From: an uncultured Clostridia bacterium
Lineage (GTDB): Bacteria > Bacillota > Clostridia > Lachnospirales > Lachnospiraceae
Assembly: GCA_947303805.1 (NCBI GenBank)
Contig: CAMYZE010000003.1
Span: 62,001-126,000, forward strand
DNA: 64,000 bases
Direction: 5' to 3'
In this document: in pieces, positions 1 through 64,000 of the stretch
Layout: each line of letters begins with the position of its first letter
Numbering within the stretch: position 1 is the stretch's first letter
Translations under genes and position numbers: made by a program
The notes under the pieces: generated by a model
Databases searched by the model: none
What the model was told of the DNA's origin: nothing
What the model saw: the letters and a program-made list of their open reading frames with translations, nothing else

Positions 1-446
1 AAATCAACCTTATGGTTAAACTCATTATTGTCTAAGATATTTATTATACTACCGCAACTACCAGATTTGATGCTTTTTGCTCCTATCACTAGTTTTCTTA
101 TTCTACTTTGGACTATAGCTCCAGCACACATCTGGCAAGGTTCTAATGTCACATACATGGTACACTCTTCAAGTCTAAAATCTCCTACCTTTTTGCATGC
201 CTTTGAGATGGCTAAAATCTCAGCATGTGATACAGCGTTTTTATCTTTATTTCTTTTATTATATGCTCTTGCTAATATAGTGCCATCACTAATACCTGCT
301 GCACTAGCAATCTCGCACATTTTTTTATTTTTTTTATTTTCTCTATATACGACAATGCAGCCAACGGGTATATCGCCACCGTTTGCTGCAATCCTTGCTT
401 GCTTTAGAGCTTCATCTATATAATATTTATCGTTTTTAATTGCCAC
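1..446 (-). CDS. tadA: tRNA-specific adenosine deaminase TadA (C-terminus outside window)
   Basis: Deaminates the wobble adenosine of tRNA-Arg(ACG) to inosine in the cytoplasm. About 148 residues are visible. The zinc and catalytic motifs are present: HAE (in VSHAEILAIS) and PCQMC (in LEPCQMCAGAIV). The start is a GTG at 444-446 overlapping the TAG stop of the upstream gene (TAGTG), which suggests translational coupling; a weak GGAT lies upstream. Compared with usual TadA, about 18 extra residues, rich in Lys and Asn, sit between the N-terminal PVGCIVVY strand and the YNKR segment before HAE. The gene leaves the window at base 1. Identity is firm from the two motifs. Confidence 0.93.
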   Translation of the reverse strand, partial: MAIKNDKYYIDEALKQARIAANGGDIPVGCIVVYRENKKNKKMCEIASAAGISDGTILARAYNKRNKDKNAVSHAEILAISKACKKVGDFRLEECTMYVTLEPCQMCAGAIVQSRIRKLVIGAKSIKSGSCGSIINILDNNEFNHKVD

Positions 447-1678
447 TATCTATCCGAAGATAACTCAGGTGGTACTGGTGTTGTATAGTCTGCATCATCA
501 TCTTTATATGTGACCATACCCGATGAATTCGTGCTCCATTCACTACCATCACCATCTTTAATTTTTTTTCTATTCTTCAATATTGTTCCAGAGGTATTAA
601 CAAGGTATACTCTTCCCCCTACATCAAAACCAGCATATTTTTGCTCAACGCTTGCCATCTGTAGTTTACCTTTATAATACAACTTATTGTTATAGATACC
701 AGTCACACCTCTTCCATCACCTTCAAAATAGTAACTTGCACCATCATTCGTACCATCTATGTCTTTATTGATGTAACCTGTTTTCATAGAGCAATCTTGT
801 ACACTTGGTCCAAAATAATAATAATCTCCATTTACTTGTTGAACTCCATATACCGCGAATCCATACTCATTAAATAAGTATGTCTTTTCACCAAGTCTCA
901 CTTTCTGATACTTTCCAACTGGGGCAGTCCTTGGTTGTCCTTGTCCATTGAAATAAAAATATCTAACTTCTGCTCCAGGCAAAACTTCTGCTGGTGGCTC
1001 TATAGAATACCAAGTGTCAGTAACTGCCTCTCCAAATTTAAACTCATCACTTGAATCTTCTACAAAGTACATCCAACCTCTCATCGCAGGTTCAGTTTCC
1101 TTCATCAATCTCCATCCTGTTCTCATGATTCCATTTTGATCAAAGCAGTATCTTCTACTTCCAATCATCTTACTGATGTATGGGTCGTCATCAGAAAAAA
1201 CTCTCTTGTTTGAGTTAGTATCAAAATAAAACCAACCCGTTTTTTCCTTATCAACTTCCGTTACCCAGCCTTTTGGTATTTCTAACTCTTGAAATCCATT
1301 CACAAGGAAACCATCTTCTAAGTCTCCATAATACAAATCATCCTCTCCGCACCAACCTTTTTGAAGTTTTCCAGCGCTATCAAGATAATATTTGTATCCA
1401 TCTATTTCATATACACCATCTGTCTTAAATGTACCATCATTTCCAGCATAATACATATCTCCATCGCTCTCTACCCAAGAGTTAAATACAGCATATCCCT
1501 CATCATTCACATAATATCTTTTTCTATCATACTCAATAATCTGGTTACGAGCAACTGAACCATTATCTTCAAAATAACGGTAATACTCACCAGATTTTTC
1601 AAATCTTCCTGCAAGACATAAATTTGTTAAAGTAAATATAAAACAAACATTAAGTAGTAGTAAAATAATCTTTTTCAT
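446..1678 (-). CDS. Secreted cell-wall/choline-binding repeat protein
   Basis: A 410-residue secreted protein built from aromatic-rich wall-binding repeats of the choline/glucan-binding type. Units such as YYLDSAGKLQKGW, RYCFDQNGIMRTGW and YYFEGDGRGVTG recur along the whole chain. A signal peptide (MKKIILLLLNVCFIF, cleavage probably near CLAG) begins at the ATG 1676-1678 and is preceded by GGGAG, so I prefer this start to an upstream ATG 45 codons earlier. No catalytic domain is visible, so it may be a surface adhesin or wall-anchored scaffold. Ligand (choline or another wall polymer) is not decidable from the sequence. Confidence 0.85.
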   Translation of the reverse strand: MKKIILLLLNVCFIFTLTNLCLAGRFEKSGEYYRYFEDNGSVARNQIIEYDRKRYYVNDEGYAVFNSWVESDGDMYYAGNDGTFKTDGVYEIDGYKYYLDSAGKLQKGWCGEDDLYYGDLEDGFLVNGFQELEIPKGWVTEVDKEKTGWFYFDTNSNKRVFSDDDPYISKMIGSRRYCFDQNGIMRTGWRLMKETEPAMRGWMYFVEDSSDEFKFGEAVTDTWYSIEPPAEVLPGAEVRYFYFNGQGQPRTAPVGKYQKVRLGEKTYLFNEYGFAVYGVQQVNGDYYYFGPSVQDCSMKTGYINKDIDGTNDGASYYFEGDGRGVTGIYNNKLYYKGKLQMASVEQKYAGFDVGGRVYLVNTSGTILKNRKKIKDGDGSEWSTNSSGMVTYKDDDADYTTPVPPELSSDR

Positions 1679-1826
1679 ATTATCTCCCAAATTTACCCAC
1701 AAAAAAGGTAGACTTTTAAGTCTCCCTCCATAGTTATATTTTATCAATAAATGCCTAAAAAGTAAAGTAAAAGGGACGATCAAAAAACTAATTTTGGGGC
1801 TTAAAATTTGCAAATTTTAAGTAATT

Positions 1827-2711
1827 TTAGCTAGTAAAAATTGTTGTCGCTCCCTCTGGAAGTATTAATCCACTTGAGGAAACTTTCAACCCTATCTCAT
1901 ATGAATCTGTACTACCTTTTATATCATTTACAGTTGCTGATTTATTTACTATGTAGTCCATAACACTTGCCTGAAGTCCAGTAGTATATGAATTGAGTAT
2001 CAAAAAAGAATTATTCTTAGCAAGCAATTTCATAGTAAGTTCTACGAAGTCATATATTGAATCCTCAAGTTTCCACACTTCTCCACTTGGGCCTCTTCCA
2101 TATGATGGTGGATCCATTATTATGCCATCATAAACATTGCCTCGCCTAATTTCTCTTTCCACAAACTTTTTACAGTCATCAACTATCCATCTAATTTTAT
2201 CACTTGCTATATTACTTGACTCAGCATTTTCCTTAGCCCAAGTCAGCATTCCTTTTGCAGCATCTACATGTGTTACCTTTGCTCCTGCTATACTCGCAGC
2301 TAAAGTAGCACCACCTGTATATGCAAATAAGTTAAGGACTTTTAATTCCTTACCTATGTCACTTGCTTTTTTACAAAAATCATATATAAATTTCCAATTA
2401 ACCGCCTGCTCTGGAAAGATACCTGTATGTTTAAATGTAAATGGCTTTAGATTAAAAACCATTTTTACATTTTTAGCAACTTCATAATCTATCTGCCAGG
2501 TTTTAGGAAGATTAATGAACTCCCATGAGCCGCCACCCCTGCTACTTCTATGATAAATAGCATTAACTTTATACTTCTTAAAATTTTCAGGATGCCAAAT
2601 TGCCTGTGGGTCAGGACGTCTTAAGATATAGTCTCCAAATCTCTCTATCTTTTCACTGTCACCACAGTCAAGGACTTCATAATCTATAAAATTTTTTACA
2701 TATTTAATCAT
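1827..2711 (-). CDS. Class I SAM-dependent methyltransferase, RlmI-like (COG1092)
   Basis: A 294-residue Rossmann-fold methyltransferase related to the rRNA cytosine-C5 methyltransferase RlmI/YccW but without the N-terminal PUA domain. The SAM-binding motif (NLFAYTGGATLAASIAGA, then VDAAKGML) lies near residues 125-155, and the catalytic-region motif DPPSYGRGP near residue 200. The likely substrate is rRNA or a related RNA; which base is inference. The start overlaps the stop of the acyltransferase gene by 4 bases, consistent with an operon. Confidence 0.8.
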   Translation of the reverse strand: MIKYVKNFIDYEVLDCGDSEKIERFGDYILRRPDPQAIWHPENFKKYKVNAIYHRSSRGGGSWEFINLPKTWQIDYEVAKNVKMVFNLKPFTFKHTGIFPEQAVNWKFIYDFCKKASDIGKELKVLNLFAYTGGATLAASIAGAKVTHVDAAKGMLTWAKENAESSNIASDKIRWIVDDCKKFVEREIRRGNVYDGIIMDPPSYGRGPSGEVWKLEDSIYDFVELTMKLLAKNNSFLILNSYTTGLQASVMDYIVNKSATVNDIKGSTDSYEIGLKVSSSGLILPEGATTIFTS

Positions 2712-3769
2712 GCTCTATTCCCAGTAAGTATATTGTACTGCTTATTAAACCTTTTTATCAAATATTTTGATAAATAGTAATTAATAATCACACACACTAT
2801 AGGTGATAATACAAATACTATACACTCAATGATGGTATATAAATCTATGCCATTTATAACTATGCCAACTGGCACAAACTTATACATAAAGTATTTTGAG
2901 AAAATTATCATTGCCTTCACTATCATGTAGTGGATAGCATATAAGAAAAATGTCTGTGACATAAACTTTGGCACACTATCATAGCTTAATAGCAAGTCAA
3001 AGAAATAAAACAAAAGCATAGCGCCACAAAGTCTCACAATTATTATCGTAGAAACAAATGGGTTATAATATTTAGCATTTTGCAAAAGTAAGTTATAGTT
3101 ATATCTATTAAATGCAAACGCCAAAACAAATAATACTACAAAAATCAAAATATTCTTTCTACTTATCAATTTTGTCTTCCCACTATTATTAAGCGACGCT
3201 AATAAATACCCACATACATAATATATAAAAGCGTCTTCATTTAGATAAGGTATATCTATCCCAAATGCTACAATTAATTCCAGTACTATTAATACGATAA
3301 TCACAACTAACAATCCGGTAATGCGTTGTGCTCGCCAATTTAAATTAAATATAAAATACAAAGCTGGTGACACTATAGATAATAAGATAAGCTGATACAT
3401 AAACCAGAAGGATGGATTATATTTATAGGTGAATGCAGCTTCAATTATTTCACTTATACTCGTGCCACTACTAGGCTTTAATAAAAGATGTATCATATAG
3501 TAAATTAGGTTCCAAATCAAATAAGGTATTAATAATGTATACACTCTTCTCTTAAGCTTATTTCGCGTATCTTCCACTGACCTAATATTTATAAAAAATA
3601 GAAATCCGCTTATTACAAAAAATAATGGAACTGCAAACTGCCCTATGCCGCCGTCTATCGAGAAGAATCTTTCAAACTTTGTTTCATTATTAATAGAGTG
3701 TATTAGTATAACTAATACACTCATAAAAAAATGTAAATATGATATTTTGTTCTTTTCTCTTGTAAGCAT
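2708..3769 (-). CDS. Acyltransferase 3 family membrane protein
   Basis: An integral membrane acyltransferase of about 353 residues with roughly ten hydrophobic segments. The family-typical N-terminus is present (YLHFFMSVLVILIHS, then AVPLFFVISGFLFF), where the His of the first segment is the conserved family residue. Such enzymes O-acetylate or succinylate surface polysaccharides or lipids; the acceptor is unknown here. I chose the ATG at 3767-3769 because it overlaps the upstream TAA (TAATG) as in other junctions of this operon; another ATG six codons upstream is possible and neither has a clear SD. Confidence 0.8.
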   Translation of the reverse strand: MLTREKNKISYLHFFMSVLVILIHSINNETKFERFFSIDGGIGQFAVPLFFVISGFLFFINIRSVEDTRNKLKRRVYTLLIPYLIWNLIYYMIHLLLKPSSGTSISEIIEAAFTYKYNPSFWFMYQLILLSIVSPALYFIFNLNWRAQRITGLLVVIIVLIVLELIVAFGIDIPYLNEDAFIYYVCGYLLASLNNSGKTKLISRKNILIFVVLFVLAFAFNRYNYNLLLQNAKYYNPFVSTIIIVRLCGAMLLFYFFDLLLSYDSVPKFMSQTFFLYAIHYMIVKAMIIFSKYFMYKFVPVGIVINGIDLYTIIECIVFVLSPIVCVIINYYLSKYLIKRFNKQYNILTGNRA

Positions 3770-4959
3770 TATTTGTGCGAATTGCAATATTGTTTTATTC
3801 TTGTCTTTATTTTCTCATACGGATCAAGATATTGACTTATTGAACTATCATGATTTATGCTTTCGATTATTCTTGCTACATATTCAGTCACATCAACACT
3901 TATATACCACTTTTTATCTGCAAGTGTAGGTAACTGATAAATACAGTTTGTCGTAAATATTCCATCAATTATTCCTTCCTCGTAAGCCTTATCAAACTGC
4001 TCAAGACCCTTAGTAAATAATCCAAATGTACAACATGCAAACACTCTTTTAGCATTTTTATCCTTTATACTCTTTGCGGTCTCAATTAGGGAATCACCTG
4101 AGGCAATCATGTCATCAATTACTATTACATCTTTACCCGCTACATCTGCTCCCATATATTCATGAGCAACTATAGGGTTCTTTCCATCTACAACCTTACT
4201 ATAATCTCTTCTCTTATAAAAGAAACCTAAATCTACGCCAAGAACATTCGCAAAATATATATTTCTCTGCATAGCACCAATATCAGGTGAAATAATTGCT
4301 AAGTGCTCCTTATCTATCTTTATATCGTCAAATTTATTTAAAATCGCATTTATAAACTGATAGTGACAACTAAGTGAATCAAAACTTGAAAGCGGTATGG
4401 CATTCATTACTCTTGGATCGTGGGCATCAACAGTTAAAATATTTGAAACTCCTAGAGTTGTAAGTTCTTGAAGCATAACAGCGCAGTCAAGAGACTCTCT
4501 CTTTGTCCTTTTATGTTGTCTTGACTCATATAAAAATGGCATTATGACATTAATTCTTTTTGCCTTGCCATTTGCGGCTGCAATTACTCTCTTTAGATCC
4601 TGATAGTGATCATCAGGTGACATATGGTTTTTAAATCCAAACATCTCATAGGTCTCTGAATAATTTACTACATCAACTATGATAAATATATCAGCACCAC
4701 GAATTGTACCATTTATTACACACTTTGCTTCTCCTGAACCAAATCTATCAATCTCAGGCTCAAGTATATAAGAATCTTTTATAAAGTCATCGGCAAATAC
4801 ATCATAAACCTTATTTTGTACAAGCAATTTTCTCCACTCAAGTATAAAGTCATTTATCTTTTGAGTGAAACTCATTGTCCCCTTAAGTGGCATCAAAAGC
4901 AATGACCCTATAGGAAACTCTCCAAGATATTTACTTTGAATATCATTAGATGTTGGCAT
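3769..4959 (-). CDS. prs: Ribose-phosphate pyrophosphokinase (PRPP synthetase-like)
   Basis: A 396-residue member of the PRPP synthetase/phosphoribosyltransferase fold, longer than the usual ~315-residue Prs. The PRPP-binding loop VIVIDDMIASGDSL is near residues 280-293, and YESRQHKRTKRE with the following LTVDAHDPR corresponds to the ATP/Mg-binding region. It should make PRPP from ribose-5-phosphate and ATP in the cytoplasm. AAGGAGG precedes the ATG. It overlaps the dnaI end by 14 bp, so it is translationally linked to the replication-loader genes. Confidence 0.85.
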   Translation of the reverse strand: MPTSNDIQSKYLGEFPIGSLLLMPLKGTMSFTQKINDFILEWRKLLVQNKVYDVFADDFIKDSYILEPEIDRFGSGEAKCVINGTIRGADIFIIVDVVNYSETYEMFGFKNHMSPDDHYQDLKRVIAAANGKAKRINVIMPFLYESRQHKRTKRESLDCAVMLQELTTLGVSNILTVDAHDPRVMNAIPLSSFDSLSCHYQFINAILNKFDDIKIDKEHLAIISPDIGAMQRNIYFANVLGVDLGFFYKRRDYSKVVDGKNPIVAHEYMGADVAGKDVIVIDDMIASGDSLIETAKSIKDKNAKRVFACCTFGLFTKGLEQFDKAYEEGIIDGIFTTNCIYQLPTLADKKWYISVDVTEYVARIIESINHDSSISQYLDPYEKIKTRIKQYCNSHK

Positions 4960-5896
4960 TTTTTAACCTCCTTAAATCATCGCCCGCCAAATAACAATTA
5001 TAAAATGAATTTTCAAGCCTCGAATGTGTAGGTCCTAGATATATTTCTTCTATTTGATCAGGCACAAGGTTAGTAGTGATAATAGTAGATTTTTTATCAT
5101 TTAATCTTTTATCTATTATATAATTTATTTCTGTATTAGTATAGTCAGTCACCCTCTCTGTCCCTAAATCATCCAATATGAAAAGATCGCAACTGATTGC
5201 ATGATATTTTAGCGGCTCTCCTTCATAATCAGGTTTAAGTGAGTTTAAATATTCATTCACATTTACATATAGTACTGACTTATTATTCTTAAGTGCAAGC
5301 GCACCCATGCATCTTGCCAAAAAAGTTTTGCCTGTTCCTGTAGCGCCTATTAGCAATAAACTAAATGATTCCTCATCCATATTAGTAACCATATTTTTAA
5401 ACTCTGTGATATAGTCCTGCATATACTGCTTATAGGTAATGCCATTTATTGAGATGCCACTTTGATTATAATAGCTTAAATCTAAGTTATCAAAGTTGTC
5501 TTCTTTTATATATTGAGAAAAATGAGATACGTTGTCAAATAATTCAATCTCTTTTTGCACGAAACAAGAGCACTTATGACCATCTACATACCCTGTATCT
5601 TTACACTTGTCGCATACATATTTGAGTTCATTATAGTCATCTCTTATACCGTGCTCTTTTAAATAATTGCTTCTTTCAGTTTTTAATCTATTTAACTCGG
5701 CCTCAGCTTTATCAGTTGGCTTCTTTGAAAGTCTTGCCGTCCCGATATTGATATATGCCTTTATAATATCTAAGTCTAAAGTTCTAAGCTTTGGATTCTC
5801 GGCATATATCTGATTTCTCTTTTCATCATACCTTAAATAGTCACCTTGCCTTAAATATTCATATTCTCTTTTTATATCGTCGTAACTATTAAACAA
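4946..5896 (-). CDS. DnaC/DnaI-type helicase loader ATPase
   Basis: A 316-residue AAA+ protein expected to load the replicative helicase. It has a zinc finger near residues 93-110 (CDKCKDTGYVDGHKCSC), a Walker A motif GATGTGKTFLA near residue 184, and a Walker B-like LFILDDLGTE near residue 240. The start is TTG at 5894-5896: it has a good GAGGG SD seven bases upstream and no ATG fits. It sits 14 bp after the DnaD-domain gene, the usual pair of primosome components in Firmicutes. Confidence 0.85.
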   Translation of the reverse strand: MFNSYDDIKREYEYLRQGDYLRYDEKRNQIYAENPKLRTLDLDIIKAYINIGTARLSKKPTDKAEAELNRLKTERSNYLKEHGIRDDYNELKYVCDKCKDTGYVDGHKCSCFVQKEIELFDNVSHFSQYIKEDNFDNLDLSYYNQSGISINGITYKQYMQDYITEFKNMVTNMDEESFSLLLIGATGTGKTFLARCMGALALKNNKSVLYVNVNEYLNSLKPDYEGEPLKYHAISCDLFILDDLGTERVTDYTNTEINYIIDKRLNDKKSTIITTNLVPDQIEEIYLGPTHSRLENSFYNCYLAGDDLRRLKNANI

Positions 5897-5910
5897 TGTA
5901 TTCCCTCTAA

Positions 5911-6621
5911 CTATGATTTTGCTTTATTCTTAAGCACTGAATTCATGAACATTTTATTGTACTCATCACGTCCTATTACATTAACACGCTTTTTGCTCTT
6001 AGCCTTGCTATTTTTTTCAAATCCATCAGTATATTGTTTAGCATCATCTGCATTTTTAATTTTTTGCTCATACCACGACTCTGCTACAGCTGCCATATAT
6101 TTCGCGTTTCTTTGGTCCTTATTTGCACAATATTCCAAAAGATATTGTATAAGTCCCTCATCAAATCCATAATCATTGTAGCATCTTGCGATTAATGCCT
6201 GTTGTCTCTCTGACATAGTTTGACCGAGCAGCCTCTCAGCTTGAAATAATAAATCAGACTCTATTTCTTCAAAACTTTTTCTATTTTTATTTATTAACTC
6301 ATTTTTCTTAGTTTGGAAATCAACAAGGTTATTTGTCTTTTCAGCAACTGATTTCTTTTCAACTCTATCATATACTAAGCAATCTTTTTTGAATATTTTT
6401 TTCTTAATCCAAAACTTTAATGCCATCTCTATATCTTTCTCTGGGAGATCTATCTCGTTTGATGCCTCAGAAATCGTATAACCTTCTTTTATTCCCTTCC
6501 AGAAATAAAACAGAAAAACCTTAATTTTTTCGGGGCTTACATCAGATAAAAACTTTTCTAAAAATTCATTAGATATTATTGTGACATTACTACCATATAA
6601 GCTATCAAATAACTCTTCCAT
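5911..6621 (-). CDS. DnaD-domain replication protein
   Basis: A 236-residue protein with an N-terminal winged-helix-like region and a C-terminal DnaD/DnaB2 domain (residues about 120-200, including the YxxxGF-type DYGFDEGLI and YCANKDQRNAKYMAAVAESWYEQKI segments). It probably acts with the downstream helicase loader at replication initiation or restart. The start is the ATG at 6619-6621, with GGAGG eight bases upstream; an upstream in-frame TTG would overlap that SD and is less likely. Confidence 0.82.
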   Translation of the reverse strand: MEELFDSLYGSNVTIISNEFLEKFLSDVSPEKIKVFLFYFWKGIKEGYTISEASNEIDLPEKDIEMALKFWIKKKIFKKDCLVYDRVEKKSVAEKTNNLVDFQTKKNELINKNRKSFEEIESDLLFQAERLLGQTMSERQQALIARCYNDYGFDEGLIQYLLEYCANKDQRNAKYMAAVAESWYEQKIKNADDAKQYTDGFEKNSKAKSKKRVNVIGRDEYNKMFMNSVLKNKAKS

Positions 6622-6649
6622 CCCGTTCCCTCCTACCAATCGTTAGCAG

Positions 6650-6680
6650 AATATATCACAAGATTTATAATTTTTTAATA
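6650..6680 (-). promoter_or_regulatory. Possible extended -10 promoter for dnaD-dnaI-prs operon
   Basis: On the minus strand TGATATATT (extended -10; hexamer at 6650-6655) lies about 30 bp upstream of the dnaD start in a 160-bp AT-rich spacer after murC. The -35 region is weak (TTAAAA at a 17-bp spacing). No terminator for murC is obvious here. Confidence 0.35.
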
Positions 6681-6802
6681 CCTATATAAACAACTTTATA
6701 ACAAAAAATTTTTTTAATGTTTATTACTTTTTTTTATAAAAAGATAACTAATTCATTCATATTATTTTTATTATGAACATACCGTCAATTATCATATTCA
6801 AG

Positions 6803-8188
6803 CTACATCATATCAATAATTTTGTAAACATCTCCTGCACCCATAGTAACAACAATGTCGCCATTCTTAGCATTTTTTGAAACATATTCTTGAATATCCG
6901 AAAAAGTTTCAATATATTCGCAAAAATTATTTTTACTATTTTTATTCTCTTTAATTCCAATTTCTATATCTTTAGAACTAATAACCCCTAAATCCTTTTC
7001 TCTTGCTGGATATATTTTAGCAAGTATTGTTATAGGATTATTACCTAAAACCCGCACAAAATCACTATATAATGCCTTAGTTCTTGTAAAAGTGTGTGGC
7101 TGGAAAATCAAATATAAGTTGTTATATTCTATTTCTTTAAGGGCTTTTAAGCTCGCCTCTATCTCAGTTGGGTGATGAGCATAGTCGTCTATATAAGTTA
7201 TTCCATTGACTATCTTCTTAACTTCTAGTCTTCTCCGCGCGCCTTTGAAATTTTCAAGGCTATTTTTCACATCATCAAAACTTATGCCAAACTCGTTTAG
7301 AGCTGCAAAAGCGGCTAAAAAGTTTAGTGCATTATGTTTACCAATCAACTTCTGCCTCATCCTACCGACAAGTTTTTCTTTGTAATATACATCAAAAGAT
7401 TGGTAATGTTCTTTATCATAACTTACATTGCTAAAATAATAATCAGCAGCCCTGTCATCTCCATAAGTTATAACTTTTGATTTAATATTTTTAGTGAGAG
7501 ACGCGATGTCATCTATTTTATTATTAATGACTAGCACACCATCATCGGGAAGTAATTCAATAAACTTTCTAAATGAATTTCTTATATCATTTATATCTTT
7601 AAAAAAATCAAGATGGTCTTCTTCTATATTTGTGACTACAGCAAGACTTGGGCAGAAATCCAAAAAGCTATTGGTGTATTCACATGCTTCGGCGATAAAT
7701 AACTCTTCACCTTTACCGATATAGGAGTTTCCACCTATTTCGTCAACAATCCCTCCTACATTAATAGTCGGGTCAAGATTCTTATCAAGCATAACTTTTG
7801 AAATTAAAGCTGTAGTAGTTGTCTTGCCATGTGTACCTGCAACGCATATTCTTCTATTGTAATTTGCCATAATTTCGCCTAGAATGCTTGACCTTGATAC
7901 CAACTTTATACCCAATTCCTTAGCTTTTATTATTTCCTCGTTATCATCATGGATTGCCTTTGAATATACTACAATATCAATATCCTTGGTTATATTATCT
8001 TTCTTATGACCAATAAATATTTTTATGCCCTTCTTTTCGAGTTCTTTAACATTGTAATTTTCGCTGACATCTGATCCACTAATGATAAATCCATTTTTAA
8101 GCAATATAAGTGCTATTGCACTCATTGAAATGCCACCGATACCTATAAAATGCACTTTTAACTTTTTATTAAAATCAAACACTTTCAT
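6803..8188 (-). CDS. murC: UDP-N-acetylmuramate--L-alanine ligase MurC
   Basis: A 461-residue Mur ligase that adds L-alanine to UDP-MurNAc in the cytoplasm, the first peptide step of peptidoglycan synthesis. Motifs: N-terminal Rossmann GIGGISMSAIA, P-loop GTHGKTTTTALI near residue 110, and the HHPTEI segment in the C-terminal domain. Length is normal for MurC. It follows metI by 6 bp, so it is probably cotranscribed with metNI although the functions differ. Confidence 0.95.
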   Translation of the reverse strand: MKVFDFNKKLKVHFIGIGGISMSAIALILLKNGFIISGSDVSENYNVKELEKKGIKIFIGHKKDNITKDIDIVVYSKAIHDDNEEIIKAKELGIKLVSRSSILGEIMANYNRRICVAGTHGKTTTTALISKVMLDKNLDPTINVGGIVDEIGGNSYIGKGEELFIAEACEYTNSFLDFCPSLAVVTNIEEDHLDFFKDINDIRNSFRKFIELLPDDGVLVINNKIDDIASLTKNIKSKVITYGDDRAADYYFSNVSYDKEHYQSFDVYYKEKLVGRMRQKLIGKHNALNFLAAFAALNEFGISFDDVKNSLENFKGARRRLEVKKIVNGITYIDDYAHHPTEIEASLKALKEIEYNNLYLIFQPHTFTRTKALYSDFVRVLGNNPITILAKIYPAREKDLGVISSKDIEIGIKENKNSKNNFCEYIETFSDIQEYVSKNAKNGDIVVTMGAGDVYKIIDMM

Positions 8189-8194
8189 TTTAAA

Positions 8195-8854
8195 TTACAA
8201 TCTCTTGTCACTCTTTCTTGCAATTCCCATAAATATTTCTTGTAATATCTGCACTATAATTACAAGTAAAACCACTGTCACTATCATAACATCTTGATTA
8301 TATCTATAATAACCATATCTTATTGCTACATCTCCAAGTCCACCTCCGCCTACAGCTCCAGCCATCGCACTATATCCTAATATGGTTGTTATAGAGATAG
8401 CCGCACCTATAAGTAGAGAAGGTTTTGATTCAGATAGCAATACCCTTGTAATTATTTGAAAGTTTGTAGCTCCCATGGATTTTGCAGCCTCTATGACTCC
8501 AAGATCTACTTCCTTTAAAGATGATTCAACCATTCTTGCTATATATGGACTTGCTGAAAAAACAAGAGGTGGTATTACTGCCTTTGCACCTATTGAAGTC
8601 CCGACTATAGCCCTAGTAACAGGTATTACCAATATAAGCAAAATCAAAAATGGTATAGACCTAAATACATTTACTATAAGAGATAAAACATTATATACAG
8701 CAACATTTGGAGTAAGTCCATCTTTTGCAGTGCAATATAAAAGCACACCAAGTGGAATACCAATCATATATGCTATCAGTGACGATGTGATAGTCATAAA
8801 GAATGTCTCTGCTATTGCAGTTGTATATAGAGAAAGATCAATCGCCAAAAACAT
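8195..8854 (-). CDS. metI: Methionine ABC transporter permease MetI
   Basis: A 219-residue, five-helix permease of the D/L-methionine ABC importer. The EAA loop (EAAKSMGATNFQIITRVLL) that docks to MetN is near residue 135. The start is the ATG at 8852-8854 sharing its A with the metN TAA stop (TAATG); GGGAGG precedes it. The cognate substrate-binding lipoprotein MetQ is not in the surrounding genes, so it must be encoded elsewhere. Confidence 0.92.
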   Translation of the reverse strand: MFLAIDLSLYTTAIAETFFMTITSSLIAYMIGIPLGVLLYCTAKDGLTPNVAVYNVLSLIVNVFRSIPFLILLILVIPVTRAIVGTSIGAKAVIPPLVFSASPYIARMVESSLKEVDLGVIEAAKSMGATNFQIITRVLLSESKPSLLIGAAISITTILGYSAMAGAVGGGGLGDVAIRYGYYRYNQDVMIVTVVLLVIIVQILQEIFMGIARKSDKRL

Positions 8855-9861
8855 TATTCCACCTCCCAATGTGTCACTTCATTCTCATCTAAAAATTCTT
8901 TAATCTGATATTGTACTTTTTTATCATCTGGCAATTCTATTATTAATTGTCCCAGAACCTTTCCTTCAATCACCTTAGTATTTGCATACATAATACTAAC
9001 TGGCATACCTATCTTTAATATCATATTGGCAAGAATAGGTTTGTCTGTAATTGATCCATCAAATGCAAGTCTTAAATATGTCTTATTGTCCGATTTTATA
9101 AACTCTTCTTCTTTGTTAATAGTGGCACCGAATATTAACTTTTTACCGATGCTTGACTTAGGTGCTTTAAATACTTCCTTTACATTTCCAATTTCGGCAA
9201 CCTTGCTATTTTCAAGTATAGCAACCCTATCACATATACTTTCAATTACTGACATCTGGTGAGTTATTATAACTACAGTAACGCCCAATTCTTTATTTAT
9301 TTTTTTAAGAAGATCTAATATTTGCTTTGTGGTCTTTGGGTCAAGAGCTGATGTCGCCTCATCACACAAGAGTACTTTTGGGTTTGTGGCAAGTGCTCTT
9401 GCTATGGCTACTCTCTGCTTTTGCCCACCTGAAAGTTTACTTGGGTACTCTCTCTCTTTTTCTGTCAAATCAACTAATTTAAGTAACTCTCTTGCCCTTT
9501 CTATAGCTTTATCTTTTGCAACTCCTGAAATCTCAAGTGGAAACATAATATTTTTAAGTACATTCACTTGTTCAAGAAGATTGAAGTTTTGGAAAATCAT
9601 TCCAATTTCTTTTCTCACACTTCTTAGCTCATTGTCTTTTAATTCACCAAGATTTTTGCCCTCAAATAAAACTTTGCCTTCGCTTGGCTTTTCAAGATAG
9701 TTTATCATTCTGACAAGAGTTGATTTTCCTGCGCCCGAAAGACCTATGATACCAAATATTTCTCCTTTCTCGACATCAATATTGACATCTTGTAATGCCA
9801 CCACTTCAACAGCCTGATTATTAAAAACTTTTTTTAAATTTTTGATTTCTATAATTGCCAT
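8854..9861 (-). CDS. metN: Methionine ABC transporter ATPase MetN
   Basis: A 335-residue ATPase subunit. Walker A GLSGAGKSTL (about residues 38-47), signature LSGGQKQRVAIARAL (about 140), Walker B VLLCDEATSALD (about 161). The last ~80 residues form the C-terminal NIL domain that binds methionine and mediates trans-inhibition in this family. GGAGC precedes the ATG. It sits 26 bp after prfC with no promoter-like or SAM-riboswitch-like leader, so methionine-responsive control at this site is not apparent. Confidence 0.95.
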   Translation of the reverse strand: MAIIEIKNLKKVFNNQAVEVVALQDVNIDVEKGEIFGIIGLSGAGKSTLVRMINYLEKPSEGKVLFEGKNLGELKDNELRSVRKEIGMIFQNFNLLEQVNVLKNIMFPLEISGVAKDKAIERARELLKLVDLTEKEREYPSKLSGGQKQRVAIARALATNPKVLLCDEATSALDPKTTKQILDLLKKINKELGVTVVIITHQMSVIESICDRVAILENSKVAEIGNVKEVFKAPKSSIGKKLIFGATINKEEEFIKSDNKTYLRLAFDGSITDKPILANMILKIGMPVSIMYANTKVIEGKVLGQLIIELPDDKKVQYQIKEFLDENEVTHWEVE

Positions 9862-9887
9862 ATATGCTCCTACGCGCCCGTAACTTT

Positions 9888-11477
9888 TTAGTTCTTTGAG
9901 AACTCCTGTAGCTTTAAATTTTTGTTTCTCTCCAGTACCATATTAATGCTCCAATCATGTGCAAAAAGAAGTAAAGGTCTATCTTTCATATCACTGACTA
10001 TTTTCATATCAGAAGTTCCGGAGATTTCACTAAGTTTTATATCTGTATAATTTTCAATCCACCTTATGTATTCATATGGTAAAATATCAAGTTTTACATC
10101 TACATTATACTCATTCTTTAATCTATATGTTAATACTTCAAACTGCAATTCCCCTACAACTCCGACTATTATTTCTTCCATGCCACTATTCACATCATGG
10201 AATATCTGTATCGCTCCTTCAAGTGCAATCTGCTCTATGCCTTTCACAAATTGCTTTCTCTTCATAGTATCAACCTGCTTGCATCTTGCAAAGTGTTCTG
10301 GTGCAAATGTAGGTATGCCCTCATATAAAAGTTTATCATTTTTTGCAGAAATTGTCTCGCCTATAGAAAAAATACCTGGGTCATATAGGCCTATTATATC
10401 TCCCGCATATGCCTCATCTACAACCTTTCTCTCTGATGCGAACATAAGGTCTGCCTGATTAAGCCTTATCTTTCTCTTAGCCACATTTATATTTACATCT
10501 ATGCCATTTTCAAATTTACCAGAACATATTCTCATAAAAGCAATTCGGTCTCTATGTGCCTTATTCATATTTGCTTGAATCTTAAAAACAAATCCTGTAA
10601 AGTCATCAGATGTCGGCTCTATATCTCCAAGATTACTTGTCCTCTTAAGAGGTGGTAAAGTCATATCTATAAATGCATCAAGGAACTCTCCAACACCAAA
10701 ATTAGAAAGTGCTGAACCAAAAAATACTGGCGTGAGTTCTCCTTTATCTACTTTTTCTTTATCGAATGAATCTGTGGCTCCATCAAGCAAATCTAAATCA
10801 TCTTTCAACTTACTTACATATTCTTCGCCTATAACCTTGTTAATAGTGTCTAAATCATCTATTGAATACTTAGTGGTCTCAAGTTCCTTTGCACCAGAAT
10901 TTTTTGCCACATAAGTAGTGATCATTTTGTCCCTTCTATCATAAATTCCCTTAAAAGTCTTGCCACAGCTTATAGGATAATTAATTGGGCAAACCCTTAT
11001 GCCAAGTACCTTCTCAATCTCGTCAAGTAATTCAAAAATATCTTTAGCCTCTCTATCAAGTTTATTGATAAATGTAAATATTGGAATATGCCTCATAGTG
11101 CAGACTTTAAATAATTTTATGGTTTGAGGCTCTACACCCTTTGCAGAGTCTATGACCATCACAGCTTGATCAGCTGCCATGAGGGTACGGTATGTATCTT
11201 CAGAGAAATCTTGGTGACCAGGGGTATCAAGTATATTTATACATTTTCCTTTGTATTCAAATTGCATAGCAGAAGACGTCACAGAGATCCCTCTTTCTTT
11301 CTCTATCTCCATCCAATCTGAAGTTGCCATTTTTTTTGCTTTTCTCCCTTTTACAGTTCCTGCAAGATTAATAGCACCTCCATAGAGTAAAAACTTCTCC
11401 GTGAGTGTAGTTTTTCCTGCGTCTGGGTGTGATATAATTGCAAATGTTCTTCTTCTATTAATTTCTTGATCGTACAT
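9888..11477 (-). CDS. prfC: Peptide chain release factor 3 (PrfC)
   Basis: A 529-residue translational GTPase that recycles RF1/RF2 from the ribosome. G motifs: SHPDAGKTTLTE (G1), RGISVTSSAM (G2), DTPGHQDFSEDT (G3), NKLDREA (G4). Length and the RF3-specific C-terminal domain fit. It starts at an ATG preceded by AAGGAA and lies downstream of the ftsZ terminator, so it may have its own promoter in the short 77-bp gap. Confidence 0.95.
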   Translation of the reverse strand: MYDQEINRRRTFAIISHPDAGKTTLTEKFLLYGGAINLAGTVKGRKAKKMATSDWMEIEKERGISVTSSAMQFEYKGKCINILDTPGHQDFSEDTYRTLMAADQAVMVIDSAKGVEPQTIKLFKVCTMRHIPIFTFINKLDREAKDIFELLDEIEKVLGIRVCPINYPISCGKTFKGIYDRRDKMITTYVAKNSGAKELETTKYSIDDLDTINKVIGEEYVSKLKDDLDLLDGATDSFDKEKVDKGELTPVFFGSALSNFGVGEFLDAFIDMTLPPLKRTSNLGDIEPTSDDFTGFVFKIQANMNKAHRDRIAFMRICSGKFENGIDVNINVAKRKIRLNQADLMFASERKVVDEAYAGDIIGLYDPGIFSIGETISAKNDKLLYEGIPTFAPEHFARCKQVDTMKRKQFVKGIEQIALEGAIQIFHDVNSGMEEIIVGVVGELQFEVLTYRLKNEYNVDVKLDILPYEYIRWIENYTDIKLSEISGTSDMKIVSDMKDRPLLLFAHDWSINMVLERNKNLKLQEFSKN

Positions 11478-11490
11478 TTATTTATTCCTT

Positions 11491-11526
11491 ATCTATAAAA
11501 TAATAGTCGCCGTGATAGGCGACTAT
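11491..11526 (-). terminator. Intrinsic terminator after ftsZ
   Basis: A 9-bp perfect stem (ATAGTCGCC/GGCGACTAT, 11503-11511 with 11518-11526) with a 6-base loop is followed on the minus strand by TATTTTATAG. It closes the division-gene cluster before prfC. Confidence 0.75.
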
Positions 11527-11554
11527 AAAATTATAATGATATACCTCTTACAAC

Positions 11555-12889
11555 CTATTTCTTATCAAAGTTATCAGTTATAAAACTAGGTAACAAATCT
11601 TTTGTGCCACTTGACTTTTTATTAAATCCAATCTTGCTTAAGTCCACATTTAAACTATCTAAGCTTGCTGACTCTCCAGCAGGACCTACTGTATCTTTCA
11701 CCTCTTGACTTTGTTTTTTCTTTGGACTAAAGAAAAAACTACTTGGTGACTCTTCTATAGGACTTTGAGAAACAGCTTGTGGTTTAACTGGCTCTTGAGT
11801 ATATGTTGGCATACTTGGTTTTGCGTATTGTTGAGTACCATAATTATAATTCATGCTTGGCCTATAGCTTGGGTATGCATTTACTGTATCTCTTATGCCA
11901 GTCGCAATAAGTGTAACAGTAACTGCATCTTTAAGATTTGCATCTTCCCTTGCACCAAATATAATATTTGCATCTGTACTTATTTTTGGTTCCATCTCTT
12001 TCATAGCTGCATCGACATCTATAAGAGACACTTCTCCGCAAATACTTACTATCAAATCAGTAGCACCATCTATAGTAGTATCAAGAAGTGGAGATTCCAT
12101 CGCTCTCTTAATTGCTTGACTAACTCTGTTTTCACCTTGCCCTTCACCTACTGCAATGTGCGCAAGTCCTTTTCCTCTCATTACAGTAGCAACATCTGCA
12201 AAGTCGAGATTAACAAGTGCCGGAAGGTTTATAAGATCCGTAATTCCTCTTATACTTTGTTTTAATATTTCATCAGCTTTTGCAAATGCTTCTTTAAATC
12301 CATCTTTTACATCAACAATATTCAACAACTTATCATTTGCAATACTTATAAGTGTATCAACATTTGGATAAAGTTTATTTATTCCTGTGATTGCTCTTGA
12401 CATTCTTACCCTTCCCTCAAATCTGAAAGGCTTAGTCACAACGGCAACAGTAAGTATTCCTTCTTCCTTTGCTATACTTGCAACTATTGGCGCAGCACCT
12501 GTACCAGTGCCTCCGCCCATACCACAAGTTATAAATACCATGTCAGCTTTTTTCTGTGTTTCAGTCTCACGAAGAATTGCTCTTATAGCTTCCTTCGACT
12601 CATTTGCTGCGCTTTCACCAATCTCAGGCAACGCTCCGCATCCTCTTCCGCCAGTAATCTTTTCTCCAATAGTAACTCTTTTTGAAGCACGGCAATGTCT
12701 AAGATCTTGTATATCTGTATTAACTCCTACAAACTCTACACCTTTTACTCCATCATCAATCATGCGATTAATCGCATTATTGCCCGCTCCACCAATACCT
12801 AAAACAACAATCCTTGCCACAGGATCATATATATTTTCTTGTATTGGCACTACAGGTCTATTATTAGGGTATGTCTCAAATGTATTCAT
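11555..12889 (-). CDS. ftsZ: Cell division GTPase FtsZ
   Basis: A 444-residue tubulin homologue that assembles the Z ring. The tubulin signature GGGTGTGAAP is near residue 126, with GIGGAGNNAINRMI at the N-terminus. A variable linker rich in Pro, Gln and Ser (residues about 340-410) leads to a C-terminal tail (KDLLPSFITDNF) of the kind that binds FtsA/SepF. GGAGAGG precedes the ATG. A TATAAT hexamer at 12948-12953 in the gap after divIB could add an internal promoter. Confidence 0.97.
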   Translation of the reverse strand: MNTFETYPNNRPVVPIQENIYDPVARIVVLGIGGAGNNAINRMIDDGVKGVEFVGVNTDIQDLRHCRASKRVTIGEKITGGRGCGALPEIGESAANESKEAIRAILRETETQKKADMVFITCGMGGGTGTGAAPIVASIAKEEGILTVAVVTKPFRFEGRVRMSRAITGINKLYPNVDTLISIANDKLLNIVDVKDGFKEAFAKADEILKQSIRGITDLINLPALVNLDFADVATVMRGKGLAHIAVGEGQGENRVSQAIKRAMESPLLDTTIDGATDLIVSICGEVSLIDVDAAMKEMEPKISTDANIIFGAREDANLKDAVTVTLIATGIRDTVNAYPSYRPSMNYNYGTQQYAKPSMPTYTQEPVKPQAVSQSPIEESPSSFFFSPKKKQSQEVKDTVGPAGESASLDSLNVDLSKIGFNKKSSGTKDLLPSFITDNFDKK

Positions 12890-12962
12890 TTTACCTCTCC
12901 TAATCTACCTAACTACATATTTTATATATTTTAATACATATTTTGCAATTATACAAGCATTT

Positions 12963-13673
12963 TTAACCTGCTTTTTTGAATATATACTGCTCATCCAACA
13001 TGTTTTCCCGGGCATTTGACAAATCAAGCGTACCGCTAAGATGTGATATTTTAGGGTATATGTCATTAAGCCTCAAGAGTTTTACTTCCATATTATCCAT
13101 ATTGCCCATATCAGCAACAATATTTCCCATATATATTTTAATACTATCATTTTGTTTAATTTCTATTAATTCGGCTTTTAACTCATGCTCATGTAAAAAA
13201 CTTGTAATGTTTAAAATAGCCTTGAGTATCTTTTTGTTAGCAATCTCAATTTTATCGCCTTTTTCGTAGTTATTAAAGCTCACACCTATTACTTCTACTA
13301 TATTCGGCTTTCTCTCATTAGTAACTTCAAGCACTACACCGTCCTTATCAAAATAGACATTTTTTAGATCTCTCTTCATAAACGCTATAGCCTTATTTTC
13401 ATTTACTCTAATTATTATACTAAATGGTGTCACCCATTCTATATCATATGTGCTGATTGATTTTATATTTTTCTTTTTTTTAAATTTGTTTTTTATAAAA
13501 AAAACTATGCTCGATCTGTCACTTTCATTTTCGAATAATGATGTGATAATCTGAGCATCACTGATTCTATCATTACCGATAATATCAATTTTTTTTATTT
13601 TAACTTTAAGCAAGATGTTGATTAGCAACAACACAATAAATATTGATATTATTATTTTAAGAATTGTTTTCAT
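12963..13673 (-). CDS. Cell division protein FtsQ/DivIB
   Basis: A 236-residue bitopic membrane protein: short cytoplasmic start, one membrane segment (about residues 5-25), then an extracytoplasmic POTRA-type domain (VKIKKIDIIGNDRISDAQII). It belongs to the FtsQ/DivIB-FtsL-DivIC divisome subcomplex. Position between ftsW and ftsZ supports the call, as sequence conservation in this family is low. Confidence 0.82.
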   Translation of the reverse strand: MKTILKIIISIFIVLLLINILLKVKIKKIDIIGNDRISDAQIITSLFENESDRSSIVFFIKNKFKKKKNIKSISTYDIEWVTPFSIIIRVNENKAIAFMKRDLKNVYFDKDGVVLEVTNERKPNIVEVIGVSFNNYEKGDKIEIANKKILKAILNITSFLHEHELKAELIEIKQNDSIKIYMGNIVADMGNMDNMEVKLLRLNDIYPKISHLSGTLDLSNARENMLDEQYIFKKAG

Positions 13674-13676
13674 GCT

Positions 13677-14789
13677 CTATGCCGCTTCGCATCTCACAAC
13701 TGACATCACTATACCTATCTCAATAAATAGAACTATCAAAGAAGAACCACCATAACTTACAAATGGAAGTATGACTCCTGTATTAGGCAGTAGATTAGTA
13801 ACAACACCTATATTCAAAATTACTTGAACAGCTATATGAACTCCTATTCCGAAAGTTAAAAGCATAGCGTTTAGATTCTTTTGTCTGAAACTAATTATAA
13901 AAATTCTATATATTAAAATAATGTATAAGAGTATAAAAAGGCCAGCGCCAATAATTCCAAGTTCCTCACATAAAATCGCAAATATCATGTCATTTTGGGC
14001 TTCAGGTAAAATTGCTTTTTGTATAGAAGCAAGATACCCTCTTCCACCTATTCTCCCCGACCCTATGGCGTATAAACCTTGAAGAGTCTGATATGCAATG
14101 TCTGGATAGTTTTCTGGATCCTTCCATGCAAATATTCTTCCAACTTGATAAGTCTTAAGTAATCCTGTTGACTGCAATACTTTTGTCATAGGATATGCAA
14201 ATACATAGAATAGTCCTATAAGAACTATCATGAAAATAAATATTAATTTTTTCTTTGATACAGTAAATATCATAGTGGTAGCGATTATGAATAATATTAT
14301 ACCGGTAGAAAGATTGCTTAATGCAACTATAAATGTAGGCGCGTATGCAACCATCATGACCCTCAAAAAATTGTCTTTTTTTTCAAAGTCTCCATTTATT
14401 TCTGTTAAAACTTTTGATAAATAAATAATCATTGCTAGTTTCATAAGTTCCGACGGTTGAAATATAAGACCTTTAAGCATTATCCATCTACTAGAGCCCC
14501 TACTTATCCTACCAGCAAAAGCGGTCATGACTACTAGCATAAGGCAAGCAATGAAAATATATTTTGAAAAGCTACTATATAATTTATATGGAATAAAAGA
14601 AAGAAGTAAGGCTATTAAAAGCCCTACTCCACAAAATATAGCCTGTCTTATGAATAGGTAGTAAGAATTTCCATATATTCTAGTTGAAGAATATGATGAC
14701 GCAGAATAAAGAACTATAAGACCGAATACAACTAAGAAAAGCACACAGGTGAATATTGTATATTCAAATTTTTTATTCGCCCTTGTCAT
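13677..14789 (-). CDS. ftsW: SEDS peptidoglycan glycosyltransferase FtsW
   Basis: A 370-residue polytopic SEDS-family protein with about ten membrane segments. It has FQPSELMKLAMIIYLSK in the first half, and the C-terminal PNTGVILPFVSYGGSSLIV motif. It polymerises lipid II at the septum together with the class B PBP encoded upstream. FtsW rather than RodA is inferred from the cluster. It overlaps murD by 4 bp. Confidence 0.92.
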   Translation of the reverse strand: MTRANKKFEYTIFTCVLFLVVFGLIVLYSASSYSSTRIYGNSYYLFIRQAIFCGVGLLIALLLSFIPYKLYSSFSKYIFIACLMLVVMTAFAGRISRGSSRWIMLKGLIFQPSELMKLAMIIYLSKVLTEINGDFEKKDNFLRVMMVAYAPTFIVALSNLSTGIILFIIATTMIFTVSKKKLIFIFMIVLIGLFYVFAYPMTKVLQSTGLLKTYQVGRIFAWKDPENYPDIAYQTLQGLYAIGSGRIGGRGYLASIQKAILPEAQNDMIFAILCEELGIIGAGLFILLYIILIYRIFIISFRQKNLNAMLLTFGIGVHIAVQVILNIGVVTNLLPNTGVILPFVSYGGSSLIVLFIEIGIVMSVVRCEAA

Positions 14790-16144
14790 TTTAAACTCAT
14801 CACTTTTTCTTTAAACTTTTCTCCTCTATCTTCGTAACTCTTAAACATATCAAATGATGAACACGCAGGAGATAAAAGTACGTTATCTCCTACATTCGAA
14901 TAACTATTCGCTATATCTACAGCCTCTTCTAAAGTATCAGCAAATATCACACTGTTATAATTTAAATCTCTAGCTTTATGAGCAATTTTTTTCTTTGCTT
15001 CACCTATCAAAATCAAATATCTAACCTTTTCTTTGACTTTCATTATAAAGTCACCATAATCTACACCCTTATCTCTGCCGCCAGCTATTAATAAAATTTT
15101 ACCTTTCATGGCATCAATAGCTTTTATAGCAGCATCTGGGTTGGTGCCCTTTGAGTCATTGTAGTATTTTACTCCATTCTTCTCTCGCACAAACTCTACT
15201 CTATGTTCAAGCCCGGAAAATTCCTTGCAGGAATCCACAATATCGACAAAAGATACTCCCATATAATATGATACTGCCATGGCAGCCATCACATTTTCAT
15301 AGTTATGAGTACCGATAAGTTTTAATTCATTTACATTTAGTAATTTTATTGTTTTTGTCTTATCTTTAAAAAATATTGCATCGTTATAAAGATAAAATCC
15401 TTCAGTTAAAGTTCTCTTACTACTGAAAAAGACAACTTTACAGTTAAACATATTTTTCTGTAAAACAAGGTCTCTCATCACCTGATCTTCATAATTTAAA
15501 ACCAATACATCTTTACTATCCATGTTGACTGCAATGTTGAGTTTAGCATTGATATAATCCACATAGTCTCCATAGCGGTCCAAGTGATCTGGGCTAAAAT
15601 TTAATATGGTAGCAACATTTGGCTTAAATTTAACTATATCCTCTAACTGAAACGAACTGCATTCGACTACATATTTCATCTCTCTATCATTTGCCAGTAC
15701 TCTTTCGCTATATGGTATTCCTATATTTCCAACTACATCTACATCTTCCCCATATTTTTTTTTCATGATATTGCCAGTCAATTCCACAGTAGTTGTCTTA
15801 CCATTTGAACCCGTTATGGCGCATACCTCTCCCTTACAATATAAATATGCGAGTTCCAATTCTGAAATCACTGGTATTTTTTTCTTTACCACTTTTAGAT
15901 ATATTGAATTGTTTTTAGGAAATCCTGGGCTTATTACGCATAAATTTATCTGTTCTAAATCTTCATCACTCACATTGCCAAGTAAGATTTTTAATTTGAC
16001 TTTGCCATATATATTCTTCTTAATTTTATCAACACTAACTTTAGGATTGTTATCAAATAACAATACTTCAATATCATTTTTAATTAGTAGTTTTGAAGCG
16101 GCAACTCCACTTAATCCCGCTCCAAGTACAATTGCTTTAGACAT
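14786..16144 (-). CDS. murD: UDP-N-acetylmuramoylalanine--D-glutamate ligase MurD
   Basis: A 452-residue Mur ligase adding D-Glu to UDP-MurNAc-L-Ala. Features: N-terminal Rossmann GAGLSGVAASKLL, P-loop GSNGKTTTVEL near residue 113, and the C-terminal YNDSKGTNPDA and GGRDKGVDY segments. It lies 4 bp downstream of mraY. Confidence 0.95.
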   Translation of the reverse strand: MSKAIVLGAGLSGVAASKLLIKNDIEVLLFDNNPKVSVDKIKKNIYGKVKLKILLGNVSDEDLEQINLCVISPGFPKNNSIYLKVVKKKIPVISELELAYLYCKGEVCAITGSNGKTTTVELTGNIMKKKYGEDVDVVGNIGIPYSERVLANDREMKYVVECSSFQLEDIVKFKPNVATILNFSPDHLDRYGDYVDYINAKLNIAVNMDSKDVLVLNYEDQVMRDLVLQKNMFNCKVVFFSSKRTLTEGFYLYNDAIFFKDKTKTIKLLNVNELKLIGTHNYENVMAAMAVSYYMGVSFVDIVDSCKEFSGLEHRVEFVREKNGVKYYNDSKGTNPDAAIKAIDAMKGKILLIAGGRDKGVDYGDFIMKVKEKVRYLILIGEAKKKIAHKARDLNYNSVIFADTLEEAVDIANSYSNVGDNVLLSPACSSFDMFKSYEDRGEKFKEKVMSLK

Positions 16145-16148
16145 CTTA

Positions 16149-17099
16149 TCACCTTACAAAATAATATGTAATTAAGCATCCAACAAATGTAATAGCTGAA
16201 AACATTAATACAACTTGGTTCTCACTAAACCCACATTTCTCAAAATGATGATGTATAGGAGCCATTTTGAAAAATCTTTTGCCACCAGTTGCTTTGAAGT
16301 ATAAAACTTGAATTATTACCGACAATACTTCTACCATATATATTATCCCAAACAATGGTAAGAAATACTGCATTTCCAAGGCAATTGCCATAAATGCTAC
16401 ATATGCCCCAAGAAAAAGTGAACCAGTATCTCCCATAAATATTTTCGCTGGATAGTGATTGAAAATAAAAAATGCTAATAGGATTGCAAGTATTAATAAA
16501 TTAATATATAGTAATTCGTTATTACCCCTTTCAAAAGACACTAAAGAGAAAAGTAGTGACACAACAATAGTTACTAAGGCACATAAGCCATCGAGACCAT
16601 CTGTGAAGTTCACACCATTATTTGTGCCAACTATTATAAATATTAAAAATAAAAATGCGAAAATATTTGACATTGTGTTGTAATTAAAACAAATTATAAG
16701 TCCAAACCCAGCAAATAAAATCTGAAGTATAAGTTTAAATATTCCAGGGAGTCCTTTTGAGTTTCTCTTTGTAATCTTCAAGTAATCGTCAATAAGTCCT
16801 ATAAATCCAAAGATTATAATAAAAATATTAATTTTAAGAGCCTTCGTTCCATTTATATAATCTTTAAGTATCAATAAAAATAGCTCCACAACCAAGAAAA
16901 TAATTATAAACACAACTCCAGCCATAGTTGGAGTTCCAGATTTTTTTAAATGTGTTTCTGGCCCATCGTCTCTCACAACCTGCCTAAATTGCAATGCTCC
17001 AAGTTCTATCCAGGCTGCATAAAAAAGAATCACTGATACTGCGAATACCAGAAAAAACAAAAAAATCGGATTAAATAAAATATTATACAAACTACTCAT
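16149..17099 (-). CDS. mraY: Phospho-MurNAc-pentapeptide transferase MraY
   Basis: A 316-residue, roughly ten-helix membrane enzyme that transfers phospho-MurNAc-pentapeptide to undecaprenyl phosphate, making lipid I. The family signatures NFTDGLDGL (with active-site aspartates) and the C-terminal HHHFEKCG loop are intact, as is the GTPTMAG loop near residue 55. The start overlaps the PBP stop by 8 bp. Confidence 0.96.
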   Translation of the reverse strand: MSSLYNILFNPIFLFFLVFAVSVILFYAAWIELGALQFRQVVRDDGPETHLKKSGTPTMAGVVFIIIFLVVELFLLILKDYINGTKALKINIFIIIFGFIGLIDDYLKITKRNSKGLPGIFKLILQILFAGFGLIICFNYNTMSNIFAFLFLIFIIVGTNNGVNFTDGLDGLCALVTIVVSLLFSLVSFERGNNELLYINLLILAILLAFFIFNHYPAKIFMGDTGSLFLGAYVAFMAIALEMQYFLPLFGIIYMVEVLSVIIQVLYFKATGGKRFFKMAPIHHHFEKCGFSENQVVLMFSAITFVGCLITYYFVR

Positions 17100-18948
17100 T
17101 TCCCGCCAACACTTCTTTCATAATATCGTGAAATATTGTTGTGGCAAAAGTTGCACTCGCCTGCTCTTCGCCTTCAAGATTGGGCTGATCAACTACCACA
17201 TAACACACTAGACTTGGATTATCTTTGTCGTCAAAACCAATAAATGATACAAGATAATTTTTATCCGCTCTTGGAAGTTTCTCTGCAGTTCCTGTCTTGC
17301 CACCAATATTTCTATTTCTAATTTGTGCAAACTTGCCAGTTCCTTTTTCAACAGTTTCAAAAAGAGATTCCCTCAAATACTTTGATGTGCCCTCTGAAAT
17401 TGTTTTTCTAAGCACTGGTTTTACTATTTGCTTTATGTAAGTACCATTTGTGTTTTCGATTCGCTTTACCAAGTGTGGTTCGTAATATTTTCCACCATTT
17501 ATTGCCGAACAAAATGCTGCTGCAAGTTGTACCATAGTACAGTTAAAGTTTTGTCCAAATGAATTAGTGGCTAAATCTGTCCTTCCCATATTTCTCTCGT
17601 CATAAACAAACTTACTTGTATCAGCCTCATTTGGTAAGTCGATATTAGTAAACTCTCCAAAACCAAAAGTTTTTTGATATTTTACAAATGAATTTATACC
17701 TAGCATTTCACCGAGTTCCGCCATACTCATATTACATGATTTTGTAAGAGTCTCCATAAGGTTTAGTTTTCCATGTCCGTTTCTATTATTGCATCTTATT
17801 CTCCACTTATGTTCACCGTCGTCAAGCTCTATATAACCTTTACATTCAAACACAGCATCACTACCTACTAAGTTCTCATCTATGGCTGCTGAATAAGTCA
17901 CAATCTTTGCAGTAGATCCTGGCTCATACATATCTTGTACGCATAAATTTTTCCATCTACGAAACCAGATATTCTCTTTTCCAACTTCTTTTATATACTC
18001 TTCGTCTATGCCAGTTAAATCTCTTGGATCATTTAAATTAAAACTATTAGTAGAAGCCATCGCATAAATCTCACCATTATTTGGATTCATAATAATCGCA
18101 CTTGCAGATTTAGAACCTATCTCTCCTGTAGCCCACGCATACAACTTCTCTTCACATATTTTCTGCATCCTGGTATTAATAGTAGTTACAATATTATATC
18201 CATCTACTGTTGGCTTTTGTACACTCTCTAATTCAAAATTCTCTCCAAGGTACCCATATCGTCTGCCATTAAGTCCAGAGAGTTCGGAGTCATAATACTG
18301 TTCTAATCCCATGACACTTTCACCAGCATTATTTACAAAACCTATCACATTTGACGCAAGACTATCATTTGGATAGAATCTCTTATATTCTTCTTCAAAC
18401 CAAACTCCACTAATTCGATCATTTACCCCAAGCTTTCTATACTCCGCATTCTTTTTATCTCTATATTCTTCAAACTTGTTTTTTTCATCTTGAGAGAGTT
18501 GTCTTGCATATCTTACATATGCCTTATCTTTTTTTGTTTCTATTATGTCCCTTAGTTCCCATCTATTATATTCGTAGACATCTGACAATGCATCAATAGT
18601 TGCATTCACATATCTATTATCCCTGTATGAAGTTATAACCTTTGGGTCTATAATTAAATTATATACCTTTATAGATGTCGCTAGTAGATTTCCTTCTGAA
18701 TCAAGTATATCGCCTCTCCTACTTGGTATAACTTCAGATGTATAACTAGTTTGTTTTTGACTCAATACTATTCTATTATAATAGTCGCCTTCAACTACCA
18801 TGAGGAAATAAAGTCTAAAAACTAATAAAACAAAAATTATTGCTATGAGCATACCCACAAGCAATAATCTTCTTTTTACAAAACTTTCGTTCCCATCTTC
18901 CTTTTTTTTATCCTTAGCGAATATTTTCATATTGGCGGACAAATCCAT
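17092..18948 (-). CDS. Class B penicillin-binding protein (FtsI/SpoVD type)
   Basis: A transpeptidase of about 618 residues for septal (or spore) peptidoglycan cross-linking. It has one N-terminal membrane anchor (about residues 30-50), a dimerisation domain, and a catalytic domain with SxxK (GSTAK), SxN (SCN) and KTG (GGKTGTAEK) motifs all intact. No C-terminal PASTA domain is present. The exact start is uncertain: ATG at 18946-18948 or 18928-18930, both inside the end of the ftsL-like gene. Confidence 0.9.
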   Translation of the reverse strand: MDLSANMKIFAKDKKKEDGNESFVKRRLLLVGMLIAIIFVLLVFRLYFLMVVEGDYYNRIVLSQKQTSYTSEVIPSRRGDILDSEGNLLATSIKVYNLIIDPKVITSYRDNRYVNATIDALSDVYEYNRWELRDIIETKKDKAYVRYARQLSQDEKNKFEEYRDKKNAEYRKLGVNDRISGVWFEEEYKRFYPNDSLASNVIGFVNNAGESVMGLEQYYDSELSGLNGRRYGYLGENFELESVQKPTVDGYNIVTTINTRMQKICEEKLYAWATGEIGSKSASAIIMNPNNGEIYAMASTNSFNLNDPRDLTGIDEEYIKEVGKENIWFRRWKNLCVQDMYEPGSTAKIVTYSAAIDENLVGSDAVFECKGYIELDDGEHKWRIRCNNRNGHGKLNLMETLTKSCNMSMAELGEMLGINSFVKYQKTFGFGEFTNIDLPNEADTSKFVYDERNMGRTDLATNSFGQNFNCTMVQLAAAFCSAINGGKYYEPHLVKRIENTNGTYIKQIVKPVLRKTISEGTSKYLRESLFETVEKGTGKFAQIRNRNIGGKTGTAEKLPRADKNYLVSFIGFDDKDNPSLVCYVVVDQPNLEGEEQASATFATTIFHDIMKEVLAGNE

Positions 18949-19357
18949 TGTCACTCTTATCAAAACGTATTATATTCTTCTCGGTCGGTGTAATCATATT
19001 TAATTCCATGTATGCCTTCATTTTTATGTCATCAAATTTCATTTCAGTTTTTAGTGATGAAACTACATTGTTATTGTCATACACCTTTCTTTGTAATATA
19101 GTTTCAAGTTTCTTTATCTCGTTATTTTTGCTACTAATAGTTATACTTCTATATAAAACTGCCGATGCCAATGCAAGAAATAATAAAGCCATAACTATAA
19201 CAATAAAAAACAACAACTTATCAATGACTCTAAGCTTTCTTCTAGTTCTTATCCTCTTCTCTCTAGCAGTCGTCCTATTGTAGATGCTATTTTCAAATTT
19301 TTGCATGTTAAAGTATGGTCTAAATGCTACATCACCATACAATACATCCCGCGTCAT
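18914..19357 (-). CDS. FtsL-like septum formation protein
   Basis: A 147-residue bitopic protein: basic cytoplasmic N-terminus, one membrane segment (about residues 47-70), then a coiled-coil-like extracellular region with heptad leucines/isoleucines. Size, topology and position between rsmH and the class B PBP identify it as FtsL-like; sequence motifs alone would not. Its 3' end overlaps the PBP start. Confidence 0.78.
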   Translation of the reverse strand: MTRDVLYGDVAFRPYFNMQKFENSIYNRTTAREKRIRTRRKLRVIDKLLFFIVIVMALLFLALASAVLYRSITISSKNNEIKKLETILQRKVYDNNNVVSSLKTEMKFDDIKMKAYMELNMITPTEKNIIRFDKSDNGFVRQYENIR

Positions 19358-19359
19358 CG

Positions 19360-20307
19360 TTACTCCCTTTCAAATATTCTTAATTTTGCTGACTTGGCTC
19401 GCCTATTATGTTCTATCTCATAAAGACTCGCCACTATCACTTTTTTATTAACTATCTTGCCTTTGCTCTTTTTGCCACACACGCATGGGTATCCTTTTGG
19501 GCAGGTGCATGGATTTTCGAATAACTTAAACTTATCTTTTACCAGTTTATCTTCCAAGGAGTGGAAGGTAATCACACATATTCTTCCACCTGGATTTAAT
19601 CTATCTACAACTTTTTCAAGTGCGAGATCTATAACATCCAATTCTCTATTTATGTATATACGAAATGCTTGAAATGTCCTCTTTGCGGGGTTCTTATCTT
19701 TACCCTCTCCCCATCTCATTTTTGAGGGTATTGCAGACTTTACAATCTCTGCAAGTTCTGTCGTAGTCTCAATAGTCTTCTTTTCTCTTTCTATAACTAT
19801 ACGTTTAGCTATATTCTTTGCAAATTTATCTTCTCCATAATCTCTTATTATGTGATAAATATCATTTTCTGAAAAAGTGTTAACAAGGGTTTTACATGTA
19901 AGAGCATTATCCCTATCCATCCTCATATCTAAAGTTGCTTCATGATTGTAGGAGAAACCTCGATCAGCCTCATCAAATTGATGACTTGATACTCCGAGGT
20001 CAAATAATATTCCATCTATCTTTTCAATATTTAGTTCATCAAGCACATCTATGATATTTTCAAAATTATTTTTTACTACTAATAATTTTTTACATTCAAT
20101 ATATTTTTTTAATCTCTCTGATGTCGCCTTTATAGCATCTTCATCTTGATCAATACCCACCAAGAAGCCTATACCATCTGACAACTTTTCTAGAATTTTT
20201 TCACTATGCCCACCACCACCAAGCGTTGCATCCACATAGATTTTATCTTTATCTATATTTAATCCCGCAATCGTTTCATCTAATAGTACTGGAATATGTC
20301 TAAACAT
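19360..20307 (-). CDS. rsmH: 16S rRNA (cytosine(1402)-N4)-methyltransferase RsmH
   Basis: A 315-residue SAM-dependent methyltransferase that modifies C1402 of 16S rRNA in the ribosomal P site. The N-terminal HIPVLLDETI and SAM-binding DATLGGGGHSEKIL are canonical, as are LFDLGVSSHQFD and ITFHSLEDK. The start codon overlaps the mraZ stop, the standard arrangement. Confidence 0.96.
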   Translation of the reverse strand: MFRHIPVLLDETIAGLNIDKDKIYVDATLGGGGHSEKILEKLSDGIGFLVGIDQDEDAIKATSERLKKYIECKKLLVVKNNFENIIDVLDELNIEKIDGILFDLGVSSHQFDEADRGFSYNHEATLDMRMDRDNALTCKTLVNTFSENDIYHIIRDYGEDKFAKNIAKRIVIEREKKTIETTTELAEIVKSAIPSKMRWGEGKDKNPAKRTFQAFRIYINRELDVIDLALEKVVDRLNPGGRICVITFHSLEDKLVKDKFKLFENPCTCPKGYPCVCGKKSKGKIVNKKVIVASLYEIEHNRRAKSAKLRIFERE

Positions 20308-20732
20308 TAGATTCCGAGTCCTTCCATCTTTCGTGACATTTCATCCGAATCATCGAAATTGTTTTTCTTTTTAAATGTTTCTGTATCCCATAACTCTATA
20401 TGATCTCCAACACCTAAAAAAGTTATGTCTTGCTTTAGTGCAGCTACATTTCTTAAAGCTACAGTAAGTTGAACTCTTCCCATCTTATCAGGTGATACAT
20501 CTGTAGCTCTACCAATAAATATCCTTTTGAACTCTCTAGAATTTTTATTTGAATATGGAAGTGCATTTATTTTTTCTGAAAACTTATCCCAAGTTTCCTT
20601 ATCATATATTTCAAGACACTCATCTATACCTTTTGTAATAACAAAAACATCACCAAGTAAGTTCCTAAACTTATTTGGTATTATTAGTCGACCTTTTTGA
20701 TCAATTGTGTGATTGTATTCGCCAGTGAACAT
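20307..20732 (-). CDS. mraZ: Transcriptional regulator MraZ
   Basis: A 141-residue AbrB-like double-repeat regulator. It starts with the typical FTGEYNHTIDQKGRLIIPNKFR, and the second repeat contains DKMGRVQL. MraZ binds repeats in its own promoter and controls the division and wall cluster; matching boxes are visible upstream (20846-20894). Length is normal. Confidence 0.95.
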   Translation of the reverse strand: MFTGEYNHTIDQKGRLIIPNKFRNLLGDVFVITKGIDECLEIYDKETWDKFSEKINALPYSNKNSREFKRIFIGRATDVSPDKMGRVQLTVALRNVAALKQDITFLGVGDHIELWDTETFKKKNNFDDSDEMSRKMEGLGI

Positions 20733-20845
20733 ATTTTGATTTTTAAACTGAATTTAGATTTTATATAATTTTAATAATTAAAATAATTTTTTAGAAAAAA
20801 TAAGGAGGGCAGTGAAAAGTGGCACATGGAGGGCATGTTATTTTT

Positions 20846-20909
20846 ACCACTTTTTTACACTATCCCCCACTTATATGGTATATTTTACCACTTTTTAAGT
20901 AAATGTCAA
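20846..20909 (-). promoter_or_regulatory. mraZ promoter with three MraZ-box repeats
   Basis: On the minus strand TTGACA (20904-20909), a 16-bp spacer and TAAAAT (20882-20887) form a sigma-A-type promoter. Three near-identical boxes occur at 20887-20894 (AAAGTGGT), 20866-20873 (TAAGTGGG) and 20846-20853 (AAAGTGGT), spaced 20-21 bp, i.e. on one DNA face. The first overlaps the spacer and -10. A fourth AAAGTGGC occurs in the opposite orientation at 20816-20823. AAAGTG(T/G) repeats are the known MraZ site in Mollicutes, so autoregulation is likely. Confidence 0.75.
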
Positions 20910-20950
20910 GCATTTTTTTATATTTTTTGCAAAAAAAATCAGGCCTGTTT

Positions 20951-20979
20951 TTGACACATTTTGGCCCAATTTCTATGTT
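20951..20979 (+). promoter_or_regulatory. Candidate promoter for the lipoprotein gene
   Basis: TTGACA at 20951-20956, 17-bp spacer, TATGTT at 20974-20979, about 20 bp before the ATG at 20998. A TATAAT at 20986-20991 is too close to the start to serve unless the mRNA is nearly leaderless. No SD is visible before the gene. Confidence 0.45.
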
Positions 20980-20997
20980 TTATGTTATAATTTGGCT

Positions 20998-22065
20998 ATG
21001 TTTATAAAGATAAATAAAATGATTTTATTGTCGCTCATAATAGTTATATTGTTTTCTTGTTCAAACAATACTAATTCTAGTTTAAATAATTCGTCAAATG
21101 AGCCATCAAAAACCAATGAATCAACTGCAGAGATAGCGAACAACAATACTAATAATAAAACTTTAGTTATTGATAAGGATTATGGTAAAGGATCTAAAGA
21201 TGTTGTCATTTTTTCTACAAATGATACTCTTGCATCATTTAATGAAAATCTCTCAGTTGCTAGCATAAAATATTATTATGACCATTTTGATAAAGAAGAA
21301 AACTTTACTACCTTGGTGGATACTGGCAACTTCTCTGTCGGAAGTCTTGAAGCGGAAAAATCAAAGGGCAAAGTTTCTATAGAAATAATGAATGCTGTCG
21401 GTTATGACATAGTAGTCCCTGGAAGTTATGAATTTAATTATGGCATAGATACCTTTTACGAAAATATGAATATGCTTAAGTCCAATGTCGTTTGTTGCAA
21501 CATCTATGATATAAATAAAAAAACCTTTCCTTTCCTACCATATGTAATTTACAAGTATGATGATTTAAAAATTGCATTTGTGGGTGTGACAAGTCCTGAA
21601 GCACTGCTACTCAAAGATAACTATGAAAAGTTTTTTGATGAAAACGGCGAGCAACTTATTTATTTTTTTGAAGATGAAACGGGAGAAGCTCTTTATAGAC
21701 AAGTTCAGACAGCAGTAGATACTGCGAAAGAAGAAGGTGCTGATAAGGTAATACTTCTATCACATCTTGGTATAGAGGGAATAACTGAGAGATGGACGAC
21801 AACAAGAGTTATAGCCAATACTAAAGATATTGATGCAGTAATTGATGGTCACTCTATGGAAGTACTCGATAGTGGTCTTATGGTCAATAAAGTCGGAGCA
21901 TTCATTCCTCTTGTACAGGCAGGTTCGAATTACAAATATGTCGGTGCAATAAACATTACAAAAGAAGATTATATATATCCAGCAATTATGAGAGAAAGAT
22001 CTATCAATAAAAAAGATGAACAATTTCAGCAAATAGTTGATGAAATAATTGACAAATATAAATAA
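20998..22065 (+). CDS. Lipoprotein with degenerate 5'-nucleotidase/metallophosphatase fold
   Basis: The only plus-strand host gene (355 residues from the ATG at 20998). It has a short signal peptide with lipobox LFSC, an Asn/Ser-rich linker, and a domain matching the order of 5'-nucleotidase metallophosphatase motifs. Most metal ligands differ from the family: the usual D-x-H is NDTL, the GD motif is DTGNFS, the GNHEFD block is GSYEFNYG, and GHSH is GHSME; LSHLG remains. It therefore looks like a surface pseudo-enzyme or binding protein. It ends in a terminator shared with the opposing gene. Confidence 0.75.
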   Translation: MFIKINKMILLSLIIVILFSCSNNTNSSLNNSSNEPSKTNESTAEIANNNTNNKTLVIDKDYGKGSKDVVIFSTNDTLASFNENLSVASIKYYYDHFDKEENFTTLVDTGNFSVGSLEAEKSKGKVSIEIMNAVGYDIVVPGSYEFNYGIDTFYENMNMLKSNVVCCNIYDINKKTFPFLPYVIYKYDDLKIAFVGVTSPEALLLKDNYEKFFDENGEQLIYFFEDETGEALYRQVQTAVDTAKEEGADKVILLSHLGIEGITERWTTTRVIANTKDIDAVIDGHSMEVLDSGLMVNKVGAFIPLVQAGSNYKYVGAINITKEDYIYPAIMRERSINKKDEQFQQIVDEIIDKYK

Positions 22066-22092
22066 GAGCCTTACGGCTCTTATTTATTTTTA
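22060..22092. terminator. Bidirectional intrinsic terminator
   Basis: An 11-bp perfect stem (AAATAAGAGCC, 22060-22070, with GGCTCTTATTT, 22075-22085), TTAC loop, and A/T-rich flanks on both sides. It lies between two converging genes and contains the lipoprotein stop codon in its left arm. Confidence 0.88.
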
Positions 22093-22093
22093 A

Positions 22094-22807
22094 CTATTTA
22101 GATTTTTTAGACTTTTTTGTTATTTTTGCTATCTTTGCCTTCTTTGTCTTTTCTATTGCTTTAATTTTTTCACTTACTATATTTAATACTTTTTTATTTT
22201 TTATTTCCCTCTCTTTATTTACAAATGCTTCCATAGATACAACAGTTAAGCAGTAAAGTAAAGTTGGGATGCCATCTAAATAAAGAGCAAGTTTCAGTTT
22301 ACTTGATAGAGAATTAAATAGTGGGAAATTTCTATATATATTAATTGCCAAAGCCACCTTAACTACAATGACAAGTACTGTATAGAGTACCATAACTACT
22401 TTATTGACATTAATTGCATGCCTGTGCGCTTTACCATTGAAGTTAATAATAAAATGATTAATAAATATAATTAAAAGTAAAATGGTGGTAATAATTAAAG
22501 AAATACTTCTAAATGTCAAAGTAACTTTACCAGTAGCATTTTCTATCGCTTGTGCCCAAAGACCACTATACTCTGAAACATTTCTCATGATTATAGTTTG
22601 TAAAAATGAAGCTGTAAGTACCTTCATCAATTCCTTGTGTTCTACATTGTGAAACATCATCATAGCTAATAAAAATATAATGGTCAATGCATTACCAAAA
22701 ATTGATACAATACTATGTGCCAATAAATTAGAAGCTAATGCACATACTACTACTGACAATGCAGCGCAAATATAAAAGAATCTCTTATCCTCGATAAATT
22801 TAAACAT
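22094..22807 (-). CDS. Polytopic membrane protein, unrecognised
   Basis: A 237-residue protein with about six hydrophobic segments between residues 10 and 195, followed by a strongly basic Lys-rich cytoplasmic tail (ending KKSKKSK). AGGAGG precedes the ATG. No motif is recognised. It is a single-gene unit between dprA and the convergent lipoprotein, ending in the shared terminator. Confidence 0.7.
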   Translation of the reverse strand: MFKFIEDKRFFYICAALSVVVCALASNLLAHSIVSIFGNALTIIFLLAMMMFHNVEHKELMKVLTASFLQTIIMRNVSEYSGLWAQAIENATGKVTLTFRSISLIITTILLLIIFINHFIINFNGKAHRHAINVNKVVMVLYTVLVIVVKVALAINIYRNFPLFNSLSSKLKLALYLDGIPTLLYCLTVVSMEAFVNKEREIKNKKVLNIVSEKIKAIEKTKKAKIAKITKKSKKSK

Positions 22808-22885
22808 CCTAACTCCTCCTGATATAAATTTAAGTTTATACCTACAATGTTATTATATAAAAGTGTGTGATTTATGTCAATTATT

Positions 22886-23776
22886 TTACTCTGTTACTCT
22901 TCTATAATAATTGTTTATTGTTGCCTCCACAAAACCATTTAACTCAAGGGACATTATTATATTTAAACACTTTACAACTGGTAGTTTTGTCTTATCGACT
23001 ATCTGGTCAATATGCAAGGTGTCATCTTTAAGTACATCATATACTGACTTTTCATAATAATCTAAAGTATTAATATCTTTTTCTTTTTTCGGCATTAACC
23101 CATCGACTATCATACCAAGATGCTCTAAAACATCATCTGCAGAAGTAAGTATGTATGCCCCTTGCTTTATAAGATTGTTAGTTCCTCGGCTTAATGAGTC
23201 CCCTACTCTGCCAGGACATGCAAATATCGTTTTGCCTTGTTCTAGAGCATAATCGGCAGTTATGAGAGAACCACTTTTATCTCTTGCCTCCACAACTATA
23301 ACTAAATCTGAAAGTCCAGATATAATCCTATTTCTAAGTGGAAAATTGTATGGAAGAGGAGGAGTTCCTACATCAAGCTCTGAAATTATACCTCCTCCAT
23401 AATCTAGCATTCTCTCAAATACATTTGAATTATGTGTAGGAAAACAAATATCCACTCCGCAACCTAATACTGCAAATGTAGGACTCTCAACTTCAATTGC
23501 TCCCATATGGCCTGCTGTATCAATTCCCATAGCAAGGCCAGAAATCACTTGCACATCATTTAGTGTCAAAATCCTTGAGATAGTTTTTGCAAGTGTGAGA
23601 CCATAATCAGATGCATTTCTTGCACCAACTATCGCAACAGTCTTCTTTTTGGGGTCTGGCAAGTTACCTCTCAAATATAATTTAGCAGGAGCTCCTTTTA
23701 TTTTTTCTAATCTTTCTGGATAATCTCTATCTCCCTTATTAATAATTCTATAATCAGTAAATTTCTTTTTAATCAT
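22886..23776 (-). CDS. dprA: DNA-processing protein DprA
   Basis: A 296-residue Rossmann-fold protein that binds incoming single-stranded DNA and loads RecA during transformation. Motifs: VAIVGARNASDYG, SGLAMGIDTAGHMGAI, and the segment FACPGRVGDSLSRGTNNLIKQGA. A C-terminal winged-helix-like region (residues about 230-296) is present. It overlaps the comM remnant by 8 bp, so the two were an operon. Confidence 0.93.
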   Translation of the reverse strand: MIKKKFTDYRIINKGDRDYPERLEKIKGAPAKLYLRGNLPDPKKKTVAIVGARNASDYGLTLAKTISRILTLNDVQVISGLAMGIDTAGHMGAIEVESPTFAVLGCGVDICFPTHNSNVFERMLDYGGGIISELDVGTPPLPYNFPLRNRIISGLSDLVIVVEARDKSGSLITADYALEQGKTIFACPGRVGDSLSRGTNNLIKQGAYILTSADDVLEHLGMIVDGLMPKKEKDINTLDYYEKSVYDVLKDDTLHIDQIVDKTKLPVVKCLNIIMSLELNGFVEATINNYYRRVTE

Positions 23777-24285
23777 AAACCTCCTTTTGGTGGTACACTT
23801 TATCTTCGAGACTTCTATAGCTACATGCTTCCACTAAATGATCAACTTTTATCACATCTGATTTAGCAAGGTCTGCTATAGTCCTTGCTACCTTTAAAAC
23901 TTTATGGTAGGTTCTTGCCGAAAGTTTTTTTACACTAAATATCTTTCTAAGGTACTCTTTTTCTTTTTCACCTATCCCACAAAACTTTTTAATTTCTTTA
24001 GTAGTCATCTGCGAGTTGAACTTGATATTCTTATAATTCTTAAATCTCTCCTTTTGAACTTTTCTACACTCTTCCACTCTTTTCCTTATCACCTCTGACC
24101 TTTCACCGCCACCGTCACTATTTAATTCACTAAACTTTATTGGCGAACTTTCAACACATATATCTATTCTTTCAAGTATTGGCTTGCTTATACTTCTCTG
24201 ATATCTTTCAATTGCTACTTCACTACAGTGACATTTGTTGCGATCGGGGTAAAATCCACAGGGGCATCGATTTCTCGCAACATCT
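23769..24285 (-). pseudogene. comM: C-terminal remnant of comM (YifB/Mg-chelatase-like), cut by prophage
   Basis: The reading frame encodes about 170 residues of the ComM C-terminus: the Cys cluster CPCGFYPDRNKCHC, then ERYQRSISKPILERIDI, then the C-terminal Mg-chelatase domain with KKLSARTYHKVLKVARTIADL. Homology stops just upstream of the Cys cluster (about 24,285); the N-terminal ~330 residues with the AAA+ Walker motifs are missing. The frame remains open into the 11-bp repeats until a TAG at 24459-24461, with no good start. The other half should lie beyond the right edge if the prophage occupies comM. Confidence 0.85.
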
Positions 24286-24301
24286 ACCTTGATACCATTT
24301 T

Positions 24302-24455
24302 TGAAACGATTTTGAAACAGAATTGAAACGAATTTGAAACGGTTTTGAAACGGTTTTGAAACGGTTTTGAAACGAAAATGAAACGGAAATGAAACGGAAA
24401 TGAAACGGTTTTGAAACGGAATTGAAACGGAATTGAAACGGAATTGAAACGGAAA
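24302..24455. repeat. 14-unit 11-bp tandem repeat at the comM/prophage junction
   Basis: Fourteen copies of TGAAAC start at exactly 11-bp intervals (24302, 24313, ... 24445); the fuller unit is TGAAACGG plus a variable AT triplet (TTT, AAA or AAT). Plus-strand frames are closed by TGA, whereas all three minus-strand frames are open and encode the same 11-residue cycle (KPFQNRFKTVS variants). It separates comM coding sequence from the recombinase genes. Confidence 0.92.
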
Positions 24456-24498
24456 TCGCTATTCTGCAATATAGGTCTGAATTCGCAAGTTTTGAAAA

Positions 24499-24544
24499 GT
24501 ATACTTTTTGCCCATAAAATAGGCATTAACATAAAAAAGTATAC
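24499..24544. repeat. Inverted repeat, candidate part of attL or terminator
   Basis: GTATACTTTTT (24499-24509) and AAAAAGTATAC (24534-24544) are perfect 11-bp inverted repeats around 24 bp of spacer, directly after the 3' end of the serine recombinase gene. Large serine integrase att sites are imperfect dyads of this size, but a recombinase terminator is equally possible. Confidence 0.5.
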
Positions 24545-24568
24545 ACTCAAACCCAATCTTAAGGTGGC

Positions 24569-26140
24569 TTATAATGTCTTTTCTTCACACTTACCATCCT
24601 TCCAAATGAGCACCAATTTGCCTTTGTGTACTTCTATCCTATCAACCAGGATCACAAGTAGTTCTTGATTAAACTCTTTTAACTTGCCACTTATACCACA
24701 TACATCTCTTGCAAAGTTATCAAGAGTTTTTAATTTGTCTTTCTTCTCAGCAATTCGCTCATTTACTTTATTTAATTTATAAGTTAATACTTCGTGTTCT
24801 TTTGCTAATTTCTCGTGTTGCTCTAAAGTATCAATTTTGCCCGTGTTGAACATTTCAATTACTTCATCATCATGTGTAACAATCTTTAGTATCTCATTTT
24901 GTATTTTCTCGATTTCATTGTTTTCTTTTGTTAGATCACCGAGTGCTTCTTTCATTAGTTCAATATCCTTAAGGCACTCTTTTTTGTTTAGTTTATTGAA
25001 ACACTCTATAAAGAAATCCTTAACTTCTTCTTCTGTGACCGTGCCACTATTACAATCATTCTTATATTTGGCATTACACCTTAACACATATCTTCTATAT
25101 TTATCGTTGCTATGCCATAACTTCCTACCGAACACCGAACCACACTCACCACAAACCACTTTATTTAAGAACAGGTTATTACCACTCTTGCCACATCTCT
25201 TTGGAATGTCTACCTGTATGGCATCAAATGTTTTCTTGTCAATTATGGCTTCGTGGTCATCACTTACATAGTATTGTGGTATCTCGCCTTTATTGTAATT
25301 TCTCTTTTTAGTTAAAAAATCAGCCGTGTATTGCTTTTGTAAAAGTGCATCACCTTTAAACTTCTCATTTGTTAATATCGATTTAATAGTGGTTACACTC
25401 CATTTTTTAGAACCACCAGGAGATGGTATGTCATTTCTTTCGAGTTCTTTTTTAATGTTATATATTGAGTTCCCTACAATAAACATCCTATAAATGAGCT
25501 TTACAACTTCTGCTTGTTTCTTATTTATTACAAGTTTGCCATCTACCATATCGTAACCAAGAAAGTTCTTAGTTGCCATTTTCACTTTACCGTCTGCAAA
25601 CTGCTTACGAATACCCCATGTAGTATTAAGTGATATGCTCCTTGATTCTTCTTGCGAGATTGATGACATTATGCTTAGTAATAACTCGCCCTTGCCATCA
25701 AGTGTTCCTATATTTTCTTTCTCAAAGAATACTTCTATATTCTTCTCTTTTAGTTTTCTTATAGTAGTTAAACTATCAACAGTGTTTCTTGCAAATCTAC
25801 TGATGGACTTTGTAATTATAAGGTCTATCTTACCAGCAAGTGCATCGTTTATCATTCTATTAAATCCATCTCTTTTCTTTATCGATGTGCCAGACAAGCC
25901 TTCATCGGCATAAATACCACAAAATTCCCACTCTTTATTTCGCTTTATATAGTTTTCATAGTAGTCAACCTGTGCCTCATAAGATGTTGCTTGCTCTTCC
26001 ATATCGGTTGAAACTCTCGCATATGCTGCCACCTTTTTCTTTGCTAAAGACTTAATTGGCGTAAGTTTAAGGTTGTCGACTGTCCTTGGAATTATAGTGA
26101 CATTCTTTGCCGTAACCTTTGGTGCTATTAGTGCTTCCAT
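24569..26140 (-). CDS. Large serine recombinase (integrase) 1
   Basis: A 523-residue large serine recombinase. The catalytic N-terminal resolvase domain begins VAAYARVSTD (nucleophile Ser), followed by YADEGLSGTSIKKRDGFNRMI and ITKSISRFARNTVDSL. Next come the recombinase domain, a zinc ribbon (CGECGSVFG ... CNAKYKNDC) and a coiled-coil region near the C-terminus. It overlaps the second recombinase by 13 bp. With that gene it flanks the comM junction and is probably part of the phage integration/excision machinery. Confidence 0.92.
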   Translation of the reverse strand: MEALIAPKVTAKNVTIIPRTVDNLKLTPIKSLAKKKVAAYARVSTDMEEQATSYEAQVDYYENYIKRNKEWEFCGIYADEGLSGTSIKKRDGFNRMINDALAGKIDLIITKSISRFARNTVDSLTTIRKLKEKNIEVFFEKENIGTLDGKGELLLSIMSSISQEESRSISLNTTWGIRKQFADGKVKMATKNFLGYDMVDGKLVINKKQAEVVKLIYRMFIVGNSIYNIKKELERNDIPSPGGSKKWSVTTIKSILTNEKFKGDALLQKQYTADFLTKKRNYNKGEIPQYYVSDDHEAIIDKKTFDAIQVDIPKRCGKSGNNLFLNKVVCGECGSVFGRKLWHSNDKYRRYVLRCNAKYKNDCNSGTVTEEEVKDFFIECFNKLNKKECLKDIELMKEALGDLTKENNEIEKIQNEILKIVTHDDEVIEMFNTGKIDTLEQHEKLAKEHEVLTYKLNKVNERIAEKKDKLKTLDNFARDVCGISGKLKEFNQELLVILVDRIEVHKGKLVLIWKDGKCEEKTL

Positions 26141-27345
26141 ATTATTTCAAAGTCCTCCTTCCTTATATTTCTATCAGGCTGTTCCCCTGGCTTTATTCCT
26201 TTTCTACTAAATCTATTTAATCTTATTTTTTTAAATATTATTTTCTCAATTTTTGATTTATCTTTATCTTTTAATACTTCTTCTAATTCACTTATTTTTA
26301 ATGTTTGCTTATTGTCACAATCTCGATATTTGCAAGCTCCTATGCATTTTAGAAAAATGCTATTATATACAATCATTGACCTTCCACAAACTGGGCATTT
26401 GACAAGTCCTGTAAACCACTTACTTTGTCTATGGCACTCGACCTTGTGATCAGCTATATATTTCATTCTCTCTTGTGCTTTCTCAAACTCTTCTTTACTA
26501 ATTATTGCTGGATGAGTTCCATCAATTTTATATTTTGCAACTTCGCCTTTGTTTCTCTTTGCCTTATGAGTTAGTGAGTCGCAAATATATCTTTTTAATG
26601 TAATCGTATAACCAGCATACTTCTCTTGCTTCAAAAAATCTACAATCGTATAATAATTAAATTCTATCCCCGTTCTTGTTTTTATTCCTCTGCTTCTCAT
26701 GTCTTTTGCTATCTCTGTATATGTTTCACCATTATTAAACCTTTTAAATATCTCTTTTATTATCTTTCCTTCTTCTTTGTTAATACTATACTTCTTTGTC
26801 TTCTTGTCATAATCATATCCAAATAAATCTTTATGACTAATTATCCCTTGCTCCATTCTTTTTCTTATGCCCCACCTGCAATTGCTACTTATGTTTTCTG
26901 ATTCAGATTGAGCGAACGATGCCAAAATCGTAAGCATAAATTCACCATCAGATGTTAAAGTATTTATATTTTCTTTCTCAAAAATTACTCCAACATTTAT
27001 TGACTTTAGAAGTCTTACTGTATTTAGTAAGTCAACCGTGTTTCTTGCAAACCTGCTTATTGATTTTGTATAAATTAAATCTATCTTTCCTGCTTTAGCA
27101 TCTTCTATCATTTCATTAAATGAGTCTCTATTCTTTAGACCAGTACCGCTAATCCCGCGGTCATAATATACTTTAATGAAATCATAACCTTTGGTATGAG
27201 TGATTAAATCTTTATAGTAACTTATTTGATTTGCAAGTGAGTTGTTTAATCTATCGCATTCCATAGATATTCTGCAGTAAGCAGCAACTCGCTTATGAAA
27301 TCGTATCACTCTTGTATTCAATTGGCATATTCTCTCTATTTTCAT
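26128..27345 (-). CDS. Large serine recombinase 2
   Basis: A 405-residue serine recombinase related to the adjacent 523-residue one. N-terminal VAAYCRISMECDRLNN, then YYDRGISGTGLKNRDSFNEMI and YTKSISRFARNTVDLL. A zinc ribbon (CPVCGRSM ... CKYRDC) follows the recombinase domain. It lacks the long C-terminal coiled coil of its neighbour. Tandem overlapping recombinases suggest that both proteins are needed or that one directs excision. Confidence 0.92.
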   Translation of the reverse strand: MKIERICQLNTRVIRFHKRVAAYCRISMECDRLNNSLANQISYYKDLITHTKGYDFIKVYYDRGISGTGLKNRDSFNEMIEDAKAGKIDLIYTKSISRFARNTVDLLNTVRLLKSINVGVIFEKENINTLTSDGEFMLTILASFAQSESENISSNCRWGIRKRMEQGIISHKDLFGYDYDKKTKKYSINKEEGKIIKEIFKRFNNGETYTEIAKDMRSRGIKTRTGIEFNYYTIVDFLKQEKYAGYTITLKRYICDSLTHKAKRNKGEVAKYKIDGTHPAIISKEEFEKAQERMKYIADHKVECHRQSKWFTGLVKCPVCGRSMIVYNSIFLKCIGACKYRDCDNKQTLKISELEEVLKDKDKSKIEKIIFKKIRLNRFSRKGIKPGEQPDRNIRKEDFEIIWKH

Positions 27346-27383
27346 CGTATGTATATATCACTCTAAACCAAACATTAGTCAAG

Positions 27384-27566
27384 TTATATTTCTGATGCTA
27401 ATGCAAAAATTGGCTTGTATTTCCCCTCTAATTTTTCTTTAATTCGCAAATATTCACTATTTGCTATCAAATGCTTTATGCTATTTAGAACTTTCATTGC
27501 CAAGTAAAAATTAAGTTCATTCTCAGTTTTGAAATCTTTAAACTTATTATCCTGCCTTTCGCTCAT
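27384..27566 (-). CDS. Small SHOCT-like protein
   Basis: A 60-residue protein of helical, charged character ending in a segment resembling a SHOCT domain (YLRIKEKLEGKYKPIF). ATG at 27564-27566 has GAGGTG upstream. It overlaps the HTH/zinc gene and precedes the recombinase pair; this trio order is typical for mobile elements of Clostridia. Function unknown. Confidence 0.6.
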   Translation of the reverse strand: MSERQDNKFKDFKTENELNFYLAMKVLNSIKHLIANSEYLRIKEKLEGKYKPIFALASEI

Positions 27567-27858
27567 ACTTCGCACCTCGCCAATATCTAAGCCTGCAATA
27601 ATCCGAGCAGAACTTTTTGTTTCTATTTCCAGTTAGTTCTTTACCACAACATAAGCATTTGTTTTCAGAACTTTGAATAGTATTTGATACTACTACTTGT
27701 TCTTCCTTAACAACTTCTTCAATATGCTCCTTAGGTTTTGCCTTACAACGACTAAGATAACTTTTAACTGTTCCTACTGGCATATTAAGTTCTTCAGCTA
27801 TTTCTTTGTAAGTCAATCCCTCTTTTCTTAAATCAAATATTTCATCAATTCGATCCAT
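27547..27858 (-). CDS. HTH plus zinc-ribbon protein (sigma-factor-like)
   Basis: A 103-residue protein. Residues 1-40 form a helix-turn-helix like sigma region 4 (GLTYKEIAEELNMPVGTVKSYLSR). Residues about 68-92 form a zinc-binding module (CLCCGKEL ... FCSDYC). GGAGG precedes the ATG. It probably binds DNA at or near the recombinase genes; a role as regulator or directionality factor is inference. Confidence 0.65.
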   Translation of the reverse strand: MDRIDEIFDLRKEGLTYKEIAEELNMPVGTVKSYLSRCKAKPKEHIEEVVKEEQVVVSNTIQSSENKCLCCGKELTGNRNKKFCSDYCRLRYWRGAKYERKAG

Positions 27859-27909
27859 ATGCTCCTCCCTTATATCTATACTTAAATTCCGTCATTTTGA
27901 TAAATTAAA

Positions 27910-27935
27910 TAGACCCTCTTTTTACAGAAGGTCTA
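27910..27935 (-). terminator. Terminator overlapping endolysin stop
   Basis: Minus strand TAGACC-T-TCT, loop, AGA-G-GGTCTA followed by TTTAATTT. The lysin stop codon lies in the loop. It would end the late operon before the recombinase unit. Confidence 0.65.
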
Positions 27936-28362
27936 CAATGTTATTAATTGATTGATTGCTACCTGACTTATTAAACCATCGATACTTATTAGGTCTTACA
28001 TCCAAATGGACAAACTCTCTATCACGATTTAGATAAATTCCTATGCCACCTAACCCATTTAACTCAGCCCATAGAGCAATAACTATAGGTTTGACACCGT
28101 CACAATAAATGTCGGCTGCCATTCCCTTTAAATGATAACTATTGTCAGCGCCACCGCATTGTTTATTATAACTATCAGTTCTATAGCCACTTGTAATTGT
28201 GATAGGTTTTCCAAGGTAGTCTCTTAATCTTTGTAGTTTGTCAATTAAATCAATATCAATTAGAACTTTATCAGAGTTATCTTTACAAGCAAACTCTTTG
28301 ACCTTGAAATTCTCTGATAGTTTTAAGTCAGCACTTTGTTTTAATGAGAACTCTTTAACCAT
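27922..28362 (-). CDS. Phage endolysin, peptidase M15A type
   Basis: A 146-residue D,D-carboxypeptidase/L,D-endopeptidase-like lysin acting on peptidoglycan stem peptides. Zinc ligands are visible: SYHLKGMAADIY (HxxxxxxD) near residue 84 and FVHLDVR near residue 126. ITSGYRT is also family-typical. The ATG at 28360-28362 has GGAGG upstream, so I reject an earlier in-frame start. It follows holin-like genes. Confidence 0.87.
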   Translation of the reverse strand: MVKEFSLKQSADLKLSENFKVKEFACKDNSDKVLIDIDLIDKLQRLRDYLGKPITITSGYRTDSYNKQCGGADNSYHLKGMAADIYCDGVKPIVIALWAELNGLGGIGIYLNRDREFVHLDVRPNKYRWFNKSGSNQSINNIVDLL

Positions 28363-28537
28363 TCTTCTTGCTCCTCCTTTGACCTTTGCCACCGCCTTTT
28401 AATGCTTCAGGTGCTACAACTTTTGATTTTGCTATTTCCATATTTAATTCTTGGACTACTTGAGCTATGTCTTCAGGCTCTGCACCATTCTCTCTCATTT
28501 CATCAATCTGTTGTCTCAGATACTCCGCTCTTGTCAT
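28355..28537 (-). CDS. Small phage protein, unrecognised
   Basis: A 60-residue charged protein with a helical N-terminus (MTRAEYLRQQIDEMRENG) and a basic, Gly-rich C-terminus. AAGGAG lies about ten bases before the ATG. It overlaps both neighbours by 8 to 35 bp inside the lysis cassette, so a lysis-accessory role is possible but unsupported. Confidence 0.5.
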   Translation of the reverse strand: MTRAEYLRQQIDEMRENGAEPEDIAQVVQELNMEIAKSKVVAPEALKGGGKGQRRSKKNG

Positions 28538-28721
28538 CGATTTCACTCTCCTTGATTTTTAGTTTATATAAAAGTATTAGTTCCGTGACACAAGTTGGTA
28601 CAAGTGCCAAATAAATTTCTACTGGATATGAACCTTTTATACAAAAAATCACGGTGTATGCCACCGTGATTAAAATGATAAATATGATTAGTCCAATAAG
28701 GACTTTCTTACTGAATCGCAT
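28503..28721 (-). CDS. Small two-helix membrane protein (holin-like)
   Basis: A 72-residue protein with two hydrophobic segments (LIGLIIFIILITVAYTVIF and YLALVPTCVTELILLY), in the lysis cassette between a larger holin-like gene and the endolysin. It may be a second holin or antiholin. Start is ambiguous between ATGs four codons apart. Confidence 0.55.
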   Translation of the reverse strand: MRFSKKVLIGLIIFIILITVAYTVIFCIKGSYPVEIYLALVPTCVTELILLYKLKIKESEIDDKSGVSETTD

Positions 28722-29052
28722 TTGAGCCTCCAAGCAAGCCTATAATTTGTTTAATTGTTTTTATTACTTTATCATACCCAACTTGCGAACCACAGCCACA
28801 AGCAAACACAAATAAAATTCCCGCAACTATGACTTTTAATAAACTAATTGAAACATTGGCAAATAACAAAAAGCATAAATAAGTGATTGTCGCAATCAAC
28901 ATAGTGAATATTAGAGAGAATATCTCTAAAGACCTGAACTCTCTAATAAGAGCATCTTCACTTACAATCTTTTTGATTGCCTCGATAAAAAGTGCTGTGA
29001 CTAAAGAAACCACAGTCATTAAAACTAACAAAAATAAAACAAAATTTAACAT
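28708..29052 (-). CDS. Putative phage holin
   Basis: A 114-residue protein with three hydrophobic segments (N-terminal FVLFLLVLMTVVSLVTALF, LEIFSLIFTMLIATITYLCF, SLLKVIVAGILFVFACG) and a short hydrophilic end. Size, topology and position before the M15 endolysin support a holin. TAGGAGG precedes the ATG. Confidence 0.7.
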   Translation of the reverse strand: MLNFVLFLLVLMTVVSLVTALFIEAIKKIVSEDALIREFRSLEIFSLIFTMLIATITYLCFLLFANVSISLLKVIVAGILFVFACGCGSQVGYDKVIKTIKQIIGLLGGSNAIQ

Positions 29053-29068
29053 AAATTTTTCCTCCTAA

Positions 29069-29091
29069 AAAAATAAGACCTATCTGGTCTT
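29069..29091 (-). terminator. Terminator-like hairpin before the holin gene
   Basis: AAGACC/GGTCTT stem (29075-29080 with 29086-29091), AGATA loop on the minus strand, followed by ATTTTTTT and then the holin ribosome binding site. One of several terminator-like hairpins inside the late region. Confidence 0.7.
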
Positions 29092-29394
29092 TTTAATTTT
29101 TGCCATTTTTCTGTTTGATGGTTTGAGCGGCAATGACAAGAACTCTTCTCTTAACTTATCCATCATTCCATTCGCACCAAGTGCATGGTACTGCTTATAA
29201 CAATTTTCAAAGTTGTCTTTCGCATGTAGTGGTGCATAGCCTTTCTCACTATACTTGTAATAGTCATTAATCATTTGTGCTCTTAAAAGTGCTTGAACTC
29301 CAAGTCTTAATGACCTCTCTCTCGTATAGATGAGACCTACAATTGTTATAATGCTTGGCATTCCAATGATACTAATAATTTGATAGGCATTCAT
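29080..29394 (-). CDS. Single-helix membrane phage protein, unrecognised
   Basis: A 104-residue protein with an N-terminal membrane segment (YQIISIIGMPSIITIVGLIY) and a basic, helical C-terminus, a topology seen in haemolysin XhlA-like or spanin-like accessory lysis proteins, though no family is recognised. AAGGAGG precedes the ATG. It lies between a receptor-binding protein gene and the holin. Confidence 0.5.
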   Translation of the reverse strand: MNAYQIISIIGMPSIITIVGLIYTRERSLRLGVQALLRAQMINDYYKYSEKGYAPLHAKDNFENCYKQYHALGANGMMDKLREEFLSLPLKPSNRKMAKIKKTR

Positions 29395-29408
29395 AAACTT
29401 TGTCCTCC

Positions 29409-29981
29409 TTATACAATTTTTCCTATTGTTTGAACATATCCGTGACCCCAAGTATTGTATGTTCCACTATTTTGAAGAGTTATAGAACTACTCTTTCTTG
29501 TTAGTGCTCCATTCTCTATAACCCAGTATATATAACTAAATGTCATTTGATTGTTATACCAATAAATTTTACTATCAGTTATTATTGGATACTGAGGGTC
29601 AGCATTACTTCCTCTTCTAAGAACTTGAAATGGCACTCCAAGTTGAACATTAGTCTCGCCATTAAAAATATTGTTTGCTATCCATTGTTTTAAATTAACA
29701 TCTCGAATATCAGTTCCTTGTAAATTAATATATGATGAATCAGTGGAATAAAAATTAACTAATACTTCATTAAATGGTGTATCCCCTTCAATTAATCTTA
29801 GAAACTTATGATAAATGGCTGAGTATCCACATCCTCCACTACCACCAATTTTTATATTCTTCTTGCCATCGCCAATATATAATTCATTCTCATCAGTCGC
29901 ATATTTAAGTTCACCATCTACCACTCCAGCATTTGAAAGATTGGCAGCAAGTCCTCTTTTAATTTTAACTATATTACTCAT
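29409..29981 (-). CDS. Receptor-binding/tail fibre protein 3 (Mtd-like N-terminus)
   Basis: A 190-residue protein. Residues 1-50 (MSNIVKIKRGLAANLSNAGV ... GELKYATDENELYIGDG) repeat the anchor domain of the two upstream fibre genes; the remaining ~140 residues are unique. The pattern IKRG...GELxxxTDxxxLYIGxG is typical of major-tropism-determinant-like N-terminal domains of phage receptor-binding proteins. Confidence 0.7.
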   Translation of the reverse strand: MSNIVKIKRGLAANLSNAGVVDGELKYATDENELYIGDGKKNIKIGGSGGCGYSAIYHKFLRLIEGDTPFNEVLVNFYSTDSSYINLQGTDIRDVNLKQWIANNIFNGETNVQLGVPFQVLRRGSNADPQYPIITDSKIYWYNNQMTFSYIYWVIENGALTRKSSSITLQNSGTYNTWGHGYVQTIGKIV

Positions 29982-29982
29982 A

Positions 29983-30135
29983 CTAATTACCAATCCTTAT
30001 ATACTTTTTGACACCATTTGAAAGAAAATAAAAATACTTGATTTTGACTTTTTTGTAATTTCCGTCTCCACCAAGTACCTTTAAATACATTTTATTTATT
30101 TTCTTTTTCGTGTCATTTGATTTGAAATTAAGCAT
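29983..30135 (-). CDS. Small basic phage protein, unrecognised
   Basis: A 50-residue Lys-rich protein (MLNFKSNDTKKKINKMYLKV ...) whose ATG overlaps the end of the preceding fibre gene (GAAGATGCTTAA). Its TAG stop is two bases before the ATG of the next fibre gene. Similar small proteins sit between fibre genes in related prophages; function unknown. Confidence 0.5.
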   Translation of the reverse strand: MLNFKSNDTKKKINKMYLKVLGGDGNYKKVKIKYFYFLSNGVKKYIRIGN

Positions 30136-31603
30136 CTTCAATCACCCCATAAATGTATCCTGTTTCCATTGAACTTAAATCTTTTTCAGTATACTCAAGC
30201 TGTAGCCTATTAAAATAAAAACTATCATAGCCCCATTGACCTGATACTTTTTGACAAGATACAAATGGATGCTGGTCATCAGCTAAATCAACCCAGTGGT
30301 AATAAGTGACAACTTGATAAATTGTGGTAGTGTTTCCACTTACGACTTTATAGTATCCTTTTGTTTGGTCAGTAGTAGGTTTGTAAGATTGCGTCTTCAT
30401 TTCTACTTCCTCCCAATAATAAGTCATATAGCCACCTGATGTTGACATTGAGATATAATACTTATTTTGGTCAGTCGCATAATAGCAATTACATCCATAC
30501 CCTGCTTGAGGTATGTTTGCATATGTGCCTTCCATGTATTGTTTGTAATTACCTCCGATAGGCATAAGAACATCTAATCCACCATCATCAGAACCAGTGC
30601 TTCCGCTACTTTCTTCTTGAGTTACTGAGGCTATTGTTGCTACTACAGTATCCCCTGGAACACAAATCTTATATTCGCCATATTGTTTCCACATATAAAG
30701 TTTGCCCAGTGCCTCTTCGCAGGCTTCAGGTTGCTGGTAACTATACTCCACCACTTCAAGTCTTCCTGATAACAAATATTCTATTTCAGTTTTAAGATTT
30801 CTTAAGTCAACATCTGTTTTTAATTGTTCCCAAGATAAAACTTCAGGTGTAGTGGCATAAATATAATAAATATAGTTTGGAACAAAGTAGTACTTGCCTG
30901 CATATCTCTTCTCAGCATTCGGTCTGCTTTCCACTCTTATCACTTCACTAAACTCATTCCAACTAACACTATTAATATAATAAATTTGATTGTAACTATT
31001 GCAAAAGAAGTAATTACCTGCTACAGCGTTACTGCCATTCATTCTTGTGTAGTAACTATAAGTCAAATTTGTTAATTCTCTATATCCACTTTCTGTTGTT
31101 GAATCAGCAATAAAGAGCTTTCTTGAACTGGTACAAATAATATAAGTGCCGTCAGCAAATCGACCCTTTGCCCCTGGGTCTTGTGTTGCCTCTTTTATAA
31201 AGTCATAGCCAGTTGAATCAATATTAAGTTTGTAAACTTTGTCTTCAGGAGTTACATATTGATACTCATATGATATGTTTGTTTCAAGTTGGCTATTTGG
31301 CTTACAGTAATATGCACTAAAGTTATACTCACCATTTATTCCTCTAACATAATAATATTTGTGAGTGTTTCTAACATAGTAAATTCTACCAAGAAGTGTC
31401 TCACTTAATTCAGGTAACTCATCCTCATACTCAACCTCAATGACTCTGCTACTTCCGCCTCCACCACCAATTTCTATATTTTCAGTTCCTGTCCCAATAT
31501 AAAGTTTGTTAGTATCAGTTGCATATTTTAACTCTCCAGCTACCACTCCAGCATTATTCAGATTTGATGACAAACCTCTTTTTATTAATACTCTATTTGA
31601 CAT
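30128..31603 (-). CDS. Receptor-binding/tail fibre protein 2 (Mtd-like N-terminus)
   Basis: A 491-residue protein. Residues 1-50 (MSNRVLIKRGLSSNLNNAGV ... ATDTNKLYIGTG) match the shared anchor domain. The body is rich in Tyr and contains repeated short motifs of the form GxYYxVxxxxxYYV, consistent with a beta-rich shaft or carbohydrate-binding head. I chose the ATG at 31601-31603 because it aligns with the paralogues and has TAGGAG upstream. Confidence 0.72.
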   Translation of the reverse strand: MSNRVLIKRGLSSNLNNAGVVAGELKYATDTNKLYIGTGTENIEIGGGGGSSRVIEVEYEDELPELSETLLGRIYYVRNTHKYYYVRGINGEYNFSAYYCKPNSQLETNISYEYQYVTPEDKVYKLNIDSTGYDFIKEATQDPGAKGRFADGTYIICTSSRKLFIADSTTESGYRELTNLTYSYYTRMNGSNAVAGNYFFCNSYNQIYYINSVSWNEFSEVIRVESRPNAEKRYAGKYYFVPNYIYYIYATTPEVLSWEQLKTDVDLRNLKTEIEYLLSGRLEVVEYSYQQPEACEEALGKLYMWKQYGEYKICVPGDTVVATIASVTQEESSGSTGSDDGGLDVLMPIGGNYKQYMEGTYANIPQAGYGCNCYYATDQNKYYISMSTSGGYMTYYWEEVEMKTQSYKPTTDQTKGYYKVVSGNTTTIYQVVTYYHWVDLADDQHPFVSCQKVSGQWGYDSFYFNRLQLEYTEKDLSSMETGYIYGVIEDA

Positions 31604-31615
31604 GTTCGCTCCTAA

Positions 31616-31641
31616 AAATACCCCCACCATAAAGGTGGAGG
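31616..31641 (-). terminator. Terminator-like hairpin before fibre gene 2
   Basis: CCTCCACC/GGTGGGGG stem (31634-31641 with 31621-31628), TTTAT loop on the minus strand, followed by TATTTTTA and then the fibre-gene ribosome binding site. Confidence 0.7.
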
Positions 31642-31647
31642 CTTATT

Positions 31648-32559
31648 CTAAAATGTTCCACAATCAATAGTTCCGTTAGTTAAGAACTCTTTTAATTCGT
31701 TAATAGCACCAACTATTGTTTTGGCTGTAGTATTTAAAGTATTGTCAGTGATGTTTTGTTTGAGAGCAAGTAAGTCTGCAAGCAACTTCTCATTTGGTAT
31801 TTTTTTATCAGATGGTGTGGCACTAAGTGTCCCAACTATAACACCAGTCTTAAAGTTATCTACAGTAAGATTTGTTACATCATTGTCATCGGCATCAATT
31901 GACTTGTTGGTCATTGTGCCAGTCAAATCTTTTATGTCGTTAAACAACTGTGTAGGTGTTATGTCATCAGACAAATCATTTGAGCCTACTTGTCTTGTAG
32001 CATTTACAAGTCCTGCTAAAAGGTTAGCAACTGGTATCTCAATAGTTTGTCCACTCTTAAGAGTTAAAACTATCTTTTTATTTGTAGCATCATATGATCC
32101 GCTTATTACTAACTCTTCAAGTGGAAGGTCTACTGATTTAATATCTATAACATTCTCATTTTTATCAAGCAACTTTAATGTTAAGACATAATCAGTAGTA
32201 TCCATTGATACATTAAGTTTATGACCTGCAGCATCGACATTTGTAATCTTTGCGTAATTCGCATCATTCTGCAAATCACTCATTTTAAGAACGACATCTG
32301 CAGTAAGTGCCTTATTGTTTATAGTTCTTGTGGTTGGTACTTTTCCACCAAGTGCTGCTTGTAAGTCTGCTTGGTCTTCAATATCGCCTACAATGCTACC
32401 CCAAGAACCTGCACCATCACCTCCGATCTGAACATTCTCACTACCTGTTCCAATATAGAGTTTCTTCGTATCAGTTGTAAACTTAAGTTCACCAGCAGCA
32501 ACTCCTGCACTCGCTAAATCTGCTTCAAGTCCTCTTTTAACTAAAATCTTAATTGACAT
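31648..32559 (-). CDS. Receptor-binding/tail fibre protein 1 (Mtd-like N-terminus)
   Basis: A 303-residue protein with the same N-terminal anchor (MSIKILVKRGLEADLASAGV ... TTDTKKLYIGTG). The rest contains segments typical of phage fibres (SDLQNDANYAK, TINNKALTADVVL) and a C-terminal stretch (NTTAKTIVGAINELKEFL). The first of three tandem paralogous fibre genes. Confidence 0.72.
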   Translation of the reverse strand: MSIKILVKRGLEADLASAGVAAGELKFTTDTKKLYIGTGSENVQIGGDGAGSWGSIVGDIEDQADLQAALGGKVPTTRTINNKALTADVVLKMSDLQNDANYAKITNVDAAGHKLNVSMDTTDYVLTLKLLDKNENVIDIKSVDLPLEELVISGSYDATNKKIVLTLKSGQTIEIPVANLLAGLVNATRQVGSNDLSDDITPTQLFNDIKDLTGTMTNKSIDADDNDVTNLTVDNFKTGVIVGTLSATPSDKKIPNEKLLADLLALKQNITDNTLNTTAKTIVGAINELKEFLTNGTIDCGTF

Positions 32560-32564
32560 AATTA

Positions 32565-33038
32565 TTATTCCTCCTCGTTAAATAATCCACCATCAACAGT
32601 GTCATTAGTTATGACTTTTTTTGCATCTTCTGACAGATTTCTTCCATCGACAAAATTACCCTTTATGTCGTTAATGGTGTTTTTCATTTCTTCATTTACT
32701 TCCTTTTGATTTAGTTTATTGCCACTCATACTTTCAGTTCTCTTATTTGTGAGTGGTGTTTCTTTCGTATTTTGATAAACAAAATAGTCTGCCTCCCACT
32801 TACAACTTCCTTGATAAACGGCTCTATCTTTTCCTGTGTTTAGTTTCACTCCATTTATAATCAAAGGAAACTCACTACTTGGATGACCTCTTACAAAGTC
32901 TCCAATGAGTAAAGGTGTCCCATCTTGCCTCTCATTAGGAAATGAGTTTGTTACATAGCCCAAAAAAATAGAAGGTGTCCCTCCTATTATCTCTTCAACA
33001 TATTGTTTTACTGCTCCAAATGCTACACTACCATTCAT
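32565..33038 (-). CDS. Phage tail/baseplate-associated protein
   Basis: A 157-residue protein whose first 15 residues (MNGSVAFGAVKQYVE) match the start of the next upstream gene (MNGSASFGASKNYTD), so both probably attach to the same structure. The remainder is unrecognised, and its acidic C-terminus is probably helical. Confidence 0.55.
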   Translation of the reverse strand: MNGSVAFGAVKQYVEEIIGGTPSIFLGYVTNSFPNERQDGTPLLIGDFVRGHPSSEFPLIINGVKLNTGKDRAVYQGSCKWEADYFVYQNTKETPLTNKRTESMSGNKLNQKEVNEEMKNTINDIKGNFVDGRNLSEDAKKVITNDTVDGGLFNEEE

Positions 33039-33052
33039 ATCTATACCTCGTT

Positions 33053-33520
33053 CTATGATATTCTTTTAAATGCATAAACTTTAATTGCTGGTGGTTGGAC
33101 AGTATCGGATTTACCATAAATCTCATTACTTTTACTTGCATCAATTTCAAATCCAATGCTAACACCAGCACTTGCTCCATTTGATGATGCCCAGTATCTT
33201 CTGTTGCCTGAACTCTTTTCTTTAATTGCTCCATTAGCAGTAAACCAACCACCACTACTTCCACCACCGACAAGTGTTAAATCTCCTTTAATGTTTGGTA
33301 GTCCTGCATCAATCAGCTCTCCACCATCATTTGATTCTGTAGTCCATAAGGCTCTTCCTTCTTCAATTAACTCCCACTTACCACCCATAAATGTTTCTGG
33401 TGATACTTTATTAACTGATAAATAAATAGAGCCTATCGGATACACAAAATCAATAATCATTTCTGCTATCTTTTTGTCGGTATAGTTTTTACTTGCTCCA
33501 AATGATGCACTACCATTCAT
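33053..33520 (-). CDS. Tail-collar-like baseplate protein
   Basis: A 155-residue protein with the motif FVYPIGSIYLSVNKVSPETF followed by GGKWELIEEGRALW, a hallmark of phage tail-collar/short-fibre head domains, and a Gly/Ser-rich C-terminal region ending PPAIKVYAFKRI. GAGAGG precedes the ATG. Confidence 0.72.
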   Translation of the reverse strand: MNGSASFGASKNYTDKKIAEMIIDFVYPIGSIYLSVNKVSPETFMGGKWELIEEGRALWTTESNDGGELIDAGLPNIKGDLTLVGGGSSGGWFTANGAIKEKSSGNRRYWASSNGASAGVSIGFEIDASKSNEIYGKSDTVQPPAIKVYAFKRIS

Positions 33521-33523
33521 ACT

Positions 33524-33700
33524 TTACCTCTCGCACCAATGTCCATTAAATGCGACACAATACTTTACAACTTTTCTTGGGCTCTGCTCTTCATCTATTA
33601 CTTGAAGTTCATCTCCATCTTCGCAATTTGTCTCTTGGTCATTTAGAGCATTGTATTCTACTAAACTCATATAATAACTTTGGAATTTATCACTCTTCAT
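33524..33700 (-). CDS. Small tail-region protein, unrecognised
   Basis: A 58-residue acidic protein starting MKSDKFQSYYMSLVEYNALN, with a strong AGGAGG before the ATG and a stop four bases before the collar-like gene. Position suggests a baseplate or fibre accessory. Confidence 0.6.
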   Translation of the reverse strand: MKSDKFQSYYMSLVEYNALNDQETNCEDGDELQVIDEEQSPRKVVKYCVAFNGHWCER

Positions 33701-33711
33701 AATCCCTCCTA

Positions 33712-34419
33712 CTACTTTATTCTATTTTCACAAACTATAGGTATTGATACACCATTTATGCTAAATGAATTAAATGTTATTTTACTTGTAATGTTTTGAC
33801 TTCCTGATTGCCTGCCTGAACCAATGTAGCCAAATGCAAGTCCCTCTGGTATAGTATTATTCTCATTAAATGTTTTAGTAACTGTGCTACTTGTTGATGC
33901 AGAGCAGTTTCCTATCTCTACTCCCATTAAATCATTAAAGGCATATCCATATGATGATGTTGATGAACTTCCCCTATAATAAACATACCCGGTAGCACTC
34001 AATGTGTATTTTATGACAGAAGCATCAAACTTTTTATAAGTTCCGCAAATGTAATCTATTGGGTAGTAGCCATATCCTAGATTACTATCAAAACTTTTAA
34101 ATATTAACTCTGCTTCAAGCATAACCCACAAACTTGAATTATTACGATTTGATATTGTTTGAATGTAATTACTACCAACTGTTAAACTTCCATATCCACT
34201 AAGTCCTGCCATCGTTGTTTCATTTGCATTAGTCATATTTGGTGTTGATGGGTCAAGAAATAATGCTCTCGGATATACTATGATTTTTGATATGGCTTCC
34301 GTAATGTCATAGAATTTCTTTATAGTCCCATTGTCATTTACATAACCAAACCATACTGGTTTATTGCTATGATTTATAAATGATTTTTTTATTCCACTGT
34401 TATCTAAATAAATGCTCAT
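33712..34419 (-). CDS. Tail fibre/baseplate protein, unrecognised
   Basis: A 235-residue protein rich in Ser, Gly and Tyr, with an N-terminus (IYLDNSGIKKSFINHSNKPVW) like those of small phage head-fibre or baseplate upper proteins. No catalytic motifs. It lies between two fibre genes and shares their orientation and spacing. Confidence 0.55.
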   Translation of the reverse strand: MSIYLDNSGIKKSFINHSNKPVWFGYVNDNGTIKKFYDITEAISKIIVYPRALFLDPSTPNMTNANETTMAGLSGYGSLTVGSNYIQTISNRNNSSLWVMLEAELIFKSFDSNLGYGYYPIDYICGTYKKFDASVIKYTLSATGYVYYRGSSSTSSYGYAFNDLMGVEIGNCSASTSSTVTKTFNENNTIPEGLAFGYIGSGRQSGSQNITSKITFNSFSINGVSIPIVCENRIK

Positions 34420-34420
34420 A

Positions 34421-35005
34421 TTACACCACCAAAACTATACAACCTGAATCTATCGCTGTTGGAATTGTTGTCTGCACCTTAATCGCTCTAAACTCATAAT
34501 CAGATGATGTAGTTGTTTTAGTAGTTCTTCCAAGCCCACCTCTTGATAATGGTAATGTTCCACTTGTGATATTAGCAGCACTATGATTATGTGAGCTCGC
34601 TGCCTTACCAGCAAGAGCATTATAAACTCCACCTGAAGTAACCATCTTTGTTGAGTTTTGAGTTGGTGTTGAATCTACTGATGAGTTTCCTGTTCCACCA
34701 TTAGCTACCGGAATAACTGATGATCCGCCACCACCTAATACTTGTGCGAGTGTTACAGCATGCGGATTATTCTTATTTGCTGTATGAGTTGCAATCTTAC
34801 TGTCAACTAAAGACTCAAGTATTGCTTGAGCATTTGCTATGGCATTTCTTAATTCAAGTAAAGCAGCATTAAGTTCTATATCGACATTATCAACAGTGTT
34901 CTTTAATGTTTCATCTATCAAGTCCATATTGTCATTTTCATTTTGTATATCATATGCATCATCAGAATCTGGCTTTTTAAATTGATAATTTTTTGTGTAT
35001 TTCAT
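34421..35005 (-). CDS. Tail fibre protein
   Basis: A 194-residue protein. An N-terminal attachment segment (KYTKNYQFKKPDSDDAYDIQ) is followed by a coiled coil (residues about 25-70). Then come the common fibre motifs NPHAVTLAQV and VTSGGVYNAL, and the repeat SSHNHSAANITSGTLPLSRGG. It immediately follows the YmfQ-like gene, the usual place for the first fibre. Confidence 0.75.
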   Translation of the reverse strand: MKYTKNYQFKKPDSDDAYDIQNENDNMDLIDETLKNTVDNVDIELNAALLELRNAIANAQAILESLVDSKIATHTANKNNPHAVTLAQVLGGGGSSVIPVANGGTGNSSVDSTPTQNSTKMVTSGGVYNALAGKAASSHNHSAANITSGTLPLSRGGLGRTTKTTTSSDYEFRAIKVQTTIPTAIDSGCIVLVV

Positions 35006-35550
35006 TAGGCATCCTCCCCAAAATAATGCTCTCTCATATACTTATGAGTCATTGTCCTTAACTCTCCATAAGTGTATTTTGTGAACATACTATATTGATT
35101 ATAAATAACTATTAAATCAAGAATTATGTTGCAAGGTATCATTCCCTCTATATGCTCTTTTAAATATTCTATTTTGTCAAAGTTCTGTACGAATAATATG
35201 ATTTTCAAATGATACTCGTTATAAGTCATTTCGATAGAAAAACTTTTATTTCCAAGTAGGCTTATTATTTTTCTTTCTAAGTTTCTAATAGTGTAAGGCA
35301 GAGTATTATTTGCTTTTGTTATGATATAGAGCCTTCGCATTTCAAGCGATAGATGCTCATTCCCTTCAATATTCATTATCTTTTCAGACCTATCGCAACC
35401 ATGCTCATCAAGAGTACTCATATAATGATTATCAGAAATACTCTTCATATCTGCTTTCACACTATTAAATGTTGGATTAACTGCTTTGTCTATTTCTTGA
35501 TATTCTTTTATTTGTTTCATTTCATTTGGAATGTATCTTATATAATCCAT
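35005..35550 (-). CDS. Putative baseplate protein, YmfQ/XkdU-like (DUF2313)
   Basis: A 181-residue protein placed directly after baseplate J. The LSLEMRRLYIITKANNTLPYT region and the overall size fit the YmfQ/XkdU family, which links the baseplate to fibres in Mu- and PBSX-like tails. The start is 4 bp after the stop of the upstream gene. Confidence 0.7.
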   Translation of the reverse strand: MDYIRYIPNEMKQIKEYQEIDKAVNPTFNSVKADMKSISDNHYMSTLDEHGCDRSEKIMNIEGNEHLSLEMRRLYIITKANNTLPYTIRNLERKIISLLGNKSFSIEMTYNEYHLKIILFVQNFDKIEYLKEHIEGMIPCNIILDLIVIYNQYSMFTKYTYGELRTMTHKYMREHYFGEDA

Positions 35551-35553
35551 ACT

Positions 35554-36615
35554 TTAAATCTCCACAATGTTTTGTAATGTCGGAATTTCATCTTGCGAAA
35601 GTTCTATATTTCGTGCTTTACCATTTAACTGACAACTCGCAACATCTATAACACCATCAACATCTAATAAAACTGTAGTAATTTGTGCTAAACGAACAGT
35701 TATAAAATCACTATTAGCCCAGTTCCTATTTAGTGTCTTAAAATAATTATTGATTGCTATCACTAAGTTTGGCTTTATTGATTCAAATGAATATCCACTA
35801 TCAAGTATTAAGCTACAACCAACTGTTATTTTATAAGCCGTTACTCCTGCAATAGTTACTTTATGACCTATCGGTGCATAACCATCGCCATTACCGTCTA
35901 TGTTTGGATCAATAACATTTTGTATTGTGTTAATTAGAGTACTTGATGGCACTTCATAATTACTATTTAATACTATGATTTTGACTGTGCCACCACCGTT
36001 CCAAAGTGGATATACTTTACAACCACCGACACCATTAAATGAATTAATTTTGTCTATGTAGTCAGCCTTATTTCCACCAAATGCCTTTTTATTAAATGTT
36101 TCAAAATATCGTAATCTGAATGTTTCTATATCTTCATCATCTTCTGCAGGTATTGTTATTTCAGTAAGATATGCATAGTTTAAGTTTCTAATGAATGTAA
36201 TAGCCGTTAGTTTTCCTATTACCGTATTAACTTCAGTTCCCACTTGCTCACTTGTCATCTTATAATAGAAATATCCATCTTGCTTTCCTGTTATCTGCTC
36301 ACCACTTATAAATGAATATGTATTAATTGAAAACTTACTACCAACAGGTATCTCAACATCAAACTTGCCGATTCCTACTGCATGAGTAGCCTGATTTGGT
36401 ATTATTCCTCTATCAAGTGCGAGTCTTTTTAAATGCTCGTAATCGGCTGTGTCAGCAAATCCATTCTTCTCATCTTCTTCTAATTGTAAATATACGAGTG
36501 CCAACTCCATAGCGAATGGAGCAAGTGCCGTATAAATAAAAGAGCCTTCCATTGTGGAACACTCTTTCACTCTTTTACACATCTCATCTAATATTTCTTC
36601 ATAGGTTTTTGCCAT
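35554..36615 (-). CDS. Baseplate J family protein (XkdT-like)
   Basis: A 353-residue baseplate wedge protein. The central region with TEITIPAEDDEDIETFRLRY and GGNKADYIDKINSFNGVGGC is characteristic. It forms the baseplate perimeter of contractile tails. Its leader contains the hairpin terminator of the acetyltransferase gene 27 bp upstream of the ATG. Confidence 0.88.
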   Translation of the reverse strand: MAKTYEEILDEMCKRVKECSTMEGSFIYTALAPFAMELALVYLQLEEDEKNGFADTADYEHLKRLALDRGIIPNQATHAVGIGKFDVEIPVGSKFSINTYSFISGEQITGKQDGYFYYKMTSEQVGTEVNTVIGKLTAITFIRNLNYAYLTEITIPAEDDEDIETFRLRYFETFNKKAFGGNKADYIDKINSFNGVGGCKVYPLWNGGGTVKIIVLNSNYEVPSSTLINTIQNVIDPNIDGNGDGYAPIGHKVTIAGVTAYKITVGCSLILDSGYSFESIKPNLVIAINNYFKTLNRNWANSDFITVRLAQITTVLLDVDGVIDVASCQLNGKARNIELSQDEIPTLQNIVEI

Positions 36616-36641
36616 AAAAACTCCTTAAAAATTGCATCAAA

Positions 36642-36665
36642 AAAGAGACTGGTTAGAGTCTCTTT
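36642..36665 (-). terminator. Terminator after the CAT-like gene
   Basis: A perfect 9-bp stem AAAGAGACT/AGTCTCTTT with a 6-base loop, followed on the minus strand by TTT and then GATG. It separates the acetyltransferase gene from baseplate J. Confidence 0.85.
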
Positions 36666-36750
36666 GAATAATCAGTATAATTATCTATACTTCCATTCTA
36701 ATTTTGCTTAATAATTCATATCCATTCGGTCGTTCATCTATTCATTCACA

Positions 36751-37401
36751 CTATACTTTAACAAATATTTTTATCTCTTCTTCCAACAAACGAAATACAT
36801 TCGCAACTAAATATCCATCAGCAATCGCATGATTAAGACGGACACTTACTGGCATAAGTAATTTTCCATTTTCTTCTCTATACTTTCCCCAATTAATTAT
36901 AGGTGCAAAAAATAAATATCCATCTGGCAATTCTATATTAAGAGAGTCATATGAAAACCATGGAATATATGAAGCATCAAACCAATTAGGATGGTTTTCC
37001 ATATCAAGCATGTATTCTCTTGTTTTCTTTGCTCTTTCAATATCTTTTAATGCATTATCATAAAACTTTTCATAGTTTTCATCATAATTTGTATATACAG
37101 GTGTGCAAGTTTCAGTATCTTCGTGAAATATATATTGAGTAGGATTGATTACATCATAACAAATCAACTCATTTGTTTGATAAAGATATCCCATCTTATA
37201 ATCATCACGAGAATTAAGGACTTTTGACAAAATATAAAGAAAATTAATGTAAAACTTTGTGTTTGATTCTTTTGAATAGCGAACGAGGTTTGTCACATCA
37301 ATTCTTGCTGTCATAGAAGTTGAGCACTTGCAATCTTCTGAGAAATGTCTAAACACTCCCTTCCTGTAATATGTTTCTTTATTAATTATTTTATAATTCA
37401 T
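36751..37401 (-). CDS. Chloramphenicol acetyltransferase-like protein (moron)
   Basis: A 216-residue type A chloramphenicol O-acetyltransferase-family protein. The trimeric-enzyme motif with catalytic His is RLNHAIADGYLVANVF (usual HHAVCDG), and FSYDSLNIELPDGYLFFAPI matches the family core. Length is normal. It lies between the XkdS-like and baseplate J genes, in the same direction, with its own extended -10 promoter and terminator. Acetyl-CoA-dependent acetylation is expected; whether chloramphenicol is the substrate is not known. Confidence 0.85.
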   Translation of the reverse strand: MNYKIINKETYYRKGVFRHFSEDCKCSTSMTARIDVTNLVRYSKESNTKFYINFLYILSKVLNSRDDYKMGYLYQTNELICYDVINPTQYIFHEDTETCTPVYTNYDENYEKFYDNALKDIERAKKTREYMLDMENHPNWFDASYIPWFSYDSLNIELPDGYLFFAPIINWGKYREENGKLLMPVSVRLNHAIADGYLVANVFRLLEEEIKIFVKV

Positions 37402-37452
37402 TTAAATCATCTCCATCTATTCTTGAAATTTACATGCCTCTACATTTTTTTA

Positions 37453-37461
37453 ATTATATCA
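37453..37461 (-). promoter_or_regulatory. Extended -10 promoter for the CAT-like gene
   Basis: TGATATAAT on the minus strand (TATAAT at 37453-37458, TGA directly before it) lies about 50 bp upstream of the start; no good -35 hexamer is present, as is usual for extended -10 promoters. Confidence 0.65.
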
Positions 37462-37480
37462 TATTTTCCGTTATTCTAGA

Positions 37481-37885
37481 TTAAATTTTTACATAAATAT
37501 CCCCATACTTAGTATTTACTGTACACTTAATCCCTAACTTCTCATTCTTATAATCAACTTCTACATCTTCAACTGACTTTATATGTGGATTTATAAGCAG
37601 TGCATCCTCTATCATTCTTTTAACTTCTGATAACAAATAATCTTCATCATCAAAACTCTGCCCTATAAATGTTTCAAGTTCAGTGCCATACTTCCAAGAA
37701 TAGATAGGGTATCTGTATCTTGCTATTCTAAGTGCGAAGTAAATCCAGCCTTTTAGAGCTTGAACCCCCTCCACCACTTGCCCTGTAAATTGACCACTCT
37801 CTTCATCGAAATAGAAGTCCTTATACTTAGTTTCTTCTATACTAATAGCCACAGATTCTGCAATGGCCGTTGGCAAATAACTCAT
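37481..37885 (-). CDS. Baseplate wedge protein, XkdS-like (DUF2634)
   Basis: A 134-residue gp25-like/XkdS-like component. The segment ALRIARYRYPIYSWKYGTELETFIGQSFD is family-typical. It is the last tail gene before the inserted acetyltransferase gene. Confidence 0.8.
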   Translation of the reverse strand: MSYLPTAIAESVAISIEETKYKDFYFDEESGQFTGQVVEGVQALKGWIYFALRIARYRYPIYSWKYGTELETFIGQSFDDEDYLLSEVKRMIEDALLINPHIKSVEDVEVDYKNEKLGIKCTVNTKYGDIYVKI

Positions 37886-37894
37886 AAATACCCC

Positions 37895-38248
37895 CTATAA
37901 AGACACAAGCTTTCCAAGCACTATAAAGTTACCTTTGTTTATGCGATATACTGCCACTTTGTCGCCTGCTTTTAATTTCTTGATATAAGTGCTTGAATCC
38001 TTAAATGACCAACCGTGAGTGTGAGCAGCATCTCCTGCACCACTTACGGCATTTGTGCCTACAATACCAAGTTTTATGTTTATATCAACTGTGCAAGTTT
38101 CAATAAAATAAAGTTGTGTCTTATCAATTTCTAAATCTTTAATCTTGATAGTTGTGTCTGACACCATCTCGCCTATTTGTATCTCTTCTTGTCGTTCTCT
38201 TTTTATAACTTTTCTAATAACTGATATTAGTTTTTCTTTTCCATCCAT
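37895..38248 (-). CDS. XkdR-like phage protein (DUF2577)
   Basis: A 117-residue baseplate-associated protein with a C-terminal KAGDKVAVYRINKGNFIVLGKL segment seen in DUF2577. It sits between XkdQ- and XkdS-like genes exactly as in PBSX; it adjoins the XkdQ-like stop. Confidence 0.78.
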   Translation of the reverse strand: MDGKEKLISVIRKVIKRERQEEIQIGEMVSDTTIKIKDLEIDKTQLYFIETCTVDINIKLGIVGTNAVSGAGDAAHTHGWSFKDSSTYIKKLKAGDKVAVYRINKGNFIVLGKLVSL

Positions 38249-39277
38249 TTATGACCTCTGAAATAATATTTTTTGTTCTGTTGGTGCAAGCCCCATAAAC
38301 TTTAAATTAAGTGTCGTTATGTATTCACCTTTTTGCCAAATGTGTGAGTCGTTTACAATTAAGAACTCTCCATCAAGTCCTGTTGCTGTATCGTGAACCA
38401 TTACTGACCTTCCACTTATATAGTTAACTTCGCCAATCACTTCAAACTTGATAATAGTCTCTATCGGTTTTAATTGTTTATTCGCACCAGCATTAATATC
38501 AACATCTTTCTCAACAGTATAGTTAACTTCAAATAGTCCATACTTCGTAATGCTCTCAGCATCTTCGACACGAGTTACAAACTTCCCATCACTATCATAA
38601 ACATTTACACGATTTACTAAATCACTCATTGATTCTTCAAATGAAGATGATAGTATGTTTCCTTTACCCTTATTATCATCAGTTCCATCTGATATTTTAA
38701 TAGGGAGCATTGTTTTGCCTTCTTCCTGTGTATAAAACCCTATACCATCCATTGCCATATAATAGTTTTTGCCAGTTGATAATCCTGCTTTTTTATATGC
38801 TTCGCTTATAATGTCAAAGTATGTCTTATCTTCAAATACCGTCTTTCCAATACTAACTCCTGTTGGAACTATATACATCGGTGTTAATCCAAACTCTGTG
38901 CATATACTCATTGCTATAGCTTCAGCTGTTTCATTATATGTTCTATTTGTTTCTGACCTTGTTAAGTGAATGAGCATATCGTGGCAAATATAACTTATAG
39001 TTCCTTTATTACTTTTCTTTCCCATGTTCTCAACTTGACCATAAAAAAGTAGATAGTTTGGCACTGCATAGTCAGGGTCAGTATAAAATGAAATTAAATC
39101 ACCAGTTGCTATTGGTGGAATTAACTCCATTATGTTTTTATCATATGGTGCATTTATTACATCAAAACCAAAAGAGCGGACACCTTTTTCAACTGATCCG
39201 CCCCACTCATATTTAGTTAATAAATGTGTTATGTCATAATCTTTGCCATTTGATATCTTTTTAAGTAATATTCTCAT
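38249..39277 (-). CDS. Baseplate hub protein, XkdQ/gpD-like
   Basis: A 342-residue tail hub protein of the late-control-D/XkdQ type. The N-terminal KYEWGGSVEKGVRSFGFDV, the central AISMSICTEFGL-type region and the C-terminal NDSHIWQKGEYITTLNLKFMGL fit this family. It joins the tail tube end to the baseplate. Stop and start overlap with its neighbours are minimal. Confidence 0.8.
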   Translation of the reverse strand: MRILLKKISNGKDYDITHLLTKYEWGGSVEKGVRSFGFDVINAPYDKNIMELIPPIATGDLISFYTDPDYAVPNYLLFYGQVENMGKKSNKGTISYICHDMLIHLTRSETNRTYNETAEAIAMSICTEFGLTPMYIVPTGVSIGKTVFEDKTYFDIISEAYKKAGLSTGKNYYMAMDGIGFYTQEEGKTMLPIKISDGTDDNKGKGNILSSSFEESMSDLVNRVNVYDSDGKFVTRVEDAESITKYGLFEVNYTVEKDVDINAGANKQLKPIETIIKFEVIGEVNYISGRSVMVHDTATGLDGEFLIVNDSHIWQKGEYITTLNLKFMGLAPTEQKILFQRS

Positions 39278-39894
39278 TAACTACCTCTTATCCATAAGCT
39301 CATACCAACTTGAACATTTGTCGGATTGTTCCCTATGGTTGATTGATTATCATTGTAAATGTCTGCAACTGTCATATTAAACTTTCGTGCTATAGTGACT
39401 ATAGTGTCGCCATCCTTTACTACATAGTTTTGCCCTACCACTACTTTTTCTTCTTTTACATACTCAACATTGTACATTTCAAATGAATAAGTAGTTGTCG
39501 GTATCTCAGGCAACCTATACTCTTTCATTGATATTGTGTATCCGATGTCTTCAGTACCATCTATTGGCTTATAATTAAATCCCTCAATTGTAAAAAGACC
39601 ATTTATAAGAAATGATGGAATAACAAGCCTCACATAATTAGTGCTATTCTTATAAGCAAGTATTCTTCTTATAAATTCTTTAGGATTAAGTAGGTTTCTA
39701 AAACTGCAATATGATGAATCATATCTCTTCGGATAGAAACTACTATAATTAAATGTCTTTAGTGCTCTTTTGCCTATGAGATTAACACCACCAAAGCCTA
39801 CAATTTGATGCTCGCTATTATCATGCACTTCTTCTATCTCAAATGTAGGCTCTACTACAGGAAGCCTTATGTTACCAATATAAATATTAACCAT
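39277..39894 (-). CDS. LysM-containing tail protein, XkdP-like
   Basis: A 205-residue protein: an N-terminal tail-assembly domain and a C-terminal LysM module (residues about 157-203: YVVKDGDTIVTIARKFNMTV ... VQVGMSLWI) that should bind peptidoglycan or act as a linker in the hub. It follows the tape measure gene by 3 bp. Confidence 0.85.
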   Translation of the reverse strand: MVNIYIGNIRLPVVEPTFEIEEVHDNSEHQIVGFGGVNLIGKRALKTFNYSSFYPKRYDSSYCSFRNLLNPKEFIRRILAYKNSTNYVRLVIPSFLINGLFTIEGFNYKPIDGTEDIGYTISMKEYRLPEIPTTTYSFEMYNVEYVKEEKVVVGQNYVVKDGDTIVTIARKFNMTVADIYNDNQSTIGNNPTNVQVGMSLWIRGS

Positions 39895-39897
39895 AAA

Positions 39898-41778
39898 CTA
39901 CCTCATACTCTCAGCGGCATTATTAAGTTCAGTTATCATTCCATCTAAATCTTCAACACCTGATACATCAACATTTTGTATATAAACATTAGTCCACTTA
40001 TTAGTTCTTGGGTCATACTGCTCATATGCTAACTTTTTGTCAGAGTTCGCATTATTTGTGTTGGTCTTGTTAGTATTCTCTTCATCTTTCTTATCATCTT
40101 TATATACTGTAGTAAACTGATTAGTAATAGGGTCATATACTTGATAGTCTACTTTTCCAAGTCTCTCTCTAACATCATCTCTAAGTTGAGATTCCATAAG
40201 TAATGGGTCATCATAATACATAAATCCATCACCATATTTAGAAAAACTATCATCACCGATTTTAGTTTCCGATAAATCCATACCAAGTTTAAATCCAAGA
40301 ACTGCAGGCAATACTTTACCTACCGCTGCTTTACCAATAGTTGCTGCACCTCCTGCTATCTTTCCAAATGTGGCACCTATACCTTTTACAATCCCACCAC
40401 CTTTAGCAAGTCCTGCTATTGGCTTCCATATAAGATTAAGAAATCCCATAATTGATGCGAGAGCCTTTGCTATAGTTCCAAGTACAATAAGCCCTGCCGA
40501 TGCTGCCGCTATCTTTACTACATTATCTACAATTTGACTTATCTGCTCATCAGACATTCCATTAAGTTTATTTAATACATCAGTTGCTATTTGTAAGTAC
40601 TCATTAAACTTAGGCATTAACTTCTCTCCAAACATACGAAGTGACTCATTAAAGTTCTCTCTTAATATGTTCATTTGCATCTTTGGTGTGCTAAGCATTA
40701 TGTTTGCTTGTTTCTCAAGCAGTCCCTTTGAGTTCTCTTCATTCATTGATGTTCTAAATCTTTGATACTTTTCAATACTACCTGTTAAAGAAATCATAGC
40801 TGTAGCACCACGGATGTTCTTAAACATTGTTAAAAGATTGTCAATGTTGACACCTGACTTAGTATAAAAATCAAGTAGTTCATCATCAGTTACATCTTTA
40901 TTTTGCATTAACTCATTAAGTTTCTTTCTTGCCGTTTCAGATAGCCCTATTGCATCTTTTAATCTATTTAGATAATCTCCAAACTCTTTACCATCAAATG
41001 CATTTGAACCATAAGCAACTCCAAGTCTTTCAAATGCTTTCTTTGCTTGTGCTGATGGATTAAGAATAGAGTTTATTGCATTTTTAAGTGTGACAGTAGC
41101 TCTTGATGTCGATAGTCCATTTCCAGTTAAAACTGCCATAGCAGCACCTAAATCTTCAAATGACATTCCTACATTACTTGCATAAGGAAGAACCTCACCT
41201 AATTGCTCCGATAACTCATTAATCGTTGTTTTACCTTTGACTTGAGTTTGAGCTAAGATGTCACCTACCCTATACATGTCATAGCCATATTTGCTATATG
41301 CAGCCATAGAAGCCGTAAGTCCTGTAACCGCCGTAGTCATATCGGCAAATCCACCAATGGCCATTCGGCTTGCTACCTGCATATAGTCAATAGCATGTTC
41401 CGTATCAACTGTTGCTGATATTACTTGATAAAATCCATTTGATACATCTGTAATGTTTTGGCCATAAGTTTTAGAAATGTCGACCATCTCTTTACTTATG
41501 ACATTCATTGACTTCTGCGATTCATCAGCTATGGTTTTAACTTTTGCTACTGCTGATTCATACTCAATCTCTGCATTTATACAAGCCTTAATTCCAGCAG
41601 CAAGTGGTACAAACATCATGCTACCAGTTTTAATCATTTGATTTCCTGCAGAGTTTAATTCTCTTATTGCTTTCTTTGAAAAGAGTGTGCCATTTTGGAC
41701 TTGTTTCATTGACTTTTCAAAACCACTACTAAACTGGTCAGTGAACTTTAGTATTACTTCCGATGTATGATGTCCCAT
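39898..41778 (-). CDS. Tail tape measure protein
   Basis: A 626-residue protein that sets tail length and is ejected with DNA. The TP901-type core includes EYESAVAKVKTIADES and YANSVGMSFEDLGAAM-like segments (here YASNVGMSFEDLGAAM), with hydrophobic stretches near residues 420-450 and 480-505. Its short length implies a short contractile tail. AGGAGG lies nine bases before the ATG at 41776-41778. Confidence 0.88.
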   Translation of the reverse strand: MGHHTSEVILKFTDQFSSGFEKSMKQVQNGTLFSKKAIRELNSAGNQMIKTGSMMFVPLAAGIKACINAEIEYESAVAKVKTIADESQKSMNVISKEMVDISKTYGQNITDVSNGFYQVISATVDTEHAIDYMQVASRMAIGGFADMTTAVTGLTASMAAYSKYGYDMYRVGDILAQTQVKGKTTINELSEQLGEVLPYASNVGMSFEDLGAAMAVLTGNGLSTSRATVTLKNAINSILNPSAQAKKAFERLGVAYGSNAFDGKEFGDYLNRLKDAIGLSETARKKLNELMQNKDVTDDELLDFYTKSGVNIDNLLTMFKNIRGATAMISLTGSIEKYQRFRTSMNEENSKGLLEKQANIMLSTPKMQMNILRENFNESLRMFGEKLMPKFNEYLQIATDVLNKLNGMSDEQISQIVDNVVKIAAASAGLIVLGTIAKALASIMGFLNLIWKPIAGLAKGGGIVKGIGATFGKIAGGAATIGKAAVGKVLPAVLGFKLGMDLSETKIGDDSFSKYGDGFMYYDDPLLMESQLRDDVRERLGKVDYQVYDPITNQFTTVYKDDKKDEENTNKTNTNNANSDKKLAYEQYDPRTNKWTNVYIQNVDVSGVEDLDGMITELNNAAESMR

Positions 41779-41784
41779 ATGGCA

Positions 41785-42377
41785 CTACCTCCTATTCATA
41801 ATTCTTATTGTTTCATCTCTTTCTCTTAAAAGTTCCCATAAAAAGACGGACAAGATTATCCGTTCGCCTATCTTTAACCTATAAAAAACACTTGGCATTA
41901 TGCCTTTCTCTCGAAATAATAGGTATGCTACTCTAAACTCTTGATCCGTCTTTAGTCGTTTTTTAATTCTTCTACCAATTCAGAGTTGTCATCAAATCCA
42001 CTTATTGACATACACTCTGAATTTATAATGTTGATTTCTGATACCTTAAATACTTTTTTAAGGACATCAATCTTCAAAGCTCTTTCATGTAAGTTTAACT
42101 TCTTCTTTAACTTTTCATCATCAAAGTTTGGACTTGTAATACACTCACTACAAATGTTTAGAGCACCTTTATAAAACTTATTCATTGATACAGCACCACT
42201 CTTATCAAGTGACCTGTCTTGAAGTTCATAAATTCTTTCAGGCGACAAACTCTTTACTGTAACCATAAATGGTTTACCAGTAAGTCTTGTAAGCCTTGGT
42301 ATTTCTACATCCTTTGTCCTTTGATTGTTAAACTCTTTGTCATCAAGCCCTAATAATGATTCAATTAAATTATCCAT
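41785..42377 (-). CDS. Tail assembly chaperone -1 frameshift product
   Basis: Continuous reading after a -1 shift at the heptamer A AAA AAC (41958-41964) fuses the 139 N-terminal residues of the chaperone to 58 more residues (TDQEFRVAYLLFREKG ... ETIRIMNRR) for a product of about 197 residues. The downstream frame has no start codon or SD of its own and ends at 41785, just before the tape measure gene. This layout is the classic gpG/gpGT arrangement. Confidence 0.85.
41952..42377 (-). CDS. Tail assembly chaperone (XkdN-like), zero-frame product
   Basis: A 141-residue protein encoded between the tail tube and tape measure genes, with the XkdN-like segment TGKPFMVTVKSLSPERIYELQD. It chaperones the tape measure protein during tail assembly. 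Its 3' end carries the slippery heptamer two codons before the stop. Confidence 0.82.
   Translation of the reverse strand: MDNLIESLLGLDDKEFNNQRTKDVEIPRLTRLTGKPFMVTVKSLSPERIYELQDRSLDKSGAVSMNKFYKGALNICSECITSPNFDDEKLKKKLNLHERALKIDVLKKVFKVSEINIINSECMSISGFDDNSELVEELKND
41958..41964 (-). promoter_or_regulatory. Programmed -1 ribosomal frameshift site (A AAA AAC)
   Basis: The heptamer is in the correct phase (TTA AAA AAC of the chaperone gene). A -1 shift opens 58 codons that encode a tail-protein-like extension. The shift site lies directly before GAC TAA. Confidence 0.85.
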
Positions 42378-42388
42378 AAAATCCCCCC

Positions 42389-42817
42389 TTATGTTATTGG
42401 CTCATAGTCATAATCGCCAAATGTGAAATTAATATCGAACTCGCCTACATTCGTTCTCTCCCACTTAAGTAGTGGTACTTCATCAAGTTTTACATCGTAT
42501 AGACTTACTCTTGTTGTGCCAAGTGAATCAGGGTCTGCTACTTTGCCATTGACTGTGAATATAGGACATTTTCTTTGTTTAAGCATTTGTACTACTTTTG
42601 CTGCTATAACATCTGATACGTGGAATAAGTGAAGTTTGCCAGTATGCTCTTCGCCAGTTAGTTTCTTTCCTTTTTGAAGTTTATGAGCAAGCGGTATATC
42701 CGTGTAAACCATCTTAATCACTGCTTCAAACTCGGATACTTCTGCCATCTTCGCACCATCTATCCAGCATTCACCATCTACTCCATTTATCACTTGATCC
42801 GCTGTATAATTATCCAT
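42389..42817 (-). CDS. Tail tube protein, XkdM-like
   Basis: A 142-residue protein with the XkdM-type pattern (QVINGVDGECWIDGAKMAEV, then KLTGEEHTGKLHLFHVSDVI). It forms the inner tube of the contractile tail, directly downstream of the sheath gene. Confidence 0.87.
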   Translation of the reverse strand: MDNYTADQVINGVDGECWIDGAKMAEVSEFEAVIKMVYTDIPLAHKLQKGKKLTGEEHTGKLHLFHVSDVIAAKVVQMLKQRKCPIFTVNGKVADPDSLGTTRVSLYDVKLDEVPLLKWERTNVGEFDINFTFGDYDYEPIT

Positions 42818-42831
42818 CTATTGCACCCCCT

Positions 42832-43971
42832 CTACAAATAAATTGGGAACTCTATGTCTTCAATTGCATCAGGTATAAATACATTTCCTGTTAAATATAC
42901 AATTGAACCTGTGTCCCCTTCCAATATCTCTTTATCAGACATTTCAGTTACATCTTCGCCTTTCATTCTTAAGTGGTTTCTTTGTGCTTCAATATCAATT
43001 TGTGCCTCACCCCTAACAATTATGCTTTGAGTAACTAAGTTCATAAAATAACTATTGATTGCCGTGATTAAGATGCACTTATCATCATAGTCATTATTGA
43101 ATTTTCCTATGTAGTCATCTCTTATGCTCTTCATTAAGTCATCATAGATTAAGTTCATAATGTTTACGATTTTTATCTTCTTAAAACTATCACCCTTTGT
43201 CTTAGTAGTAGTTTTAAATGTGTTTACTCCACGGACAATTTTTACTTTTTCGCCATCGTGCATTAAGACTAACTTTCCACCATCTACTGCAGCATCTTGC
43301 TCGGCAATAGTCAGCCTATTACAATCCGATAAATCATTTAGTGTGCCGTAAGTTATGCTTTGAGTGAATGGTGTACCTGCAATATATCCTGCAATCCTAC
43401 TGCAATACTCTTCAGCGGTATAAGTTCCACTTACTGCCGTATGAGTATCTTCAGTTGTATATGCTGTAAAATCACACCCTATGATGCCCTCTGAATCTTC
43501 AGTATTCGTAAAAGGAAATACTGCCATTATCTTATTCTTGTTTACATTGATTTCCTCTTTTACAAACATTACCATATCAGATAACATTCCATCAGTTGCT
43601 ACTGTCGGCATTGCTAAAAAGTGAATCTTTGTCTTTCTAATCCAAGCACGAGCTTCTTTATACATTTCAGTTAAGGTGTTTGTTGGTTCATCCTCATCAT
43701 CATTATTTGCCCCGCTACCAGTGTTATTCATTACATAACACACTACTTTTTTTGGTGATGTGACATTACCAAGAAGTGCTAACTTTATCTGCTCTTTGTT
43801 AAAGTCTGATAAATATTCTGGTATGTCATCAATGAACTGCACCGTGAACTCTTTTTTATCAGGTGATGGAACATTGTCTTTTAACACAAGCCCTACTATC
43901 CCTCGGTCAGCCCTTTTAAATATCGATCTCGCCTTTTCTATAAAGCTAATATTTATTTGTGGTGCTCCCAT
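42832..43971 (-). CDS. Contractile tail sheath protein (XkdK-like)
   Basis: A 379-residue sheath subunit. N-terminal PQINISFIEKARSIFKRADRGIVGLVLKD and C-terminal NGDVFIPDAIEDI-like segment (GNVFIPDAIEDIEFPIYL) are typical. Its presence shows a myovirus-type contractile tail. Confidence 0.9.
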   Translation of the reverse strand: MGAPQINISFIEKARSIFKRADRGIVGLVLKDNVPSPDKKEFTVQFIDDIPEYLSDFNKEQIKLALLGNVTSPKKVVCYVMNNTGSGANNDDEDEPTNTLTEMYKEARAWIRKTKIHFLAMPTVATDGMLSDMVMFVKEEINVNKNKIMAVFPFTNTEDSEGIIGCDFTAYTTEDTHTAVSGTYTAEEYCSRIAGYIAGTPFTQSITYGTLNDLSDCNRLTIAEQDAAVDGGKLVLMHDGEKVKIVRGVNTFKTTTKTKGDSFKKIKIVNIMNLIYDDLMKSIRDDYIGKFNNDYDDKCILITAINSYFMNLVTQSIIVRGEAQIDIEAQRNHLRMKGEDVTEMSDKEILEGDTGSIVYLTGNVFIPDAIEDIEFPIYL

Positions 43972-43987
43972 AAATCCTCCTCTCTAC

Positions 43988-44440
43988 TTAGTTATAAATG
44001 TCATCTTTTCTCTTTAATCTTAAATCAACCTTTTCTATCGGTTTATCAATTATCTTTATGTATGTGTTCTCATAAATGTCTATATCAATATCAAAAGTGA
44101 GGACATCATCATAGTCTCCTGTGTACCCTTGCGATACATCGGCAACATGCAAGACTCTGTCACCAACTTTTAGATATTTATAAAAATTGTTTTTTATTAC
44201 ATCTAATACTTTTAACTGCTCTACTGTGTCAACTGTAGTCATTAAATAATCTATAGTTATTTCTACTCTTGTCCTTGTAATGTGAGCATTAACTGATGAA
44301 TAAGATAGTATCTTTATCTCCGTGTTAAAACACGGTGTCTTATAACCTTCTTTTGTTTCTATGCCATAAATCTTTGTCTTTGGGAATAACTCTCGTAACT
44401 TGTCATTTACAGCTTTTAATATCTTACCTGTGTCAACCAT
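43988..44440 (-). CDS. Tail terminator-like protein
   Basis: A 150-residue neck/tail-terminator protein of the family usually located between the HK97 gp10-like and sheath genes in this phage group. The assignment rests mostly on position and size; the segment TRVEITIDYLMTTVDTVEQL is compatible. Confidence 0.65.
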   Translation of the reverse strand: MVDTGKILKAVNDKLRELFPKTKIYGIETKEGYKTPCFNTEIKILSYSSVNAHITRTRVEITIDYLMTTVDTVEQLKVLDVIKNNFYKYLKVGDRVLHVADVSQGYTGDYDDVLTFDIDIDIYENTYIKIIDKPIEKVDLRLKRKDDIYN

Positions 44441-44441
44441 A

Positions 44442-44882
44442 CTAAACTCCTAAAAGGTTATCGACAAACTTATCGCACTCATTAAAGAATGTAGGCTCAT
44501 AATCTTTTACACCTTTTTCTATGTGTTGTGTTGGCTTTGCATGACCTATTGCTGGACCTCTCTTTTTTCTTCTGATTGCATGTCCATCATTTACAAATCT
44601 TTCATAGAACATCTTATTGTTTATAATCCACCACGATTTAATACCATCCTTTATGCTTGATAGAGCGTATCTTGCTTTACTAAATGGCTCCCAAGTGTTC
44701 TCTACATATGGACTATGTCCAATCTTCTGCTTCCACCTTGGGTCTTCTTTACTTGCTATACTATTTTTCATTCCATTTACGGACTTTTCCATAAACTTAT
44801 TTACTTCATTAGGATATGAATTAGACACCTTTGATAATTTCCTTACCAGTGCCTCTACATCACCCATCTCTATTTTGACCAT
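44442..44882 (-). CDS. HK97 gp10-like head-tail connector protein
   Basis: A 146-residue neck protein. N-terminal VEALVRKLSKVSNSYPNEVNK and the central WEPFSKARYALSS region with a basic RRKKRGPAIG stretch fit the HK97-gp10 family. It overlaps the adaptor gene by 13 bp. Confidence 0.75.
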   Translation of the reverse strand: MVKIEMGDVEALVRKLSKVSNSYPNEVNKFMEKSVNGMKNSIASKEDPRWKQKIGHSPYVENTWEPFSKARYALSSIKDGIKSWWIINNKMFYERFVNDGHAIRRKKRGPAIGHAKPTQHIEKGVKDYEPTFFNECDKFVDNLLGV

Positions 44883-45232
44883 TTCTTCTGCTCCTTATGT
44901 TTCTTTTCAAGACAATATATTTCATAAAACTTGTGTTTCATATCAACATCAACTACTGATGTTATGGCAAGCTCTAACTTTCCAAATTCATCACCGTCAT
45001 ATAAAATATACATCTCTTGTGTTAGACCTTTAAAATACCTACAAGTAATCCTATAGGTGTTCTTTGTCTCAAGCATCTGTGCTTCTATATATTCTTTTCC
45101 TTTTAGTGGATGGATTTCTGCCCATACTGTTCTTATCGGTTCTAACTTGTTAATTGACTGTCCTATTTCATTTTCAGTATCAAACCACGCACATATTCTT
45201 ATTCTTCTATTGAATCTACCTACATTTATCAA
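44870..45232 (-). CDS. Phage head-tail adaptor (head closure)
   Basis: A 120-residue protein with NRRIRICAWFDTENEIGQSI and VWAEIHPLKGKEYIEAQMLE, the signature of the phage head-tail joining family (SPP1 gp16-like). It closes the capsid portal vertex after DNA packaging. Confidence 0.83.
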   Translation of the reverse strand: MINVGRFNRRIRICAWFDTENEIGQSINKLEPIRTVWAEIHPLKGKEYIEAQMLETKNTYRITCRYFKGLTQEMYILYDGDEFGKLELAITSVVDVDMKHKFYEIYCLEKKHKEQKKWSK

Positions 45233-45510
45233 AACTTAACCTCCCGTAAGGTGTTAAGAATACTCCTCACATTAAATTCAAGTAGTTTCATATCTGCATT
45301 ATTGATAAACTCATATCTATAAGTTGTGGCATAATAGATTGCAGACTTTATGAGTGCTTTGTCTTTCGCACTAAATTCTTTGAAATCATCGACTCTTAAA
45401 ATTGATTTGACAAGTGAGATATTTGCATTTAATAATGTCTCTATCGTTTTGTCATCATCATTATTATCGACTTTCATTACATTCTTTATCTCTTCTAAAT
45501 CGACAATCAT
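45229..45510 (-). CDS. Head-tail connector (gp6-like adaptor)
   Basis: A 93-residue helical protein: DLEEIKNVMKVDNNDDDKTIETLL and AIYYATTYRYEF are typical of the gp6-like DNA-packaging/connector family that binds the portal ring. It overlaps the adaptor gene by 4 bp. Confidence 0.8.
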   Translation of the reverse strand: MIVDLEEIKNVMKVDNNDDDKTIETLLNANISLVKSILRVDDFKEFSAKDKALIKSAIYYATTYRYEFINNADMKLLEFNVRSILNTLREVKF

Positions 45511-45579
45511 TTATGCCACCTCCTTATAAATATTTGCTACACATTTGACTTTGAATTTGATTTGTGATAGTATTTAAAT

Positions 45580-45628
45580 AATAAGAGACTCCTCTCACCC
45601 CTTTTGGTGAGAGAATGAGTCTCTTATT
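45580..45628. terminator. Long two-tier hairpin terminator after the capsid gene
   Basis: An outer 12-bp stem (AATAAGAGACTC, 45580-45591, with GAGTCTCTTATT, 45617-45628) encloses an inner CTCTCACC/GGTGAGAG stem. It lies between the major capsid gene and the connector genes. The T-run is better on the plus strand, but it can act on both strands. Confidence 0.75.
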
Positions 45629-45647
45629 TTTTTGTCTCACATATTTA

Positions 45648-46874
45648 CTATGGAGTAGTGTTGGTATTGCTTGCAGCTCTTATCTTTAAGATTTGAACAG
45701 CCTCTCTAAGAGCAAGTTTACCATCGACCCTCTCCTTGGCCACGAAAGCAATCATTCCGTTGCCAGCATATAACTCTTTGAGTTCTTGGAATGAACGAGT
45801 GCCTCTTTCGCCAATCTTGTAGTATGAGTAGTCACCAAATGCGATACATGGATTACCAGCTTCAGCAAGTGGACAATATGCTGATGTCTCAACTGGATAG
45901 CCAAGAATCTTATCAGGTTCGCTTGCTTGAACTGATGGTTGCCAAATGTATGCACCATTGTTGTCTTTTACCTTACGAAGAATAGCAACTGTCTGGTCAT
46001 TCATGATGAATCTTGCTTTCTTTCTATAAGGTCTCTTTAATGAGTAGACAAGATTAAAGATGTCATCGAACTTGATTTGAGCATTCGCACACTCAACTGC
46101 TACCATACCACCGTCTGTCTCATGGAATATACCGTGTGGCTTGTTATCGCCAACACCGTTAAGGAATGCATCCTCTTCCGCATTAGCAAGTGCTCTCGCA
46201 AACTCCTCAATTAAGTAACCTTCAAGATCAAATGCATTGTCCGCAAGTAACTCTTCAGTAACCTTTACAGCAACTGATAACTTATGAGCATCAAGTTTGA
46301 TCTGATTGAATGTTGGGTCAGAGAATACAAGTGCCTCACCCTCTTCAATCCATGCTGCCGTTGGCTTATCAGCCGCAATGTTTATCTTGTACTCACCTGA
46401 TGTAGTGATAGTTCTTGCGAGTCTTCTAAACACGTTCTCTTCCTCAAGTCTTTTCACAATCTCTCTATCCATCTCTTCAGGTACAAGATAACCACCTGAA
46501 GCATCAATGCCTTCTTGCAAGTAGTTAGATACTATAGGCTTCCTACTTCTAAGAGCGTTTAATACCTCTTCCTTATACTCTGCAAGCGCTGTAACCTTTT
46601 TAGGTTTAGCTGGTTTCTCATCAAGTGGAGCATTGTTTTGTGGAGTCTCAACTATTGGAGCATTCATAGGGTGTGAGAGCTCTTTTTCCATAGCCTCCGC
46701 CCTTCTCTCTCTATCAATAGCTTCAGTGATCTTTGCAATCTCTGACTCCATGTTCTCATAAGTTGCCTTATCCTCTGCAGATAACACACCATTCTCATCT
46801 TGGTGCTCCATAGCAAACTTCTTGGCATTCTCAAATGCCTCTTTTCTTTTTTGTATTAATTCGTTAACTTTCAT
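45648..46874 (-). CDS. HK97-fold major capsid protein
   Basis: A 408-residue capsid protein with an N-terminal coiled-coil scaffold (delta) domain of about 115 residues (MKVNELIQKRKEAFENAKKF ...), normally removed by the prohead protease. The mature fold starts near SGGYLVPEEMDREIVKRLEE. Motifs ARTITTSGEYKINIAADKP and NDQTVAILRKVKD are typical. Confidence 0.93.
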   Translation of the reverse strand: MKVNELIQKRKEAFENAKKFAMEHQDENGVLSAEDKATYENMESEIAKITEAIDRERRAEAMEKELSHPMNAPIVETPQNNAPLDEKPAKPKKVTALAEYKEEVLNALRSRKPIVSNYLQEGIDASGGYLVPEEMDREIVKRLEEENVFRRLARTITTSGEYKINIAADKPTAAWIEEGEALVFSDPTFNQIKLDAHKLSVAVKVTEELLADNAFDLEGYLIEEFARALANAEEDAFLNGVGDNKPHGIFHETDGGMVAVECANAQIKFDDIFNLVYSLKRPYRKKARFIMNDQTVAILRKVKDNNGAYIWQPSVQASEPDKILGYPVETSAYCPLAEAGNPCIAFGDYSYYKIGERGTRSFQELKELYAGNGMIAFVAKERVDGKLALREAVQILKIRAASNTNTTP

Positions 46875-46886
46875 GTCTTTTTCCTC

Positions 46887-47657
46887 CTACATAAACTTTT
46901 CAATTAGGTTTAGTCTTCTATCAATTTCTGCAATTGATAGGGTTTCTTCTTTCTTTGCGGTTTCTTCAACCGCTGGTTTCTTGATTAAATACTTATCCAT
47001 GAGCTTATTTGTTAAGTTGCTCTCAGATAAGTTCTTTTGAAACATAAACGGATTACTCTCAATGAAATCCGAAACATTGTCTCGTGACATAATCTCATCA
47101 CAAAACTTAAGTTCTAATGCTTTCTTAGCATCAAACCAAGTTTCGTTATCCATAAGTTTTGAGATTTCATTTGAACTTAATCCTGTTTTTATTTCATATG
47201 CATTCATGATTGAATCTTTTACAGCATCAAGCATTTCAATAACTTTCTTCATTTCTGCTTTGTCACCAAATGCTATAGTTGCTGGATTATGAATCATCAT
47301 GAGTGAAACTGGACTCATCAAAACTTTAGTTCCTGCCATAGCAATTACTGATGCAGCCGATGCAGCTATACCATCAATCTTTACTGTGACATCAAACTTG
47401 TAATCCATTAACATGTTGTAGATTTGTGCTGCGGCTATGCAGTCACCACCTGGGCTGTTAATCCACACGGTTATTGGACCGGTTCCAGCTTGTAACTCTT
47501 CTTTGAACACAGCAGGCGTAACTTCGTCATCAAACCACGATTCCTCTGCTATAGTTCCATTAAGTATTAGGACTCTCTCTTCCTGTGTGGAACTTTCGCC
47601 TGTTTCCTCGTTTTTTATTACGTTCTGTATGTTCTTCCATTTCCAAAACTTCCTCAT
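46887..47657 (-). CDS. ClpP-like prohead maturation protease
   Basis: A 256-residue serine protease: INSPGGDCIAA, the nucleophile region DGIAASAASVIAMAG, and MMIHNPATIAFGD with the catalytic His. It should cleave the capsid delta domain and scaffold. The ATG at 47655-47657 has AGGAGG upstream and lies inside the portal gene, giving a 98-bp out-of-frame overlap. Confidence 0.9.
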   Translation of the reverse strand: MRKFWKWKNIQNVIKNEETGESSTQEERVLILNGTIAEESWFDDEVTPAVFKEELQAGTGPITVWINSPGGDCIAAAQIYNMLMDYKFDVTVKIDGIAASAASVIAMAGTKVLMSPVSLMMIHNPATIAFGDKAEMKKVIEMLDAVKDSIMNAYEIKTGLSSNEISKLMDNETWFDAKKALELKFCDEIMSRDNVSDFIESNPFMFQKNLSESNLTNKLMDKYLIKKPAVEETAKKEETLSIAEIDRRLNLIEKFM

Positions 47658-48993
47658 TAGTTTTTTCCTCCTTGTTTTCAGTAGTTTGTCCGTTATTCTT
47701 TTCTTCTTGGTCTTGTTCTTCTTTTGTGTCTCTATGTTTATCATCATCGTAATATGAGTCGTATGCTGAACCTGTATATTTAAGTTGCATCATGTTTCCA
47801 TTAACCATATAGAAGTTTCCACCTTCTTCTTCTGGTATAAGGTCAAGGTTCTCAAGTGATCTCACATCATTAGGCGACATAAATCCGTTTTGAATACCGA
47901 TTGAATAACCTTTCATTCTTGATTCATAATCACCACGAAGAAGACCCTCAAGATTAAACTTAAAAAATAAATCTTTCTTTTCTTGCTCATTAAATAATGC
48001 TCTCTCAAGTCCTTGTTCCCATCTAACAAGCCAAGGCTCTAATGTGAACTTAACAAACTCTAAAGATTGTTGCTCCATATTGTTAAATGATGACTTATCT
48101 AAATCTCCAAGCAGGTGAGGCGGTATTCTAAATATTCTTGCAATCTCTAACAATTGAAATTTGCGAGTATCAAGAAACTGTGCCTGCTCTGGTGGAATGC
48201 CTATAGTTTTAAATTGCATACCTTCTTCAAGGACAGCAATCTTTCCAGAGTTCCCTGATCCACCAAAGGTGTTACTCCAACTCTCCCTAACTTTATCTGG
48301 GTCTTTAACTGTTCCGGGATGTTCTAATATTCCAGATGGCATCGCACCATTTACAAAAAACTTAGAACCATACTCTTCAGTTGCTATTGATAAACCTATC
48401 GCATTCTTCGCCATTGCTATTGGTGAGTAACCGACAAGACCATCAAATCCAAGGCCTGGGATATGTAACACATCCGATGCCTTAAGTTCTATGTCTTCTT
48501 TCTTTATTGTGTTTGCCTCAGTTCTATCGTGCCTATACTTATAAATAATTTTTCCTTTATCATTCCTATCTACTGTCATCTTGTTTGGCATTAGAGGATA
48601 TAGTGCTACCACCTCTCCCATACCATTTCTAATGATTTGTGCATAAGCATTGCCCCATAATAAAATATGAGTCATAAGTGTTTCTCTAAACACGAATGAA
48701 CTCATCTCAGGGTTAGGCTCACTATGAAGTAAATGATAAAGGTTATGCTCCATTGCTTTCACTTTTCCGCCTGTAGCATTGTATTTATATAAATGTAGTG
48801 GAAGTGATGCGACTGATTCAGCAAGAATTCTTACACATGCATAAACAGCCGTTATCTGCATTGCACTTCTTTCTGATACATTCTTTCCAGCTACTGTGCC
48901 ACCAAACACAAAACTAAATGCTGAACCTGGGGTTCTATTTTGTGGTTTGTCTCTTGACTTAAAAATGCTTAAAAAATTCTTTAATATACTCAT
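47560..48993 (-). CDS. Phage portal protein (HK97 family)
   Basis: A 477-residue portal subunit forming the dodecameric DNA channel. Typical segments: NVSERSAMQITAVYACVRIL, LYHLLHSEPNPEMSSFVFRE, HIPGLGFDGLVGYSPIAMA, and HLLGDLDKSSFNNMEQQSLEF. The C-terminal ~70 residues are charged low complexity and overlap the protease gene. Confidence 0.93.
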   Translation of the reverse strand: MSILKNFLSIFKSRDKPQNRTPGSAFSFVFGGTVAGKNVSERSAMQITAVYACVRILAESVASLPLHLYKYNATGGKVKAMEHNLYHLLHSEPNPEMSSFVFRETLMTHILLWGNAYAQIIRNGMGEVVALYPLMPNKMTVDRNDKGKIIYKYRHDRTEANTIKKEDIELKASDVLHIPGLGFDGLVGYSPIAMAKNAIGLSIATEEYGSKFFVNGAMPSGILEHPGTVKDPDKVRESWSNTFGGSGNSGKIAVLEEGMQFKTIGIPPEQAQFLDTRKFQLLEIARIFRIPPHLLGDLDKSSFNNMEQQSLEFVKFTLEPWLVRWEQGLERALFNEQEKKDLFFKFNLEGLLRGDYESRMKGYSIGIQNGFMSPNDVRSLENLDLIPEEEGGNFYMVNGNMMQLKYTGSAYDSYYDDDKHRDTKEEQDQEEKNNGQTTENKEEKTNEEVLEMEEHTERNKKRGNRRKFHTGRESPNT

Positions 48994-49005
48994 AAAATCT
49001 CCACG

Positions 49006-49037
49006 AAAAAGAGGAGCAGTGTTGCCACTAACTCCCC
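49006..49037 (-). terminator. Terminator-like hairpin before the portal gene
   Basis: Minus strand GGGGAG-TTA-GTG, GCAA loop, CAC-TG-CTCCTC followed by TTTTT (49006-49010), 13 bp before the portal ATG. It ends transcripts of the two small genes upstream unless antitermination occurs. Confidence 0.75.
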
Positions 49038-49072
49038 TTAAAAAGAAAGGAATCTATCTAAATATCTTATCG

Positions 49073-49324
49073 CTATTTTAAACTATAGGTATATTGTAAA
49101 AGCTCTATCCTATTGTTAAATCTATACTCTGCCCCGTCTTTTGTAATTGCTCTAACTTTATAATTATTCTCTAAAAGGTCAAATAATACTTTGCAAACAT
49201 CATATCCATTATGCAACTCTGAATCTTCACTATATGAGAATTTGTCTTTGCCTTCATAATACCAAGACTTGATTTTATTCTTTGTCGTTGCTTCTATTAC
49301 TTCAAAATAAAATACTGGACTCAT
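49073..49324 (-). CDS. Small phage protein, unrecognised
   Basis: An 83-residue protein (MSPVFYFEVIEATTKNKIKS ...) with beta-rich character and many aromatic residues. It follows the 115-residue gene with a 1-bp overlap of stop and start, so both are one transcription unit. Function unknown; position between large terminase and portal. Confidence 0.6.
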   Translation of the reverse strand: MSPVFYFEVIEATTKNKIKSWYYEGKDKFSYSEDSELHNGYDVCKVLFDLLENNYKVRAITKDGAEYRFNNRIELLQYTYSLK

Positions 49325-49671
49325 TATGCCACCTTCTTCGCTTCCAAAATTTCAATTAAGTCTTTAAGTCTATATCCATCTTTACTGCTTCTTACAAATA
49401 AGCTGTAAGCAAGCGGCAATGCTTTATCATCGTTTACATCAGTGAATCTTAGTAATCTTATTAAGAATTTACTTAACTCATAATGGAAGTCATAATCTCC
49501 ATCCTTTGTTGTGAATCCGAGGCTCTCTTTAGTTCCTTCGTAGTTTATTTTTTTAAAATCAAAGTCTATTGTTTCAAGAGTGTTATGTGCATTTTGTATA
49601 CCCATTACAATTATTCTAAAGTCATTCTCTTTTAGTTTGTTTTCTTTTAAATACTCGTTTAATGTTTTCAT
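49324..49671 (-). CDS. Small phage protein, unrecognised
   Basis: A 115-residue acidic, alpha-helical protein (MKTLNEYLKENKLKENDFRI ...). It has its own promoter of the CTTACGG class upstream (49706-49734) and AGGAAGG before the ATG. With the 83-residue gene it forms a short unit closed by the hairpin at 49006-49037, separable from the late operon. Confidence 0.6.
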   Translation of the reverse strand: MKTLNEYLKENKLKENDFRIIVMGIQNAHNTLETIDFDFKKINYEGTKESLGFTTKDGDYDFHYELSKFLIRLLRFTDVNDDKALPLAYSLFVRSSKDGYRLKDLIEILEAKKVA

Positions 49672-49705
49672 AATTTTTAACCTTCCTTTTTTCTTTTCTG
49701 GTTAC

Positions 49706-49734
49706 ATATAACCGTAAGTGTGAAAATATATCAA
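49706..49734 (-). promoter_or_regulatory. CTTACGG-class phage promoter, copy 1
   Basis: Minus strand TTGATA (49729-49734), 17-bp spacer ending ACACTTACGG, then TTATAT (49706-49711). It matches the copies at 51626 and 56820 over spacer, -10 and the following TGT, which is more conservation than a promoter needs. Confidence 0.7.
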
Positions 49735-49787
49735 GTTATTTATTCTTACATTTTAGCGACCTTTTAGTGTCCTTATTGTGTCATAAA

Positions 49788-51386
49788 TTAGATATAAAGA
49801 ATTCCTCTTGTATCGTAAACAGAGCCACCTTTATTCATATTTCTTGTGCATCTATCAAGTGCCATTACTAAAGCTACAGCTCCATCTATCTTTTCTGATG
49901 ACTTCTCTTTATCAAACTTTACATTTCCTGCCGCATCAGTTTTTGCCGCAATGTTGTCCATCATCCACCTTAGAACTTTATGACCATTATGAGCTATCTT
50001 TGTTTCAAGGACTAACTTATACAACTCTTTACAAGGTGGTGTCATATCTTTAAATCCCTGCCCAAATGGAATAACAGTAAAGCCCATACCATCAAGATTT
50101 TGTACCATTTGAGTTGCTCCCCAACGGTCAAATGCGATTTCTTTTATGTTATATTTCTTGCCTAACTCTTCTATGTATTTTTCAATATAAGCATAATGAA
50201 CTACATTTCCTTCAGTAACATTTATAAGACCTTGCTTTACCCATACATCATATGGCACATGGTCTTTCATAGTTCTTAATGTGACAGTCTCTTCAGGTAT
50301 CCAAAAATGTGGATATATGATATACTTTTCACTTTCGTTTCTTGGTGGGAAGATTAACACAAATGCTGTTATGTCAGTTGTGCTTGATAAGTCAAGCCCA
50401 CCATAGCATTCTCTTCCTACAAGTGATTCAAAGTCTATATTTGTTTCGCACTTATCCCAGTGTTCCATTGGCATCCACCTTACTGATTGCTTTACCCATT
50501 GGTTAAGTCTAAGTTGCCTAAATATATTCTCTTCAGCAGGATTCTGTCTTGCTTGTTCATAGGCAGTTCTAACTTTTTCAATATCAAATGTTATTCCAAG
50601 CGAAGGGTTTGCTTTTGCCCACACCTTCTCATCACTCCAATCATCATCCATTTCTGCTCCATAAATTACAGGATAGAATGTGTGGTCAACTTTTCTTCCT
50701 TCAAGTATGTCTTTTGCTTTTTGATGTAGTTCATAACATATAGAATTAACATCATCTCCTGCTGTTGTAATTAAGAAATAAAGAGGTTGCATTCTTGCAT
50801 CACCACTACCTTTTGTTAAAACATCATAGAGTTTTCTATTTGGTTGAACATGCACCTCATCCATTATCATTCCTGATACATTGTATCCGTGCTTTGTTGC
50901 TACTTCTGCAGATAACACTTGATAAAAACTATTACTATTTTCAAATATGAGTCTTTTAGTTGCACTAAGTATCTTTATAAACGGACTTAAGTATGGTGAC
51001 ATTCTAACCATATCGGCTGCAACATCAAATACAATGCTCGCTTGTTGGCGGTCTCCTGCAGCACCATACACCTCTGCCCTCTGTTCATCATCTGCACATA
51101 ACAAATAAAGTGCTATTGCTGCTGATAACTCACTTTTTCCGTTCTTCTTGCTAATCTCAATATATGCTGTATTAAATTGTCTATAACCATTCTCTTTTAC
51201 TGTTCCAAATATGTCCCTTACAATTTTTTCTTGCCAATCTATTAATTCAAACTTCTTTCCTGCCCACATTCCTTTTGTGTGACATAAATTCTCAATGAAA
51301 AATACTGCTTTGTCTGCTTTCTCTTTATCGTAATGCGAAGTAGGAAGCATAAACTTTGTAGGCACATAGTTTTCTAATTTTCTCAT
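49788..51386 (-). CDS. Phage terminase large subunit
   Basis: A 532-residue packaging ATPase/nuclease. The Walker A-like region is ISKKNGKSELSAAIALYLL, then AEVYGAAGDRQQASIVFDVA; Walker B is SGMIMDEVHVQ; the nuclease domain has YGGLDLSSTTDITAF. The ATG at 51384-51386 has GGAG eight bases upstream. It is separated from the small subunit by about 10 kb of modification genes and the RIT element. Confidence 0.94.
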   Translation of the reverse strand: MRKLENYVPTKFMLPTSHYDKEKADKAVFFIENLCHTKGMWAGKKFELIDWQEKIVRDIFGTVKENGYRQFNTAYIEISKKNGKSELSAAIALYLLCADDEQRAEVYGAAGDRQQASIVFDVAADMVRMSPYLSPFIKILSATKRLIFENSNSFYQVLSAEVATKHGYNVSGMIMDEVHVQPNRKLYDVLTKGSGDARMQPLYFLITTAGDDVNSICYELHQKAKDILEGRKVDHTFYPVIYGAEMDDDWSDEKVWAKANPSLGITFDIEKVRTAYEQARQNPAEENIFRQLRLNQWVKQSVRWMPMEHWDKCETNIDFESLVGRECYGGLDLSSTTDITAFVLIFPPRNESEKYIIYPHFWIPEETVTLRTMKDHVPYDVWVKQGLINVTEGNVVHYAYIEKYIEELGKKYNIKEIAFDRWGATQMVQNLDGMGFTVIPFGQGFKDMTPPCKELYKLVLETKIAHNGHKVLRWMMDNIAAKTDAAGNVKFDKEKSSEKIDGAVALVMALDRCTRNMNKGGSVYDTRGILYI

Positions 51387-51401
51387 CCATATCACTCCAT
51401 T

Positions 51402-51425
51402 AAAAAAGAGACCACTATGTCCCTT
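51402..51425 (-). terminator. Terminator-like hairpin before the large terminase
   Basis: Minus strand AAGGGAC/GTCTCTT stem (one G-T pair) with a 6-base loop, followed by TTTTTT and then the terL SD. It would stop transcripts starting at the promoter at 51626 after the 35-residue gene. Confidence 0.7.
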
Positions 51426-51495
51426 TTATCAATCTATATAATGAGCAATAGCCCCAATAGGGCTATCACATCTCTTATTCAGTTTTATTCGTTAG

Positions 51496-51603
51496 TTAAT
51501 CTTCATCAAGTAAGTCTTCCATCCCTTCCTCTTCAACTAAGTCAATTGCTTCATCTTCAATAAGGCATCCATCATTCATTAAAATCTCTAATGTTTCACT
51601 CAT
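51496..51603 (-). CDS. Very small acidic phage protein
   Basis: A 35-residue highly acidic peptide (MSETLEILMNDGCLIEDEAI ...). GGGAGG lies at ideal distance before the ATG and a CTTACGG-class promoter sits 20 bp further upstream; a hairpin terminator follows 70 bp after the stop. The signals argue that it is expressed as its own unit. Function unknown; small acidic regulators or inhibitors have this form. Confidence 0.65.
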   Translation of the reverse strand: MSETLEILMNDGCLIEDEAIDLVEEEGMEDLLDED

Positions 51604-51625
51604 AATTTTACCTCCCAATGAGCAC

Positions 51626-51654
51626 ATATAACCGTAAGTGTTAAAATTAGTCAA
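51626..51654 (-). promoter_or_regulatory. CTTACGG-class phage promoter, copy 2
   Basis: Minus strand TTGACT (51649-51654), 17-bp spacer ending ACACTTACGG, then TTATAT (51626-51631) and GTG. Copy of the promoters at 49706 and 56820. Confidence 0.72.
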
Positions 51655-51655
51655 G

Positions 51656-51799
51656 TTAATCATTAAAACTTGCTACAAGCCCCACATCTTCCAAATACAA
51701 GTAATAGTCAAATAAATCACCGTCACTCATTTTCTCTAAATCTTCTCTTTTAGATTCAGTGAGTTCTATTATTTTTTCAATCAATACTTCTCTATCCAT
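51656..51799 (-). CDS. Small phage protein, unrecognised
   Basis: A 47-residue protein (MDREVLIEKIIELTESKRED ...) with a helical, acidic sequence resembling small regulatory helices. Its ATG overlaps the end of the DUF4314 C-terminal fragment (AATGGATAG), so it was translationally coupled to that gene before the RIT insertion. Confidence 0.6.
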   Translation of the reverse strand: MDREVLIEKIIELTESKREDLEKMSDGDLFDYYLYLEDVGLVASFND

Positions 51800-51888
51800 T
51801 TGTTGCCTTCTTAATTAATTCTACAACTTCATTTATTTCTTTAGTTGTTTTGCCGACCAACTCCAAAGCCTGCCTTGTGCCGCATTCA
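51792..51888 (-). pseudogene. C-terminal fragment of DUF4314 gene, cut by RIT
   Basis: The frame encodes ECGTRQALELVGKTTKEI and about a dozen more residues to a TAG at 51792-51794. ECGTRQALE is the natural continuation of the zinc motif CPICKKEY ... ICSEC at the far side of the element (55731). Joining the parts gives about 131 residues. It no longer has a start. Confidence 0.88.
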
Positions 51889-51908
51889 TTATTCAAGTAT
51901 TAGAATAA

Positions 51909-51944
51909 TGAATGTTATCTTAATAAATAAGTTATCCAAGTAAA
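51909..51944. repeat. RIT left terminal inverted repeat
   Basis: 36 bp, identical in inverse orientation to 55695-55730. Outside it lies a further 12-bp palindrome (CATTCATTATTC at 51883-51894 with GAATAATGAATG at 51903-51914) that the right end lacks. Confidence 0.9.
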
Positions 51945-52053
51945 TAAGAAATATGTTAATAAATTTGAAGATTTTTTAATGATTTATCTCGGATAAATTT
52001 AATTCTTAAAGTATAATTAATTATTATTATATTATACGAGGAGGTAATCAAAA

Positions 52054-53586
52054 ATGGCAAAATCTTCAATTATTTACAATCAATCGCTAAACTCATTGGT
52101 TCAAAAATTATTAAAACAAATGGAAGATGCAGGTTATAGCAAACAGACATTAACCAGTGTCTTTATACTATTACGACCCATTCAGACATTTATGGATTTA
52201 AGAGGAGTTGCTCATTATTCTAAACAGATAGGTATTAATTATCTAAATGAGTACTTTAAAAGCCACAAGCAATCTAAAAGATGGGAACAAACTTTAGTTC
52301 GTACAATTAAATTATTGAATGACTCTTATGATGGCAAATTTATTACTCGACAAAAGGCAGGTTTCTTCTATAACGAATCATTATCTTATCTTATTAGCAA
52401 ATTGACCACTCAACTTAAATCTTTAGGGTTTTCAAAAGAAACGATAAAGAATTACATTACAAGGCTTAGGCCAATTCAAACATACATGAAAGCCAATAAA
52501 ATCATTGAGTATACAGATAAAGTTGGTGTTATGTATTATCAAAATTTTCTAAAAACTCATATCACTAACGATGTGACTAAAAAAGAATTGAAAGCATCTA
52601 TTTCACGATTAAATGATATTTATAATGAGGTTTCATTTATTCGTATGCATACATCATCAAGTAAGAAAACTATAATACCACAATGTTTTGAGAAAGATGT
52701 GAGTGCATTTATGAACTATATCAGTTTTTATGGTAATTCAAAAAAAACTATATATAGACGAACAAAAGCCTTAAATAATTTCTTAACAAACTGTTTACAA
52801 AGTTCGGTGCATTCTGTAAGTGAATTAACACCTAAAGTTATACAATTAATATGTAAGAATGTGACAAACATTGATGATTGGGTAACAATTCGTCAATTTT
52901 TGAAATATTTAGCAATGCATAATAAAACCAGTAGTGATTTTTCTATATTTGTTCCTCAAAAGCGTCGCGAAAAAAAAGTACCGACCACTTATAGCATTGA
53001 AGAAATCAAATCAATTGAGTCAAACATAGATAAAACTACTTTTCAAGGGAAGAGAGATTATGTAATAATTCTTATGGCGAGTCGTTTAGCAATACGTTCA
53101 GGTGACATTGCAAAAATGAAAATCAGTAATTTGGATTTTACTACAGCAACGATTTCTTTTATTCAGCAAAAGACTGACATAGAAATAAAACTGCCTATGA
53201 TTCCTGAGCTCAAAATAGCCCTTGATGAGTATTTAAGTGAAGCTGACACATCTGATGGATATCTATTTCATACTTTATTTGCGCCTTATAATCATATTGA
53301 TAATAATGTTGTTAACAATACTGTAAATAGATACATTAATAAAGCAAAAATAAACATAGTTGGCAAAAGACATGGGCCACATGCCTTAAGAGCTTCTGTT
53401 ACGACATCTATGATTAATGATGATATTCCTTATGAGGCTGTTCGTAATATATTAGGTCATTCTTCACCCAATAGTATTAAATATTATGCTAAGAATGATA
53501 TTGAAAAATTAAGGCGATGTTCGATTGATGTGCCAGCCCCCAAACGAAATTTTGCTATATTTCTTACAGGGGGTGTTACACTATGA
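52054..53586 (+). CDS. RIT tyrosine recombinase A
   Basis: A 510-residue tyrosine recombinase. C-terminal catalytic motifs: RLAIRSGDIAKM (Arg I), GPHALRASVTT (HxxR), ILGHSSPNSIKYYAK (GH and Tyr). The N-terminal half contains an internal duplication: residues about 7-100 (YNQSLNSLVQKLLKQ ... LLRPIQTFM) repeat as about 107-200 (YNESLSYLISKLTTQ ... RLRPIQTYM). This makes it longer than the two partners. GAGGAGG precedes the ATG. Confidence 0.92.
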   Translation: MAKSSIIYNQSLNSLVQKLLKQMEDAGYSKQTLTSVFILLRPIQTFMDLRGVAHYSKQIGINYLNEYFKSHKQSKRWEQTLVRTIKLLNDSYDGKFITRQKAGFFYNESLSYLISKLTTQLKSLGFSKETIKNYITRLRPIQTYMKANKIIEYTDKVGVMYYQNFLKTHITNDVTKKELKASISRLNDIYNEVSFIRMHTSSSKKTIIPQCFEKDVSAFMNYISFYGNSKKTIYRRTKALNNFLTNCLQSSVHSVSELTPKVIQLICKNVTNIDDWVTIRQFLKYLAMHNKTSSDFSIFVPQKRREKKVPTTYSIEEIKSIESNIDKTTFQGKRDYVIILMASRLAIRSGDIAKMKISNLDFTTATISFIQQKTDIEIKLPMIPELKIALDEYLSEADTSDGYLFHTLFAPYNHIDNNVVNNTVNRYINKAKINIVGKRHGPHALRASVTTSMINDDIPYEAVRNILGHSSPNSIKYYAKNDIEKLRRCSIDVPAPKRNFAIFLTGGVTL

Positions 53587-54599
53587 TTTATGAATATAAT
53601 AGTTTTTTGAAAGAATATATACAAAATTTTTTATTACAACAAAAATCTATCGTTACTGACTTTACTTATGCACACCGTTGTGGGATATTAAGAAATTTTG
53701 ATGAATTTGTAATAAACAATAATTGTAAGGATATTAATTTTACAGAATCACAAGTATTACAGTGGATTGCATCATTAAATGGCAAAAGAGCAACAATTAA
53801 TTCATATATCAATGTAATAAGGGTATTTTTTAAATTCCTTGCTGGTTATGGATTTCATCCATTTCAACCACAACAAATCAAACCTCACAATGATTATATT
53901 GCTTATGAATTTAGTGATGAAGAACTAAAACAAATATTCCTTAATGCAGATTTATGTTGTTTATCATCAAATCCAAATTCTGCAACTAAATCACACCCTA
54001 CAACCAAATATTTTAAGCTCAAATATGAATTACCTATGATTTTACGGATAATTTTAGGTTGTGGATTAAGATTAGAGGAAGCTACAACAATTCAATTAAA
54101 AGATATAGATTTTGACAAAGATGTATTAACAATAAAAAAATCTAAAAGCAAAGAATATCGAATTGTTCCAATGAGTGAATCATTAACTACTATTCTTACT
54201 CAATATTGTAAATCAATGGGACTAGGGTTAGACAATGAAGCATATATTTTCCCAGGAACAAACTTTAGCAAACCTATACCATCATTTTGCATTAGAAATC
54301 ATTTTAATCATTTGCTTAAAAAGTCAAATATTTCAGTTCTAAATAGAAAAAAACATGAACGAGGAATGTGCATACATTGTTTTCGCCATACTTTTGCTCA
54401 CAAATCATTTAAAAAAGGACTAAAAGATGGCTGGGCTATAAATGATCAAATTCCTTGGCTCTCAGTTTACTTAGGGCATAAAAATCTTCGTGAAACAGAA
54501 AAGTATCTAAAATTTAACAGTGAAATATTTAATGAAGAAATAGAAATGTTCGATAAATATTCACAAAATCTATTTCCGGAGGTAATGTTTGATGAATAA
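53583..54599 (+). CDS. RIT tyrosine recombinase B
   Basis: A 338-residue tyrosine recombinase with GCGLRLEEATTIQL (Arg I), CIHCFRHTFAHKS (HxxR) and LGHKNLRETEKYLKF (GH and Tyr). SAM-like core-binding domain in residues 1-110. It overlaps recombinase A by 4 bp and C by 11 bp, so all three are translated together. Confidence 0.92.
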   Translation: MIYEYNSFLKEYIQNFLLQQKSIVTDFTYAHRCGILRNFDEFVINNNCKDINFTESQVLQWIASLNGKRATINSYINVIRVFFKFLAGYGFHPFQPQQIKPHNDYIAYEFSDEELKQIFLNADLCCLSSNPNSATKSHPTTKYFKLKYELPMILRIILGCGLRLEEATTIQLKDIDFDKDVLTIKKSKSKEYRIVPMSESLTTILTQYCKSMGLGLDNEAYIFPGTNFSKPIPSFCIRNHFNHLLKKSNISVLNRKKHERGMCIHCFRHTFAHKSFKKGLKDGWAINDQIPWLSVYLGHKNLRETEKYLKFNSEIFNEEIEMFDKYSQNLFPEVMFDE

Positions 54600-55617
54600 T
54601 TATTCTATATTTCTTTCTCTTTCAGAGGACTTTATTGGAAATTACTTGTCAAATGGAAAGGGATTAAGTTTAAATACTATTAAATCATATAAATATGCAT
54701 TTAGGTTACTAATTGAGTTCATGTATAAACAAAAGGGTATTGATGCGAATAAAATCCAATTTTCAAATTTAGATTATAATACTTTATTATCATTCTTTGA
54801 TTGGATAGTTTCTATAAGAAAATGTAGCACAAAAACAAGAAATCAAAGGTTAGCTGCACTAATGTCATTCTCTGAATATGCTCAAAATAGAAATTTTGAT
54901 GCTGCATCAGTATTTAGGAATAGCATCATAAAAATTCCTTTTAAGAAAACAAAAAGTGAATGCCGTAGTTGGTTTGATACAGATGAAATTAAAATAATAC
55001 TAAATTTACCAAATGATTATACAGCAATAGGACTCAGAGATAAAGTTTTACTTTGTATTATGTATGCTACTGGAGCACGAGCTCAAGAAATATGCGACCT
55101 TACTGTTTCAAGCATTAGATTCTCTAATAATAATACAACCATTGATATACAAGGCAAAGGAAACAAATATAGAAGAGTTAAGATTTCAGAGCATGCATCA
55201 AAAATTCTTAAAAATTATATTACAAAATTACATATTGAACATACACCAAATAAGCATATTTTTTCAAGCCAAACACATGAAAAGATGAGTGTTTCTTGTA
55301 TTGAAGAGATTGTTAGAAAATATATAAAAAAAGCAAAACAACAATTCCCTAATAAATTTCTTATGAAAAGTTATCATCCTCATTCATTTCGCCATACTAC
55401 TGCAACACATATGTTAGAAGCTGGTGTACCAATAATGGTTATCAAGAACTTTCTTGGGCATTCATCAATACAAACAACTCAAGTGTATGCAGAATTAACA
55501 CAAAATACAGTTGATAAATATGTATCAGAATGGAATGAAAAATGGTTTAATGACTATCCTACTTTACCTGAACAGAATACAAGCAATAATAATATACCAA
55601 GTTTTTTAAATATTTAG
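54589..55617 (+). CDS. RIT tyrosine recombinase C
   Basis: A 342-residue XerC-like tyrosine recombinase: YATGARAQEICDLTV (Arg I), HPHSFRHTTATHML (HxxR) and FLGHSSIQTTQVYAEL (GH and Tyr). CGGAGG lies before the ATG. It is the third member of the trio and is followed by a hairpin terminator before the right inverted repeat. Confidence 0.92.
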   Translation: MMNNYSIFLSLSEDFIGNYLSNGKGLSLNTIKSYKYAFRLLIEFMYKQKGIDANKIQFSNLDYNTLLSFFDWIVSIRKCSTKTRNQRLAALMSFSEYAQNRNFDAASVFRNSIIKIPFKKTKSECRSWFDTDEIKIILNLPNDYTAIGLRDKVLLCIMYATGARAQEICDLTVSSIRFSNNNTTIDIQGKGNKYRRVKISEHASKILKNYITKLHIEHTPNKHIFSSQTHEKMSVSCIEEIVRKYIKKAKQQFPNKFLMKSYHPHSFRHTTATHMLEAGVPIMVIKNFLGHSSIQTTQVYAELTQNTVDKYVSEWNEKWFNDYPTLPEQNTSNNNIPSFLNI

Positions 55618-55641
55618 TTTAGTTATCTTAGAAGATAATAT

Positions 55642-55697
55642 AATGGAGCTAAAAATACATTGTTTTTTCAATGCTTAAATTAAAAAGCTCCATTTTT
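55642..55697. terminator. Compound terminator after the RIT genes
   Basis: Outer stem AATGGAGCT (55642-55650) with AGCTCCATT (55686-55694), containing an inner CATTG/CAATG hairpin, followed by TTTA. It abuts the right inverted repeat. Confidence 0.75.
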
Positions 55698-55730
55698 ACT
55701 TGGATAACTTATTTATTAAGATAACATTCA
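55695..55730. repeat. RIT right terminal inverted repeat
   Basis: 36 bp, perfect inverse copy of 51909-51944, directly joined to DUF4314 coding sequence at 55731. Confidence 0.92.
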
Positions 55731-56029
55731 CTGCAAATCTCGGTCTTACTATCGACTCTTGAAAGAGCAGGTCGCCCTTTATACTCTTTTTTGCAAATAG
55801 GACAAGTTCTTATGCGAACACAACTATCTTCACCATATGCTACTCCTAAACTTGACCCTGTGCTCCATCTAACATGTATTGTCCCCATATCATCAACATC
55901 AGTTACTTTGCCACGAGTGCCACTTGGAACTGGGTGATATGGATCATTCATTTCTATTAACTCTACCGTACATCCTTCCGGATACTCTTCTTTTAATCTC
56001 TCTATTTCTTCTCTACTCGGATTTTTCAT
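55709..56029 (-). pseudogene. DUF4314 gene, N-terminal part, cut by RIT
   Basis: Encodes the DUF4314 domain (residues about 1-80: MKNPSREEIERLKEEYPEGC ... GTRGKVTDVDDMGTIHVRW) and the start of a C-terminal zinc ribbon (CPICKKEYKGRPALS ... ICSEC). The last four codons before the stop come from the RIT inverted repeat. The true C-terminus is at 51792-51888. The domain is common in Clostridial phages next to large terminase genes; function unknown. Confidence 0.85.
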
Positions 56030-56786
56030 CTTTTTCTATCCTCCATGCACTATTACCACTTAAGTTTTTCATTAGTATTGCTCTTGTTTCTTTGAACTCT
56101 GGTCCAATAAGCTCCAACCTTAAAAGAAAACATCTCCATTGATATCTCTCATTAACTATAGGCTTTTCAGTTGCATTTACCCTTTGTTGTTCCTTTGCCG
56201 AGTGACATAACTTTGCCAAGAACTCACTATAGGCTTTTAATTCTTCAGGTGTTGTATTGCCGTTAAACCATTCAAATCTTAATTCATTATTTTCGGTCTT
56301 AAATGATAAGTCATCAGTTTCAAACACCTTCTTCATTAAGTTTGCTTTTGAATCAATAATACTCCTAAGTCTACTAAGTGCTCCTTCATCATAATTCTCA
56401 AGTGGGAATGAAATGACATACCCATCAATTTTTGAATCATTAGGTATTACTTGATGTTCTTTTTTGACTCTCTCTTTCTTTACCACTTCTTTTGGTTCTT
56501 CTTTTGCTTCTTCGGTTGGTCTTGTCTTTGGAACTGCCACCTTACTTTTACTTGCTGCTCCTTCTTTGTAGCCTTCTTCTTTTAAATGCTCAAGCAACAC
56601 TTTTATTGTGTCTTCTGACATTCGGTTTCCAATTATCATAGTTCCATTCCTGTCAATTTCAATTGACCTAATCTTGTAACTACAACTTGGAACTCCTAAG
56701 TACTCAACTTCAGCCTTTAAAAATGTGCCAACACTCTCTGCGAGTTTCTTTCTGTCTTTTCCTTGTACTCCATACTTGATTTCCAT
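56013..56786 (-). CDS. Phage protein of the so-called virulence-associated family
   Basis: A 257-residue protein with an N-terminal domain (KYGVQGKDRKKLAESVGTFL ... YLGVPSCSYKIRSIEIDRNG) found in Clostridial prophage proteins often labelled virulence protein. A charged Lys/Glu linker (residues about 80-115) and a helical C-terminal domain follow. No enzymatic motif. It has its own CTTACGG-class promoter and overlaps DUF4314 by 17 bp. Confidence 0.65.
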   Translation of the reverse strand: MEIKYGVQGKDRKKLAESVGTFLKAEVEYLGVPSCSYKIRSIEIDRNGTMIIGNRMSEDTIKVLLEHLKEEGYKEGAASKSKVAVPKTRPTEEAKEEPKEVVKKERVKKEHQVIPNDSKIDGYVISFPLENYDEGALSRLRSIIDSKANLMKKVFETDDLSFKTENNELRFEWFNGNTTPEELKAYSEFLAKLCHSAKEQQRVNATEKPIVNERYQWRCFLLRLELIGPEFKETRAILMKNLSGNSAWRIEKDEKSE

Positions 56787-56819
56787 TTCGCATATCTCCT
56801 TTCAATTTTGTTAGCACAT

Positions 56820-56847
56820 ATATTACCGTAAGTTGTGTAAATAGCAA
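56820..56847 (-). promoter_or_regulatory. CTTACGG-class phage promoter, copy 3
   Basis: Minus strand TTGCTA (56842-56847), 16-bp spacer ending AACTTACGG, then TAATAT (56820-56825). It starts the unit with the 257-residue gene, DUF4314 and the 47-residue gene; without the RIT it would be 1 of 3 sequential promoters before the structural genes. Confidence 0.65.
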
Positions 56848-56884
56848 GTTGTTTATTTTGTCCTATAAGCGTTCTAAATGTGTT

Positions 56885-57115
56885 CTAAAACAACATCTTC
56901 TTAAATATTGCTTCAAGACAATTTACAACTATAGAGTTCCCTGCTTGCTGATAGAGCCTTGCATCTGAATTTATTTTTCGTGCCTTTTCAAAGTCGGTAT
57001 CATCAAAGCCCATAAGTCTCCAGCATTCCTTTGGTGTTAACTTTCTTATTCTCAAATTCTTTTTATCATAATCCATAAGTTTTCCCTCATTCCTTAATTT
57101 AACATATTCACACAC
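56885..57115 (-). CDS. C5-methyltransferase motif IX-X fragment (beta-like subunit)
   Basis: A 76-residue ORF (GTG start) carrying the C-terminal signature of cytosine-C5 methyltransferases: RIRKLTPKECWRLMGFDD (motif IX) and NSDARLYQQAGNSIVV (motif X). The frame is open upstream to about 57,168 and there aligns with the second half of the preceding module (ITINDEGFTLDEK versus ITVNDENLTLDEK), so it is separated from the G module by a small indel. Alone it cannot catalyse; it could complement the motif I-VIII protein. Confidence 0.75.
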   Translation of the reverse strand: MCEYVKLRNEGKLMDYDKKNLRIRKLTPKECWRLMGFDDTDFEKARKINSDARLYQQAGNSIVVNCLEAIFKKMLF

Positions 57116-57159
57116 TTTCTCTTTTTTCTCATCAAGTGTAAATCCCTCATCATTTATTG

Positions 57160-57282
57160 TTATGGCATGTCCGCACCTTTAAGTAAACATAGTGCAGGAC
57201 TAATACCATCTTTTTCAATTATCCGTCCATTACAAAACCCTCTCGGATTGTATGATCCAAGTGGAATAATCTTATTTGACAT
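57160..57282 (-). CDS. C5-methyltransferase module G (frame-shifted copy of F)
   Basis: A 40-residue ORF (MSNKIIPLGSYNPRGFCNGR ...) clearly paralogous to module F (MKIIVLGNYKPSGHACGRII ...). Its ATG overlaps the end of F at GGATATG. It stops early after GADMP; relative to F it lacks about 4 bp before ATAACA, which explains the break from the motif IX-X fragment. Confidence 0.55.
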   Translation of the reverse strand: MSNKIIPLGSYNPRGFCNGRIIEKDGISPALCLLKGADMP

Positions 57283-57475
57283 ATCCATTCCTTCTTACTA
57301 TGAATAACCTAACAAGTTCTATTTTCTCATCAAGTGTTAGATTCTCATCATTTACTGTTATGCAAGTTACCTCTCCGTGATTTTCCATTACTGTTGGAGC
57401 AATGCCTGACTTATCTATAATTCTTCCACAAGCATGTCCTGATGGTTTGTAATTACCAAGAACTATTATCTTCAT
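57272..57475 (-). CDS. C5-methyltransferase array module F
   Basis: A 67-residue ORF (MKIIVLGNYKPSGHACGRII ... GIAPTVMENHG ... LTLDEKIELV). The ATG at 57473-57475 overlaps the TAT codon of the preceding module (GTGTATGAAG) and GGAGGAG lies upstream. The GRIIDKSGIAPTV pattern occurs in the region before motif IX of phage C5 methyltransferases. No motif IX follows. Confidence 0.6.
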   Translation of the reverse strand: MKIIVLGNYKPSGHACGRIIDKSGIAPTVMENHGEVTCITVNDENLTLDEKIELVRLFIVRRNGYVK

Positions 57476-57665
57476 ACACAACAACCGCTCCTCCACCATC
57501 TCTTGTTACTGTAGGTGCTAACTTTGATTTATAAACAACTGGATGTCCAATCCCTGTATCAAGAGTTTTTAGTCGTGCTTCTGGATATTGATAACCTACA
57601 GTGTCATATGGCTCTACCCTATTTTCAGCAATTAATCTATTACATAATGTTTTAACCTTTGTCAT
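57453..57665 (-). CDS. C5-methyltransferase array module E
   Basis: A 70-residue ORF (MTKVKTLCNRLIAENRVEPY ... SKLAPTVTRDGGGAVVVYED). EPYDTVGYQYPEARL and APTVTRDGGGAVVVY align with module D. Start at TATGAC overlapping module D, with GGAG in the GVVV codons serving as SD. Confidence 0.6.
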   Translation of the reverse strand: MTKVKTLCNRLIAENRVEPYDTVGYQYPEARLKTLDTGIGHPVVYKSKLAPTVTRDGGGAVVVYEDNSSW

Positions 57666-57852
57666 AAACTACAACTCCATAATTAACTACATTTGTTTTA
57701 ATACAAGGGCTTATGCCACCGGTCATTTGTTTATGTAGTTTGTTATCTTTTATCTCATTTAGTCTTGCATTCGCATATGATAAATCAATAAAGTCATAAG
57801 GCTCTAACAAGTCACTATTAACAATTCTATTTATCACTTCATCTTTCATCAT
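57652..57852 (-). CDS. C5-methyltransferase array module D
   Basis: A 66-residue ORF (from MMKDEVINRIVNSDLLEPYD ... YGVVVYDKG). EPYDFIDLSYANARLNE followed by ISPCIKTNVVNYGVVVYD matches modules B and E. Start ATG at 57850-57852 lies in the TATGATG overlap with module C, nine bases after GGAG. Confidence 0.6.
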   Translation of the reverse strand: MMKDEVINRIVNSDLLEPYDFIDLSYANARLNEIKDNKLHKQMTGGISPCIKTNVVNYGVVVYDKG

Positions 57853-58069
57853 AGACAACTACTCCTAAACTTCCACTACAAGTTATGGTTTGTGACATTC
57901 TCTTTTGCACTCTTCCTCTTCTTGTATTTTGCCCCATATATGATAAATCAATACCATCAAAGACTTCAGCAATTAAGTATCCTAAGTCGGTCGCATTCTT
58001 AATATAAAAGAACCCATCTGCTTTTATGCCAAGCATTGATGGATTCTCTTTAAAAAAATCTTTAATCAT
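57839..58069 (-). CDS. C5-methyltransferase array module C
   Basis: A 76-residue ORF. FFYIKNATDLGYLIAEVFDG followed by IDLSYMGQNTRRGRVQKRM and TITCSGSLGVVVYD resembles the segment between the target-recognition region and motif IX in known phage C5 methyltransferases (GDSINLS ... TRRGRVGK ... QTLDT). The ATG overlaps module B by 8 bp (ATGATTAA) and has GGAG nine bases upstream. Confidence 0.62.
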   Translation of the reverse strand: MIKDFFKENPSMLGIKADGFFYIKNATDLGYLIAEVFDGIDLSYMGQNTRRGRVQKRMSQTITCSGSLGVVVYDER

Positions 58070-58256
58070 AAACTACTACTCCAAGAGTGTCGGAATGAGT
58101 GGACAAACAACTACAAACATTTCTATCTTTGCCATTAGTGAGTTTAACTTGTTTATGTTTCATTGCATAAGTTCCGTAAGAATGCCTTATGACATCATAT
58201 GGTTTTACAAGTTTTTCTCTTATCAGCATATTGCAATATTGCCTTTGTAATTTCAT
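58062..58256 (-). CDS. C5-methyltransferase array module B
   Basis: A 64-residue ORF (MKLQRQYCNMLIREKLVKPY ... SCLSTHSDTLGVVVYD). Its start shares bases with the TAA of the motif I-VIII gene (CAATAATG) and GAGG lies five bases upstream. It shares KPYDVIxxSY and LGVVVYD with modules C to E. Confidence 0.6.
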   Translation of the reverse strand: MKLQRQYCNMLIREKLVKPYDVIRHSYGTYAMKHKQVKLTNGKDRNVCSCLSTHSDTLGVVVYD

Positions 58257-59011
58257 TATTGCCTCACAAAATTATCTACAGGTCTACTCCCCGCTTTAGT
58301 AGTTACACACTTTCCAACCTCTCTATCTATGCTTCCTTCAAACTGCTCTTTCCTTGGATACCCACCTGTGTCTTCCTTGCTAAAACACTTGATTAACTTG
58401 TCAGATAAAAAATACTTCTCATCTACTTTATCTTCAAGTAGGTCTTTTAAGAAGATTTTTAATTCTTGCTTCTCAGGAAATGTGAAATCTTTTTCTATGT
58501 CTTTGCGAATAGATATGGTGAACACTCTCTCACGATTCTGTGGGATGCCGTAATCCTTGGCATTCATTATTTGATAATAACTCTTATACCCTAACTCATC
58601 CATTCGCTCTAAATAGTTATTGAAATTGTGGATATGTTTCTTTGATAAAAGATTTTTGACGTTTTCCCACAAGACATACTTTGGTTTTATCTTCTCTATA
58701 ATTCTTAATGACTCATACATAAGAGATGATCTCGTGCCACTTCCTTCATCACCACCTGCTTGTTTACCAGCTATAGAGTAGTCTTGACAAGGCGATCCAT
58801 GTCCGATTAAATCAATGTCCTTATAATCTTTATCCCATCCAGTTATATCTTGCACAGGAAACAAAGTATTATTGATTGCATTGTAACTTGCTACAGCATA
58901 CTTATCTATTTCAACATAATCTACAACTTCTACATCTATGCCAATTCTCTTTAATGCTTTAGTAGTCGCCCCTATGCCACCGAATAATTCTATTACTCTA
59001 AACTTGCTCAT
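58256..59011 (-). CDS. Cytosine-C5 DNA methyltransferase, motifs I-VIII only
   Basis: A 251-residue catalytic part of a C5 methyltransferase: VIELFGGIGATTKAL (motif I), GHGSPCQDYSIAGKQ (motif IV with nucleophile Cys), LWENVKNLL (VI), and GIPQNRERVFTISI (VIII). After a short DEKYFLSDKL segment it stops at 58256-58258, without motifs IX-X, which are about 1.1 kb downstream. Precedents for split C5 enzymes are M.AquI and M.EcoHK31I. It overlaps the N6/N4-methyltransferase gene; AGAGG precedes the ATG. Confidence 0.9.
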   Translation of the reverse strand: MSKFRVIELFGGIGATTKALKRIGIDVEVVDYVEIDKYAVASYNAINNTLFPVQDITGWDKDYKDIDLIGHGSPCQDYSIAGKQAGGDEGSGTRSSLMYESLRIIEKIKPKYVLWENVKNLLSKKHIHNFNNYLERMDELGYKSYYQIMNAKDYGIPQNRERVFTISIRKDIEKDFTFPEKQELKIFLKDLLEDKVDEKYFLSDKLIKCFSKEDTGGYPRKEQFEGSIDREVGKCVTTKAGSRPVDNFVRQ

Positions 59012-60272
59012 TCTTAAACACCTCTTCATATTTCATTTCTTTGCCACCTCGAATAACAGTAATATCAGATGTATTGCCTTCTTTAAACTTTTTATATCTC
59101 TCTACTGCAACATCTACAAACTTTGGTTCTAACTCAGCTCCATAGCACACTCTATTTAACTGCTCGCAAGCTATAAGTGTTGATGCTGAACCTAAGAATC
59201 CATCAAGAACTAATCCATTTGTTTGTGTTGATAAACCTAAAAGATAAGCAAGTAATGGCACAGGCTTAGAACTTGGGTGACCAAATCCGTCCTCTTTAGA
59301 GTTCTTTATGCCATCGAATTCAAATACCGCTTTTTGTTTTTGGTCTCCATACCATATATGCTTTCCTTGCTTTTTCCATCCGAAAATTAGCGGTTCCATG
59401 TTAAATTTCCAGTCAGTTCTCATAAATGGTGCTCTTGGTTTTTTCCAAATAAGACCTGCACCAACTTTAAATCCAGAATCTTCAAATGCATCATAGAATA
59501 CTCTTGCTTTCATAGTTGCATAGAACACATAAATTGATGCATCATTCGCCATATACTCATTAAAGTTCGCAAATACCGACATTAAAAATTTAACGGCGTC
59601 CATATCATTTAAGTCATCATTCTTTATTTTTCCTGATGCACTTTCAAGAGCAACAAAATATGGTGGATCGGTTAACACAAGATTCACTTTCTTATCTCCA
59701 AGTAACTGTTTATAAGTCCCTTCAAATGTTGAATCACCACAAATAACTCTATGCTTTCCAAGTTGCCAAATGTCTCCTGCTTGAGAGAACACAGGTTTCT
59801 TTAATTGCTCCTCAACATCAAAGTCATCTTCTTTTGCTTCAGTTGGTATCTCAAATAGTGCTCCTAACTCTTTCTCATCAAACCCAAGAATGTCTATATC
59901 AAAATCAAGACCCTTTAAATCTTCAATCTCAACTTTTAACATCTCATTATCCCAGCCTGCGTTTTCTGATAGTTTATTGTCTGCTATGACATAAGCTTTT
60001 ATTTGTGCTTCAGTTAAATGCTCTGCCATAAGACAAGGAACTACCTCAAGCCCAAGTTTTCTTGCTGCAAGAATTCGTCCATGTCCCGCTATGATTGTGT
60101 TATCTTTTGAAATGATAATCGGTGTCATAAAGCCAAACTCTTTTATTGATGCTGCTATTTGTGCCACTTGCTCATCAGAATGTGTGCGTGAGTTTCTTGC
60201 ATATGGTATCAACTCTGATACTTTTATCTTTTTAAATTTTAATTCTTGATTTTGTATTTCTTGGTTATCCAT
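58998..60272 (-). CDS. ParB-domain/DNA N6-adenine or N4-cytosine methyltransferase fusion
   Basis: A 424-residue two-domain protein. Residues about 10-100 form a ParB/Sulfiredoxin-like N-domain (SELIPYARNSRTHSDEQVAQ, IIAGHGRILAARKLG). Residues about 170-410 form a beta-class amino-methyltransferase with DPPYFVALE (motif IV) near residue 207 and LVLDGFLGSASTLIA (motif I) near the end. It probably methylates phage DNA to escape restriction. The start is 24 bp after the hairpin at 60287-60311. Confidence 0.88.
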   Translation of the reverse strand: MDNQEIQNQELKFKKIKVSELIPYARNSRTHSDEQVAQIAASIKEFGFMTPIIISKDNTIIAGHGRILAARKLGLEVVPCLMAEHLTEAQIKAYVIADNKLSENAGWDNEMLKVEIEDLKGLDFDIDILGFDEKELGALFEIPTEAKEDDFDVEEQLKKPVFSQAGDIWQLGKHRVICGDSTFEGTYKQLLGDKKVNLVLTDPPYFVALESASGKIKNDDLNDMDAVKFLMSVFANFNEYMANDASIYVFYATMKARVFYDAFEDSGFKVGAGLIWKKPRAPFMRTDWKFNMEPLIFGWKKQGKHIWYGDQKQKAVFEFDGIKNSKEDGFGHPSSKPVPLLAYLLGLSTQTNGLVLDGFLGSASTLIACEQLNRVCYGAELEPKFVDVAVERYKKFKEGNTSDITVIRGGKEMKYEEVFKNEQV

Positions 60273-60286
60273 CTAATTCCTCCATC

Positions 60287-60311
60287 AAAAAAGAGACTCT
60301 ATACAAGTCCC
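60287..60311 (-). terminator. Terminator-like hairpin between metK-like and methyltransferase genes
   Basis: Minus strand GGGACT/AGTCTC stem (one G-T pair; 60306-60311 with 60293-60298), with a 7-base loop holding the TAG stop of the metK-like gene, followed by TTTTTT. Its 3' part AGTCTCTTTTTTGATG is shared with the hairpin at 36642. Confidence 0.65.
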
Positions 60312-61129
60312 CATTCTGCTAATTTCTCAAATCCACCTAACTCCTTAATGTAATCAAGTGCGACTTTTGTAATCTCTTTATATGACTTACTTACACCATC
60401 TATTACTACATCTTTATCACCAATGGCACATACTGCATACTTTACAGGAAGTTCAGTCTTACCACTTAACTGTGCCATTTTATGCAGATAGACATTTACT
60501 GCTACATCAGCTTTGCTGATATCTTTAAAATGTAATCCACCACCAGTTACCGCTCTTCCTAAGTCAGAGCCTAACTTTCTATTACAAGCTCCTGTATCAA
60601 CATCCGAACCTCCAGTCCAATATCCAAGTGGATTAACTATTACATTCTTGATACCAGTGAGTTCCAAATCTTCTTTTAGTTTATCGCTATCTACATTTGA
60701 TTGACAAGCAATAAGCGTATCAGTTTCACTATCATAGATGAACTTGCCATCAAATGTATATTTTTTATAAAGTGCTCTTACAATTCTTGTGAGTTTCTTT
60801 TCTTCCTCATTCACTCTACATCCTTTGAATATGCCATTGTCACCACACTTTATAATCTTAGATTGATTGTTTGCGAGATGTTCATCTTGAGGAACTATCT
60901 GCAAATCAACCTTAACATTAAATCCTGCAATTCTATGAACTATATCTTCAATATCCTCTCGCTTATAGTTCACACTTGTCTCAATGATTATGTGACAGTT
61001 ACCGTGCCCTAAAAGACACTCGCCTGCAATCTTTGGACTATCTTGCATCTTATATCCTAAATCAACTATTGCTCCACCAATCCTATCGCAAATTTTATCA
61101 GGATGGCTTGGGTTTACTTTTTCAAACAT
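60299..61129 (-). CDS. Divergent, short S-adenosylmethionine synthetase (phage MetK)
   Basis: A 276-residue MetK-like protein (bacterial MetK is about 390). SHPDKICDRIGGAIVDLGY aligns with the conserved HPDK catalytic block, KCGDNGIFKGCR with GDQG, and NPLGYWTGGSDVDTGACNRK with the NPTGRFxxGGPxxDxGLTGRK block. It also has GGGLHFKDISKADV for the GGGAFSGKDxTKVD block. Key blocks are present but altered. It should supply SAM for the two methyltransferases encoded next to it. Confidence 0.82.
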   Translation of the reverse strand: MFEKVNPSHPDKICDRIGGAIVDLGYKMQDSPKIAGECLLGHGNCHIIIETSVNYKREDIEDIVHRIAGFNVKVDLQIVPQDEHLANNQSKIIKCGDNGIFKGCRVNEEEKKLTRIVRALYKKYTFDGKFIYDSETDTLIACQSNVDSDKLKEDLELTGIKNVIVNPLGYWTGGSDVDTGACNRKLGSDLGRAVTGGGLHFKDISKADVAVNVYLHKMAQLSGKTELPVKYAVCAIGDKDVVIDGVSKSYKEITKVALDYIKELGGFEKLAEWGLV

Positions 61130-61131
61130 TT

Positions 61132-61677
61132 TTACATTCCTCCTATATTCATAATGGCCATCATTTTTTTACCTGTATCATCATTCTCATAATATAGACT
61201 TGAAATTGACCTTTGACGGATTATATTGTCTATATTGTTATATGACACATTTAATGTTCTTTCTTGCTCTTGCAGCATTTGGAAGAATGGATTAGGTTGT
61301 ATGTTTCCATTACTTCCTTTTTTGACAACATATCCATACTCACTCACATAGTTTTGTAGTTCTATGTATCTGCACCTATTCATAACATACTGCTCTATAA
61401 GGTTCTTTGGTACTTTATCTTCGCACCCACTCTTTTTAATCCATTCAAGCACTCTCTTGTACTCTTCCTCAGCCTGTAGGTATGTGCCATTCTTTTGTTG
61501 CTTGGTCATATAGTCTCTTAGTGGTGGCAAGTCGCTATCAACCACTTCTACATCTACTGACTCCCCATCCACAGTTTTTGCTTTTAGCACATTTGCATCA
61601 AGTTTTCCCTCAAGTATCTTTTGTTGGTCGGACTTTTTCTTCCTACCAGAATTTGCCCTAAATCCACCTCTTGACAT
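61132..61677 (-). CDS. Phage terminase small subunit (P27 family)
   Basis: A 181-residue DNA-recognition subunit with the family start MSRGGFRANSGRKKKSD. Its central helical region is YLQAEEEYKRVLEWIKKSG ... LIEQYVMNRCRYIELQ, and the C-terminal segment NPFFQMLQEQERTLNVSYN is characteristic of P27-type small terminases. ATG at 61675-61677 has GGGGG upstream. Unusually distant from the large subunit. Confidence 0.85.
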   Translation of the reverse strand: MSRGGFRANSGRKKKSDQQKILEGKLDANVLKAKTVDGESVDVEVVDSDLPPLRDYMTKQQKNGTYLQAEEEYKRVLEWIKKSGCEDKVPKNLIEQYVMNRCRYIELQNYVSEYGYVVKKGSNGNIQPNPFFQMLQEQERTLNVSYNNIDNIIRQRSISSLYYENDDTGKKMMAIMNIGGM

Positions 61678-61894
61678 ATTTACCCCCTTTTTTGCTATGT
61701 CATTTTTAGCAAAAATCAAAAATAATCAAAAATAAATCAAACGAAAATGCCCCTTTTAGCGAACATTTTTTGATTTGTTGTCCGTTTTTATTGCTTTTTT
61801 ATGTGAGATACTATCAATATTTACATCTCTAAATCCTTAAAACCCTTGTAAATACTACATTGTATGATTTAATATCATTTTTTGCCCCACGGAT

Positions 61895-61976
61895 TATGCG
61901 TTTTCAAACGCGTTTCTGGGTGGCGGTCCAAGAAAGCTTTTCTTTTCAGGATTTCGACCGCCCCTCCGGGGTCGTG
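61895..61976. other. Competing GC-rich hairpins upstream of terS (cos/packaging candidate)
   Basis: GCGTTT/AAACGC form a small dyad near 61,900. GGCGGTC (61922-61928) can pair with GACCGCC (61956-61962). Alternatively CCCC-TCC-GGGG (61961-61971), extended by CGACC/GGTCG, forms a hairpin using the same bases. It lies 220-300 bp upstream of the small terminase, where cos sites occur in P27-terminase phages. Confidence 0.4.
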
Positions 61977-62339
61977 AACTTTTTTTCTTTTTTCGTTTTT
62001 CTGTTTTTTCTTTTTCCGTTTTTTGTTTTCGCAACTTCCACTTTTTTCCTTCGCAAAGTTTTTTTGCTTCCAGTTTTTTCGTTCAACTTTTTTCTTCCGT
62101 TTTTTTAGTTTGCTTTTTTCTTTTTTGCTTTTTGTTTTTTTACTTTTTGTTTTTTTGCTTTTGCTTTTTCTTTTTTCGTTTTTTGTTTTTTTTTCAGTTT
62201 GACTATTTACTTTGTTGCTTTTCCGTTTTCAGTTTCAACCTTTTACTTTTTCAGTTTTTCCGTTTTTGCTTTTGCAAAGAACTTTTTTGCACTTCAGTTT
62301 TGCTTTACTTTTTTCGCAAAGAACTTTTTTGCAAAAACA

Positions 62340-62402
62340 AAAAAGAGCTCTTGCTCCTTTCCACCTACAAGAAAAAGCCGTCAAGGCTTTTTCAAAAACT
62401 TT
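62340..62402 (-). terminator. One or two terminators after the small-gene cluster
   Basis: Minus strand AAAAAGCC-TTGAC-GGCTTTTT (about 62381-62401) is a strong intrinsic terminator. A second dyad, GAGC-AAGA-GCTC followed by TTTTTTGTTTTT, lies just downstream (about 62338-62354). Confidence 0.75.
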
Positions 62403-62426
62403 TTTTAACTTTTAATTTTTTACTTT

Positions 62427-62663
62427 TTACTTCTTTTCAAAAACCTGCTTTTTTTCCTGCAAAAACTTTTTGAGTTTTACTTCAACCAGTTTCAAAACTT
62501 TGTACTCGGTTTTTGAAAAAACAAAGTCTTCTTTTACTAGGCTACTTGGTGCTTTGCCCTTTTTGTTTTCCAAGTAAGTTTCAAACTTGCAGTAAAAGTC
62601 ACCAGTTAATTCTTCAAACAACCTTTCACTTTTTGACTCTTCAATACTTTTTTCTTTTTTCAT
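62427..62663 (-). CDS. Small charged protein, paralogue of the next gene
   Basis: A 78-residue Lys/Glu-rich protein (MKKEKSIEESKSERLFEELT ...). LTGDFYCKFETYLENK and VEVKLKKFLQEKK align with the 88-residue gene upstream, so it arose by tandem duplication. AGGAAGG precedes the start. Function unknown. Confidence 0.6.
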   Translation of the reverse strand: MKKEKSIEESKSERLFEELTGDFYCKFETYLENKKGKAPSSLVKEDFVFSKTEYKVLKLVEVKLKKFLQEKKQVFEKK

Positions 62664-62702
62664 TTTTACTTTCCTTCCTTTTCTTTTTTTACTTTTGCTT
62701 TT

Positions 62703-62969
62703 TTACTTCATTCCAAGCTTTGCTTTAGCGGCTTTCAACTCGGCTCTTTTTTCCTTTATAAACTTTTTTAGTTTTGGCTCGAGCTCTTCCAAAATCACAA
62801 GTTCCAAGTCGGCTTGTTCCACGTCTGCTTGCAGGCTTAGAAGTACCACTTCCGTTTCGTGAGCTTTATCAATCAGCCAAGTTTCGTACTTGTAGTTGAA
62901 GTCCCCGCAGGTTTCCTTCAAAAGCTTTTCAGCTCTTTTTTCCACAAAACTTTTTAGTTCCTTTTTCAT
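62703..62969 (-). CDS. Small charged protein, unrecognised
   Basis: An 88-residue helical Lys/Glu-rich protein starting MKKELKSFVEKRAEKLLKET, with AAGGAAGG before the ATG at 62967-62969. It is the paralogue of the 78-residue gene: CGDFNYKYETWL corresponds to TGDFYCKFETYL. It may form a coiled coil. Confidence 0.6.
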   Translation of the reverse strand: MKKELKSFVEKRAEKLLKETCGDFNYKYETWLIDKAHETEVVLLSLQADVEQADLELVILEELEPKLKKFIKEKRAELKAAKAKLGMK

Positions 62970-62986
62970 TTTCACTTTCCTTCCTT

Positions 62987-63325
62987 TCAAATCGTTTTTT
63001 CTTTGCAAGTGAACCCCTCGGCTATAAAAAGCACTTTGTTTCCTTTTTGAAGTTCTAAGGTTACAAAGTACTCGGTCGACCAAACTTCGTCCTGTGCTTT
63101 TTGAATTTCCTTTTTACTACCTTCAGCCAACTTTTCAAACTCACCTTTTCCTTTTAGAAGTTCCTGCTCAATTCCTTCAACCGTGAACTCAATCTTTTCT
63201 TTTTTCATTTTTTTAAGAGCCTTTTCCACAAATTCACTTGCGTCGTAGCCGTCGTACCACTTTACAAGCAAACTTCTTTTTCTTTTGCTTTGGCTTACAA
63301 TTTCAACCGTTGCTTTCGTACTCAT
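62987..63325 (-). CDS. Small phage protein, unrecognised
   Basis: A 112-residue protein (MSTKATVEIVSQSKRKRSLL ...), basic N-terminus and mixed alpha/beta C-terminus. GGAAGG precedes the ATG. Part of a five-gene row with identical spacing and polypurine leaders. Confidence 0.6.
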   Translation of the reverse strand: MSTKATVEIVSQSKRKRSLLVKWYDGYDASEFVEKALKKMKKEKIEFTVEGIEQELLKGKGEFEKLAEGSKKEIQKAQDEVWSTEYFVTLELQKGNKVLFIAEGFTCKEKTI

Positions 63326-63346
63326 TTTTTTACCTTCCTTCCTTTT

Positions 63347-63694
63347 TTACTTAAACCCACAAACCGATCCGTCCTCGGTGTACTCAGGGTCCAACTTTGA
63401 AAGTTCCCTTTGAGCTTCTTCCGCGGTGCCTGAAAAACGAGTCACCCAACTTGACTTTGGCTGTGGTCCACCTACCGTTTTGCAGCCCCAACCCCAGAAC
63501 TGACCGTCAGTGCTTATGTGGTACTTTCCGTCAAGGAAAGTTACTCCTTCGCCCCACTCGTCTACCAAAATTCCAAAAACGAACCTTGCTTTGCCTTTTA
63601 ACTTTTTACGGAGCTCTTCCGTTTTGTCATCGCACTCCGGACTTTCAGTTGTAAGCTCAGCGTACTTGTACTTTTCAACTCCTTCAATTTTCAT
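63347..63694 (-). CDS. Small phage protein, unrecognised
   Basis: A 115-residue protein (MKIEGVEKYKYAELTTESPE ...) with a Gly/Trp-rich middle (DEWGEGVTFLDG, FWGWGCKTVGG) suggesting a compact beta domain. GGAAGG precedes the start. Confidence 0.62.
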   Translation of the reverse strand: MKIEGVEKYKYAELTTESPECDDKTEELRKKLKGKARFVFGILVDEWGEGVTFLDGKYHISTDGQFWGWGCKTVGGPQPKSSWVTRFSGTAEEAQRELSKLDPEYTEDGSVCGFK

Positions 63695-63719
63695 AACTTT
63701 TACCTTCCCTTCCTTTTTT

Positions 63720-63911
63720 CTAAACCTTTGCTTCAGCTTTCACTTCGTAAAGGTCCAAAAGCTCCATGCTACCGTAAAGACACTTTTCGTGTTTCTTTGC
63801 CTGCCTTTTTGCGCCTTCATAACTTTTTGCGTTAAACTGCCTTTTTGTTTCGTAGCCACCATTTGCGAGCTGTGGGTTTCCTCTCCAAAAAACTGCTTCA
63901 AACTTTTTCAT
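63720..63911 (-). CDS. Small basic protein, unrecognised
   Basis: A 63-residue protein (MKKFEAVFWRGNPQLANGGY ...) resembling a small double-strand/ssDNA-binding or modulator type only in charge; no family recognised. AGGAAGG precedes the ATG. Confidence 0.58.
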   Translation of the reverse strand: MKKFEAVFWRGNPQLANGGYETKRQFNAKSYEGAKRQAKKHEKCLYGSMELLDLYEVKAEAKV

Positions 63912-63942
63912 AAAATTTACCTTCCTTTCCTTTTTCCTTTTT

Positions 63943-64000
63943 TTAAACTCTTATGACCACTTCCGTGGAGCCGTCACTTCCAGTTATGACCGCATCACCG
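63943..64000 (-). CDS. C-terminal end of an unrecognised gene (partial)
   Basis: The last 18 codons of a frame (GDAVITGSDGSTEVVIRV) end in TAA at 63943-63945, followed by the AGGAAGG leader of the next gene. The rest is outside the window. Confidence 0.5.
   Translation of the reverse strand, partial: GDAVITGSDGSTEVVIRV

Follow-up and report, generated by a model that had tools for sequence, protein, structure and literature searches.

The stretch of DNA analysed here, hereafter the window (64,000 nucleotides), is prophage DNA within a MAG of 1.9 Mb (G000) from a rumen or gut bacterium, and the gene order on its minus strand runs from small terminase through an S-adenosylmethionine synthetase-like gene, a ParB/N6-N4 methylase, a C5 DNA methyltransferase locus and two small genes to large terminase and portal. 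The C5 methyltransferase lies on the minus strand as separate ORFs: a catalytic part with motifs I–VIII (alpha), six tiny overlapping ORFs (B to G) and a short part with motifs IX–X (beta). Alpha (58256–59011, 251 aa) matches PF00145 over profile positions 1–232 (E 3.6e-59) and ends in a first tail resembling a target-recognition (TRD) unit (...CVTTKAGSRPVDNFVRQ), and the motif IX–X piece matches positions 265–322 of the same profile (E 1e-13); both SPCQD and ENVKN are present, so that motifs I–VIII, with the PC catalytic motif, and IX–X are all found, on separate ORFs as an earlier note on this DNA had proposed. Beta occupies 56885–57076, with an ATG start at 57076 that gives 63 aa (MDYDKKNLRIRKLTPKECW...). 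On the other side, alpha is overlapped by a gene for a ParB_N and N6/N4 DNA methylase protein (58998–60272, minus strand; PF01555 1.5e-25, PF02195 2.2e-8), and the next gene upstream is the S-adenosylmethionine synthetase-like one (60299–61129, minus strand; PF00438 2.1e-9); such a phage gene adjoining DNA methylases is also found in other phages, next to the C5 gene (L002, L005). A Tn554-like trio of tandem tyrosine recombinase genes (51875–55733, plus strand) is inserted in the prophage, where it splits a 131-aa gene between the C5 locus and large terminase that is intact in another genome, G010 (L084:7885–8280).

The six ORFs between alpha and beta, all on the minus strand, follow each other closely. 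Module B (58062–58256, 64 aa) starts at TAATG and overlaps alpha by 1 nt; C (57839–58069, 76 aa) starts at TATG with an 8-nt overlap with B; D (57652–57852, 65–66 aa) starts at TATGATG, 14 nt inside C; E (57453–57665, 70 aa) and F (57272–57475, 67 aa) both start at TATG, with overlaps of 14 nt with D and 23 nt with E, respectively; and G (57160–57282, 40 aa in the window) overlaps F by 11 nt. The step from alpha to B is −1, at TAATG, and those of B–C, C–D, D–E, E–F and F–G are +1, at TATG. The chaining through overlapping ATGs described in the earlier note, mostly +1 at TATG, therefore holds, with overlaps of 1 to 23 nt, and it exceeds chance: the window has a chain of six ATG-started ORFs of at least 38 aa, and the maximum in 1000 dinucleotide shuffles was two.

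The start sites carry translation signals of their own. The anti-Shine-Dalgarno duplex energies at the module ATGs range from −5.6 to −6.8 kcal/mol, against a background of 246 ATGs of which 14.6% reach −5 kcal/mol or below; the values are −7.1 for alpha, −5.6 for B, −5.9 for C, −6.8 for D, −5.9 for E and −6.2 kcal/mol for beta, and −9.3 kcal/mol for F, the latter taken from the F homologues in L004 and L056. Before C, D and E the ribosome site is a GGAG, about 9 nt upstream of the ATG, inside the Gly-Val codons of the GVVVY end of the preceding module, so that the conserved end of one module also serves the following one as its ribosome site. GGA is the commonest glycine codon nearby (40 of 90), and codon bias may contribute to these sites.

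The same plan is found in related phages. Three close relatives, L004 from IMG/VR, L056/L084 (G010) and L085 (G003), and a more distant one, L086 (G008), with 72% identity in alpha, were compared. The order alpha-B-C-D-E-F-Gbeta is seen in L004 and L056; L085 is devoid of F, and its E joins Gbeta at an intact TATG; and L086 has alpha-C-D-F-beta. Modules are therefore gained and lost as whole ORFs. Synonymous and non-synonymous changes were counted by NG86, and since the counts per module are small the single omega values are rough, although all pairs point in the same direction: 0–0.12 for B, 0.06–0.28 for C, 0.06–0.33 for D, 0–0.29 for E and 0.09–0.20 for F, with 0–0.33 for B–F among close copies, 0.12–0.28 in the computable comparisons of C, D and F with L086, and 0.01–0.16 for alpha. 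Modules B–F, for which the earlier note had suggested a ratio per module, are under purifying selection. Sequencing error or chance as the source of the array was ruled out by these values, the shuffles and the occurrence in several independent genomes. Taken together, the starts and the substitution pattern indicate that the modules are separate, selected and very probably translated ORFs.

A former single multi-TRD gene broken by frameshifts, the decay that the earlier note had set out as an alternative to be expected if relatives had one intact ORF and the modules evolved neutrally, might produce a similar picture. The first of these expectations is borne out, as most of the distant relatives hold one ORF here, and the G of the window has lost one base relative to three relatives. 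Nevertheless, omega is 0–0.33 in B–F and dS to L086 exceeds 1 without stops in the modules, so that the neutral part of the expectation fails; the breaks lie always at module ends, always with an ATG and a Shine-Dalgarno site, and the plan is conserved among several genomes and also in rumen contigs unrelated to them. Decay is, on this evidence, highly improbable.

The boundary between G and beta is a particular case. In L004, L056 and L085, G and motifs IX–X form one continuous frame (131–132 aa), and the G of the window is one base shorter than those of these three relatives (GCGGACATG vs GCGGAACATG or GCTGAACATG), so that the separation in the window is either an assembly error or a change private to this copy. 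The earlier note had placed the IX–X part at 56885–57115, and a separate ORF is indeed found there, although the GTG at 57115 is not favoured as its start: the ATG at 57076 is the likeliest, with a Shine-Dalgarno energy of −6.2 kcal/mol. The separate beta of L086 begins at the equivalent place, and beta can thus start from its own ATG, as it does in that relative.

As to what the modules are, phmmer searches match the alpha tail, B, C, F and, weakly, G to consecutive segments of the TRD region in fused single-chain relatives. The alpha tail corresponds to the unit that precedes the TRD in the fused homologues (E 7.6e-14); B matches residues 254–311 of the fused enzyme L005 (E 6.4e-7), and also L175; F falls on the TRD segment of two fused enzymes, L092 (1.5e-12) and L122 (1.8e-11); and beta matches 95 fused-enzyme segments. 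The resemblance of C to the region before motif IX of phage C5 enzymes, claimed in the earlier note, is borne out by 30 hits in the TRDs of fused enzymes, the best at 1.2e-13, and, in profile searches, by a match to phrog_16427 (E 5.7e-9), a profile that runs on into the beta match; Pfam gave nothing for B–G searched alone. D and E have no direct match in the fused-enzyme set by phmmer, and D is 56% identical to a module in L086. The PYDxIxxSY...GVVVYD plan that had been attributed to B through E is common to B, D and E, which form one class, whereas C has only its end and is a different TRD type; F and G make up a third. A search of the family with each genus represented by one genome (299 genomes) recovers C from 14 further genera, always as part of a long single ORF, and D is matched nowhere but in its own genome; among viral contigs, C by itself retrieves only the near-identical L341. 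These homologies support the assignment of B, C and F as TRD-type units.

Structural models of fused relatives add a view of how such a unit may be placed. The model of L007 (377 aa, mean pLDDT 84.7, pTM 0.84) aligns with M.HhaI structures over 294 residues (Z 32.4, rmsd 2.5), its C-type unit (252–302) stands in the TRD place at a pLDDT of about 80–90, and residues 212–247, into which most of the alpha-tail unit falls, are disordered; the AlphaFold model of L005 has its TRD region at low confidence, and L007 is the better of the two. With a C-type unit in the TRD place and the preceding unit disordered, the site may accommodate no more than one unit at once, as judged from this one model. The same model bears on a holoenzyme in which all modules would be bound together in one large complex, without exchange. 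All modules are in one operon and co-translated, in agreement with such a complex, and SPbeta-type enzymes have several TRDs per chain (PMC8936443); nevertheless, the L007 model has only the last unit in the TRD place, the earlier one being disordered, and there is one beta per array, so that we consider the holoenzyme unlikely. The modules could also be a recombination store, in which the modules adjoining alpha or beta are the only functional ones and the rest serve as reserve cassettes that recombination would bring in. Loss and gain of modules at TATG boundaries would fit a store, but all modules have Shine-Dalgarno sites and are under purifying selection, the genome of the window has no second expression site for D or C, and the C-D-F order is unchanged in L086; we see a store as a slim prospect.

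In a wider survey of alpha relatives, based on a crude motif scan and with many loci counted repeatedly, 36 of 204 places were split between alpha and beta in one scan and 19 of 58 in another. Most relatives, including distant ones, have one intact fused ORF, and in L006, L012, L096 and L099 only beta is split off. Several TRDs on one ORF, or alpha and TRDs on one ORF, together with G8–G10 tracts, occur in L012, L021, L032 and L099, and there a slip would cut off all later TRDs. Two further loci were noticed: L272 (IMGVR_UViG_2602041658_000005, 5995–8295) has about five micro-ORFs between alpha and beta and a single G7 tract, and its contig number suggests an isolate genome, which may make it a cultivable test case; and in L120 (2576–3286) an N6-type methylase-like ORF apparently lies inside a split C5 locus, between the alpha and beta parts.

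Besides L004, L056, L085 and L086, an array like that of the window, which the earlier note had suggested seeking in other phages, was found in nine IMG/VR contigs (L022, L023, L262=L031, L263, L265=L030, L266, L267, L268=L027 and L321), which, from their IMG numbers, we take to come from sheep or cattle rumen. The plan is the same and the arrays are longer: alpha ends after motif VIII, and the micro-ORFs are joined at TATGA, a junction observed 16 times in L266 against 3.0 expected. Many modules contain poly-G or poly-C runs of 7–12, with 79 in 19.8 kb of arrays vs 7 in 76.8 kb of flanks and 3–17 tracts per array. The runs are often at the Gly-rich loop seen in TRDs, where E of the window has GGG without a homopolymer. 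Among modules with a single run, 9 are in frame and 24 out, near the one third expected of free switching, both counts being approximate because some junction calls are wrong (e.g. VTRY). Orthologous modules at 76–90% DNA identity differ in run length (G11/G9, G10/G8, G11/G7). These tracts are a candidate signature of independent phase variation of each module, short of proof; homopolymer assembly error could change single run lengths but cannot explain the enrichment. Two DNA patterns retrieved no near-identical copies of rumen arrays, in which a tract change within one population would be visible. The window has no G or C run of at least 7 anywhere, and the simple-repeat mark of phase variation is hence found in the rumen relatives and not here.

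The rumen arrays also bear on programmed +1 frameshifting at TATG, by which one long, SPbeta-like multi-TRD chain would be made. Five of the six junctions are +1 at TATG, and the fused homologues show that such a chain is viable. Nevertheless, the step from alpha to B is −1, at TAATG; each ATG comes with a Shine-Dalgarno site; the ribosome would have to shift five or six times in succession; F of L086 continues for 53 nt beyond the beta start in another frame; and the modules of the rumen arrays are mostly out of frame internally, so that no long chain is possible there. Frameshifting is accordingly improbable.

In summary, the reading that we favour, and hold to be probable, is that of a prophage C5 DNA methyltransferase built from separately translated parts, with specificity subunits that would be made singly and exchanged on one catalytic core formed by alpha and the short IX–X beta. 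Each module of the array would be a chain of 60–76 aa, started by termination-reinitiation at the overlapping ATG; the modules would most likely join alpha and beta one at a time, and non-covalently, so that one core could acquire several methylation specificities, and the varied methylation might protect phage DNA from varied host nucleases. A frameshift in one module, or its gain or loss, leaves the rest and beta expressed; separate ORFs therefore keep the modules independent, and this independence favours specificity subunits acting in trans. A tract in many rumen modules makes sense only if each is made singly, which supports the same reading. A 65-residue TRD unit alone may fold poorly, and this counts against separate subunits, as do the fused single chain that does the job in most relatives, the base missing from G in the window and the absence of a direct fused match for D and E. 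Of the recognition modules proposed in the earlier note as separate polypeptides able to alternate, the TRD units, their selection and their gain or loss as wholes stand, and alternation is strongly suggested by the rumen tracts, although the array of the window is without a tract. A further step, to which we would give an even chance, is that many TRD subunits compete for one alpha/beta core and that in the rumen relatives each has its own homopolymer switch (up to 17 tracts per array), lineages thereby sampling combinations of specificities against restriction, with the window as a stable, switchless version.

If so, a Type II-like C5 enzyme would obtain its target recognition in trans, from subunits of 65 residues, as a natural plug-in system for specificity, and phages could vary their methylation, and hence their escape from restriction, within a clonal population; the subunits would also be natural parts for building programmable methyltransferases. 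The reading would explain why the TRDs are cut into separate frames, as a frameshift in one module of a rumen relative spares the others and beta. The open-access literature searched contained no account of arrays of TRD micro-ORFs, nor of phage TRD arrays subject to phase variation, which is weak evidence of novelty; the arrays of micro-ORFs and those with a switch per TRD appear to be new.

There are precedents for two-chain C5 enzymes and for phase-variable methyltransferases. The two-chain enzymes M.AquI and M.EcoHK31I share with this locus the placement of I–VIII and IX–X on separate ORFs, which overlap in their case, but consist of two chains with one TRD, whereas here alpha and beta are accompanied by five or six TRD chains. 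In the split C5 enzymes of Streptococcus phages (Javan172, Javan129 and Javan179; L342–L344) alpha is likewise separate, although the TRD stays on the beta chain and there is no array of separate modules. The phase-variable methyltransferases (mod, Type IIG) have simple repeats, comparable to the homopolymer tracts within the coding sequence of the rumen relatives, but the known cases switch the whole enzyme, whereas the rumen relatives have an own tract in many TRD modules, and the window none. Type I restriction-modification systems with HsdS exchange also have a separate, swappable specificity subunit, as would be the case here, and a 1-nt overlap with coupled translation is described for hsdM and hsdS (PMC3510504); nevertheless, their methylation is of adenine, by HsdM, their HsdS is large with two TRDs, and there is no homology. 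Phage C5 enzymes of the SPbeta type carry tandem TRDs in one chain (PMC8936443), and those of Bacillus phages (M.SPRI, M.phi3TI and M.H2I) resemble this locus in being phage-borne and orphan, with tandem TRD units between VIII and IX; in them all TRDs are in one polypeptide, whereas in the window, L004, L056, L085 and L086 they are on separate overlapping ORFs.
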